From assembly GCA_028875655.1 (NCBI GenBank), contig JAPPCX010000004.1, positions 1 to 39,561 of the forward strand: DNA of 39,561 bases. The letters run 5' to 3'. The position numbers and the translations under genes were made by a program. Source of the stretch: Chloroflexota bacterium (GTDB lineage: Bacteria > Chloroflexota > Dehalococcoidia > Lucifugimonadales > UBA3495). This document shows, in pieces, positions 1 to 39,561 of this stretch; within the stretch, counting starts at the first letter, position 1; each line of letters begins with the position of its first letter. The notes beneath the pieces were generated by a model, which saw only the letters and a list, made by a program, of their open reading frames with translations, had not been told where the DNA came from and searched no databases.

Positions 1-780
1 TAATCTCCATGTGGGGATGATACCATCTCCGCATAGTTTGTGTGAACAGGCCCTAGGATATCTGTAGCGTGGTCATGATAGCCCCGACAGGATTAGGCGG
101 TCAAGCAGAGTAGACCGGTGGCGGCAATCGGCCTAGTGTCTGCTGAATGTTTGGGCGTCGGTATCCACTCTCGGATAGGAACGTTAAGTTAGGCAGCCCC
201 CAACGATGCGCACCCTTTCCCGCACCCGCTCCTCCAACCTGCCAAAAGCGGCGACATCCATTCGCTTGACAATGACAGAACATCAGTTCATAATGGCCTC
301 ATCGCTAGCGAAATCATCGGTATTCCACAGCCTGCAACGAGAGGTAATCAAGAACCTACCATCACCCGGTTCGTTCGGTCGTCAACGGCCACAACCGTCA
401 GCAAACCCAAATCGCAAGACAGCACTTGCTCCAGCGCGCTACCCACTGCGTCGTGTACGGCTAACTACATGACCCGTACGAACTCAACGGTGGCTACCTC
501 TGAACTGGACGCTCTCATTAGGCTCACCCACTCGGAGGGTTTAAACCTCCTTGCGTACCACCCCCGGCCGTGGGGCTGACAACGACCACCTTACCTCTCG
601 TAGGCTAACCTACCTACCGAAAACCGAAACCAACCTTAAGGAGCTAACCGCGATGAACACCAAGCCAACATAGCCAAAACCCAGCGAATCTCCACCCTTT
701 CCCCCAACCGCTCCAACCTCACAACGGCGCCCTGCCATCATCGGCGGCAAGCCCAGGAACCAGGCGGCTACACATGAGTC
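1..780. other. region without a recognisable gene
   Basis: No convincing coding region was found in this first 780 bases. Open frames here are short and have no family resemblance that I recognise. The stretch looks less GC-rich than the rest by eye. It contains a small imperfect palindrome, GGAGG-GTTTAAA-CCTCC, near 534-550. It also holds two diverged copies of a C-rich motif beginning CACCCTTTCCC (about 210-240 and 692-717). A 36-codon frame at 469-579 ends in residues that look protein-like (ELDALIRLTHSEG), but there is no ribosome-binding site to support it. The region could be a decayed gene remnant or a regulatory spacer. Confidence 0.5.
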
Positions 781-783
781 CGT

Positions 784-813
784 TTGCCAGCGTGCGACGG
801 GTTGGGCTATGAT
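784..813 (+). promoter_or_regulatory. sigma-70-type promoter of the 2-oxoacid dehydrogenase operon
   Basis: A TTGCCA box (784-789) is followed, after 18 bases, by TATGAT (808-813). Both are close to the housekeeping consensus. The expected transcript would begin near 820, about 50 bases before the E1 alpha start. It would carry a short inverted repeat (AGCGG-N6-CCGCT, about 820-835) in its leader. No other promoter-like element this good lies upstream of the operon. Confidence 0.55.
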
Positions 814-873
814 GGACGTAGCGGCTTTAACCGCTGACTTGCCCTCTGCGGCACTCAGGAGATGCTCAGCCCG

Positions 874-1920
874 ATGACGCAAGCCCAAGCCAACGTTACC
901 GACGCGCAGCCCGGTATTGCGATAGCTGGCCACAAAGATGGCCCGCCGCTGCCGGCGGGTTTGACCGCGGATGACCTGGTTGAGGTTTGCCGGCAGATGA
1001 TCCTGGTGCGCGCCATGGACGAGCGCATCTGGATGATGAACCGGCAGGGCAAGGTTCCTATCGCGGCGTCGTGCCAGGGCCATGAGGCCGCGCAGTTGGG
1101 CTCGCTGCTGGCCGCGCAGAAGGACGGCGATTGCTTCCTGTTCCCCTACTACCGTGATCTCGCGCTCAAAATGGCCGTTGGGCTGACTCCCCGCCAGGTG
1201 ATGTTGTCCTTCATGGGCAAGGACGGTGAACCGTATTCCGGGGCGAGGCAGTTTCCCCTCCAGGGCGCCGACCTGCCACGCAACATCATCCAGATTTCCA
1301 ACGTGGTCGCCGCCGGTCTGACCCAGAGCGTGGGGTATGCGCTGGGCTGCAAGATGCTGGGCGATGACACGGTCACCCTCTGCTATTTCGGCGACGGCGC
1401 CACCAGCCAGGGCGAGACCCACGAGGCCATGAACTTCGCCGCGATCCATAAATTGCCGGTGGTTTTCATCTGCGAGAACAACAAGTTCGCCATCTCCACC
1501 CCCCAGGAGTCGCAGATGGTGGTGAGCGACGTGGCGGCCCGCGCCGAGGGCTACGGGTTCCCCGGATTCGTCATCGACGGTCTGGACGTGATTGCCTGCT
1601 ACGAGGCGACGCGCCAGGCCATTGAGCACGCGCGCAGCGTTGGCCCTGCTCTCATTGAGATGAAGGTGGAGCGTTTCATGCCGCACACCACCGACGACGA
1701 TGACCGTCGTTATCGCGACCGCGACGCGCTGGACGCGGCCCGGCAGTACGACCCGGTGGCGGTCTTCCCCGCTCAGATGGTGGATCAGGGCATCGCAACG
1801 CCGGCGCAGATCGACGAGTTCCGCGCGGATGCGCAGAGCCAGGTGAACGACGCCACCGACTTTGCGGACGCCGCGCAGCCGCCGGACGCATCTACGATTT
1901 ATGACCACCTGTACGTTTAG
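874..1920 (+). CDS. 2-oxoacid dehydrogenase E1 component, alpha subunit
   Basis: This is the thiamine-diphosphate-binding alpha subunit of a pyruvate or branched-chain 2-oxoacid dehydrogenase. With the beta subunit it decarboxylates the 2-oxoacid and transfers the acyl group to the lipoyl arm of E2. The ThDP/Mg motif GDGATSQGE followed by ENNKFAIST is intact. The early ASCQGHEAAQ segment is typical of branched-chain-type E1 alpha. The length, about 348 residues, is normal. An ATG at 862 also exists, but the AGGAG at 857-861 touches it directly. The ATG at 874 leaves 12 bases and was preferred; this choice is uncertain. The gene is first in an operon with E1 beta, E2 and lipB. The substrate cannot be fixed from sequence; pyruvate, branched-chain 2-oxoacids or acetoin are all possible. 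Confidence 0.9.
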   Translation: MTQAQANVTDAQPGIAIAGHKDGPPLPAGLTADDLVEVCRQMILVRAMDERIWMMNRQGKVPIAASCQGHEAAQLGSLLAAQKDGDCFLFPYYRDLALKMAVGLTPRQVMLSFMGKDGEPYSGARQFPLQGADLPRNIIQISNVVAAGLTQSVGYALGCKMLGDDTVTLCYFGDGATSQGETHEAMNFAAIHKLPVVFICENNKFAISTPQESQMVVSDVAARAEGYGFPGFVIDGLDVIACYEATRQAIEHARSVGPALIEMKVERFMPHTTDDDDRRYRDRDALDAARQYDPVAVFPAQMVDQGIATPAQIDEFRADAQSQVNDATDFADAAQPPDASTIYDHLYV

Positions 1921-1932
1921 GACTACGTCGCC

Positions 1933-2916
1933 ATGGCAGAAATGACGGTAATCGAGGCGGTGCGCTCGGCGCTGCATGAGGAAATGGAACGCGACGAGCG
2001 CGTGTTCGTCATGGGCGAAGACGTGGGCCAACGTGGCGGCGTATTCCTGGCCACCCAGGGGTTCATCGAGGATTTTGGCCCGCAGCGCGTGATGGATACC
2101 CCGCTGGCGGAAGCGTCGATCATGGGCATCGCTCTCGGCGCGGCGTTCCGAGGGATGCGTCCCATTCCGGAAGTCCAGTTCTCTGATTTCGTATGGCCCA
2201 GCGTCAACCAACTGATTGGAGAAGCGGCGCGCTCCCACTACGGCACCAACGGCGCGTTGAAGGTTCCCATGACGGTGCGTATCCCATACGGTGGCGGGAT
2301 ACGCGGCGGGCTGTTCCACTCGCAGAACGTTGAAGCCCTGTTCTTCCACACCCCGGGGCTGCTCGTGGTCACGCCGTCCACGCCCTATGAGGCCAAGGGG
2401 TTGCTGAAATCGGCGATCCGCGACGACAATCCGGTGATTTTCCTGGAGCACAAGAAGACCTACCGCCTGGTGCGCGGCGAGGTTCCCGACGAGGAATACA
2501 CGCTGCCCATCGGCCCGGCGGACGTGAAGCGGGCCGGTTCCGACGTAACCGTCGTGAGTTACGGCCTCTCCATGCACTACTGCCTGGCCGCTGCCGCCGC
2601 AGTTGCCGATGATGGCATCAGCGCTGAGGTGGTGGACCTGCGGACGCTGAAGCCGCTGGACTCTGAGACCATACTGGAATCGGTGCAGAAGACGGGCAAG
2701 CTGCTGATTGTCCACGAGGACAACATCAGCGGCGGCATTGGCGCCGAGGTGGCGGCGCTGGCGGCAGACGAAGCGTTCGAGTACCTGGACGCCCCCATCG
2801 CCCGGCTGTGCGGTCCGGACGTGCCCACCATGCCCTTCGCCCAATCCCTGGAAGACGCCTATATGCCCAGCCCGGAGTCGATTGCCGCAGAAATCCGGCG
2901 ATTGGCGGCCTACTAG
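1933..2916 (+). CDS. 2-oxoacid dehydrogenase E1 component, beta subunit
   Basis: This is the transketolase-like beta subunit that completes the E1 alpha2-beta2 heterotetramer. Family signatures are clear: GEDVGQRGGVF near residue 28, DTPLAEASIMGIA, the PYGGGIRGG segment, and the C-terminal transketolase domain (VVSYGLSMHYCL, VVDLRTLKPLD, VHEDNISGGIGAE). At 327 residues it has the usual length of this subunit. It starts 12 bases after the E1 alpha stop and is surely co-transcribed. The ribosome-binding site is weak, so translational coupling is likely. After its stop, a palindromic repeat lies in the gap before E2. Confidence 0.92.
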   Translation: MAEMTVIEAVRSALHEEMERDERVFVMGEDVGQRGGVFLATQGFIEDFGPQRVMDTPLAEASIMGIALGAAFRGMRPIPEVQFSDFVWPSVNQLIGEAARSHYGTNGALKVPMTVRIPYGGGIRGGLFHSQNVEALFFHTPGLLVVTPSTPYEAKGLLKSAIRDDNPVIFLEHKKTYRLVRGEVPDEEYTLPIGPADVKRAGSDVTVVSYGLSMHYCLAAAAAVADDGISAEVVDLRTLKPLDSETILESVQKTGKLLIVHEDNISGGIGAEVAALAADEAFEYLDAPIARLCGPDVPTMPFAQSLEDAYMPSPESIAAEIRRLAAY

Positions 2917-2930
2917 TATCCCTGTTGAAT

Positions 2931-2970
2931 TGTCATTGCGAGCGTCCGCCTATGGCGGATGGCAATCTCG
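2931..2970 (+). repeat. intergenic palindromic repeat, family B (CATTGCGAGCG...GGCAATCTCG), copy 1
   Basis: The element begins TGTCATTGCGAGCG and ends GGCAATCTCG. In the middle it has its own small palindrome, ATCCGCC/GGCGGAT-like around TAT. A second copy lies in reverse orientation at 17281-17309. Here it sits inside the operon, between the E1 beta stop and the E2 ribosome-binding site. It would fold in the mRNA between the two genes, much as REP elements do. Confidence 0.75.
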
Positions 2971-2989
2971 CTACCATGAGGACTGATCC

Positions 2990-4411
2990 GTGGCACAGAT
3001 GATTGAGCTGCCCCACGTCGGCGAGAGCGTCGTTGAGGGCACCATCGGGAAGTGGCTGAAGCAGCCGGGAGATCGGGTCGAACGGTATGACCCGCTGGTG
3101 GAGGTGGTCACCGACAAGGTGACCATGGAGGTGCCGTCCCCGGTGTCCGGGGAGTTGCTCCGCATCATTGCCCAGGAGGGCGAGACTGTGCCCATGGGCG
3201 CGCCCATCGCCGAAGTGGAAGCGCAAGACGGGCAGACGGTTCCATCGGCGCAACCCGCTGTATTCACACCCGCCCCCGCGCCGGAAATCAAGCCGGCGGC
3301 TGCGCCACCGCGGGACACCGGTGAAACGCCGACCGTTCCCGTCGCGTACCTGATCGACGCGCAACCCGTTGGGCCTACCGGCGGTTCCGCGCTGGCGGCG
3401 CAGGAGGCGGCAGTCTCGGCCCCGTCCGCGGCGCCTGAACCGGCGTCTCCACAAATCGAACCCGCTGTTGCCGCCCCTCCTCCTCGACGCGCCAACGGCC
3501 AACGGGGACCCAACCGGCTTTCTCCGGCAGTGCGGCGGTTGGCGCGAGAGCACAGCATCGACGTTGACGCGATAACCGGCACCGGAATGGGCGGGCGAGT
3601 GACGCGGAACGACGTGCTCCGTTACCTGGAAACCGCGCCCGCGCCGGCCCGTACTCCTGTCGCCCCGGCGGAAACGCCCGCCGCCGCGCCGGCAGTGGCA
3701 GCCCCCGTTGGAGACGACGAGGAACGGATGCCATTGACCCCGGTGCGCCGCATGATCGCCGACGCGATGGAGCGGTCGGTGCGGGAGATACCCCATGCGT
3801 GGAGCATGGTTGAGGTTGACGTTACCGATCTGGTCGCGCTGCGTAACCGGGAACGCGATGGATTCCGACAGCGTGAGGGAGTCAACCTGACCTACCTGCC
3901 CTTTGCACTCAAAGCGGTAGCCGGCGCGCTGAAAGACAATCCGACCCTGAACGCCTCGTGGGGTGGTGACCATATCATGCTGAAGCAGCGGATCCACCTG
4001 GGCATTGCGGTGGCTGCTCCTACCGGGTTGGTTGTGCCCGTAATCCACGACGCCGACCGTTTGAGCATCGCCGGCCTGGCCCACGCCGTTGATGATTTGT
4101 CGGGCCGCGCCCGTAACGGCAGCCTGCGACTGGATGACGTGCAAGGCGGAACCTTCACCGTGAACAACACCGGCGCTCTGGGCAGCATCCTGGGCGGCCC
4201 CATCATCAACCACCCGCAGGCCGCCATCATGACCACCGAGGCGTTGCAGCAGCGGCCCGTCGTAATCAACGATGGGATTGCCATCCGGTGGATGATGAAC
4301 CTGTGCCTCTCTTTCGACCACCGCATCAACGACGGCGCCGAGGCCGGGGCGTTTCTGCAATCGGTGAAGAGTCGCCTGGAAGCGTTCAATGGCGACACTC
4401 CAATCTACTGA
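2990..4411 (+). CDS. 2-oxoacid dehydrogenase E2 component (dihydrolipoamide acyltransferase)
   Basis: This is the acyltransferase core of the complex; it moves the acyl group from lipoate to CoA. Domains in order: an N-terminal lipoyl domain (about residues 3-78) with the lipoylated lysine in TDKVTME at position 43; a long Ala/Pro-rich linker; a peripheral-subunit-binding domain (about 175-212, SPAVRRLAREH then GTGMGGRVTRNDV); a second Ala/Pro linker; and the catalytic domain ending with the active-site HRINDGAEAG. At 473 residues it is full length with one lipoyl domain. The start is a GTG at 2990, supported by GAGGA at 2978-2982. No E3 gene (lpd) follows; lipB overlaps the end by 23 bases instead. 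E3 must come from elsewhere. Confidence 0.92.
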   Translation: MAQMIELPHVGESVVEGTIGKWLKQPGDRVERYDPLVEVVTDKVTMEVPSPVSGELLRIIAQEGETVPMGAPIAEVEAQDGQTVPSAQPAVFTPAPAPEIKPAAAPPRDTGETPTVPVAYLIDAQPVGPTGGSALAAQEAAVSAPSAAPEPASPQIEPAVAAPPPRRANGQRGPNRLSPAVRRLAREHSIDVDAITGTGMGGRVTRNDVLRYLETAPAPARTPVAPAETPAAAPAVAAPVGDDEERMPLTPVRRMIADAMERSVREIPHAWSMVEVDVTDLVALRNRERDGFRQREGVNLTYLPFALKAVAGALKDNPTLNASWGGDHIMLKQRIHLGIAVAAPTGLVVPVIHDADRLSIAGLAHAVDDLSGRARNGSLRLDDVQGGTFTVNNTGALGSILGGPIINHPQAAIMTTEALQQRPVVINDGIAIRWMMNLCLSFDHRINDGAEAGAFLQSVKSRLEAFNGDTPIY

Positions 4412-5087
4412 CGAGCGTCCGGCGGTTGAGTCCGGCATCTGCCGCGTAATCAACGCCGGCGTAACGCCATACCGCGAAACGTGGGACTGGCAGGTAGAGA
4501 TCGCCCAGCAAGTCCGGGAGGGACTGTCCCCGGACACCCTCTTGCTGCTGGAGCACCCACACACCTACACCCGGGGAAGACTGGCCCCTGATTCCGACTT
4601 GCTGCTGGACACTAAAGCCCTGGCGGCTCGCGGTATCGAAGTGGTGGAAACCGACCGCGGCGGACTGATCACCTACCACGGCCCCGGACAACTCGTCGCC
4701 TACCCCATCATTCGCTTACGAGGGCGCGGCGGGCCACACTGGTACGTCCGCACGCTGGAGCAGGTCATCATCAGTACGTTGGCTGAGTTCGACCTGTCCG
4801 CTGCCACCGTCGAAGGATTGACCGGCGTGTGGACAACCGACGGACAACGCAAGACAGCCGCTATTGGCGTCAAGATCGCCGGAGGCGTGGCTTACCACGG
4901 CTTCGCCATCAACGTGAATCCCGATTTGATGATGTTCGACGGTATCGTGCCGTGTGGGATCAAAGACCGGGAAGTTACGTCGCTGGCCGCGGAATTGGGC
5001 GTTGCGCCGTCCATGGAAGCAGCGCGTGAAGTTGCAGGCCGCCATTTTTGCGCCGAGTTTGGGCTGGAGCCGAGATGGCAGGCGTGA
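4389..5087 (+). CDS. lipB: lipoyl(octanoyl) transferase LipB
   Basis: LipB transfers octanoyl from octanoyl-ACP to apo-lipoyl domains, the first step of lipoate synthesis. Family motifs are intact: LEHPHTYTRGR near the N-terminus, RGGLITYHGPGQLVAYPI, the catalytic lysine in AIGVKI (residue 162), AYHGFAINVN, and the catalytic cysteine in IVPCGIK (residue 189). The length of 232 residues is normal. The start codon lies inside the E2 gene (23-base overlap), so translation is probably coupled. Placement directly behind E2 makes sense because the E2 lipoyl domain is a LipB substrate. No lipA is present in this window. The downstream oxidoreductase overlaps the last bases. Confidence 0.95.
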   Translation: MATLQSTDERPAVESGICRVINAGVTPYRETWDWQVEIAQQVREGLSPDTLLLLEHPHTYTRGRLAPDSDLLLDTKALAARGIEVVETDRGGLITYHGPGQLVAYPIIRLRGRGGPHWYVRTLEQVIISTLAEFDLSAATVEGLTGVWTTDGQRKTAAIGVKIAGGVAYHGFAINVNPDLMMFDGIVPCGIKDREVTSLAAELGVAPSMEAAREVAGRHFCAEFGLEPRWQA

Positions 5088-6634
5088 TGCGATACGACGT
5101 AATTGTCATCGGCGGCGGCTCCGCCGGCTGCGCGCTGGCCGCCCGGCTATCCGAAGACCCCAGCCGCTCAATTCTTTTGCTGGAGGCCGGGCCTGATTTC
5201 GTCGAATTTGAGCGCTGGCCGGCCGAACTGCTCGATGGCTACAGTCAGGAAGCATCCACGCCCGGCGGCCCTTACAACTGGTCGTACCAGGCCACCGGAA
5301 CGGCGGAACAGGCGAGGCCAATGCAAATCGCGCGAGGCCGGGCCATCGGCGGTTCCGGCTCGGTCAACGGACAGGTTTTCCTGCGGGGACTGCCGGAGGA
5401 CTACGACGCGTGGGCCGCGTTGGGCAACGACGAGTGGGCCTATCAACGGGTGCTGCCCTATTTCCGCCGGCTGGAATCTGACGCCGACGTGCAGGACGAC
5501 TTTCACGGCAGCGACGGGCCGATACCGGTGGTGCGCGCTCCCCGGGAATCCTGGCACCCCTTCCAGCAGGCTTTCGTGGTTACCTGCGTCGCCATGGGCT
5601 ACCCTGCTGACGCGGACATGAACCACCCGGAATCGGGCGGCGTAGGCGCCGCGCCGATGAATAATCCCGCTGGAATCCGCATGAGCTGCGCGTTGGCCCA
5701 CCTTGCCACGGCGCGGCACCGATTGAACTTGACGATTCGAGGAAACTTTACGGCCCGGCGGATACTGTTCAACGGGCTAACTGCGGTAGGCGTAGAGGCG
5801 GAGAGCGGCGGCGAGATTTTTCAGGTGTTTGGGCAGGAGATAGTGGTGAGTTGCAGCGGCATCGCGTCGCCCCAGTTGCTGATGCTCTCAGGAATCGGGC
5901 CGGCCGCACATCTGCGAGAATTGGGCATCCCCGTGATCAGCGACCTGCCGGGCGTGGGCCAAAACCTCCGGGACCACCCGTTGGTGTACGTTGATTCCGC
6001 ATTGCGGCCGGACTACGTGGAACCCGCCTTTGGCGGTTCCCGAATTCAGACCATGCTGCGCTTTACCACCGCCGGGTCGTCATCCCGGAACGATATGCAG
6101 TTGTATGTGAACAACGTGGCGTCGGGACCGAGTCCCCTGGGCAGCGGGCCGGGCACGGATCAGGCGACCCTGAGAATGACGTGCATCCTACAGCAGGCGG
6201 AGAGCGCGGGCGTGCTGCGCCTAGCTTCAGCGGACCCCCACGACAAGCCGCACATTGACTACCGCTACCTGCGGAGCGAGCAAGACCTACGGCGGTTGCG
6301 CGAGGCGGTGCGCCTGTGCCGGGAGATACTGGCGCAGCCGGAGTTTGCGCTCATTGCAGGGGATGCGGTGTCGCCCATCGAAAGCACGTTGAGCGATGAT
6401 GGCGCGCTGGATGACTGGCTGCTGCGCAACGTGTTCACCACGTTCCACACGTCGGGGTCGTGCAAGATGGGGCCGGCGGACGACGGCATGGCGGTGGTTG
6501 ACCAGTACTGCCGGGTGCATGGCGTGAACAACTTGCGGGTGGTTGACATCTCGATATGCCCCGACGTGGTGCGAGCCAATACCAACGCCACGGCGGTGAT
6601 GATCGGCGAACGCGCCGCGGCGTTCTTTCCGTAA
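5075..6634 (+). CDS. GMC-family FAD-dependent oxidoreductase
   Basis: This is a glucose-methanol-choline family flavoenzyme that oxidises an alcohol substrate. The N-terminal dinucleotide-binding motif GGGSAG (residues 13-18) is followed by LLLEAG. The second GMC block, ARGRAIGGSGSVNGQ, is present. The C-terminal catalytic region has His458 in TFHTSGSCKMG and the NTNATAVMIGERAA segment. The length, about 519 residues, suits choline-dehydrogenase-like members. A TTG at 5048 would give a longer protein, but ATG 5075 has GGAG at 5066-5069 and was chosen. It overlaps lipB by 13 bases. There is no signal peptide, so it should be cytosolic. The substrate is unknown, and its tie to the dehydrogenase operon may be only transcriptional. 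Confidence 0.9.
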   Translation: MAGVMRYDVIVIGGGSAGCALAARLSEDPSRSILLLEAGPDFVEFERWPAELLDGYSQEASTPGGPYNWSYQATGTAEQARPMQIARGRAIGGSGSVNGQVFLRGLPEDYDAWAALGNDEWAYQRVLPYFRRLESDADVQDDFHGSDGPIPVVRAPRESWHPFQQAFVVTCVAMGYPADADMNHPESGGVGAAPMNNPAGIRMSCALAHLATARHRLNLTIRGNFTARRILFNGLTAVGVEAESGGEIFQVFGQEIVVSCSGIASPQLLMLSGIGPAAHLRELGIPVISDLPGVGQNLRDHPLVYVDSALRPDYVEPAFGGSRIQTMLRFTTAGSSSRNDMQLYVNNVASGPSPLGSGPGTDQATLRMTCILQQAESAGVLRLASADPHDKPHIDYRYLRSEQDLRRLREAVRLCREILAQPEFALIAGDAVSPIESTLSDDGALDDWLLRNVFTTFHTSGSCKMGPADDGMAVVDQYCRVHGVNNLRVVDISICPDVVRANTNATAVMIGERAAAFFP

Positions 6635-6679
6635 ACAGTATCCGCCCGTAAACAGCGTACGCCAGTGTACAACATCCGC

Positions 6680-6703
6680 TCATCCTGAGCCCGTCGAAGG
6701 ATG
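6680..6703 (+). repeat. intergenic palindromic repeat, family C (CATCCT...AGGATG)
   Basis: The ends TCATCCT and AGGATG are inverted around GAGCCCGTCGA. Sequences of this form are common dispersed repeats in many bacterial genomes. It lies between the GMC gene and the aminotransferase, just before a TATAAT box. Only one copy is visible in this window. A short direct repeat, CCGTAAACAG, occurs beside it at about 6631-6640 and 6649-6658. Confidence 0.6.
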
Positions 6704-6722
6704 CGCCCGTAATGGCCTGCGC

Positions 6723-6728
6723 TATAAT
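6723..6728 (+). promoter_or_regulatory. candidate -10 box (TATAAT) of the aminotransferase gene
   Basis: This is a perfect TATAAT 42 bases before the aminotransferase ATG. No good -35 box is seen at the expected distance; that region overlaps the end of the family C repeat. The box suggests that the aminotransferase has its own promoter. Confidence 0.4.
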
Positions 6729-6770
6729 TGCGCGGCAAACCCGCGCCTGCCCTTTACCGGAGACTGCCCG

Positions 6771-7955
6771 ATGCCAATATCCGAATACGTCAGCCGCTCC
6801 ATGGAAGAAGGCGGATGGATCCGCCGCATGTTCGAAGTGGGCATTGCCCTGAAAGCGCAGTACGGCGAGGAGAACGTATTCGACCTCTCGCTGGGCAACC
6901 CTATCATGGAGCCGCCGGCGGAGTTCCACGCGGAGCTACTGCGCATCGCCAGCGCCCCATCCCCCGGAATGCACCGCTACATGCCCAACGCCGGTTACCC
7001 CGAAACCCGGCAGGCCGTGGCCGATACCTTATCTGCTGAAACCGGGCTACCCTTCGGTGCCGGCGACATCATCATGACGTGCGGCGCAGCGGGCGCGGCC
7101 AACGTGGTGCTGCGCGCAATCCTGAACCCCGGCGACGAAGTTATCATCCTGTCGCCCTTCTTCGGCGAGTACACCTACTACATCCAGAACCACAACGGCG
7201 TGCCCGTCATCGTGCCCACCGACGCCGAATTCGGGTTGGACCTGGACGCCATCGACGCGGCCATCACGTCACGGACGCGGGCGGTGATGCTCAACTCGCC
7301 CAACAATCCGTCGGGCGTGGTGTATCCAGAGGAGGATGTGACAGCGCTGGCCGACGTGTTGATCCGGGCGGAGCATCGGTTCGGATCGGAGATCTTCATC
7401 ATCAGCGACGAACCCTACCGGCGCATCATCTACGACGGGCTGGTGTATCCGCAGGTCTTCCCACACTACGAGCGCACCATCGTGGTGAACTCCCACGCCA
7501 AGGACCTGGGACTTCCGGGCGAGCGGATCGGCCACATCGCCGTGCATCCCGACTACGCCGGCAAGGCCGAGCTGATGGACGGGCTGGTGTTCTGCAACCG
7601 AGTCCTGGGGTTCGTGAACGCGCCGGCATTGATGCAGCACGTGGTGCGGGCCGTACAGGATGCCTCGGTGGACGTGGGCGAATACCAGCGCAAGCGGGAT
7701 TTCCTGTACGACAACCTGACCGGCATGGGGTACTCGGTAGTCAAGCCGCAGGGCGCGTTCTACCTGTTCCCGCGCTCGCCGCTGGAGGACGATGAGGCAT
7801 TCGTGGCGGCGTTGCAGGAATACAACGTGCTGGTAGTGCCGGGCAAGGGCTTCGGCACCCCCGGGCACTTCCGCATCTCCTACTGCCTGGGCGACCGGGT
7901 GCTGGAAGGATCGATGGACGGTTTCGCCCGGGCGGCGGAGCAGTATTTGGGCTAA
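6771..7955 (+). CDS. pyridoxal-phosphate-dependent aminotransferase, class I/II
   Basis: This is a fold-type I PLP aminotransferase. Visible landmarks are the N-terminal DLSLGNP motif, the cofactor-binding TCGAAGA loop, MLNSPNNPSG, ISDEPYRRIIYDG, and the Schiff-base lysine Lys244 in SHAKDLGLPGERIG. The C-terminal substrate-carboxylate arginine is probably the Arg in HFRISYCLG. At 394 residues it is full length. GGAG at 6759-6762 precedes the ATG by 8 bases. It would interconvert an amino acid and its 2-oxoacid; aspartate, alanine or branched-chain specificity cannot be told apart here. It ends convergent with, and almost touching, the Uma2 gene on the other strand. Confidence 0.9.
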   Translation: MPISEYVSRSMEEGGWIRRMFEVGIALKAQYGEENVFDLSLGNPIMEPPAEFHAELLRIASAPSPGMHRYMPNAGYPETRQAVADTLSAETGLPFGAGDIIMTCGAAGAANVVLRAILNPGDEVIILSPFFGEYTYYIQNHNGVPVIVPTDAEFGLDLDAIDAAITSRTRAVMLNSPNNPSGVVYPEEDVTALADVLIRAEHRFGSEIFIISDEPYRRIIYDGLVYPQVFPHYERTIVVNSHAKDLGLPGERIGHIAVHPDYAGKAELMDGLVFCNRVLGFVNAPALMQHVVRAVQDASVDVGEYQRKRDFLYDNLTGMGYSVVKPQGAFYLFPRSPLEDDEAFVAALQEYNVLVVPGKGFGTPGHFRISYCLGDRVLEGSMDGFARAAEQYLG

Positions 7956-8551
7956 CCCTCCGGCAAGATCGTTCCCCTGATCCGGGCGAATATGGACGCT
8001 AAGTCGATGGCGACGCCGGGCATCGCGTCGGAAGTTAGAACATCATCAGGACCGTACACCCTAGTTAGCGTCATAGATTGCCCGTCGCCAACGTACTTGG
8101 CTATCGATTCGGCGTTGAGGTCAACCGTCAGCATTTCGCGGACGCCGTTGCGGGCATAAACGGGCAGTTTCACATTCAAGTCGAGCTGCCGCGTGGATTC
8201 AGACAGCACTTCCACCACCAAATCCGGAGCGCCGGTAACGCCGTGCCCGTCAAAGATGTGCCGCCGCTCGTTGGATATGAACAGCATATCCGGTTGGAAG
8301 GTGTTGTGCTCATCGATGGCAACATCGTAGGGTGAGATTCGGGTTTCACCGATGCCCAACTGCTCAGTTTGCAAAGCCGCTTGTATGTACAGTTGACCAA
8401 TAAACACCTGGTGCGGGTCGTTCGGGCCGGCCATTTTGACGAGTTCTCCCTCGATTAGCTGATAGCGCACACCCCGGTGCGACGGCGGCGTCAACCTCAT
8501 GTAGTCCGCGCCCGTCAACTTGGTGGTCGGTTTCGCTTTGGGTTGTGTCAT
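7952..8551 (-). CDS. Uma2 family (DUF820) putative endonuclease, copy 1
   Basis: This protein has the PD-(D/E)XK-type nuclease fold of the Uma2/DUF820 family, whose cellular role is unknown. The conserved core is visible: QPDMLF, GAPDLVVEVLS, then D and K in QLDLNVKLPVYARNGV. All putative metal-binding and catalytic positions are kept. The length of 199 residues is typical. The reading frame continues upstream, but ATG 8551 with GGAGGTCGTC directly before it is the natural start. It follows the MaoC gene by 20 bases and is probably co-transcribed with it. Its 3' end overlaps the convergent aminotransferase by 4 bases. Confidence 0.88.
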   Translation of the reverse strand: MTQPKAKPTTKLTGADYMRLTPPSHRGVRYQLIEGELVKMAGPNDPHQVFIGQLYIQAALQTEQLGIGETRISPYDVAIDEHNTFQPDMLFISNERRHIFDGHGVTGAPDLVVEVLSESTRQLDLNVKLPVYARNGVREMLTVDLNAESIAKYVGDGQSMTLTRVYGPDDVLTSDAMPGVAIDLASIFARIRGTILPEG

Positions 8552-8571
8552 GACGACCTCCGGTTGTGCGC

Positions 8572-9705
8572 CTACGGCCAGCCGGCGTTGGCCTCCCGCG
8601 ACGGCAGGCGCACGGTAGCGTTGCCGCGGGTCGTCACCTGCTGGCGCTGGTTCTCGCCCCAGATGTCCATGTCCACCAGGTACTCGCCGTCCTCGACGCG
8701 CTTGCCGGTGATCTTTCCCTTGCACCAGGTGGTATCGCCCACGACGTTGAAGCGCCGCAGTTCCACGTGCATTGTCTTCAGGAACCCGTCGTCGCCCATC
8801 CAGTTGGTCAGCAGGTGACCCATCCAACAGCAGCGCTGACACCCGTAGTCGTAGGCGCCGGGCAGTCCCGCCGATTCGGCGGCCTCCTGGATGTCGTGGA
8901 CGCGGATGATGGCCTCCTGTGCGCCGGTGTTTGGATCGGTGAAACCCCAGGACGGATGCCGCAGCATCTCGCGCAGCTGGATGCCGTGGCTGATGCCGCC
9001 GATGCAGCCGGCGACAAAGGCGGTGATGTCGCCGTGGCTGAGCGGGCCTTTGACCACCGGAGTCAGCTCGTCGCCGACGTTGACGTCCTCGAACCAGCGG
9101 GGGTTGTTGCCGCGAATTTCCTCGTTGAGTACGGCGTTCTGGATGACTTCCAATTCGTCTCGGGAATACTGGTACGGCTCGAAGGTGTATTTCTGACGTT
9201 CGCGGGCGGCGCTGCGCTCGGCGCGGATCTGCCAACCCTTGGTCTTGGCGATGGTCTCGCCACGCTGGTTGTAGTAGTGGGTTACGCTGGACTGAATGAT
9301 GATGCGGCCAGCGAACTCGCTTTCCTTCTCCTCCAGCCCGGTGAACTGTTCCTGTACGCTGATCTGGTCGTCCAGGTAGATGGGACGATACCACTCCCAA
9401 TCGTTGCCGGCGTGGAACCCGTGGACGCCGGGCAGACCGCCGGTGCGCCCGGAGCACCAATAGACGCTGTACAGGAAGCAGGGAGGCGCGATGATGTTGC
9501 CGTACTTGCTGGTTTGAGCGTAGGAACGGTCCCAGTAGAGGGGGTTGGTGTCGCCGATGCCCTGGCAGAAGTGCCGGATGGCGCTGCGGGAAGCCTCCTC
9601 ATTGAACAGCCCCACGCCGTATTGTCGCGGGCGATTGAAACTGCCCACCCTGCCGCGCAGGCGTTCCAGCCCTTCTTCGGTAATTCTGCCGGATTCCAAC
9701 ACCAT
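8572..9705 (-). CDS. MaoC-like (double hotdog) acyl dehydratase
   Basis: This is a two-hotdog protein of the MaoC/FAS1 dehydratase type, 377 residues. The N-terminal half has the acyl-binding pattern IRHFCQGIGDTNPLYWD followed by APPCFLYSV. The C-terminal half has KGPLSHGDITAFVAGCIG, which resembles a hydratase active-site stretch. Such proteins hydrate or dehydrate acyl-CoA thioesters. The substrate is not predictable here; oxidation of unusual acyl-CoAs is plausible given the neighbouring acyl-CoA and thiolase-type genes. The start ATG has GGAGGA upstream. A TATAAT box (9740-9745) lies in the short gap after sat, so it may have its own promoter. Uma2 copy 1 follows. Confidence 0.82.
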   Translation of the reverse strand: MVLESGRITEEGLERLRGRVGSFNRPRQYGVGLFNEEASRSAIRHFCQGIGDTNPLYWDRSYAQTSKYGNIIAPPCFLYSVYWCSGRTGGLPGVHGFHAGNDWEWYRPIYLDDQISVQEQFTGLEEKESEFAGRIIIQSSVTHYYNQRGETIAKTKGWQIRAERSAARERQKYTFEPYQYSRDELEVIQNAVLNEEIRGNNPRWFEDVNVGDELTPVVKGPLSHGDITAFVAGCIGGISHGIQLREMLRHPSWGFTDPNTGAQEAIIRVHDIQEAAESAGLPGAYDYGCQRCCWMGHLLTNWMGDDGFLKTMHVELRRFNVVGDTTWCKGKITGKRVEDGEYLVDMDIWGENQRQQVTTRGNATVRLPSREANAGWP

Positions 9706-9739
9706 GATACGATTCCTCCGATGTGTTCACTGGCAGAAG

Positions 9740-9745
9740 ATTATA
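9740..9745 (-). promoter_or_regulatory. candidate -10 box (TATAAT) of the MaoC-like gene
   Basis: Read on the minus strand this is TATAAT, 34 bases before the MaoC start and just after the sat stop codon. No clear -35 box accompanies it. It suggests that MaoC-Uma2 can be transcribed independently of sat. Confidence 0.35.
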
Positions 9746-9757
9746 GCCTACGGGCAG

Positions 9758-10999
9758 TTAGGGCGGCGGCGGTATGGTTAGCACCGGCGTCCGCTCGCTC
9801 AGGTAGCGTTCCGTTACGAAGGGCGAGCCGAAGCCGTATTCGTCGGCGCACTGGCGTACCAGCGCCAGCGTTTCCGCCCGCAGCGTCTGCGGCGCCGGCT
9901 CCGCTCCGCCGTCAATGATGCTGCGGATCAGGCGACCGGCCAGGTCCTGCTTGGTGTCGGGGTGCCCGCAGATGCCCTCGTAGGCCACGCCGCCGCAGGT
10001 GGGGCAGTACCACCATTCCAGCGTCAACACCGAATTGATGCCGAGGTCCGGCAGTTCTCCGAAGATTTCATGGGCTGCATATCGGCCATAGTAGTCGCCC
10101 ACGCCGGCGTGGTCGCGGCCAAACATGTGATGGGTGCAGCCGAGGTTCTTGCGAACCAGCGCGTGGAACACCGCTTCCTTTGGGCCGGCATAGCGCATAT
10201 CCCACAGTAGCGCGGTAGTGCGATGTATCTCGTCGCGGAAGAACCCGTGCGTCCGCAGGTTTTCGTGGGTGAGGATGATGGCCTCGTCGATGTAGTCGCC
10301 CACCTTCTTTTCGCCGATGACCGCGCTGACCAGGAGGCCGTCGGCCTGGGCTTCCATGAATGCGCCTTTCATCAGGTACTCGTGGCCGGAATGGGGCACG
10401 TTGCGCGTCTGGTGAGCCACGGCGCGTTTCCAACCCAACGTGTCCAGTTCGGCGCGCAACTGGGCCGGCGTCCGCCAGTAGCGGTCAAAGGGCGGGCTGA
10501 TTACAGGCTCGCAGACCAGGGTAATGTCGCCGGCGACGAAACGGCCGGCATAGTTCAGGGTGCGCTGGACTCCGGGGTGGGCCGGGTCGGTGGTGGCGTA
10601 GATTTTGCCAGCCAGTTCGGTGAGGTCAGCGGCGAAAATCTCGGAGACTTCCAGCGTAGCCAGCGGGTTGCCCTGGTGGGTCAGGAGCGCGGTGTCGCCC
10701 ACGGACACGCCGGCCCGCCGCAATTCCCCGTCGGCGATGTCGAGGACGATGGGAATGGGCCAGACGTAGCCATTGGTGAGGCGCATGGAATCCGCCACCG
10801 ACGCCATGTCCGCGCTGCCCATAAAGCCGGTGAGCGGGGAGAAGAACCCGTAAGCGAGGTTCACGCACTCGTGAACGATCTGCTCGCGGACTTCAATGGC
10901 GGGCAGGCCGGCAACGTCGGCGGTGGAGTGCAGCGGCCGCACGCGCTGGATGAGCGTCCCCCCATGTGGAGACAGGCTGTTGTCAACGTTCGTAGTCAT
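9758..10999 (-). CDS. sat: sulfate adenylyltransferase (ATP sulfurylase)
   Basis: Sat makes adenosine 5'-phosphosulfate from ATP and sulfate, or runs in reverse during sulfur oxidation. The nucleotide-binding motif QTRNVPHSGHE (about residues 197-207) and GRDHAGVGDYYG are intact. A zinc-binding set is visible as CPTCGG, then C and H in GICGHP. The length of 413 residues fits the homo-oligomeric Sat family. No APS kinase, APS reductase or other sulfate-assimilation gene is nearby, so its direction of use is unclear. No Shine-Dalgarno sequence precedes the ATG. A TACAAT box ends only 9 bases upstream, which suggests a leaderless transcript. Confidence 0.93.
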   Translation of the reverse strand: MTTNVDNSLSPHGGTLIQRVRPLHSTADVAGLPAIEVREQIVHECVNLAYGFFSPLTGFMGSADMASVADSMRLTNGYVWPIPIVLDIADGELRRAGVSVGDTALLTHQGNPLATLEVSEIFAADLTELAGKIYATTDPAHPGVQRTLNYAGRFVAGDITLVCEPVISPPFDRYWRTPAQLRAELDTLGWKRAVAHQTRNVPHSGHEYLMKGAFMEAQADGLLVSAVIGEKKVGDYIDEAIILTHENLRTHGFFRDEIHRTTALLWDMRYAGPKEAVFHALVRKNLGCTHHMFGRDHAGVGDYYGRYAAHEIFGELPDLGINSVLTLEWWYCPTCGGVAYEGICGHPDTKQDLAGRLIRSIIDGGAEPAPQTLRAETLALVRQCADEYGFGSPFVTERYLSERTPVLTIPPPP

Positions 11000-11008
11000 A
11001 GCGTCGGC

Positions 11009-11014
11009 ATTGTA
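11009..11014 (-). promoter_or_regulatory. candidate -10 box (TACAAT) of sat, leaderless layout
   Basis: On the minus strand this reads TACAAT and ends 9 bases before the sat ATG. Transcription would then start within about 3 bases of the start codon. No ribosome-binding site is visible. The -35 region is poor. Confidence 0.4.
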
Positions 11015-11112
11015 TCACCGGCCCGACCAACCCAATCCCGCCAAATCATTAAATCCGGCAAATCTAGATTCTGACGACGCCAAAGCGGGTACGCTTTAGC
11101 ATTCTGATCCTC

Positions 11113-11141
11113 TTGTGTAAGCGCGTCGTCTGTCGTACACT
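11113..11141 (+). promoter_or_regulatory. sigma-70-type promoter of the Cache-like lipoprotein
   Basis: TTGTGT (11113-11118) and TACACT (11136-11141) are separated by 17 bases. The predicted transcript start lies about 55 bases before the coding sequence, which carries a strong AGGAGG site at 11188-11193. Confidence 0.5.
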
Positions 11142-11202
11142 GCGCCGCCGAAACGGAGCGGCTTTTGTCGGTCGCAGATAGCGTATCAGGAGGATAACCT
11201 TT

Positions 11203-11700
11203 GTGATGTCAGTCGAAACGACGCGGCATAGCGTTCGGTATCTGCTGATTGTGGCATCCTTTGCGCTGTTGATCGGGGGGATATTGGCCTGCGGGCAGGA
11301 AAGCGAGCCAGATAAATCTGACCCGGCGTCCTACGCGCAGCATCTGGTCAACCTGGCGGTGGAAAGAAACCAGAAAGATGGGCTTGAGAAAACGGTCGCT
11401 TACCACAACAGCGATGCTGGCAAGGATGGCGAATGGTACGTTTTTATAGTTCGGGATGATGGTGATCTGCTTGCGACCGCTAAACAGGAACTGGTGGGTC
11501 AAAACCTGAACGACGGTCTGGGCACCGATCCTTCCGGGTACGATTACTGGTCTGATATGAGGGCTGCTAGCAGCGAAGGCAAGTGGGTGTCTCACATGTT
11601 CCTGAACCCGGAAACCGGGGAACAAGAGCCGAAGCGTACCTGGGTAGTGCGGGATGGAAACCTAGTCTTTGGCTCCGGCTACTACGAAGACACCAGATAG
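11203..11700 (+). CDS. lipoprotein with a Cache-like sensor domain
   Basis: The N-terminus has basic residues, a hydrophobic stretch (about residues 13-29) and a lipobox ILAC with Cys30, so this is probably a membrane-anchored extracytoplasmic lipoprotein. The rest resembles a small single Cache-type ligand-binding fold: YHNSDAGKDGEWYVFIVRDD, then GQNLNDGLGTDPSGYDYW, then WVVRDGNLVFGSGYYE. Cache domains normally bind small molecules as part of receptors, but here the domain stands alone at 165 residues with no signalling domain attached. It may bind ligand for a separate partner. GTG 11203 or the adjacent ATG 11206 can both serve as start; AGGAGG is 9 bases from the GTG. Confidence 0.75.
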   Translation: MMSVETTRHSVRYLLIVASFALLIGGILACGQESEPDKSDPASYAQHLVNLAVERNQKDGLEKTVAYHNSDAGKDGEWYVFIVRDDGDLLATAKQELVGQNLNDGLGTDPSGYDYWSDMRAASSEGKWVSHMFLNPETGEQEPKRTWVVRDGNLVFGSGYYEDTR

Positions 11701-11732
11701 CAATCGGTAACCGCCGGTCGCGTGTAATTATC

Positions 11733-11761
11733 AAAGTCCCTCTCTCAAAAGGAGGGACTTT
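11733..11761 (+). terminator. hairpin terminator after the Cache-like lipoprotein
   Basis: The arms AAAGTCCCTC and GAGGGACTTT (10 bp, perfect) enclose a 9-base loop. The hairpin lies between the lipoprotein stop and the convergent enoyl-CoA hydratase. Because its outer arms are A-rich and T-rich it could act in both directions. Confidence 0.7.
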
Positions 11762-11806
11762 CCTGCATTCATGACCGTTGCGGGATTTGGCTCGCGCGTG
11801 TGGAGG

Positions 11807-12631
11807 CTAGTGGTCCTGGTATTGAGCGTCGCGCTTTTCCCTGAACGCCGCCACGCCTTCAACGTGATCCCGGGAGGTCAGGGTGATGGTCTCCCCGGCC
11901 GCTGCCATTTTCATCGCGGTCTCCAGGTCGAATTCCAGCCCCTTGTAGAGCATGAGCTTGGATAGCCGGATTGCGATGGGCGGACCGGCGGCGATGCGTT
12001 CGGCCATCTCCATCGTGGTCGCTTCCAGCTCCTCCTCAGCAACCAGGCGGTTCAGGAAACCGAGGCGGTGGGCCTCGTCCGCCTCCAGGAAGTCGCCGGT
12101 GAAAAGCATTTCAGCGGCGCGGCCCAGGCTGCCGAAGGTGCGCGGGTAGAGCCAGGTGCCGCCGAAACCGGGAAACAGCCCGATACGCACGTAGGCAGAC
12201 ATGAACCGGGATCGCGGGGTGCCGATGCGGATGTCACAGGCGCAGGCCAGGTCGAGGCCGGCGCCGGTAGCAACCCCGTTGACCATGGCGATGACGGGCT
12301 TTTCGCAACGCTGCACGCCGAGAATCATGTCCTGGGCCAGGCGGAAACTGCGGCGGACTTCATCCGCGTTGCCGGAGGTCCATCCCTCGCCGTCGCCGTT
12401 GGACGAGCCGCCCAACTGGTTGAGGTCGCCGCCGGCGCAGAAGGCCCGGCCGGCCCCGGTAATGATCACGACGCGGATGTTGGGATCCGAGTCGGCCTCG
12501 GTCACAGCGTCGGCGATTTCGACCTGCATCTGGTCGTTGAGGGCGTTCAGTCTATCGGGGCGATTGAGAGTGATGCGGGCGATGCCGGTATCGTGATTGG
12601 CAGCGTATAGGATGAGTTCGTAAGCGGGCAT
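11807..12631 (-). CDS. enoyl-CoA hydratase/isomerase family protein
   Basis: This is a crotonase-fold protein, 274 residues. The signatures ARITLNRPDRLNALN, the oxyanion-hole segment GAGRAFCAGGDLNQLG, and ATGAGLDLACACDIRIGTPRSRF are clear. These enzymes hydrate 2-enoyl-CoA or do related isomerase or hydrolase reactions in acyl-CoA breakdown. The first catalytic Glu of true hydratases is not obvious: the DIRIGTPRSRF/GLFPGFGGTW stretch has Gly where Glu is often found, so isomerase, lyase or hydrolase activity is equally possible. It stands alone on the minus strand. A TATACT box lies 36 bases upstream (12668-12673), and there is a weak AGGA site. Confidence 0.88.
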   Translation of the reverse strand: MPAYELILYAANHDTGIARITLNRPDRLNALNDQMQVEIADAVTEADSDPNIRVVIITGAGRAFCAGGDLNQLGGSSNGDGEGWTSGNADEVRRSFRLAQDMILGVQRCEKPVIAMVNGVATGAGLDLACACDIRIGTPRSRFMSAYVRIGLFPGFGGTWLYPRTFGSLGRAAEMLFTGDFLEADEAHRLGFLNRLVAEEELEATTMEMAERIAAGPPIAIRLSKLMLYKGLEFDLETAMKMAAAGETITLTSRDHVEGVAAFREKRDAQYQDH

Positions 12632-12667
12632 TGACGATAGTTCCTGGATAGCGGGATGCGGCAGGTA

Positions 12668-12673
12668 AGTATA
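12668..12673 (-). promoter_or_regulatory. candidate -10 box (TATACT) of the enoyl-CoA hydratase gene
   Basis: On the minus strand this reads TATACT, 36 bases before the ATG at 12631. The divergent TATAAT at 12712-12717 serves the opposite strand, so the 140-base gap holds two back-to-back promoters. No strong -35 was found. Confidence 0.35.
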
Positions 12674-12711
12674 GCACGCAAAGGGCGCAGTTTCCGGCCC
12701 GAGGTTTAGGC

Positions 12712-12717
12712 TATAAT
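12712..12717 (+). promoter_or_regulatory. candidate -10 box (TATAAT) of the NYN-threonine synthase operon
   Basis: This is a perfect TATAAT 54 bases before the chosen NYN start at 12772. A clear -35 box is not seen; TTTCCG at 12691-12696 is too close for a standard promoter. Confidence 0.4.
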
Positions 12718-12771
12718 GCGGCCCTGGAAGCGTAATGCCGTTTGCTACGAATACGTACGGAGGTGACCGAA

Positions 12772-13635
12772 TTGGACGATTCAGGTAACGGGGTGCTGCT
12801 CGCTGTAGATTGGGAGAACATTCGCCGGGGCGCGCAGTTGTACCAACGCAACGTGACGCCGCGTACTTTGTATGATGCCATGAAGAATGTTGGGGAAGTG
12901 TTTGGAGAGGTAAAGGGCGGCAAGGCCTTTGGAGATTGGGGGCTGCGCCCTGATGACGGAGTGGCTTTCAGCGAAACCGGTATCCAGCCCTACCAGGCCC
13001 CGCGCACCATGGCGGGCAAAGACCGCAGCGACCCCGCCATGCTGCTGGAAGTATATGACTGGCTGCGCGACCGCGACGATTGCGGTGTCATAGTCCTGGC
13101 GTCCGGCGATTCCGACTTCCAGATCCTCGTGGACCGGGCGCGGGAAATGGGCCGCCGCATCGTGCTGTGCGCGTTCAGCCAGTCGGTGGCGCGCGACATG
13201 CTGGCGGTGGCGCCGCTGTTTCCATTGGAGGCGGAGCTCGGCATCCAACTGGCGGAGCACGGGGATGTGCCCGTCCACGAACAGCAGGAAGCGGCCGCGC
13301 AGGACATTCTTGAGGTTTTTGTGCGGGAAATGAGCAGGTTGGAAAGCCGCATGAACTTCGTCGGCTACAATATGCTGTGCAATCAGTGGATGCTGGATTG
13401 GGGAATCGCCTGGAACGAGTACGAGTGCCGGAAGCTGGTTGATCAGTGGATCTACGAGGAACTCATCGAAAGGCACGATGTTTTCAACCCCAACAACCCC
13501 CAGTTCCCCACCTCTGCCATCAGGTTGGTGCGGACCAACGAGTTGGTGCGGGACCTGTTGGGATTGAACCGACCGACCATCATCAACCCGGTCGTGGTGA
13601 GTGAACCCGCCGGGGCACAATACCAAGCGGAGTAG
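12772..13635 (+). CDS. NYN-domain (PIN-like, LabA/Limkain-type) putative RNase
   Basis: The N-terminal half is an NYN domain, a PIN-like fold usually linked to RNA cleavage. Acidic metal-site candidates are in LLAVDWENI, DRSDPAMLLEVYDW and VLASGDSDF, all conserved. The C-terminal part (about residues 180-275) looks like a winged-helix or OST-HTH-like module, which may bind nucleic acid. The start is taken as TTG 12772 because a near-perfect GGAGGTGA (12759-12766) lies just before it; a TTG at 12742 and a GTG at 12763 are less well placed. That gives 287 residues. Threonine synthase begins 2 bases after the stop, so the two are co-translated. The RNA target is unknown. Confidence 0.85.
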   Translation: MDDSGNGVLLAVDWENIRRGAQLYQRNVTPRTLYDAMKNVGEVFGEVKGGKAFGDWGLRPDDGVAFSETGIQPYQAPRTMAGKDRSDPAMLLEVYDWLRDRDDCGVIVLASGDSDFQILVDRAREMGRRIVLCAFSQSVARDMLAVAPLFPLEAELGIQLAEHGDVPVHEQQEAAAQDILEVFVREMSRLESRMNFVGYNMLCNQWMLDWGIAWNEYECRKLVDQWIYEELIERHDVFNPNNPQFPTSAIRLVRTNELVRDLLGLNRPTIINPVVVSEPAGAQYQAE

Positions 13636-13637
13636 GC

Positions 13638-14825
13638 ATGGCCGAGTTCAGTTACATCGATCATCTTGAATGCACCATTTGCGGCGGCGAGTTCCCGTAT
13701 GACGGGCTGGCCACGATCAGCGATTGCTGCGGCAAAGTGCTGTTTGTGCGCTACGACCTGGCGCGTTTGCGGCGGGAGGTGGACCGTGCGGTCTTTGACG
13801 GCCGGCCGGCCAATATGTGGCGCTACAACGAACTGCTGCCGGTGTCAGACCCTGGATCGGTTGTCACGCTGGGCGAGGGTGGAACTCCGCTGCTGGACGC
13901 GACGACACTGGCCCGCCAGGTTGGGATTCGCCGGCTGCTCATCAAGGAGGAGGGTCTGAATCCCACCGGAACCTTCAAGGCCCGCGGCATCGCGGCAGCC
14001 GTGTCAAAGGCTGTAGAGGTAGGCGCGCGCGGATTCACCATGCCCTCGGCGGGCAATGCTGCCGGCGCGGCCGCCGCGTATGGCGCCCGGGCGGGAACGC
14101 CGGTCAAGGTTTTCATGCCCCAGGACGCCCCCGATGCCAACAAGAAGGAGTCCATCGTGGCGGGTTCGGAATTGAACCTGGTGGATGGGCTGATCAGCGA
14201 CGCCGGCCGCATCTCCGTAGGCGTCGCCGCCGAGCAGGGGCTGTTCGATCTGTCCACGCTGAAAGAACCCTGCCGGGCCGAAGGCAAAAAGACCATGGGC
14301 CTGGAAATCGCGCACCAGTTGGGTTGGCGTATGCCGGACGCCATCGTGTACCCAACGGGCGGCGGCACCGGAATCATCGGCATGTACAAGGGCTTCCAGG
14401 AACTGCTTGAGTTGGGCTGGATTGAGGGCAAACCGCCCCGGTTCTACGCCGTGCAGGCTGACGGATGCCAGCCCATCGTCAAGGCATTCAACGACGGCAC
14501 GGACACCGCCGATCCCTGGCAGAACGCCACGACCAAAGCCGACGGACTCCGTGTGCCCGGGCCGTTCGCGGACTACCTGATCCTCCAGGCGATACGGGAA
14601 ACCGGCGGTGGGGCGCTGGCGGTGAGCGACGACGAAATGGTAGATGCCATGTACCGCCTGGCGACCTCGGAGGGCATCATCGCGTGCCCGGAGGGCGCGG
14701 CCACTTTGGTGGGCCTGGAGCGGCTGCTGGCCGACGGCAGCATCGGGGCCGACGAGGAAGTCGTGCTGCTGAACACCGGCTCCGGCTACAAATACCTGGA
14801 CCTGCTCAGAGGGCCGGAGGAATAA
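13638..14825 (+). CDS. thrC: threonine synthase (PLP fold-type II)
   Basis: This enzyme would convert O-phospho-L-homoserine to threonine. The N-terminus carries a small Cys-rich segment (CTICGG then CCGK), typical of one threonine synthase clade. The PLP lysine is Lys114 in NPTGTFKARG. PSAGNAAGAAAAY binds the phosphate region, and YPTGGGTGIIG is the glycine-rich cofactor loop. The length of 395 residues is normal. No thrA or thrB is present, and related fold-type II enzymes such as cysteate synthase or threonine dehydratase share many motifs, so specificity is inferred. It is the second gene of an operon with the NYN protein; Uma2 copy 2 follows 28 bases later. Confidence 0.85.
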   Translation: MAEFSYIDHLECTICGGEFPYDGLATISDCCGKVLFVRYDLARLRREVDRAVFDGRPANMWRYNELLPVSDPGSVVTLGEGGTPLLDATTLARQVGIRRLLIKEEGLNPTGTFKARGIAAAVSKAVEVGARGFTMPSAGNAAGAAAAYGARAGTPVKVFMPQDAPDANKKESIVAGSELNLVDGLISDAGRISVGVAAEQGLFDLSTLKEPCRAEGKKTMGLEIAHQLGWRMPDAIVYPTGGGTGIIGMYKGFQELLELGWIEGKPPRFYAVQADGCQPIVKAFNDGTDTADPWQNATTKADGLRVPGPFADYLILQAIRETGGGALAVSDDEMVDAMYRLATSEGIIACPEGAATLVGLERLLADGSIGADEEVVLLNTGSGYKYLDLLRGPEE

Positions 14826-14853
14826 GGCAGGATTGACCCGCGGAGGCGCCAGC

Positions 14854-15432
14854 ATGGTGATTGCAAAGCCGAAAGGAAAATACACCTACGCCGACTATGC
14901 TGCCACACCCGAGGGCGAGCGGTGGGAACTGATTGACGGAGTGTTGTATCGCATGGCCGCTGCGCCCAATACCAAGCACCAGGAGTCGTCTGAAAATACC
15001 GGAAACCTGATCAACGACGTCGTCCGTCCGGGACGTGTGGGAAGGGTGTACCGCGCCCCGTATGCTTTGAGATTGTCGGACACCAACACGGTGGAGCCGG
15101 ATCTGTTGTACGTCAGCGCGGCCCGGCGGCGCATCATAACCGGCCGGGGGTGCGAGGGAGTGCCCGACCTGGTGGTGGAAATCCTGTCGCCCTCCAACTC
15201 GGCGCACGACCTGGCGGTCAAGCGGGAGCTCTACGCCCGCTACGGCGTTCCTGAATACTGGATTGAAAACCCAATCCAGGAAACCGTGCTGGCGCTCACG
15301 GATCCTGTGGTTGCCGATGGCGTGGGCGAATACGCGACGGAGACGCTGTACCAATCAGGCGATACGCTGACCACCGACCGCATCCCGGGCCTGGCCATCG
15401 CGGTAGCCGATATTTTCGCTGAGCCATGGTGA
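14854..15432 (+). CDS. Uma2 family (DUF820) putative endonuclease, copy 2
   Basis: This is a second Uma2-type PD-(D/E)XK protein, 192 residues from ATG 14854, which has GGAGG at 14842-14846. An upstream in-frame TTG (14833) lacks such a site. Core motifs are intact: VEPDLLYVSAARR, GVPDLVVEILSPSN, HDLAVKRELYARYGVPEYWIENP. The sequence is clearly diverged from the copy at 7952-8551, so this is an old family expansion and not a recent duplication. It is the last gene after threonine synthase and ends convergent with the inositol-phosphatase-like gene. Confidence 0.9.
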   Translation: MVIAKPKGKYTYADYAATPEGERWELIDGVLYRMAAAPNTKHQESSENTGNLINDVVRPGRVGRVYRAPYALRLSDTNTVEPDLLYVSAARRRIITGRGCEGVPDLVVEILSPSNSAHDLAVKRELYARYGVPEYWIENPIQETVLALTDPVVADGVGEYATETLYQSGDTLTTDRIPGLAIAVADIFAEPW

Positions 15433-15459
15433 GCGTCAACGGCAGAGGAGCCGAACCGA

Positions 15460-16413
15460 TTATCTCCCGCTGACCAGCGCCTTCTTGACTCCGCGCACCA
15501 TCCGCCGTATCGGACGCCGGCGTTGATGCAGATTATGGGCAATCAGCGGCGCCAGCGTGGGGTTGGCGGCGACCAGCGGCGCGACCCACTTGCGGAGCTC
15601 AGCCATGGTGGGTGGCTTGTCGTCCCAGGTCGGCGCCAGGGACTCCATCGGATGCCATTGCTTGCGTCCGGCCAACCGGGTCATCACCGTGCCGCCGGCT
15701 TCCTGCACCGCAATCGCTCCCCCAAGCATGTCCCACATGCGCGGCGCGCCGATCACGGCGAACTGCAAAACGCCCATGGCCGTCATGGCAAGCTCGTAGG
15801 CGATGCTGCCGGTAACGCGCAGCTGTCCCAGCGGTTGGCCCTTGAGTCCCTTGCCGACGCGGGTTGACGCGCCGAACGAACCGGGCAGCCCAACCAGCCG
15901 GTCGCCCCGCAACTTGTCGGTCTGATACACCGTAATGGGTTCTCCGTTGGCGAAGGCCCCACCCCCGGAGCGGCAGTGTACGACGATGCCGTTGCCCGAT
16001 TCTCCGGTCAAAGAGCTCGCGGGCCAGGGAATGTACACGGCGCCGGCAACCGGCATCCCCCGGTGCAGCACGCCGATTGAGGACGCATAAACGGGCAGCC
16101 CGTTCATGAAGTTGGTGGTGCCGTCCAGCGGGTCGAGCACCCACAGGTAATCGGGAGCAGGTGTATCGCCGTCGGCGCTGGCATCATCCTCCTCGCCGAG
16201 GATGCCGTGATACGGGAACCGTTCAGCTATGCGGCGTTCCAGGTACGCCTGGGTCTCCTTGTCGGCGGCGGTTACCGGATCCTGCTGGGCCTTGTCCTTG
16301 TACTCGACGCTGATCACGCGACCGAAATATCCGGCCAGCAGGTCGCCCGCGCCCTGGGCGAACTCCACGGCGGCGGACTCGATGGCGGCGAGGTCGGTGT
16401 CGGATGGCGTCAT
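15460..16413 (-). CDS. inositol monophosphatase family protein
   Basis: This is a Mg-dependent phosphatase of the IMPase/FBPase-like/CysQ superfamily. The metal-site motifs GEEDDAS and WVLDPLDGTTNF, and the C-terminal MWDMLGGAIAVQEAGG, are all present. The likely start is ATG 16413 (317 residues), not the long upstream extension of the same frame. The protein is longer than a minimal IMPase and ends in a basic tail (RRRPIRRMVRGVKK). It could act on inositol phosphate, fructose bisphosphate, histidinol phosphate or PAP; the sequence does not decide. No ribosome-binding site is visible, and a TACAAT box ends 10 bases upstream, so a leaderless mRNA is likely. Confidence 0.88.
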   Translation of the reverse strand: MTPSDTDLAAIESAAVEFAQGAGDLLAGYFGRVISVEYKDKAQQDPVTAADKETQAYLERRIAERFPYHGILGEEDDASADGDTPAPDYLWVLDPLDGTTNFMNGLPVYASSIGVLHRGMPVAGAVYIPWPASSLTGESGNGIVVHCRSGGGAFANGEPITVYQTDKLRGDRLVGLPGSFGASTRVGKGLKGQPLGQLRVTGSIAYELAMTAMGVLQFAVIGAPRMWDMLGGAIAVQEAGGTVMTRLAGRKQWHPMESLAPTWDDKPPTMAELRKWVAPLVAANPTLAPLIAHNLHQRRRPIRRMVRGVKKALVSGR

Positions 16414-16423
16414 AGCAGTTGGG

Positions 16424-16445
16424 ATTGTACACCACCTGCTATAAT
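16424..16445. promoter_or_regulatory. divergent promoter elements between the IMPase-like and SDR genes
   Basis: Two opposed -10 boxes lie in a 59-base gap. TACAAT on the minus strand (16424-16429) sits 10 bases before the IMPase-like ATG. TATAAT on the plus strand (16440-16445) sits 27 bases before the SDR ATG. Good -35 boxes are not evident on either strand. The overlap means that the two promoters may compete. Confidence 0.4.
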
Positions 16446-16472
16446 CGCCGTCAGCATTTGAGGAGGCGGGCA

Positions 16473-17264
16473 ATGGACCTGGAACTGAATGGCAAAGTGG
16501 CGATTGTGGGCGGCGCGAGCAAGGGACTCGGCAGAGCCTGCTCGGAAGTGCTGGCCGAGGAAGGGGCGCGGGTCGCAATGTGCGCCCGCACGGCCTCCGA
16601 CCTGGAGCGGGCGGCGGACGAGATCCGCGCGGCAACGGGCGCGGAGATCTACACCTTCGCCGGCGACCTGGACAAGGAAGAGACCATCGCGGAACTCGTG
16701 GCGAGCACGGCATCGCACTTCGGCCAGCTGGACATCATGGTGAACAACTCCGGCGGCCCGCCGCAAGCCTATGCCAAGGACTCAACCGAAGAGTTGTGGC
16801 AGGTCTCGGCAAACCGCTCGCTGTTCTTCTTCGCGCGCATGACCCGTGAGGCGCTGCCCCACCTGCGCGCGCAGGGCGGCGGGCGCATCATCAACATCCT
16901 GGCCAGCACCGTCTATACGCCGATTCCGAACCTGGCGCTGTCGGCGGCCACGCGCATGGGCGTCATCGGCTTTATGAAGAACCTGGCCGACGACATCGGG
17001 CACGAGAACATCCTCATCAACAACGTGTGCCCCGGCAGCATCATGTCGGAGCGCATGATGGAAAACGTCGAAGACCGGGCGCGCACGCAGAACATTCCCA
17101 TCGAGGATGCCCTGGCCCAACGGGCGGAGCAGACCGCGCTCAAGCGCATCGGCGAGCCGAAGGAGCTGGCCTACCTGGTAGCTTTCCTGGCTTCCTCCCG
17201 ATCCAGCTACATCACCGGCACCACGATGCTGGTGGACGGCGGCCTGGTGCGGTCGGTGATGTAA
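16473..17264 (+). CDS. atypical SDR-family oxidoreductase lacking the YxxxK catalytic motif
   Basis: This is a Rossmann-fold short-chain dehydrogenase/reductase, 263 residues. The cofactor motif GGASKGLG (13-20) and NNSGG (91-95) are present, and the expected serine is Ser145. Where the catalytic Tyr-x-x-x-Lys should be, the protein has LSAATRMG: Ser157 and Arg161 occupy the approximate places. A group of SDRs with this S-N/A-x-x-R pattern exists and is usually annotated as 3-oxoacyl reductase-like, but activity is less certain. ATG 16473 is chosen because AGGAGG lies at 16461-16466; the frame extends upstream without a better site. The TPR gene follows by 40 bases across a repeat. Confidence 0.85.
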   Translation: MDLELNGKVAIVGGASKGLGRACSEVLAEEGARVAMCARTASDLERAADEIRAATGAEIYTFAGDLDKEETIAELVASTASHFGQLDIMVNNSGGPPQAYAKDSTEELWQVSANRSLFFFARMTREALPHLRAQGGGRIINILASTVYTPIPNLALSAATRMGVIGFMKNLADDIGHENILINNVCPGSIMSERMMENVEDRARTQNIPIEDALAQRAEQTALKRIGEPKELAYLVAFLASSRSSYITGTTMLVDGGLVRSVM

Positions 17265-17280
17265 TGGCCGCATTTGCTGA

Positions 17281-17309
17281 CGAGATTGCCACGCTGCGCT
17301 CGCAATGAC
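17281..17309 (-). repeat. intergenic palindromic repeat, family B, copy 2 (inverted)
   Basis: On the minus strand it reads GTCATTGCGAGCG, then a short spacer, then GGCAATCTCG. It matches the repeat at 2931-2970 at both ends. The ATG of the TPR gene (17305-17307) is part of the CGCAATGAC end of this element. Confidence 0.75.
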
Positions 17310-17667
17310 TACGTCAAGGCCGCAGTTCACGCAACCGCCGGAGCCGACGAACGCTGAGGAATACGTCGAGCGGGGCAACCGCTACAGCCGCAACGGAGTG
17401 TACGAACGGGCCATCGCCGACTACACAACCGCCATCGAGCTGGACGCCGGCTGCGCCGATGCCTGGTTCAACCGGGGCGTGTCCTGGTACGAGGTCGGCG
17501 AGTACGAGCAGTCGATTGCCGACCTGACCGAGGCCATCCGCCTGGACCCTGAGGACGACAACTACTACTCCCGCCGGTCGCTGTCCTACCTGTTCAACGA
17601 CCAACCGGACGAGGCCCAGGCCGACATGGACGCCAGCGAGGAGATACGGCTGCGGGCCTGGGGATAG
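17305..17667 (+). CDS. small TPR-repeat protein
   Basis: This is a 120-residue protein made almost entirely of tetratricopeptide helices (about residues 12-110). Typical positions are visible: AEEYVERGNRYSRNGVYERAIADYTTAIELDA, repeated as CADAWFNRGVSWYEVGEYEQSIADLTEAIRLDP, then a third weaker unit. TPRs mediate protein-protein contact, so it may be an adaptor; the partner is unknown. There is no signal peptide. The first ATG lies within a family B repeat and has no ribosome-binding site, so expression probably depends on coupling to the SDR gene 40 bases upstream. It ends convergent with the permease gene. Confidence 0.75.
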   Translation: MTTSRPQFTQPPEPTNAEEYVERGNRYSRNGVYERAIADYTTAIELDAGCADAWFNRGVSWYEVGEYEQSIADLTEAIRLDPEDDNYYSRRSLSYLFNDQPDEAQADMDASEEIRLRAWG

Positions 17668-17703
17668 CCAGGGCCTTGCCCGTAAAGTCGTTGGCGTCCA
17701 ATT

Positions 17704-19440
17704 CTAAGCATTGCTCGAGACGCTGACGATTACCACGTCGAAGCCGTAGTATTTCTGGTGGCGGACCTCGGAGGCGTAATGGCGCAGCAGGCGGTAGGAA
17801 ACCTCGTCCTCGCTGGGTTCAGGCGGCAGTTCGGGGAGACGGGCGAGGCGGTCCTCCACGTTGTCGCAGGGCAAGGCTGAGGCGAATTCCAACTCTACGT
17901 TGCCGGAATCCTGGCGGGCGCGGACGGTGAGGCGGGAGCGCGCTCTGCCACCTCGCGCGTCGGCCCGGGCCATTATGGCCAAAGTCTCCTCGGCGGCGGC
18001 GGTTACGCGATTGACGGCTGCCGGGTGGCAATTCAGGCGGTCGGTGAAGGCGCGCAGGAAGTTGTACAGCTTTTGGGGCGCCTCCCCGTCCAGGGCGAGC
18101 CGGAGATGGCGTCCCCGGTGGGAAGTGAGTTCAAGTGCGGCGGCCAGCATTACGGCCGTAATGCCGCCGGCGGTCATGGCGTTGCCCAACAGCACGGCCC
18201 AGAAGCCATCGCCGATCAAATCGGGGTAGATCAGCCCATTCTGGAAGCCCAGGCCGACCCAGAAGGAGAGGCCGACAACCATGGCCTTGCGGTGGTCCAA
18301 GCCGTCGCGGACGACGATGCGCATGCCCTGGGCGAACAGCAGGGTGAAGAAAACTCCGATGTAAGCGGCTGCCACCGGGCTGGGGATGGCAATCAGCAGT
18401 GCGGTGGCCTTAGGCAGGAAGGCGAGGACCAGCAGGATGACGCCGATGGCAATGCCGACCCGACGCGCCGCCATGCCGGTGATTTCAACCAGGGGAATCG
18501 TGCCGGAGTAGGTGGTGTTGGGCAGGGTTCCGGCGATGCCGGAGAGAAGGTTGCCGAGGCCGTCTGCGTTGAGCGCGCCCTGGACGACACGGTAGTCGGT
18601 GGCGGCGGGGCGACGCCGGGACACTCGCTGGATGGCCACGCCGTCGCCGATGGTCTCAATCGCGCCGACGATGGTGACGGCGATGAAGGCGGGCAGAAGG
18701 GTCCAGAACTGGCGGCCCGGCGTAAAGTCCAGGCCGGGCCAGGAACCCAGGGGAGCGCCGAACCAGGGCGCGTCCAGCACCAGCTGGAAGTCATACAGGC
18801 CCATGGGGGCGGCTACCACGCAGCCGACGGCGGTTCCGATGACCGGGGACCAGAGCCGCAGCGGTTTGGGCCCGCGGAATACCAGCGCGAGGATCGCCAA
18901 CAGCGTTGCGACCAGAACGGCGGGGGCGGCCATGTCGGGGGAGCCCTGCGGGATCTCGGTCAGCATGTCGAATACGATGGGCATGACCGTGGCAGCGATG
19001 AGCATAATCACCGTACCGGTGACCACGGGCGTGAAGATGCGGCGCAGCGCCGGCAACCAGGCGGCGAGCAGGAACTGGACCAGGGAAGAAACGACGATCA
19101 GGCTGGCCATCAGGGCCGGGCCTGCCTCCACCAGCGCCGCGATGCAGACCGCTATGAAGGTGCCGGAGGGGCCCATCACCAGGACGTGGCCGGCGCCGAA
19201 CCTCCAGAAGCGAACCGCCTGCAGGATGGTGTTGGCGCCACTGATGAGCAGAGCGGCGAATACGCCCCAGGATATGTACTCGGCCGGCTGGTCGGCGATG
19301 CGGAAGACAATCACCACCGTGAGGACGATGCTGCCGATCATGACCAACGCGCCCTGGAATCCGGCGCCGATCAGGAGTGAGTTTGGTGGGTTTTCGTTGG
19401 GTTCGTAGCGGACGGTCTCGTTTATGAACGTTTCAGCCAT
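17704..19440 (-). CDS. NCS2-type (xanthine/uracil family) permease with a C-terminal RsbW/HATPase-like domain
   Basis: Residues from about 20 to 430 form a multi-span transporter of the nucleobase-cation symporter-2 fold. Recognisable segments are the GPSGTFIAVC region, VGAIETIGDGVAIQRVS (the conserved acidic helix), and ADGLGNLLSGIAGTLPNTTYS (the family signature loop). The last ~135 residues are extra and cytosolic. They resemble an RsbW-type ATP-binding fold: FLRAFTDRLNCHPAAVNRVTAAAEETLAIMARA, ending SYRLLRHYASEVRHQKYYGFDVVIVSV. The N-box asparagine seems to be replaced by alanine, so kinase activity is doubtful. NCS2 proteins are usually about 450 residues; this one has 578. It lies 44 bases behind the DUF35 gene. 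The substrate could be a purine, pyrimidine or another small molecule. Confidence 0.82.
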   Translation of the reverse strand: MAETFINETVRYEPNENPPNSLLIGAGFQGALVMIGSIVLTVVIVFRIADQPAEYISWGVFAALLISGANTILQAVRFWRFGAGHVLVMGPSGTFIAVCIAALVEAGPALMASLIVVSSLVQFLLAAWLPALRRIFTPVVTGTVIMLIAATVMPIVFDMLTEIPQGSPDMAAPAVLVATLLAILALVFRGPKPLRLWSPVIGTAVGCVVAAPMGLYDFQLVLDAPWFGAPLGSWPGLDFTPGRQFWTLLPAFIAVTIVGAIETIGDGVAIQRVSRRRPAATDYRVVQGALNADGLGNLLSGIAGTLPNTTYSGTIPLVEITGMAARRVGIAIGVILLVLAFLPKATALLIAIPSPVAAAYIGVFFTLLFAQGMRIVVRDGLDHRKAMVVGLSFWVGLGFQNGLIYPDLIGDGFWAVLLGNAMTAGGITAVMLAAALELTSHRGRHLRLALDGEAPQKLYNFLRAFTDRLNCHPAAVNRVTAAAEETLAIMARADARGGRARSRLTVRARQDSGNVELEFASALPCDNVEDRLARLPELPPEPSEDEVSYRLLRHYASEVRHQKYYGFDVVIVSVSSNA

Positions 19441-19484
19441 GAGTTATGCCTGTCAAACGTTCCGGGTGGTTGGAGACGGGAGCA

Positions 19485-19898
19485 TCAGCCGGCGGGTTTG
19501 AAGTAGGGAATCGTGATCTGCGGCGTGGCGGTCTGGAAGGTGACCTCCACTGCCATGCCGATGTGCACGTCGCGGGGGTTGCAGTCCACGATGTTGGTGA
19601 ACATGCGGACACCCTCCTCCAGCTCGACCAGGGCCAGCACGTAGGGCACCATCTCGGCGAAACCGGTGGTGCGGTTCTGCTGGGTTACGGTGTAGGTCCA
19701 CACGGTGCCGCGGCCCGAGGACTGGACCCAGCGGACGTTTTCGCCCCAGCAATCGGCGCAGATTCCCCGGGGGTACCACTGGTATTCGTCGCAGTCTTCG
19801 CAGTACTGGATGACCAGCTGACCGCGGCGGCAAGAGTCCCAGAAGGGCTTGGTCTCGCCCGCGATTGAGGGCAGGGGTTTGTTCCAGGTGGTGGTCAT
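19485..19898 (-). CDS. DUF35 zinc-ribbon/OB-fold protein
   Basis: This is a 137-residue protein of the Zn-ribbon plus OB-fold type. Four cysteines form the ribbon: CEDC near residue 33 and CADC near residue 48. The OB part follows (GRGTVWTYTVTQQ, then VLALVELEEGVRMFTNIVDC). These proteins act as partners of thiolase-superfamily enzymes, for example in archaeal acetoacetyl-CoA thiolase/HMG-CoA synthase complexes and in the Ltp2-DUF35 steroid side-chain aldolase. Here it begins 2 bases after the stop of a thiolase-like gene, so the two almost certainly form one complex. Confidence 0.9.
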   Translation of the reverse strand: MTTTWNKPLPSIAGETKPFWDSCRRGQLVIQYCEDCDEYQWYPRGICADCWGENVRWVQSSGRGTVWTYTVTQQNRTTGFAEMVPYVLALVELEEGVRMFTNIVDCNPRDVHIGMAVEVTFQTATPQITIPYFKPAG

Positions 19899-19900
19899 GG

Positions 19901-21082
19901 CTAATCCCTCGCTAGGATGACGGTGCCGCCGGAGTGGCGCGAGCCGAGCGCGCCGCCGGTGCCGTGGGCCAGGGCGATCTTGCAGTCGGGAACCTGACGG
20001 CCGGTGCCGTCGAACTGGTGTCTGAGTTGGCGGGTCGCCTCCAGGAGCAGGAAGATGCCGCGCATACCCGGATGGTTGGATGACAGGCCGCCGCCGTCGG
20101 TGTTGATCGGCAGCGCGCCGCCGACCTGAAGCCGGCCGCCGCTGACGAACTCTCCGCCCTCGCCCTTCTTGCAGAAGCCCAGATCCTCCAGGGTTTCCAC
20201 TACCGTGATGGTGAAGGAGTCGTACACCATGGCCATGTCGATGTCGTCGTGGGTCACACCGGCCATCTCGAACGCGCGGGGCGAACTCTGGTGCGCGGCG
20301 ATGTAGATCAGGTCACGCTTGCCCGCGCCCTGGTGGGCGATGGCCTCGCCGGCGCCCAGCACCCAAACGGGGGTGTGCCGGCAGTTGCGCGCGACCTCCG
20401 GCGATGCCACCACCACCGCGCCGCCGCCGTCGGTGATGACGCAGCAGTCCATGAGGTGCAGCGGGTCCGATATAACGCGAGAGTTCACCACGTCCTCCAC
20501 GCTGATGGGGTCGCGGAACAGCGCCTCGGGGTTCATGGAGGCATGGTGCCGCATGGCTACGGACACCTCGGCCAGTTGCTCGGAGGTGGTGCCGTACAGG
20601 TGCATGTGCCGGCGGGCGATCATGGCGTACAGGCCAACGGTGGTGAGGCCGTACAGTTCCTCGAAGCTGTCGGGAGACGGGTCCAGCACCGGATGCCCGA
20701 AGCGTCCGACGCCGCCGGTGCCCACTGATACGCCGCCCGAGCGGGCCAGGCTGCTGTACGTGATGACGGCCACGTTGATGCGGCCGGCCGCAATGGCAGT
20801 CAGCGCGTGGGACAGGTGAAACTCGAAAGAACCGCCGCCGACGGTGGTGTTGTCCACGTAGCTGGGGTACAGGTTCAGGTAATCGGCCAGGTTCATGCCG
20901 CTGTTGCGGATGCTGCTGGACGCGGTGAACAGGCCGTCAACGTCGTCCTTGGTGAGGCCGGCGTCGTTCAGGGCGTTAATGACGCTTTCGCCCTGGATCT
21001 GGAGCTCGCTCTTGTCGGGAGAATACCGGGTGACGTGCTCGTGGATGCCCACGATGGCGGCAGCGCGCCTGAGGTCAACCAT
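19901..21082 (-). CDS. thiolase-superfamily protein without the usual nucleophilic cysteine
   Basis: This is a 393-residue thiolase-fold protein. The N-terminal domain has AAAIVGIHEH and LNDAGLTKDDVDGLF; the C-terminal end has HGTGGALGSRHSGGT, near the usual catalytic His region. At the place where thiolases have Cys-x-Ser/Gly-G, this protein reads TVGGGSFEFHLSHALTAIAAG, with no cysteine. Thiolysis by the standard route is therefore unlikely. With the adjacent DUF35 protein the layout recalls the Ltp2-type retro-aldolases. The start is set at ATG 21082, with GGAGGTG upstream; the frame extends further but lacks a site. A TATAAA box lies at 21105-21110. Confidence 0.85.
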   Translation of the reverse strand: MVDLRRAAAIVGIHEHVTRYSPDKSELQIQGESVINALNDAGLTKDDVDGLFTASSSIRNSGMNLADYLNLYPSYVDNTTVGGGSFEFHLSHALTAIAAGRINVAVITYSSLARSGGVSVGTGGVGRFGHPVLDPSPDSFEELYGLTTVGLYAMIARRHMHLYGTTSEQLAEVSVAMRHHASMNPEALFRDPISVEDVVNSRVISDPLHLMDCCVITDGGGAVVVASPEVARNCRHTPVWVLGAGEAIAHQGAGKRDLIYIAAHQSSPRAFEMAGVTHDDIDMAMVYDSFTITVVETLEDLGFCKKGEGGEFVSGGRLQVGGALPINTDGGGLSSNHPGMRGIFLLLEATRQLRHQFDGTGRQVPDCKIALAHGTGGALGSRHSGGTVILARD

Positions 21083-21205
21083 GCGGGATGCACCTCCGTT
21101 GGGATTTATAGGTTGGCGCATTATGCCACAGATTGGGGAATATTTTTACCTTGATGTGCGGGATGACCGGGGCAATCGCACCATCACCGTCATTCCCGCG
21201 TTCCC

Positions 21206-21237
21206 CTGTCATTCCCGCGAAAGCGGGAATCCAGTGG
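21206..21237 (+). repeat. intergenic palindromic repeat, family A (dRS3-like), copy 1
   Basis: The core ATTCCCGCGAAAGCGGGAAT is a perfect 8-bp inverted repeat around GAAA, with flanks TGTC and CCAGTGG. The same 31-base element occurs at 38837-38867. A partial copy (GTCATTCCCGCG) lies just before it at 21189-21200. The form matches the ATTCCC-N8-GGGAAT style of the neisserial dRS3 repeat. It sits between the divergent thiolase-like and EthD-like genes. Confidence 0.85.
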
Positions 21238-21301
21238 TCGTAATATCGCATGTCCCGGATGATATACTCCCGGCGTTAGACGCTGCGATACGGAGTTGAC
21301 T

Positions 21302-21976
21302 ATGGCGACGAAACGAAAGGGTGACGGGCTACTGCTGGTGTACAGCGACGTGGCGCCGGAAAACGACGAGGAATACAACCGCTGGTACAACGAAGAGCAT
21401 ATCCCCGAGCGGCTGTCGATTCCGGGCGTGCTGGACGCGGCCCGCTACGAGGCCGTGCAGGGCGGGCCGAAATACCTGGCGGTGTATGAGCTGGAATCCT
21501 ATGAAGCCTGGCATTCCGAGGAGTGGCAGAAGTGGCTGCGGGAGCCCACCGAATGGTCCCGCCGCATGTCGCCCAGCGTGATCGGCACCGAGTACATCCG
21601 CAACCTTTACCGGCGGGTCCACCCGGCCGAGCTATCCGAGGAGACGGCGCAGGCCGGCATGTCGCCCTTGCTGCTGGTGGGCCGCATGGGGATCCCGGAG
21701 CACCTTGAGGAAGCGTGGAACCACGCCTACAACAACGAGCGCCTGCCGATGGCCCTGGACATCCCCGGATACATCCGCGCCCGGCGCTTCCAGGCCATGA
21801 TGGGCGAGCCGAAATACTGCACCGTGCATGAAATGGAGTCGCTGGCGGTGGCGGAAAGCGAGGCTTGGAAAGGCTGGAGCCAGATAGTCACGCCGGTCTG
21901 GACCAACGAGGTCCGCCCGCACATGGTCCACGGCAAAGGGTCGCCCGGGATTTATCGGAAGATATTCCCGGAGTAG
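21302..21976 (+). CDS. duplicated EthD/dimeric alpha-beta barrel-like protein
   Basis: This is a 224-residue protein made of two similar halves. Half one has LLLVYSDVAPENDEEYNRWY then GPKYLAVYELES; half two has LLLVGRMGIPEHLEEAWNHA then GEPKYCTVHEMES. Each half looks like one ferredoxin-like alpha+beta unit of the EthD/DUF4286 kind (the NRWYNEEHIPERL motif), so the two together would form an intramolecular barrel. Relatives bind small aromatic or reactive intermediates, but no catalytic residue can be named. ATG 21302 has CGGAG at 21291-21295; TTG 21296 is less likely. A TATACT box lies at 21263-21268. It is cytosolic, and a tight gap separates it from the convergent monooxygenase-like gene. 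Confidence 0.75.
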   Translation: MATKRKGDGLLLVYSDVAPENDEEYNRWYNEEHIPERLSIPGVLDAARYEAVQGGPKYLAVYELESYEAWHSEEWQKWLREPTEWSRRMSPSVIGTEYIRNLYRRVHPAELSEETAQAGMSPLLLVGRMGIPEHLEEAWNHAYNNERLPMALDIPGYIRARRFQAMMGEPKYCTVHEMESLAVAESEAWKGWSQIVTPVWTNEVRPHMVHGKGSPGIYRKIFPE

Positions 21977-21980
21977 AGCT

Positions 21981-23147
21981 TCAGGTATAAAGCGAAGCGG
22001 TAACGTTCGCCCCCAGCAACACCTGGCCAGCATATTCGTAGTTGGAGGGCAGTCCGGAAATGTGCTGCCCGCTGACGTGCAGGTCGCGGAAGAACCGTTC
22101 CAAACCCACGGAGCGGTGAATAGCATTGGTGCCGGCCACGTTGAACAGCTTGTCCACAATGTCCACCGAGCGGCGAATGGCGTGGGTAATCGCCAGACGG
22201 GCGCGGATGCCGCGATCCGACAGGTCGGGCAGTTGTTTCACTTGGACGTCCCACAGCGAGCCTATGGCGTCCAGGACGTAGGTGCGGGCCGCGTCGTGCA
22301 TGGCCTCGCACTCGCCGTAGGTGATCTGCACGTAGCCGCGATCTCGCAGCAATGCCGGCGAGTTGGTGGTGCCGGAGCCGGTGGCCAGTTCGTGAAAGGC
22401 GTCCAGCGCGCCGCGCGCCATACCCAAAGCGTTGCCGGCGGCCAGCGTCCAGCTGAGCAGGATGGCGTTTTGCGGCGGATGGTATAGAGGGCCGTCGTAG
22501 TGTGCGACGTCGCCCCGGGCATAGGTGTGGCGGGCTGGCACAAAAACGTCCGAGTATTCACAGTCGTTGCTGGCGGTGCCGCGCATTCCCAGGGTGGTCC
22601 AGTTGTCGATGACGGTACCCGACGCTACGGGCACGACGGCAATGCGCGTGGCCGGGGTTCCATCGTCATTGACCACGGGTCTGCCATCCGGGTTGAGCAT
22701 GCGACAGTTGATGAACAGCGCGGTGGAGTGGTCAATGCCGCTGAGGTAGTTCCAGCGTCCGTTGATCAGGTAGCCGCCGTCGGTGATGGTGGCCGTGCCC
22801 TCGGGCCGCGCGGAGCCCGAGCCCAGCAGGTCCGGCGGATCGCCAAACAGTTCAACGGCAGCCTCGGGAGTCAGACGTGAAACGGCGGCGGTGATGGCCG
22901 TGCCGTTGAAAACGCACCAGCCGGCGGAACCGTCGGCCTGTGAGATGGTCTCCACCACGCAAAAGGCGGTCAGCGGGTCCAGTTCCGGGCCGCCGAGTTC
23001 CCTGGGCGCGTAGAGCGAAAACAGGCGATGCTTCGCCATGCGGCCGGCGAGTTCGGACGGCAGTTGGCATTCGCCATCAATGCGGTCCAGATTGGCTAGG
23101 ATTTCGGGAACCAGGCTCTGCGCGACCCTGACCAGATCTTCAGGCAT
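21981..23147 (-). CDS. acyl-CoA dehydrogenase-fold protein, probable group D flavin monooxygenase
   Basis: This is a 388-residue flavoprotein of the acyl-CoA dehydrogenase fold. The N-terminal helical part carries LYAPRELGGPELDPLTAFCVVETISQADGSAGWC. The middle beta domain has GRWNYLSGIDHSTALF and TLGMRGTASNDCEYSDVFVP. The C-terminal domain has NAIHRSVGLERFFRDLHVSGQH. The C-terminal half looks more like HsaA/DszC-type flavin-dependent monooxygenases than like true acyl-CoA dehydrogenases; the usual catalytic glutamate is not apparent. Such enzymes need a separate flavin reductase, which is not in this window. TATAAT on the minus strand (23180-23185) may drive it. The substrate is unknown. Confidence 0.8.
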   Translation of the reverse strand: MPEDLVRVAQSLVPEILANLDRIDGECQLPSELAGRMAKHRLFSLYAPRELGGPELDPLTAFCVVETISQADGSAGWCVFNGTAITAAVSRLTPEAAVELFGDPPDLLGSGSARPEGTATITDGGYLINGRWNYLSGIDHSTALFINCRMLNPDGRPVVNDDGTPATRIAVVPVASGTVIDNWTTLGMRGTASNDCEYSDVFVPARHTYARGDVAHYDGPLYHPPQNAILLSWTLAAGNALGMARGALDAFHELATGSGTTNSPALLRDRGYVQITYGECEAMHDAARTYVLDAIGSLWDVQVKQLPDLSDRGIRARLAITHAIRRSVDIVDKLFNVAGTNAIHRSVGLERFFRDLHVSGQHISGLPSNYEYAGQVLLGANVTASLYT

Positions 23148-23179
23148 AAGAGGACTCCGAGCGTAGTTTGTGGGCCGGC

Positions 23180-23185
23180 ATTATA
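23180..23185 (-). promoter_or_regulatory. candidate -10 box (TATAAT) of the flavin monooxygenase-like gene
   Basis: On the minus strand this is TATAAT, 32 bases before the ATG at 23147. No strong -35 box was recognised. The rest of the 310-base gap up to 23459 holds no convincing gene. It contains one further candidate promoter on the plus strand (TTGACA at 23276-23281, CATAGT at 23298-23303, 16 bases apart) that could serve the next gene. Confidence 0.35.
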
Positions 23186-23459
23186 GACGGGGCAGGACCG
23201 AGCACGGTTGTGCTGCCGGACGGAGTGTATTTTCATGGATGAACAGGATGCCCCGGTTTCTCGGCCCAGCGCAGATTGACATTCAGCTCCAGCCCGTCAT
23301 AGTCTCCGACAAGGCAGAGCTCCGTTCTCTTTCCGGGCGGGAGAAACTCTTGGACCCGGCCCCATCGGGGCTTGGCAGTTCGGCTGAAGTTGGACAGAAC
23401 CCGTATCGCGCCCTACAGCAGCGCGACCATGACGCTGCTGAATTCCAAAGGATCAGGAA

Positions 23460-24056
23460 ATGGTAGCGAGGCGCGTCATTGTGATGACCTGGTTCCTCAT
23501 CCTGGTGGCAAGCACAGTCAGCTTCACGTGGACGCAATGGCCGTCCGGCAACTCTGACGCGCCCACCGACCAGCGGTATAACCGGTCAATCTACGAGAAT
23601 ATGGACCCGTCATTCTCCAGGGAGCACATGAGAGGCCGCCTGATCAGCGCCGCCACAAAAAATCCCGGATTCGGCGGGGTTTTCCTTTCCAACCGACAGA
23701 CCGTTCTCAATATCTACATCGCAGATGATGAGAACGATCCGGAACGATGGAAGCAGGACCGACAGGCCCTCGAAGAACTGCTTGATCCCCAGTCCGGTTT
23801 GAAACTGAACGTCATCAAGGGCGATTACTCTATCACCCAGCTTTCCGAGTGGTATGACCTGATGGAGTCGGAAGGAATATGGGATCAGGACGGCGTGCAT
23901 ATGACCGACCTGGACGAGGGCATAAACAGACTCTACATCGGCGTGTTGAGCGAATGGGATGTCGAAGGGGTGTACACGTTTCTTGAGGGGATCGGCATAC
24001 CTCGCGAAGCCGCAGCGGTAGAGGCCGTCGAGCAGCCGAAGCCCGCCAGTGGCTGA
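23460..24056 (+). CDS. small membrane-anchored protein of unknown function
   Basis: I do not recognise this 198-residue protein. The N-terminus (MVARRVIVMTWFLILVASTV) is basic then hydrophobic, which suggests a signal anchor or uncleaved signal peptide with the rest outside the cytoplasm. The soluble part is rich in acidic and aromatic residues, with LNIYIADDENDPERWKQDRQALEELLD and a C-terminal alpha-beta-like stretch. The segment NVIKGDYSITQLSEWYDLM recalls a binding fold but no family can be named. A purine-rich AGGA lies a few bases before the ATG. It precedes the DUF1800 gene by 115 bases, which has its own promoter, so it is probably an independent unit. Confidence 0.6.
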   Translation: MVARRVIVMTWFLILVASTVSFTWTQWPSGNSDAPTDQRYNRSIYENMDPSFSREHMRGRLISAATKNPGFGGVFLSNRQTVLNIYIADDENDPERWKQDRQALEELLDPQSGLKLNVIKGDYSITQLSEWYDLMESEGIWDQDGVHMTDLDEGINRLYIGVLSEWDVEGVYTFLEGIGIPREAAAVEAVEQPKPASG

Positions 24057-24099
24057 ATGTTAACAGGCCCTTGATTTGCGGCGGTGTGACGATTTAAGG

Positions 24100-24128
24100 T
24101 TGAGCGATGATGCGCTTAATGGTACGAT
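24100..24128 (+). promoter_or_regulatory. sigma-70-type promoter of the DUF1800-DUF1501 operon
   Basis: TTGAGC (24100-24105) and TACGAT (24123-24128) are 17 bases apart. The DUF1800 ATG at 24172 lies about 43 bases downstream, preceded by GAGGAGG (24156-24162). Confidence 0.5.
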
Positions 24129-24171
24129 GACGCCGGCGATTTGTTAGTTCAAGTCGAGGAGGTCTTTTTTA

Positions 24172-25581
24172 ATGGCTGATCAGAACCATGACATTGCGCT
24201 GATGGCCCACCTGATGCGTCGGGCCGGCTTTGGCGCGCAATACGCCGAACTGGAAGAGCGCACGGCCAAGGGATATGACGCGACGGTGGAAGAGTTGCTC
24301 AACCCCGACGTGAACCCCCACGGGATGGACCTGGACGTCGCGGAACGCTGCTTCATCGAGTGGAGCCACCAGACCCGGGGCGTGCCGGAGTACTTCGCCT
24401 TTCGGATGATCAACTCCAGGTGCCAGCTTGAAGAAAAGATGGTGCTGTTCTGGCACGGCATCCTGTGCACCGCCGACAGCAAGACCCAGAGCTACCCCAC
24501 GTCCTACGACGAGATCGAGATGTTCCGACAGCTCGGCATGGGCAGCTTCCGCGACCTGCTGGTGGGAATCTCCCGCGACCCGGCGATGATTTTCTTCCTC
24601 GACAACTGCCTGAGCCACAAGGGCGCCATCAACGAGAACTACGGGCGCGAACTGCTGGAGTTGTTCTCCATGGGTGTGGGCATGGACGGTGAGTTCAACT
24701 ACACCGAGGACGACGTGAAGGAATGCGCCCGCGCGTTCACCGGCTGGACCATCGCGAACAACGTTCCGGGCCAGCCCTACGGCCGCTACCACGCCCAGTT
24801 CGTGTACAACCCCGAAGACCACGACGAAGGCATCAAGACGTTCCTGGGCGAGACCGGAAACTTCAACGGCGAAGATGTCATCGACATCATCGCCAAGCAG
24901 CCGGCCACGGCCCGGTTCATCTCCCGCCACCTGTACAGCTACTTCATCTCCGACGAGGCGCAGGTTCCGTCCTGGATGGAAACCCCGCCCAAGGATCCGG
25001 AAACCATCAAGATGCTGGAGGACGAGTATTTCCGCTCTGGCTACAACATTAAGTCCATGCTGCGGGTGCTGTTCCACTCCGACGCGTTCAAGAACGCCCG
25101 GTTCCAGCGGGTCAAGAGCCCGGTCGAAACCGTGATGGGAACTCTGCGCCTGGTGGGCGACTGGACGGAGCCGAAGCCTGGTTTCGAGTTCATCTTCGAC
25201 GAGATGAAGCACATGGGCCAGGAGCTGTTCAACCCGCCCTCGGTGGAAGGCTGGCACACCGGCCAGGAATGGATCGACGGCGGCACCCTGGTGCATCGCA
25301 TCAACTTCACCGCCGACTTCGTTGGCGACGTCAACCAGCCCGGCGTGCGCGAAATCATTAACCGACTGGCCGACGCCGGCCCGGTGATTTCCCCCGAACA
25401 GATGGTGGACACCACGTGCCTGCTGATGGGCCACTACGAGTTGGCGGACGAAACGCGGCAGATGATGGCGGCCAGCCTGGAAAAGGGTGGCACCATCCAC
25501 ACCGACACCGAAGAATTCGGCACGCGCGTCAGCGAACTGCTGCAAATGATTGTGGCGACCAAAGAGTACATTTACGCCTAG
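24172..25581 (+). CDS. DUF1800 family protein
   Basis: This is a 469-residue member of DUF1800, an alpha-helical family of unknown biochemical role that usually sits beside DUF1501. Clear family signatures are HLMRRAGFG near the start, EEKMVLFWHGIL, NENYGRELLELFSMGV, AFTGW and NPPSVEGW. Many members are exported by a Tat-type or Sec signal. This one begins directly with the family domain (MADQNHDIALMAHLMRR) and has no signal peptide, so it is probably cytosolic or exported with a partner. A strong GAGGAGG site lies 9 bases upstream. DUF1501 follows by 69 bases, in the same operon. Confidence 0.9.
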   Translation: MADQNHDIALMAHLMRRAGFGAQYAELEERTAKGYDATVEELLNPDVNPHGMDLDVAERCFIEWSHQTRGVPEYFAFRMINSRCQLEEKMVLFWHGILCTADSKTQSYPTSYDEIEMFRQLGMGSFRDLLVGISRDPAMIFFLDNCLSHKGAINENYGRELLELFSMGVGMDGEFNYTEDDVKECARAFTGWTIANNVPGQPYGRYHAQFVYNPEDHDEGIKTFLGETGNFNGEDVIDIIAKQPATARFISRHLYSYFISDEAQVPSWMETPPKDPETIKMLEDEYFRSGYNIKSMLRVLFHSDAFKNARFQRVKSPVETVMGTLRLVGDWTEPKPGFEFIFDEMKHMGQELFNPPSVEGWHTGQEWIDGGTLVHRINFTADFVGDVNQPGVREIINRLADAGPVISPEQMVDTTCLLMGHYELADETRQMMAASLEKGGTIHTDTEEFGTRVSELLQMIVATKEYIYA

Positions 25582-25650
25582 CCCGTTCCATTACCGGCTG
25601 GCGCAACCGAGCAAGAAAAAAGCAAGCAATCCCAACGGGAGGAATGAACC

Positions 25651-26787
25651 GTGACCGCTACGAAGAAAGACCCGGTGTTGGTGGTACTGCAGATGTCCGG
25701 CGCGTTCGACGCGCTGAACACCATCATCCCCTACAGCGACCCGCTGTACAAAGACTACCGGCCGCACCTGAAGGTGGAACCGGAGGAAGTGCTGGCGATT
25801 GACGACAAGGTTGGGTTCCACCCCGCCATGGCGCCGATCAAGGATCTGTACGATGAGGGCAAGGTTGCCGTCATCCAGGGCATCGGCTACCCGAACCCCA
25901 TCCGCTCCCACTTCCGCTCCATGGACATCTGGCACACGGCCGAGCCGAGCAAGATGGCCACCGAAGGCTGGCTGGGCCGGGCCATCCAGGACCTGGACCC
26001 CAACAAGGAAAACGTCCTGACCGCCGTGAACTTTGGCCGCGGACTCCCCCGCGCGCTGGCCGCTCCCGGCGTGTCCGTCGCCTCGGTGGGCAACCTGGAG
26101 ACCTACGGCGTGCTGACCGGCATCGACGGCGAAGACCAGCGGGCCGAGGCTCTGGACATCTTCTCCCGCATGTACTCCCCCATGGTCGGCAATGGCCCCA
26201 TCAACGACTACCTGTCCCAGACCGGCCTCGACGCCCTGAAGGGCGCGGACATCCTGCGCACCGCGCCGGAGATCTACTCCTCCAGCATTGAGTACGGCGG
26301 CGACATGTTCTCCCAGTGGGTCAAGAACGTCGCCCAGGTTCACACCGCCGGTTTCGGCACCCGCGTCCTGTACACCGGCCTCAATCCGGGCGCTTTCGAC
26401 ACCCACGCCAACCAGCCTACGTCCTTCGCCAAGCTGTGGGGCGAGGTTTCCCGCGCGGTCAACGACCTGTACCAGGACCTGAAAGAACACGACGCCAACC
26501 AGGAAGTTGTGATGCTGCTGTTCACCGAGTTCGGGCGCCGGGTGCAGGAGAACGGTTCCGGAACGGACCACGGTTCGGGCAGCGTTGCGTTCGTCCTCGG
26601 CGACGCCGTCAAGGGCGGCCTCTACGGCGAGTACCCCTCGCTCCAGCCGGACCAGCTGGACGAAGGCGACCTGAAGTGGAACAACGACTTCCGCCAAACC
26701 TACGCCACCATCCTGGACAAGTGGCTGGAGCTGGACGACAAGGCGATCCTGCAAGGCGAGTTCGAGCAGTTCGACTTCATCAAGTAA
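25651..26787 (+). CDS. DUF1501 family protein (alkaline-phosphatase/sulfatase-like fold)
   Basis: This is a 378-residue DUF1501 protein. The signatures SGAFDALNTIIPYSDPLYKDYRP, DDKVGFHPAMAPIKDLYDEGKVAVIQGIGYPN, RSHFRSMDIW, FDTHANQ and TEFGRRVQENGSGTDHGSGSV are all in the expected order. The fold is related to sulfatases and phosphatases, but the activity is not established. As with its partner, no signal peptide is visible before the domain. The start is GTG 25651, with GGGAGGAA upstream. It follows DUF1800 and precedes the NHL gene; a 29-base palindrome sits between it and NHL. Confidence 0.9.
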   Translation: MTATKKDPVLVVLQMSGAFDALNTIIPYSDPLYKDYRPHLKVEPEEVLAIDDKVGFHPAMAPIKDLYDEGKVAVIQGIGYPNPIRSHFRSMDIWHTAEPSKMATEGWLGRAIQDLDPNKENVLTAVNFGRGLPRALAAPGVSVASVGNLETYGVLTGIDGEDQRAEALDIFSRMYSPMVGNGPINDYLSQTGLDALKGADILRTAPEIYSSSIEYGGDMFSQWVKNVAQVHTAGFGTRVLYTGLNPGAFDTHANQPTSFAKLWGEVSRAVNDLYQDLKEHDANQEVVMLLFTEFGRRVQENGSGTDHGSGSVAFVLGDAVKGGLYGEYPSLQPDQLDEGDLKWNNDFRQTYATILDKWLELDDKAILQGEFEQFDFIK

Positions 26788-26831
26788 ACGGCCGTTACCG
26801 GCCCCGCCATTCCGACACTGGCACGCATCAG

Positions 26832-26860
26832 GTAGGGGCAGGTTTCAAACCTGCCCCTAC
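26832..26860 (+). repeat. intergenic palindromic repeat, family D (GTAGGGGCAGGTTT arms)
   Basis: This is a perfect inverted repeat: arm GTAGGGGCAGGTTT, one-base centre C, then AAACCTGCCCCTAC. It lies between the DUF1501 and NHL genes. It may act as a partial terminator or mRNA-stability hairpin within the operon. The GTAGGGGC start is shared with the family E element at 37932. Confidence 0.8.
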
Positions 26861-26916
26861 ATTACTGACGATTGGCAGCGTCGGCACAGCAACATCTACG
26901 CATAAAGGTGAATACT

Positions 26917-27960
26917 ATGGTTACTGCGACTGAAATTGCGCCGGTAACGTTCCAGTACAGCCACGTGATCGGGCGGCAGGAAGTGCGCAGCGGCAACGGG
27001 TTCTTCAATCCCGTGGCCATCACGCGTGACGACAACGGGCTGCTCTACGTGCTGAGCCGGGGAACCGAAACGCCGGCGTTCTTCCCCTGCAAGCGGGTCA
27101 CGGTTTTCCACCCGGACGAAGAGGAAGTCGTGGCCGAGTTCGGCCAGAAGATTCCGCCGGAAGACGCCGACGAGACTACCCCCAACGGATCGTTCATGTG
27201 GCCCACCTCGGTGGCGTTGGACAGCCAGGGCTACGCTTACGTCTCCGACGAATGGCTGAACCGGGTTTCCATCTACGACCAGGAGCATGGCAACTGGATC
27301 GGCATGTGGGGCATCCCCGGCGACGCCCCCGGCGAGATCGACCGCCCTGCGGGCCTGGCCTTCGACAAGAACGACAACCTCTACATGGTGGAAAGCCGGA
27401 ACCATCGGGTTTCGGTGTTCACCAGGGACGGCAAGTTCCAGTTCGGCTGGGGCGGTTACGGCGACGGCGACGGCCAGTTCAACCTGCCCTGGGGCATCGA
27501 GATCGACCACAACGGCGACGTGTACGTGGCCGACTGGCGCAACGACCGCATCCAGAAGTTCGCGCCCGACGGGACTTTCCTGATGAAATTCGGCGAATCC
27601 GGCGACGGAGAGGGTCAGTTCAACCGGCCCACCGGCGTAGCGGTGGACAAGGATGGCCACATCTTCGTCACCGACTACAAGAACGACCGGGTCCAGGTGT
27701 TCCGCGCCGACGGCAGCTACGTCACCATCATGCGCGGACAGGCCGGCCTCTCCAAGTGGGGCGCCGAGCGCGTGTACCTCGATCCCACCATCGTGCAGGC
27801 CCGCAACCGCGCCCTGAACCTTCAGGAGCGCGAGGGCGCATTCCAGGGTCCCATCGCCGTGGAAGTGGACGACGACGGCCACGTGTTCGTGCTGGAAACC
27901 GCCCGCCACCGCGTGCAGGTCTTCTCCAAGCAAACCGCCATGTTCGCCGGCGAACTCTGA
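26917..27960 (+). CDS. NHL-repeat beta-propeller protein
   Basis: This is a 347-residue protein built of NHL repeats. Repeated units of the form GxFxxPxGxAxDxxGxxYVxDxxNxRVQxF are obvious: GEIDRPAGLAFDKNDNLY, GQFNLPWGIEIDHNGDVYVADWRNDRIQKF, GQFNRPTGVAVDKDGHIFVTDYKNDRVQVF, and a last GPIAVEVDDDGHVFVLETARHRVQVF. About five or six blades are expected. NHL propellers are usually binding scaffolds. There is no export signal, unlike many NHL proteins. The start is ATG 26917, with AAAGGTGA before it; the frame extends upstream without support. It is the third gene after DUF1800 and DUF1501. Confidence 0.88.
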   Translation: MVTATEIAPVTFQYSHVIGRQEVRSGNGFFNPVAITRDDNGLLYVLSRGTETPAFFPCKRVTVFHPDEEEVVAEFGQKIPPEDADETTPNGSFMWPTSVALDSQGYAYVSDEWLNRVSIYDQEHGNWIGMWGIPGDAPGEIDRPAGLAFDKNDNLYMVESRNHRVSVFTRDGKFQFGWGGYGDGDGQFNLPWGIEIDHNGDVYVADWRNDRIQKFAPDGTFLMKFGESGDGEGQFNRPTGVAVDKDGHIFVTDYKNDRVQVFRADGSYVTIMRGQAGLSKWGAERVYLDPTIVQARNRALNLQEREGAFQGPIAVEVDDDGHVFVLETARHRVQVFSKQTAMFAGEL

Positions 27961-27984
27961 TCAACCGGGCAAGGCAACGAATGG

Positions 27985-28013
27985 AAGGCTGCGGTGCCAA
28001 AGCCGCAGCCTTT
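27985..28013 (+). terminator. hairpin terminator between the NHL and Uma2 genes
   Basis: The arms AAGGCTGCGG and CCGCAGCCTT (10 bp, perfect) enclose an 8-base loop and are followed by TTTATCTATT on the plus strand. It ends the NHL transcript. The convergent Uma2 stop lies just beyond, so the same hairpin could also end that transcript, although the U-run is weak on that side. Confidence 0.8.
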
Positions 28014-28015
28014 AT

Positions 28016-28738
28016 CTATTCCGGTTGGCGGCGGTTGAGTTCGGCTTCCAGTTCCCTCACACGAGCTTCGGCGTTTGCGGCGCGCCTTTCCGCGAGGTGC
28101 AGCCGGGCTTTGGTCTCGGTGAGGTTGGGCAGATATTCGCCGGTGGCCGGATCCCAGAAGCGCAGCAGTCCGTGATACCAGTGCAGTTCCAGTTGCAGGG
28201 CCTCGCTGTATCCCCGGATAATGCCGTCGCTCCCGGTTTCAACCGGGATTGGCTCGTATCTATCGTCCACCAGCCGGTCGCCAGCCAGAGCGACGTCATG
28301 ATACTGCCCCCCGGTGTGGTCAAAGCGCCAGTACTCCGCCACGCGGTAACCGGCGTAGATTTGGCGCTTTTCGACGTAGTCCCGCCGGCCGGTGGTTTGC
28401 GACGCGACTTCCAGCACAAAATCCGGCGGCTTGCCGATTTCGTTGATGACGTAGCCGTTGACGCTCGCGAGTTCTTCCGACGTGAAATCTACGCCAAAGG
28501 ATACCAGGCAATCGGGCCGGGGCGCCCGGGGTGCTTCGCCGGCATCTTCGCAGAGCCATCCTTCCATGCCAACGAAAGCATCGGGACGCGACAGAAAATG
28601 GTCTTCAAGGATAAGGTAGGCGCGGCTGACGTGGGGACCTTGCTCAAGCATGTCAAAAATATGGGATACACCAGGAAGCGGGGTAAGGCGCGGTCGCTGG
28701 CCGCCGGGGGTTGACTGAATGGCGGATTTGGTAGTCAT
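28016..28738 (-). CDS. Uma2 family (DUF820) putative endonuclease, copy 3, with C-terminal coiled coil
   Basis: This is a third Uma2 protein, 240 residues and longer than the others. The nuclease core shows RPDCLVSFGVDF, GKPPDFVLEVASQTT, then RRDYVEKRQIYAGYRVAEYWRFD. The extra C-terminus (about residues 200-240: ETKARLHLAERRAANAEARVRELEAEL) is strongly predicted by eye as a coiled coil. ATG 28738 has GGAG 8 bases upstream. It starts 24 bases after the stop of livF and so is the last gene of the branched-chain-type ABC operon. This is an unexpected place for a nuclease-fold protein, but the role is unknown. Confidence 0.88.
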   Translation of the reverse strand: MTTKSAIQSTPGGQRPRLTPLPGVSHIFDMLEQGPHVSRAYLILEDHFLSRPDAFVGMEGWLCEDAGEAPRAPRPDCLVSFGVDFTSEELASVNGYVINEIGKPPDFVLEVASQTTGRRDYVEKRQIYAGYRVAEYWRFDHTGGQYHDVALAGDRLVDDRYEPIPVETGSDGIIRGYSEALQLELHWYHGLLRFWDPATGEYLPNLTETKARLHLAERRAANAEARVRELEAELNRRQPE

Positions 28739-28762
28739 GGTGAACGCTCCGTAGGATGGAAA

Positions 28763-29497
28763 CTACGCGCTGCCGAGGAATACTTGCGTCAGTATATCAG
28801 TGTCCCGGATGGACTGGGGCGTGCCGTTGTGCACGACGCTTCCCTTGTCCAGCACGTAGGCCCGGTCAACGATGTCCAGCACGCCCTTGATGTTGTGCTC
28901 CACGACCATGATGGTGGTGCCCAGCCGTTCGCTGATTTCGGCGACCTTCTGGAAAACCTCCCTGACGATGATGGGGGCCAGGCCCAGGGTCGGCTCGTCC
29001 AGCAGCAACAGCTCCGGCGATGCCATCAGCCCGCGTCCCAGCGCCAGCATCTGCTGCTGCCCCCCCGACATCTGGCTGGCCACGTCCCGGCGCTTTTCGT
29101 ACAGGATGGGGAACAGTTCCATCACGGAGTCGAGCCGGCGTGATTTTTCCGCCCGGTCGTTCAAATAAATGCACCCCATCTCCAGGTTCTCGGCGATGGA
29201 CAGGTGGGTGAAGACCCGGCGACCCTGGGGCACGAATGCGATGCCTTCCTTGACGATCTCATGGGTTTCGACGGCCAGGGGCTGCTGCCGCCAATAGACA
29301 GTGCCCGACACCACCGGCGCCAGCCCCATCACTGCCTTGAGCACCGTGGACTTGCCGGCCCCGTTCGGCCCCATGACGGCGACCACCTCGCCGGCGTGGA
29401 TGTCCATGGATACATTGTCCAGCGCGCGCACGGCGCCGTACTCCACCGATATGTTGGTGAGTTCCAGCAGCGGCGGGTTTCCGTTGGTTTCCATCAT
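28763..29497 (-). CDS. livF: branched-chain amino acid-type ABC transporter, ATP-binding protein LivF
   Basis: This is one of the two ATPase subunits of a HAAT-family importer, 244 residues. The Walker A motif is GPNGAGKST. The ABC signature is in MSGGQQQMLALGR, Walker B is LLLLDEPTLGL, and the switch His is in VVEHNI. All are intact. The N-terminal LLELTNISVEYG is typical of LivF. Its ATG overlaps the livG stop (ATGA), so translation is coupled. The substrate of the whole system is set by the binding protein and cannot be read here; branched-chain amino acids, other amino acids, amides or urea-like compounds are possible. Confidence 0.92.
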   Translation of the reverse strand: MMETNGNPPLLELTNISVEYGAVRALDNVSMDIHAGEVVAVMGPNGAGKSTVLKAVMGLAPVVSGTVYWRQQPLAVETHEIVKEGIAFVPQGRRVFTHLSIAENLEMGCIYLNDRAEKSRRLDSVMELFPILYEKRRDVASQMSGGQQQMLALGRGLMASPELLLLDEPTLGLAPIIVREVFQKVAEISERLGTTIMVVEHNIKGVLDIVDRAYVLDKGSVVHNGTPQSIRDTDILTQVFLGSA

Positions 29498-30252
29498 GCG
29501 CCCAGGTACGCCTCAATGACCTCTTCGCTGTTCAGCACCGGCTCCACATCGCCGGCGGCCAGCAGGGTGCCGCTGTCCAGCACGATGATGCGGTCGGAAA
29601 GTTCGCGCACGATGTCCATGTTGTGGGAGATGAACACGATGGTGTGGCCGTCGGCGCGCATCTGCTTCATGATGTCCTTGACCCGCTCGATCATCTGCGG
29701 GAAAAGGCCGGCGAAAGGCTCGTCCATCAGGTACGTGTTGACGTTCATCGCCAGGGCGCGGCCGATTTCCACCAGCTTGCGCTGCCCATAGGACAATTCC
29801 TGGGCCAGGGAATCGCGCTTGTCCCACATCCCCACCTGCTCCAGGATCGCCTGGGCCTTTTGCCTCGTGGACGGTTTGGCCCGCTCGAACAGGGCCGGAA
29901 ACAGCCGACGCTCCGTGAGCACCACCATGATGTTGTCCCACACTGTGATCTGGTCGAACAGCCGAACCTCCTGGAACGTGCGGGTCAAGCCGTGGTCGGG
30001 AGTCTCGTGGGCCTTGACCACGCGCAGCCCCTCGCCCTCAATGATGACCATGCCGCCGTCCAGGGGCAGCACGCCGCTGAGCAGGTTCACCAGCGTCGAT
30101 TTGCCTGAACCGTTGGGGCCGACGATGCTGGTCGTTCCCTGCCGGGGTATCGCCAGGCTCAACTCGTCCACGGCCCGGACGGCGCCGAAGTGCTTCGAGA
30201 TTTCGCGCGTTTCCAGCGCCAGCTCTTGCTGGCCGGCTTGGGTGGATGTCAT
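29494..30252 (-). CDS. livG: branched-chain amino acid-type ABC transporter, ATP-binding protein LivG
   Basis: This is the second ATPase of the importer, 252 residues from ATG 30252. Walker A is GPNGSGKST, the signature is LSYGQRKLVEIGRALA, and Walker B is YLMDEPFAGLFP; the switch His is in FISHNMD. The LivG-specific C-terminal extension after IIVLDSGTLLAAGDVEPVL is present. The frame continues upstream into the livM gene, but ATG 30252 overlaps the livM stop by ATGA and is the natural start. It works with LivF on the cytosolic face of the two permeases. Confidence 0.92.
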   Translation of the reverse strand: MTSTQAGQQELALETREISKHFGAVRAVDELSLAIPRQGTTSIVGPNGSGKSTLVNLLSGVLPLDGGMVIIEGEGLRVVKAHETPDHGLTRTFQEVRLFDQITVWDNIMVVLTERRLFPALFERAKPSTRQKAQAILEQVGMWDKRDSLAQELSYGQRKLVEIGRALAMNVNTYLMDEPFAGLFPQMIERVKDIMKQMRADGHTIVFISHNMDIVRELSDRIIVLDSGTLLAAGDVEPVLNSEEVIEAYLGA

Positions 30253-31304
30253 AGGCGATACCTCCCGACCAGGCCCTGGGGCCGGAACAGCATCAGCAGC
30301 ACCAGCAGGATGCCCAGCACCACCTGGCGAGCCTGGCCGATGTACTCGGTGGGCAGGAATGGAATGAAGCGCATCCCCTCCTCCAGCAGCACGAAGGCCA
30401 TCGCTCCCAGCAGCGAACCCCAGATGGTGGCCAGTCCGCCCAGGATCACAATGGATACCAGCAGCACTGACTCCAGCAGGATAAACGAGTTGGGGTCGAT
30501 GAACGTGGTCCAGCTGGCGAACAGGCCGCCGGCAATGCCGGCCATCATCGCGGAGATTACCCACACGGCCAGCTTGTATTGCGTGGCCCGGTACCCGAAA
30601 ACCTCGATGGCCTGCTCGTCCTCCCGTATGGCGGTGAGTACGCGCCCGAACGACGACGACACAATGAGCCACGAAATGAGCATGACCACAGCGAGGAAAA
30701 CGAGGCAGAGCAGCAAAAACTCCAGCTCACCGTCGAAATACCATCCGCCTACTTGCGGCCGGGCGATTTCATGGATGCCAAACGCGCCCCGGGTCACGGG
30801 CCGCAGGTTCAGGAAGACGTTGAAAGCGATAATGGCGAAACCGAAGGATGCCAGCACGAATATGTCGTCTCGAAAGCGGTTGAACACCACGCCCACCAGG
30901 ATGGCGGCCAGGCCGGCCAGCACGGCGCAGATCGGCAGCACGGCGAAGAATGGCCAGCCGAAAGTCGGTATGGCCTCGGTGCGCAGCTGCTCGTAGGCCG
31001 GGTCCGAGGTGAGGATCGCCATGGTGTACGCGCCGATCCCGAAGAATCCGATGTGCCCCACGGAGAGCAGCCCGGTGAATCCCACCACCAGGTTCAGGCT
31101 TACCGACAGGATCGCCCAGATCGCGAAAACGGTGCCGATGATGACGGCAAAGCCGGCGCCTTGCCAGAACATGAAGGCGATGGCCCAGCCGATGATGAAC
31201 AGGCTGGCCCATAGTTCGATGTTTCTCCGGGCGTAACCGCCTAGCTCCGCCGGGTTGCGCATCAGCCCGGCCAGTTCTCCTATGCGCTGGGTATCGAACG
31301 GCAC
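30249..31304 (-). CDS. livM: branched-chain amino acid-type ABC transporter, permease LivM
   Basis: This is a membrane subunit of the importer, about 351 residues with 8-10 hydrophobic spans. The LivM signature is clear: LNLVVGFTGLLSVGHIGFFGIGAYT in the N-terminal half, then SSFGRVLTAIREDEQAIEVFGY, the EAA-like loop that contacts the ATPases. The chosen start is GTG 31304, 4 bases after the livH stop, with GGAG at 31313-31316. The frame is open further upstream but overlaps livH and lacks support. It is part of a tight livH-M-G-F operon. Confidence 0.88.
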   Translation of the reverse strand: MPFDTQRIGELAGLMRNPAELGGYARRNIELWASLFIIGWAIAFMFWQGAGFAVIIGTVFAIWAILSVSLNLVVGFTGLLSVGHIGFFGIGAYTMAILTSDPAYEQLRTEAIPTFGWPFFAVLPICAVLAGLAAILVGVVFNRFRDDIFVLASFGFAIIAFNVFLNLRPVTRGAFGIHEIARPQVGGWYFDGELEFLLLCLVFLAVVMLISWLIVSSSFGRVLTAIREDEQAIEVFGYRATQYKLAVWVISAMMAGIAGGLFASWTTFIDPNSFILLESVLLVSIVILGGLATIWGSLLGAMAFVLLEEGMRFIPFLPTEYIGQARQVVLGILLVLLMLFRPQGLVGRYRL

Positions 31305-31308
31305 GGCG

Positions 31309-32691
31309 TCATCTCCGGGGCAGCAGGCCCTGGGGCCAGAATGAGAGGAAGAGGATGAGCAGGATGAAGGCGATGGCGTCTTTCCATTCTCCGGCCAGGT
31401 CCCAGATGCCAAATTGCTCGACCACGCCCAGGACGAACCCGCCGACGATTGCTCCGTACAGGTTGCCGATGCCGCCGACGACGGAGGCGATCCAGCCCTT
31501 GAGCAGCAGCAGCAGGCCCATGCGCGGCTGCACCGCGGTGTCATGCCCCGTGAGAATGCCGGCCAGGGCGGCGTACATCGCGCCGATGAAAAAGACCGCC
31601 GCTATGATCACGGTGGTGTTGATGCCCACCACCTTGGAGACTTCCTCGTCGTCGCCGATGGCGCGCACGGCCCGCCCGAACGAGGTCTGCTTCAGGAGCA
31701 GCCACAGGATGGCGAACCCGGCCAGGGCCACCCCGATGCCGAATACGTTGAAGCCCTTGATGCGCGCGCCGGCAATCTTCCACGTCTCGCTCCCGAAGGC
31801 CGTGGGCAACGGGCGGGGAGCGGCCTCGAAGACAATGACGATGAACGCGGCGACGGCCAGCAGGATGCCCAGCGACGCCACCAGCATTATGAGGGGCGAG
31901 CGCGCCCGCTCGCGCATGTACATGTACAGGCCGCGATACAGGGCAAGGCCGACGCATCCGGCCAGCAGACACGACACGGCCCAGCTGAGGTATAGGCCCG
32001 CGCCGGGAGCGCCGGCGGTAAGGTAGCCGCACCATGCGCCGACGGCGACGGCGGGCAGCCCGGCGATGGCGGCAAAGCGCGAAAGGCGGATGGTGGGAAC
32101 GAAGGTCTGAACCGTCCAGAACGGGACGACGATGGCTGCCACCGCCACCATAACGCCAACGGCGGGACTCAAGGTCAGGTGGAGAATCTCCGGAAATGCC
32201 AGGACTACGCCGGTGTATGCTCCGGCTGCGCCTCCCAGCAGGCCAATCGCCACGGCAATCGTATTCGGCGCAAATCGGCCGCGCAGCCGTGGTTGCAGAA
32301 GGGTGTAAAGAACCCATGCAGCGACGCCCCCGACCACGGCTGCGAACACGGCGTTGACGTAAACGTTGTTGACGTCGGCGCGGCTGCCCAGGGCGGTGGC
32401 AGTACGCAGGTAAAACACCCCGTATGCTCCCAGGGCCGCCGCCGCGCCATAGTACAGGTCGAAGAACCAGACGGTGCTGTACACCAGGGTGAAGCCCATG
32501 GCCAGCAGCGCGTACACCGCGCCCACGGCGATGCCGTTGAAGGCGAATTGCAGGGCCTGGGGCGGCGACTGCCCGATTTTCCAGGCCAGGTAGGCGACCA
32601 CGGCTGCGGTCAAGACCAGGGCCAGCGCCCGGGTGCCGGGGATGTTGAACAGGGCGGGGAATCCGCGTGCGGTTGCGCGCTGACTGGACAA
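31309..32691 (-). CDS. livH: branched-chain amino acid-type ABC transporter, enlarged permease LivH
   Basis: This is the second permease. The family core is present: FAFNGIAVGAVYALLAMGFTLVYSTVWFFDLYYGAA at the N-terminus, TSFGRAVRAIGDDEEVSKVVGIN as the EAA-like loop, and GGIGNLYGAIVGGFVLGVVEQ near the end. At 460 residues it is about 150 longer than a usual LivH (near 300). The extra part, about residues 120-265, is hydrophobic and would add several membrane spans between the early and middle core helices. The start is a TTG (32691), with GAGGA about 8 bases before it. It follows a hairpin after the binding-protein gene. Confidence 0.87.
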   Translation of the reverse strand: MSSQRATARGFPALFNIPGTRALALVLTAAVVAYLAWKIGQSPPQALQFAFNGIAVGAVYALLAMGFTLVYSTVWFFDLYYGAAAALGAYGVFYLRTATALGSRADVNNVYVNAVFAAVVGGVAAWVLYTLLQPRLRGRFAPNTIAVAIGLLGGAAGAYTGVVLAFPEILHLTLSPAVGVMVAVAAIVVPFWTVQTFVPTIRLSRFAAIAGLPAVAVGAWCGYLTAGAPGAGLYLSWAVSCLLAGCVGLALYRGLYMYMRERARSPLIMLVASLGILLAVAAFIVIVFEAAPRPLPTAFGSETWKIAGARIKGFNVFGIGVALAGFAILWLLLKQTSFGRAVRAIGDDEEVSKVVGINTTVIIAAVFFIGAMYAALAGILTGHDTAVQPRMGLLLLLKGWIASVVGGIGNLYGAIVGGFVLGVVEQFGIWDLAGEWKDAIAFILLILFLSFWPQGLLPRR

Positions 32692-32720
32692 AATCGTATC
32701 CTCACGGCAGCCGGTGGCCG

Positions 32721-32726
32721 ACTATA
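32721..32726 (-). promoter_or_regulatory. candidate -10 box (TATAGT) upstream of livH
   Basis: On the minus strand this is TATAGT, about 30 bases before the livH TTG and just after the hairpin of the binding-protein gene. A weak CTTTAT stands 17 bases further upstream. If real, it would let the permeases and ATPases be transcribed separately from the binding protein. Confidence 0.3.
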
Positions 32727-32743
32727 AACGCGCGCATATTACC

Positions 32744-32777
32744 ATAAAGGGGCCGGTCGCCATCAACGACCGGCCCC
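32744..32777 (-). terminator. hairpin terminator/attenuator between the binding-protein gene and livH
   Basis: This is a perfect 11-bp stem (GGGGCCGGTCG / CGACCGGCCCC) with a 7-base loop, followed on the minus strand by TTTAT. It lies directly after the binding-protein stop. Such partial terminators are common after binding-protein genes, where they keep binding-protein mRNA in excess over the membrane components. Confidence 0.78.
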
Positions 32778-32801
32778 GGCTATTTGGTACGAGCGCCGAG
32801 A

Positions 32802-35225
32802 TCAGGGAGTGGGCGCCTGGCCCAGCACTACGTAACCCAGGTTGTCATCGGTGCGCTCTGCCAGGGGCAGGATCTGCACGACCGCGTTGCCCAGGCCCAC
32901 CACCTCACCGTACTCATCGAAGCTGTAATCGTCGCCGATGGCTCCGCTGAAGGTGATGTCGTACATGCAGTCCCGGAAACCGTCCGTGTCCTGGTCGTCG
33001 CCGGTTTGAGCGAGACACGCCGCGGCCAGGTACACGTCGTCGTAGGCGGAAGCCTGGAACCACGGCTGGGTGGCGACGTGTCCGAAGTGCGCCTCGAAGT
33101 CCTTGAGGAACTGTTCGCCCCGATTGGTCAGGCCCAGGGGAATGATGGCTTTCATCCCTGTGGCCGCCTCGCCGGCGATGCTCAATGCCTCAGGCCCGGT
33201 GTTCACCGACTCCGTGTAAATGGGGCCCTCGAATCCCAGTTCCCTCAACTGCTTGATGATGGTCCCGCCGGAGAACTCGCCCTGCGAAGCCAGGTACACC
33301 CCATCCGGTTGCGCGTTGATCAGCTTGGTAATCTGGGTGCGGAAGTCGGTGATGTCGCTGGCGTAGCTCTCGGCAGCCACCACGTGGCCGCCCAGCTCCT
33401 CCAGGCGAGCCACCGTGGTGCGGCGCGCGCCCTCGGCGTAGTCGGTGGCCTCGGTGATGGTCGCCAGGTGGTGGATATCGTCGGCGTACAGCACGTTGCC
33501 GGTGTCGATACCCAGTTGGTCATCGTTGATGGCGGTGCGGAAGATGTAGTCGCCGGCCGGCTTGATGTCGGGGCTGGTCGCGGAGGCGGAGAGCATGATG
33601 ACGCCCTCAGCTTCGGCCAGGGGAGCCGCGCCCAGCATCGCGCCGCTGCAGGTAGTGCCGAGAATGATCTTCACGCCGTCAACGTCGGTCAGCTTGTTGT
33701 AGGCGGTTATCGCGTCCTGCGCGTTGCACTTGGAGTCTTCGGCGATCAGTTCCAGCATACGGCCGTTGATTCCGCCGGCGGCGTTGATTTCCTCCACCGC
33801 CATCTGCTTGGCCTGGACAATCGGGTTGCCGTAGGACTCGCCCACGCCGGTCAGGGCATCCATCGCGCCGATCCGGAAGGGTTCGGCGGATGCGGGCATG
33901 GCGGCGATGGGCGCCATGCCGACCGCGGCATCGCTGCCGGCCTGGCCCAGGATGCGGTAGCCCTGGTTGTCGTCGGTGCGCTCGTCCAGAGGCAGCACCA
34001 CCACCACCGCGTTGGAGAGGCCCACGACCTCGCCTCTGTCGTCAAAGCTGTAGCCTTCACCAATGGCCCCACTCCAGGTGATGCCGTACATGCAGTCCCG
34101 GAAACCGTCGGCGTCCTGGTCGTCGTTCGTCTGCTTCAGGCACTCGGCGGCAATGTACACGTCGTCGTAGGCGGAGCCCAGGTACCAGGGCAGGGTGATG
34201 TAGTCGTAGCGGGCGCGGAAATTCGCTAGCACCTCCACGGCCTTGGGGTTGTTCGGGTCCAGTTCGGCGGTAATGGCTTTCAGCCCGGTGGCCGCGTCGC
34301 CGGCCACTTCCAGCGCGGTGGCGCCCACGGGCACGATCTCGGAGTAGAGCGGCCCGGCGTAGCCCAGTTCCCGAATCTGCTTGACGATGGTGCCGCCGGA
34401 AAACTCGGACTGGGAAGCGATGTGAATGGCGTCGGGGTTGGCTCCGATCATCTTGGTGATCTGGCTGCGGAAGTCGGTTATGTCCGAAGCGTAGCGTTCT
34501 TCGGCCACAATCTCGCCGCCCAGGGAGACGAAGTGTTCGGCAGTGGTGCGGCGCACGCCCTCGGCGTAGTCGGTGGTCTCGGTGATGGTCGCCAGGCGTC
34601 GATGGCCGTCGGCCCAGATTACTTCGCCCGTGTCGATGCCCAGCTGGAGGTCGTTCATCGAGGTGCGGAAGATGTAGTCGCCGGCGTCGGCGATATCCGG
34701 GTTGGTGGCCAGCCCTGAGAAGAGAATCACGCCGTCGGACTCGGCCAGCGGAGCCGCGCCCAGCATGGCGCCGCTGCAGGAAGTGCCCAGGATGATTTTC
34801 ACCCCGTCCACGTCGGTCAGCTTGTTATAGGCGGTGATGGCATCCTGCGCCGAACACTTGGAATCCTCGGGGATGAGTTCCAGCATCCGCCCGTTGATGC
34901 CTCCGGCGGCGTTGATCTCGTCAACGGCCAACTGCTTGGCTTGCAGCGCCACGTTGCCATAGGTTTCGCCGGGGCCGGTCAGGGATTCCATGACTCCGAT
35001 GCGGAACGGTTCGTCGGACGCCGGTGCGGACGGAGCCGTGCCATCCTGGGATGGAGCGGCCGTAGTAGCCTGGCTCGCCCCGCTCGGCTGACTCTGCGCC
35101 GGAGCGGGGCTGCCGCCGGAGTCCGTCGGCGTGGAGTCGCCGTTGCCGCCGCAGGCGATGACGAACAAACTCAGGATTAGCAGCAGTCCCATTGAGACCG
35201 CGGTTTTGGAAAGGCCGGAACGCAT
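32802..35225 (-). CDS. ABC transporter substrate-binding lipoprotein with two tandem LivJ-type domains
   Basis: This is an 807-residue lipoprotein: signal peptide, lipobox FVIAC with Cys25, then a Ser/Pro/Thr-rich linker to about residue 65. Two complete periplasmic-binding-protein type I domains follow (about 68-425 and 435-807). They are very alike: both contain NAAGGINGRMLELI, EDSKC-AQDAITAYNKLTDVDGVKIILGT, CSGAMLGAAPLAE, ITDFR-QITK, EFSGGTI-KQ-RELG and the DDQD-DGFRDCMY motif. Most relatives have one such domain of about 380 residues. ATG 35225 is chosen because AGGAGGA precedes it and because it yields the signal peptide; the frame is open for 93 bases upstream. It is the first gene of the importer operon. 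Confidence 0.9.
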   Translation of the reverse strand: MRSGLSKTAVSMGLLLILSLFVIACGGNGDSTPTDSGGSPAPAQSQPSGASQATTAAPSQDGTAPSAPASDEPFRIGVMESLTGPGETYGNVALQAKQLAVDEINAAGGINGRMLELIPEDSKCSAQDAITAYNKLTDVDGVKIILGTSCSGAMLGAAPLAESDGVILFSGLATNPDIADAGDYIFRTSMNDLQLGIDTGEVIWADGHRRLATITETTDYAEGVRRTTAEHFVSLGGEIVAEERYASDITDFRSQITKMIGANPDAIHIASQSEFSGGTIVKQIRELGYAGPLYSEIVPVGATALEVAGDAATGLKAITAELDPNNPKAVEVLANFRARYDYITLPWYLGSAYDDVYIAAECLKQTNDDQDADGFRDCMYGITWSGAIGEGYSFDDRGEVVGLSNAVVVVLPLDERTDDNQGYRILGQAGSDAAVGMAPIAAMPASAEPFRIGAMDALTGVGESYGNPIVQAKQMAVEEINAAGGINGRMLELIAEDSKCNAQDAITAYNKLTDVDGVKIILGTTCSGAMLGAAPLAEAEGVIMLSASATSPDIKPAGDYIFRTAINDDQLGIDTGNVLYADDIHHLATITEATDYAEGARRTTVARLEELGGHVVAAESYASDITDFRTQITKLINAQPDGVYLASQGEFSGGTIIKQLRELGFEGPIYTESVNTGPEALSIAGEAATGMKAIIPLGLTNRGEQFLKDFEAHFGHVATQPWFQASAYDDVYLAAACLAQTGDDQDTDGFRDCMYDITFSGAIGDDYSFDEYGEVVGLGNAVVQILPLAERTDDNLGYVVLGQAPTP

Positions 35226-35266
35226 AGGTATAGGTCCTCCTGGAATCGGGATGGTATTACTTGTCA

Positions 35267-35275
35267 ATTCTAGCA
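35267..35275 (-). promoter_or_regulatory. candidate extended -10 promoter of the binding-protein gene
   Basis: On the minus strand this reads TGCTAGAAT, an extended -10 (TGn-TAGAAT), 41 bases before the ATG at 35225. A matching -35 box is weak. Confidence 0.42.
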
Positions 35276-35316
35276 CAGCGTTGCTGCGACGCTCCGGCAT
35301 CGCCCGGACGGTTAAC

Positions 35317-35343
35317 AAAAAAATCCGGCGCGCCAGCCGGATT
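35317..35343 (-). terminator. rho-independent terminator of the tRNA-Asn gene
   Basis: The stem AATCCGGC / GCCGGATT has a 6-base loop and is followed on the minus strand by a run of seven T (plus-strand A run at 35317-35323). It lies 20 bases after the tRNA 3' end. Confidence 0.88.
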
Positions 35344-35363
35344 GCAAGAAGCGGATGTAGTTT

Positions 35364-35438
35364 TGGCTCCCCTGGCAGGATTCGAACCTGCGACCTAGCG
35401 GTTAACAGCCGCCCGCTCTACCGCTGAGCTACAGGGGA
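35364..35438 (-). tRNA. tRNA-Asn (anticodon GUU)
   Basis: This is a complete cloverleaf of 75 bases on the minus strand. It has the acceptor stem TCCCCTG/CAGGGGA, D-arm GCTC...GAGC, anticodon stem GGCGG/CCGCT with loop CTGTTAA (anticodon GTT at 35404-35406), and T-arm GCAGG-TTCGAAT-CCTGC. The discriminator G and the CCA tail are encoded. It has its own promoter and terminator. Confidence 0.97.
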
Positions 35439-35486
35439 ACGGTATGGTCGCCATGGGACACGATTAAATCCAGGCGACGGTATTTG

Positions 35487-35515
35487 ATTTTAGCACTGAC
35501 ACCCTACCCTAGCAA
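35487..35515 (-). promoter_or_regulatory. promoter of the tRNA-Asn gene
   Basis: On the minus strand TTGCTA (35510-35515) and TAAAAT (35487-35492) are 17 bases apart. The -10 is extended by TGC. The tRNA 5' end lies 48 bases downstream. Confidence 0.55.
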
Positions 35516-35519
35516 GGGC

Positions 35520-35552
35520 GGCGCGCTCGCCAGCGCGCCTGCGTGCTAAAAT
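35520..35552 (+). promoter_or_regulatory. candidate promoter and possible operator of the HAS-barrel/HerA pair
   Basis: This is an extended -10 box, TGCTAAAAT (35544-35552), the same word as in the divergent tRNA promoter. A perfect 8-bp inverted repeat (GGCGCGCT-CGCC-AGCGCGCC, 35520-35539) covers the place of the -35 box, so it could be an operator. The predicted transcript begins close to the start of the HAS-barrel gene. Confidence 0.42.
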
Positions 35553-35573
35553 CCGGTAACTCAAGGGTTGGCG

Positions 35574-36182
35574 GTGGCCGAGATTACCATGACGGACATA
35601 ACCCCGGGGCAGCGCGTCGGCGAGGTGACGGTGTCCCACTCTCAGCGCATCGAGGTGCAGTGCTATGAACTGCACGGCGCGCCACCCCTGGGCGCGTTGC
35701 TGCGCGTCGGCTCGCCTCCGGTGTACGCCGTCGTGCGGGAAATCTGGCACGAGCCGCTGGACCCGACCCGTCCGCTGGCCCCCCGGGGAATGTCGCTGGA
35801 GTCGGAGGACGAGATCTACGCCGCCAACCCACAGCTCTCGGCGATGCTGACCACCAGGTTCGCCGGCACGGTGGTGGGCTACGGCGACGGTCTGGCGGTG
35901 CAGTACGGCCTGCCGGCCCAGCCGCCCAACCTGCACGCCTTCGTGTTCGCCTGCGACCCCGACGAAGCGGCGGCGTTCGCCGGCGAACTCGGCTGGCTGC
36001 GGCTGTTCCTCGCCGATGGCTCCCCGGCCGGCGATTCGGCCCTGGCCGGGTTCCTGCGACAGGCGGCGGCGGGTATGCTTGACCGCCAGGGTTTCCTGCT
36101 GCGGGCCGGCCGCACTCTGGCGGCGGAACTGTCCCGCGACTCGCAGCGGTTGCAGGCCATTTTGCGAGAGATGACGGCATGA
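35574..36182 (+). CDS. HAS-barrel domain protein, partner of the HerA-type ATPase
   Basis: This is a 202-residue protein. Its first half looks like a HAS-barrel, the small beta-barrel normally found at the N-terminus of HerA and related ATPases: GQRVGEVTVSHSQRIEVQCYEL, then PPLGALLRVGSPPVYAVVREIW. A helical C-terminus follows (LRQAAAGMLDRQGFLLRAGRTLAAELSRDSQRLQAILREM). Starts at TTG 35568, GTG 35574 and ATG 35589 are possible; GTG 35574 was preferred because AAGGG lies 6 bases before it. It overlaps the ATPase gene by ATGA and must be its partner. It could be an assembly or regulatory subunit; no nuclease motif is seen. Confidence 0.75.
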   Translation: MAEITMTDITPGQRVGEVTVSHSQRIEVQCYELHGAPPLGALLRVGSPPVYAVVREIWHEPLDPTRPLAPRGMSLESEDEIYAANPQLSAMLTTRFAGTVVGYGDGLAVQYGLPAQPPNLHAFVFACDPDEAAAFAGELGWLRLFLADGSPAGDSALAGFLRQAAAGMLDRQGFLLRAGRTLAAELSRDSQRLQAILREMTA

Positions 36183-37912
36183 TCGCGCGCAACGGACCGA
36201 ATCCCGGCGCGCTGCGCCGGCTCGGTGTGGTCGTCGGAGGATCCCTCTCCCGGGGTCTGGACGTGCGGCTGGACGGCTCGGCGGATGCGTCGCTGGAGGA
36301 TGTGGCAGTAGGTTCGTTCGTCACCATCGTGGGACGCCGCCAACGCTACTTTGCAGTCGTCACCGACCTGGAACTGCGCGCGGTGGACGACAGCGTGCGC
36401 CATTTCCCGCCCGGCGGTTCCACTTACGGTGGCGCCGGCGATTTCGCGGCCGAGGTCATGGCCGGCACCCTGGCCTACGGCCAACTGTCCGTAATGCCCA
36501 GCATGACCGCGCCCCTGGATTCCGACGCCGGCATCGGCGCGGCAATCTCGGCAGAGCAGGCCAAAACCATACCGGAGCATTTCGCCCCCGTGTACGCAGC
36601 CTCCCAGGCCGACATCGACGCGGTGTTCAGCGCGCAGGACACCAACGCTTTCGCCCTCGGTTCCCCGCAAGGCATGGAAGCCGCGTCAATCCGCCTGGAC
36701 CTCGGCACGCTGGCCAGCCGCTCGGTCGGTGTGTTCGGCGCGTCCGGCTCCGGCAAGACGTTCCTCGCCCGAATGCTGCTGGCCGGCCTGGTCAAGGACG
36801 GTCAAGCGGTGTCCTTGGTGTTCGACATGGAGAGCGAGTACGGCTGGCAGGGCCAGGACAACGACCGCCGCCGCCAGGTCAAAGGACTCAAGCAGCTCTT
36901 TCCCAGCCGCGTGGTGACCTTCACGCTGGACGAGGAGAGCAGCCGGCGCCGCGGCGTTACCCCGGACGGCGTGGTCCGCATCGGCTACGACGAAATCGAG
37001 CCGGCCGACATCGAGGTGCTGCGCGACCTGCTGAACCTGTCCGAGGTCGCCGCGGCCACCGCATGGAACCTGGAACGCCACTACGGCAGCGGCGACTGGC
37101 TGCGCTCGTTCCTGGCGTTGAGCGGACCCGACGTCGGCGAGTTGGCCAACGAAATCGGCGTGAACCTGGCCGCCTTGCAGACGCTCCATCGCCGGCTGTC
37201 CGCGTGGAGCCGGTTCGGATTCCTGGCCGATAAGGGCGAGGGCCGGGGCAGCGCCGGCGGCATCATCGAAAACCTGCAACACGGCAATCACGTCGTGCTC
37301 GAGTTCGGCCAGTACGGGCGCAACACCGCCGCCTACGTCCTGGTCAGCAACCTGCTCACCCGCCGCATCCACGAGACCTGGGTGCGCCGCAAGGAACTGG
37401 CCGACGGCGGGCAGGGCGACGAACCCCGTCCCCTGGTCATATTCATCGAAGAGGCCCACAAGTTCCTGACGCCCGAGGTGGCGTCCCAGACCATCTTCGG
37501 ATCCATCGCCCGCGAACTGCGCAAGTACAACGTCACGCTGATGATCGTTGACCAGCGGCCCAGCGGCATCGACTCGGAGGTGATGAGCCAACTGGGAACC
37601 CGCCTGTCCTGCGCCCTCAACGACGACCGCGACCTGAACGCCGTACTGATGGGCGCCCGCGACGCCGGCCAGCTGCGCGGCGTGCTGTCCCGTCTCGACA
37701 GCAAGCAGCAGGCCCTGGTCTTCGGCCACGCCGTTCCCATGCCGGTAGTCGTCCGTCCCCGCGACTACGACGAGTCCTTCTACGCCGACATGACGCTCGC
37801 CGGCGCGCCGGCCGCCGCCACCGCCGGCATCCCGTCTGGAGCGTCCGCCCTCCCCGAAACCGAAGCACAACGCATGCAACGCGAAATCGACGAACTCTTC
37901 CCCCCGGAATAA
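36179..37912 (+). CDS. HerA-type (DUF87) ATPase
   Basis: This is a 577-residue hexameric-type ATPase of the HerA/FtsK superfamily. A HAS-barrel-like N-terminus (LGVVVGGSLSRGLDVRLDG) is followed by the P-loop GASGSGKT (about residues 187-194) and Walker B VIFIEEAHKF (about 420-428). A sensor-like segment is in RKYNVTLMIVDQRPSGIDSEVMSQLGTRLSCAL. Family members translocate DNA with the NurA nuclease in end resection, or power defence complexes. No NurA, SIR2 or other effector gene is next to it; only the HAS-barrel gene precedes it. The ATG overlaps that gene's stop. Function in DNA repair is the default guess. Confidence 0.88.
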   Translation: MIARNGPNPGALRRLGVVVGGSLSRGLDVRLDGSADASLEDVAVGSFVTIVGRRQRYFAVVTDLELRAVDDSVRHFPPGGSTYGGAGDFAAEVMAGTLAYGQLSVMPSMTAPLDSDAGIGAAISAEQAKTIPEHFAPVYAASQADIDAVFSAQDTNAFALGSPQGMEAASIRLDLGTLASRSVGVFGASGSGKTFLARMLLAGLVKDGQAVSLVFDMESEYGWQGQDNDRRRQVKGLKQLFPSRVVTFTLDEESSRRRGVTPDGVVRIGYDEIEPADIEVLRDLLNLSEVAAATAWNLERHYGSGDWLRSFLALSGPDVGELANEIGVNLAALQTLHRRLSAWSRFGFLADKGEGRGSAGGIIENLQHGNHVVLEFGQYGRNTAAYVLVSNLLTRRIHETWVRRKELADGGQGDEPRPLVIFIEEAHKFLTPEVASQTIFGSIARELRKYNVTLMIVDQRPSGIDSEVMSQLGTRLSCALNDDRDLNAVLMGARDAGQLRGVLSRLDSKQQALVFGHAVPMPVVVRPRDYDESFYADMTLAGAPAAATAGIPSGASALPETEAQRMQREIDELFPPE

Positions 37913-37931
37913 TGCCCGTAACGCTAACCAT

Positions 37932-37959
37932 GTAGGGGCGAATAATTATTCGCCCTTAC
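37932..37959 (+). repeat. intergenic palindromic repeat, family E (GTAGGGGCGAATAA arms)
   Basis: The arm GTAGGGGCGAATAA is followed at once by TTATTCGCCCTTAC, with one mismatch. It lies between herA-like and panC, ending 21 bases before the panC ATG. The GTAGGGGC opening is shared with family D. It may serve as a weak terminator for the HerA-type gene or influence panC translation. Confidence 0.75.
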
Positions 37960-37980
37960 CCTCGCGGATGAAAAACCGCC

Positions 37981-38835
37981 ATGCAAGTCATCACCACCTG
38001 CGCCGAAATGACCGCCCTGTGCCGCGAAGCGCCGCGTCCCTTGGGCCTGGTTCCCACCATGGGCGCGCTCCACGAGGGCCACCTGTCCCTGACCCGCCAG
38101 GCGCGGACGGACAACGCCACCATGGCAGCGTCCATATTCGTGAATCCCACGCAATTCGGAGCCAACGAGGACTTCACTACCTACCCACGCACCTTCGAGC
38201 GAGACCTGGAGTTGCTGGCAGCGCAGGGCACCGACCTGGTATTCGCCCCCCTGCCGGACGAGGTGTACCCCGAGGGGTTCGACACCTGGATTGAACCCGG
38301 CGCGGTAGCCGAGGGCATGGAGGGAGCCGCGCGTCCCGTCCACTTCCGCGGCGTAGCGACGGTAGTCGCAAAGTTATTCACCATCACCCGGCCCGACCGC
38401 GCCTACTTCGGCCAGAAAGACGGCCAACAGGTAGCGGTCATCCGCAAAATGAACGCCGACCTCAACCTGGGCGTAGAAGTAGTCACCATGCCCACCATCC
38501 GCGAACCCGACGGCCTCGCCCTGAGCAGCCGCAACGCCTACCTCACCCCGGAGCAACGCGCCGCCGCCCCGGTGGTGTACCGCGCCTTGCAAGCCGCCGA
38601 ATCCCTGTGGCAATCCGGCGAGCGCGATGCCAACCGCCTGCAAGCCGCAGCGCTTTCCATCTTGCAATCAGAACCGCAGGTATCCGCAGTAGATTACGTC
38701 GGCGTAGTGGATGCGGACACAATGGCAGCGTTAGAGAGTCTTGCAGACCGCCGGCCCGCGATGATAGCAACGGCAGCACGCCTCGGCTCGGTCCGCCTGA
38801 TCGATAACGTGGTTTTGGAGCGTGTCGACACTTAA
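37981..38835 (+). CDS. panC: pantoate--beta-alanine ligase (pantothenate synthetase)
   Basis: PanC joins pantoate and beta-alanine with ATP to make pantothenate, the precursor of CoA. Family motifs are intact: PTMGALHEGHLSL (HxGH), SIFVNPTQFG, YFGQKDGQQ, and the KMSKS-like LSSRN near residue 180. At 284 residues it has normal length. No panB or panD gene is in the window. A family E repeat directly upstream takes the place of a normal leader, and no strong ribosome-binding site is visible. A family A repeat follows the stop. Confidence 0.95.
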   Translation: MQVITTCAEMTALCREAPRPLGLVPTMGALHEGHLSLTRQARTDNATMAASIFVNPTQFGANEDFTTYPRTFERDLELLAAQGTDLVFAPLPDEVYPEGFDTWIEPGAVAEGMEGAARPVHFRGVATVVAKLFTITRPDRAYFGQKDGQQVAVIRKMNADLNLGVEVVTMPTIREPDGLALSSRNAYLTPEQRAAAPVVYRALQAAESLWQSGERDANRLQAAALSILQSEPQVSAVDYVGVVDADTMAALESLADRRPAMIATAARLGSVRLIDNVVLERVDT

Positions 38836-38836
38836 A

Positions 38837-38867
38837 CTGTCATTCCCGCGAAAGCGGGAATCCAGTG
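38837..38867 (+). repeat. intergenic palindromic repeat, family A (dRS3-like), copy 2
   Basis: This has the same core ATTCCCGCGAAAGCGGGAAT (38842-38861) and the same flanks as the copy at 21206-21237. It begins just after the panC stop and ends 3 bases before the GGAGG of the next gene. Confidence 0.85.
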
Positions 38868-38883
38868 GCCGGAGGATGCAACC

Positions 38884-39081
38884 ATGCTTGACGAAGTAGT
38901 TTTTGAAGTACACGAGGCCGAAGAGGGCAGCTACTACTCGGCGGCCATTGGCCACGACATAATCACCCAGTGCGATACGTGGGAAGAACTGAAGTCGATG
39001 GCGCAAGAGGCTGTCCTATGCCACTTTGACGATGGAGAGGTGCCGGGAACGCTGCGCCTACGGCCGGCGCGAGAGTCGTAA
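38884..39081 (+). CDS. HicB-like small protein
   Basis: This is a 65-residue protein of the HicB/UPF0150-like type: MLDEVVFEVHEAEEGSYYSAAIG, then a short helix (TWEELKSMAQEAVLCHF) and DDGEVPGTLRL. Such orphans are often mis-named 2-oxoisovalerate dehydrogenase in databases; nothing here supports that activity. In HicAB systems a HicA toxin precedes or follows, but none is seen here. GGAGG (38871-38875) precedes the ATG by 8 bases. It may be a solitary antitoxin-like protein or regulator. Confidence 0.8.
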   Translation: MLDEVVFEVHEAEEGSYYSAAIGHDIITQCDTWEELKSMAQEAVLCHFDDGEVPGTLRLRPARES

Positions 39082-39145
39082 CTTCACGAAAGCAAACGAG
39101 CAGAAGTAGTGCAATAACAGTCACTCCACTCCTGGAGGCGCAAAC

Positions 39146-39430
39146 TTGGCGAAACGATTAGAAATCCTGCTGGACGACGCGGAGTACGCGGCGGTTGAGG
39201 AAGCGGCGAAGCGGCGTCAAGTGAGCGTGTCGGAGTGGGTACGCCAAGCGTTGCGTGATACCCGACAAGCCGAACTCACCGAGGTGATGCGCAAACCTGA
39301 TAGCGAAAAGGACCCGGAGCGCATTGCCAGGAAATTGAAGGCTTTGGAAGAGGCGTCGAAGCATAATTTGCCGACTGCCGACATTGACCAGATGCTGCAG
39401 GAGATCAGGGACGGGTACATGATGCGATGA
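39146..39430 (+). CDS. ribbon-helix-helix antitoxin-like protein
   Basis: This is a 94-residue protein with an N-terminal ribbon-helix-helix DNA-binding fold (KRLEILLDDAEYAAVEEAAKR then VSVSEWVRQALR). The C-terminal half would bind a toxin (PTADIDQMLQEIRDGYMMR). The start is TTG 39146, with GGAGG at 39134-39138. The stop overlaps the ATG of a PIN-type toxin remnant by ATGA, the standard VapBC layout. It is likely the antitoxin of a pair whose toxin is broken, and a repressor of its own promoter. Confidence 0.82.
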   Translation: MAKRLEILLDDAEYAAVEEAAKRRQVSVSEWVRQALRDTRQAELTEVMRKPDSEKDPERIARKLKALEEASKHNLPTADIDQMLQEIRDGYMMR

Positions 39431-39462
39431 TTTTCGTCGATTCCAATGTACCGAAATCCTGA
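39427..39462 (+). pseudogene. remnant of a PIN-domain (VapC-type) toxin
   Basis: After the antitoxin gene, ATG 39427 opens a frame reading MIFVDSNVP, the typical start of a PIN-domain toxin with its first catalytic aspartate. It stops after 11 codons (TGA at 39460-39462). No continuation of a PIN domain is recognisable in the remaining 99 bases in any frame. It may have been cut by a deletion or insertion junction near 39450. The rest of the window, to 39561, holds no gene that I can support. Confidence 0.65.
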
Positions 39463-39561
39463 TTCTGACGAACGATGACACCCGCCCTGTTGACCCAACC
39501 GGAACTCACGTTCTATCATAGTCTCATCACGTGAAAGACCAATTGGTCCCGCAATTCCCAA

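Follow-up and report, generated by a model that had tools for sequence, protein, structure and literature searches.

The stretch of Chloroflexota DNA analyzed here (39,561 nucleotides, hereafter the window) carries on its minus strand a gene for a 578-residue protein (17704..19440), delimited as an open reading frame with a PF00860 match, in which an NCS2-fold permease is followed by a putative pseudo-RsbW domain. The frame opens with ATG, its coding sequence spans 17707-19440 and its stop codon lies at 17704-17706; every feature of this gene given below is on the same strand. Residues 1-436 (18133..19440) make up the membrane part, which has the NCS2/UraA-UapA fold. Pfam Xan_ur_permease (PF00860) matches residues 25-399 with an E-value of 7e-52, and a model of the full permease aligns with UapA (5i6c) at a VIA-align Z of 42.5 (rmsd 2.8 over 421) and with UraA at 39.0. 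On the strength of this model, the membrane part is an NCS2-fold, elevator-type transporter; the preliminary description of the locus had already called it NCS2-type. That description also counted about 135 extra C-terminal residues and quoted two motif stretches from them; both stretches are present and the extra tail is real, but it is slightly longer than claimed, at about 142 residues (437-578). Nor is it merely a normal NCS2 C-terminus, as the match of the full model to solved NCS2/SLC23 structures stops at about residue 441-445 in most chains. The window permease thus has PF00860, the membrane fold and an SLC23-like TM8 segment in common with NCS2/NAT transporters (UapA, UraA, XanQ, SVCT), and differs from them by its 142-residue tail.

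The substrate-binding region departs from these transporters as well. Alignment with UapA places a degenerate NAT signature at residues 311-322 (18475..18510), where the window protein reads YSGTIPLVEITG and UapA FAQNNGVIALTR. The [QE]-N-x-G signature of TM10 is absent, with GTIP lying opposite the QNNG of UapA, and in 125 relatives these columns likewise lack Q/E and N among their frequent residues. Glu262 of TM8 (18655..18657) aligns with UapA CECIGD, and its position in the 125 relatives is occupied by E in 60, K/R in 40 and Q in 22. Because the signature is lost and half of the relatives have K, R or Q in place of the TM8 Glu, nucleobases are an unsafe guess, and an annotation as 'xanthine permease' should not, given these aligned residues, be trusted. 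In the window, little space separates the genes for a thiolase, a ChsH2-type OB-fold protein and the permease, which share the minus strand (17707-21121); the ChsH2-type gene lies 47 bp upstream of the permease. This operon was considered as a clue to the substrate and rejected, because relatives do not keep the gene order and even a 94%-identical one lacks the thiolase and ChsH2-type neighbors.

Fold and degenerate motifs of the tail

The cytosolic tail (residues 437-578; 17707..18132) is predicted, from its modeled structure and from profile alignments, to be an RsbW/SpoIIAB fold that has lost its nucleotide motifs. It was modeled using AlphaFold2 with 36 homologs, giving a pLDDT of 90.6 and a pTM of 0.87. 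In a Foldseek search of the PDB, the first 21 matches were all RsbW, SpoIIAB, UsfX or the RsbW domain of Rv1364c (best E-value 7.6e-7). VIA-align returned Z scores of 15.6 for RsbW (6m37; 2.0 Å over 115), 15.5 for UsfX and 14.7 for SpoIIAB, with SiaB (14.1) and LvrC (13.3) next; ranks 1-12 all score at least 13.3, followed by a clear drop to ordinary GHKL/histidine kinases, none of which exceeds 8.7. A profile of 165 tails was also aligned with a profile of 25 canonical RsbW sequences, drawn from the order of the window genome except for that of locus L050 (Nitrospinota), yielding an E-value of 1.2e-6 and a probability of 91%. As these three comparisons agree, the tail is, so far as model and profiles can tell, an RsbW-type domain and not merely any GHKL domain. 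The layout of an RsbW/anti-sigma-type ATP-binding domain, which the preliminary description had proposed from the letters alone, is therefore what structure prediction of this segment recovers.

Pfam HATPase_c_2 matches the window tail only weakly (E-value 0.024; 15.1 bits, under the gathering cut-off of 27.4 bits), but the resemblance is not due to chance, since among 37 homologous tails the same family is hit in 21 at E<=1, at best with 1.1e-5. Scans of the single protein with Pfam and NCBIfam, which hold no model for the tail, reported for it only this sub-threshold hit and a match to PqqF, discarded as spurious; PADLOC found nothing. When PDB sequences were searched with the tail profile using hmmsearch, no RsbW was retrieved and the only match, to Notch 1 (E-value 1.7), was due to chance. 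RsbW structures were unreachable by sequence alone in this search, and were thus reached through the predicted structure. Relative to the RsbW/SpoIIAB/UsfX anti-sigma serine kinases (HATPase_c_2), the tail has the same fold over its entire length (VIA-align Z 14-16) and a distant sequence homology, but it falls below the Pfam cut-off, is tethered to the membrane on a transporter and is devoid of the N, G1 and G2 nucleotide motifs in all 165 sequences.

The register of these motifs was taken from the tail-RsbW profile alignment, whose first half is of high confidence. Within the degenerate N-box (residues 481-491; 17968..18000), Glu485 aligns with the catalytic N-box Glu of RsbW and is kept in 164 of 165 tails, and position 489, that of the N-box Asn, holds T, S, I, C, V and others, and Asn in none of the 165. 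The loss of this Asn had been noted before; the alignments show that the other two motifs are gone too. In the degenerate G1 box (residues 517-523; 17872..17892), position 521, that of the D-x-G Asp, is A, S, V, G or T in every tail and never Asp. In the degenerate G2 box (residues 544-551; 17788..17811), the GGLG of RsbW has become (E)x(E)-[IVL]-S, with Ser at position 548 in 152 of 165 tails and GxG in none; this register is less certain, as the box lies where the local profile alignment is no longer confident. The 25 canonical RsbW, in comparison, retain ELxxN, D-x-G and GGLG. Two further residues of the tail stand out in the alignment: Asn527 (17860..17862), invariant in 165 of 165, and His561 (17758..17760), present in 164 with one gap. 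Among near relatives dN/dS is 0.18-0.46 for the tail and 0.10-0.15 for the membrane part; the tail is under purifying selection, and is constrained less tightly than the membrane part. Taken together, the motif losses describe a conserved, putatively catalytically dead pseudokinase. That the tail might still be an active serine kinase or ATPase, binding ATP through non-standard residues and phosphorylating a STAS protein, has the near-universal Glu485 in its favor, and was rejected as highly improbable on account of the N-box Asn, G1 Asp and G2 glycines missing from all 165 tails.

Distribution and co-occurrence with canonical RsbW

The window genome encodes five tailed NCS2 paralogs. Tailed permeases were found in 35 of 99 relatives searched, and the tail in 62 of 296 related genomes with no more than 10 copies per genome. 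In 60 relatives it is present on nearly all PF00860 proteins, making the fusion near-obligate, with one clear exception, a 444-residue PF00860 protein without a tail in genome G067. Several paralogs are decayed, split or truncated (G079:C3, G079:C25, G028:C2, G022:C6 and G010:C1:1630748), indicating that copies within the family turn over.

A wider scan, with one genome per GTDB species, identified 40 loci in about eight phyla: Chloroflexota, Pseudomonadota, Gemmatimonadota, Latescibacterota, Spirochaetota, Nitrospinota, Acidobacteriota and Rhodothermota. From isolate names (SB06xx, RHO, COS, jk18, p16 and others), we read most tail-bearing genomes as sponge-associated MAGs. Most rows of the tree group by phylum, and Pseudomonadota are mixed with Rhodothermota. 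A block comprising a type I polyketide synthase, two tailed permeases and an ammonium transporter was observed in L054, L063 and L064, and the region is shared across phyla, between Rhodospirillales (L054:1-10500, L072:1-9100) and Rhodothermota (L063:1-9300, L064:1-9200). The upstream permeases of the block cluster together in the tree, and this sharing suggests module transfer among sponge symbionts. When 18 genomes of other phyla were searched with the tail profile, all hits were NCS2 fusions (some of them truncated where a contig ends) except for two stand-alone pseudo-RsbW copies, both in Gemmatimonadota, of 165 residues (L205:4775-5269, minus strand) and 171 residues (L213:5987-6499, plus strand). 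In each, the domain is preceded by one N-terminal hydrophobic segment, a single-helix membrane anchor; a Pfam scan did not recognize either copy as a HATPase.

The tail co-occurs with canonical RsbW, here defined by PF13581 at E<=1e-14 in the same 296 genomes. The tail is present in 62 genomes and RsbW in 63; 56 have both, 6 only the tail, 7 only RsbW and 227 neither (phi 0.87; Fisher 2e-45). Among the tail-only genomes, three of six are at most 80% complete (G170, G201, G237) and two exceed 90%; a genome of the same genus assembled as one contig at 99% completeness (G003) has neither tail nor RsbW. These statistics ignore kinship, and shared ancestry inflates the p-values, such that contrasts within families (e.g. 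f1, f11, f19, f38) are the better argument for the link. The association could also be a simple effect of lifestyle or genome size, with tail and RsbW both belonging to a host-associated gene set. This is weakened, though not excluded, by the genomes of at least 2.4 Mb (56 among the first 99), where RsbW is present in 33 of 33 with a tail and 3 of 23 without, and by two lifestyle markers used as controls, with which the association is far weaker: Cas1 in the same genomes gives an odds ratio of 2.3 and ankyrin repeats a phi of 0.38. Splitting the genomes into ankyrin-positive and ankyrin-negative sets leaves the link between tail and RsbW about as strong in each.

Partner-switch modules and STAS genes

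The window genome has one canonical partner-switch module, on contig C40 (L142:2286-7971), comprising a STAS protein with the residues S-S-A-G-L-R, a receiver-SpoIIE phosphatase, RsbW, a periplasmic binding protein and a HAMP histidine kinase; the STAS, SpoIIE and RsbW genes occupy L142:5917-7971, and no sigma-factor gene was recognized in the 12 kb examined there. Clusters with a periplasmic binding protein also lie at L224:10904-13600 and L050:9005-13725. These three conserved orphan clusters include a sensor kinase in two of three loci, as far as seen, and no adjacent sigma-factor gene was recognized.

In L050 and L224, complete STAS-SpoIIE-RsbW clusters lie 1-7 kb from a permease. A STAS gene follows the permease on the same strand at a distance of about 70 bp in L069 (Gemmatimonadota) and about 220 bp in L054 and L072 (Rhodospirillales), and these are two unrelated lineages. 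Same-strand STAS genes no more than 500 bp downstream of a permease number 2, against an expectation of 0.03 (p 6e-4, by a criterion chosen after seeing the data); counting all STAS genes up to 4 kb away, the excess is only marginal, with 1.1 expected and 3-4 seen (p 0.03-0.1). STAS proximity as a general rule is unsupported beyond these few loci: at most permease loci no STAS gene adjoins, and no partner-switch gene was found near the permease in the window. At L054:7953-9031, downstream of a tailed permease in a bacterial genome, the STAS gene is followed 6 bp on by a GPP34 (GOLPH3-like) gene.

Possible roles of the tail

STAS proteins are known bacterial partners of RsbW-type kinases. We propose, at a confidence that stops a little short of an even chance, that the pseudo-RsbW tail is a docking site for a STAS protein of the RsbV/SpoIIAA type, with a module such as that on C40 setting the state of the STAS protein and the transporters serving as output. 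The binding protein, histidine kinase, response-regulator/SpoIIE, STAS protein and active RsbW of the host would together set the STAS phosphorylation state. The dephosphorylated STAS protein would then bind the pseudo-RsbW tails and alter transport, whereby the permease may be opened, closed or stabilized, and phosphorylation by active RsbW would release it; the output of such partner switching would be transporters. The fold, the loss of nucleotide motifs, the conservation and the co-occurrence are shown by the analyses above, but STAS binding and the regulation that would follow from it are inferred, as are the direction of the effect and any substrate. As tail-bearing genomes nearly always have an intact RsbW system, the data suggest direct control of transport by the RsbW/STAS switch, in addition to genes or in their place. 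The function offered in the preliminary description, regulation of transport or a membrane-bound partner switch, is thus an inference with indirect support from this co-occurrence and weaker support from the STAS genes next to some permeases. Against STAS docking stand the absence of binding data, the distance of the STAS gene from the permease in the window and most loci, the 7 genomes with RsbW and no tail and the 6 with the reverse, and the possibility that canonical RsbW has another output, for instance a sigma factor encoded at some other locus. More tentatively still, the pseudo-RsbW tails of the NCS2 paralogs may compete with one active RsbW for a shared STAS protein across the approximately eight phyla, mostly in sponge-associated bacteria, making a whole set of transporters, in place of a sigma factor, the output; if true, this would be a previously undescribed regulatory principle.

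The signal could also run in the opposite direction, which fits nearly as well as regulation of transport by STAS. The tail would then capture a STAS or other partner-switch protein at the membrane according to transport state, making the transporters sensors that feed RsbW and gene expression. The same fold and co-occurrence support this, and up to 10 tailed paralogs against usually one RsbW per genome would suit many sensors acting on one switch; in its favor, too, a membrane-anchored stand-alone form of the domain exists. Yet the module already has sensor inputs in its binding protein, histidine kinase and receiver-SpoIIE, and no sigma-factor gene is recognized beside it, and we regard this direction as unlikely. 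NCS2 transporters and RsbW are both dimers, and an exapted RsbW fold might only stabilize the permease dimer or aid its assembly, without any signaling. The presence of the tail on nearly every paralog, its missing catalytic motifs and its faster evolution would be consistent with such a structural part, and the role of the STAS domain in SulP is likewise reported to be partly stabilization (PMC8256260). On this reading, however, one would not expect the close association of tail and canonical RsbW, the STAS neighbors, the anchored stand-alone copies or the invariance of N527 and H561, and it seems if anything a shade less likely than sensing by the transporters. Those two residues and E484/E485, all invariant or near-invariant, lie in or near the former ATP pocket in the RsbW alignment, so the pocket might bind another small molecule, such as the substrate or a nucleotide second messenger, and gate transport allosterically; no evidence points to a specific ligand and the RsbW co-occurrence would go unexplained, leaving this improbable. 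STAS docking remains our preferred reading.

The closest parallels to STAS docking come from other transporters. In SulP transporters, a STAS domain is joined to the same kind of membrane fold (PMC6497670, PMC8256260). SulP/SLC26 anion transporters and NCS2 permeases have in common the 7+7 TM elevator fold and a C-terminal cytosolic domain from the RsbV/RsbW partner-switch set; in SulP/SLC26 this is STAS, the SpoIIAA side, whereas the window protein bears the RsbW/SpoIIAB partner fold on the SLC23/NCS2 branch. Its C-terminal domain is RsbW-type and not STAS. The comparison with SulP made in the preliminary description was apt, and our best reading, by analogy, is that the tailed permease is the mirror image of the STAS-bearing transporters. 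A stand-alone STAS protein bound to the cytosolic part of a transporter is described for MlaB-MlaF, where it regulates the transporter (PMC7367683), which differs in being an ABC transporter without an RsbW-like domain. In the open-access literature we found neither the NCS2 permease with an RsbW tail, nor its tie to a live RsbW module, nor Xan_ur_permease together with HATPase_c_2; the word permease is absent from the main text of a paper on sponge Chloroflexi (PMC6306507). The parts are known and the combination, with its statistical tie to RsbW, appears new, a claim that is provisional because only open-access literature was searched.

The STAS domain of SulP/SLC26 transporters, the human ones included, has a regulatory logic that is still debated. 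In the tailed permeases it is the other half of the STAS/RsbW pair that is attached, to members of the sister transporter family; it is apparently dead, and its presence follows that of the live kinase from genome to genome. This makes partner-switch control of an elevator transporter directly testable with small soluble proteins. The tailed permeases also hint that uncultured bacteria, including many sponge symbionts, whose DOM uptake is poorly understood, coordinate their uptake through such a system.
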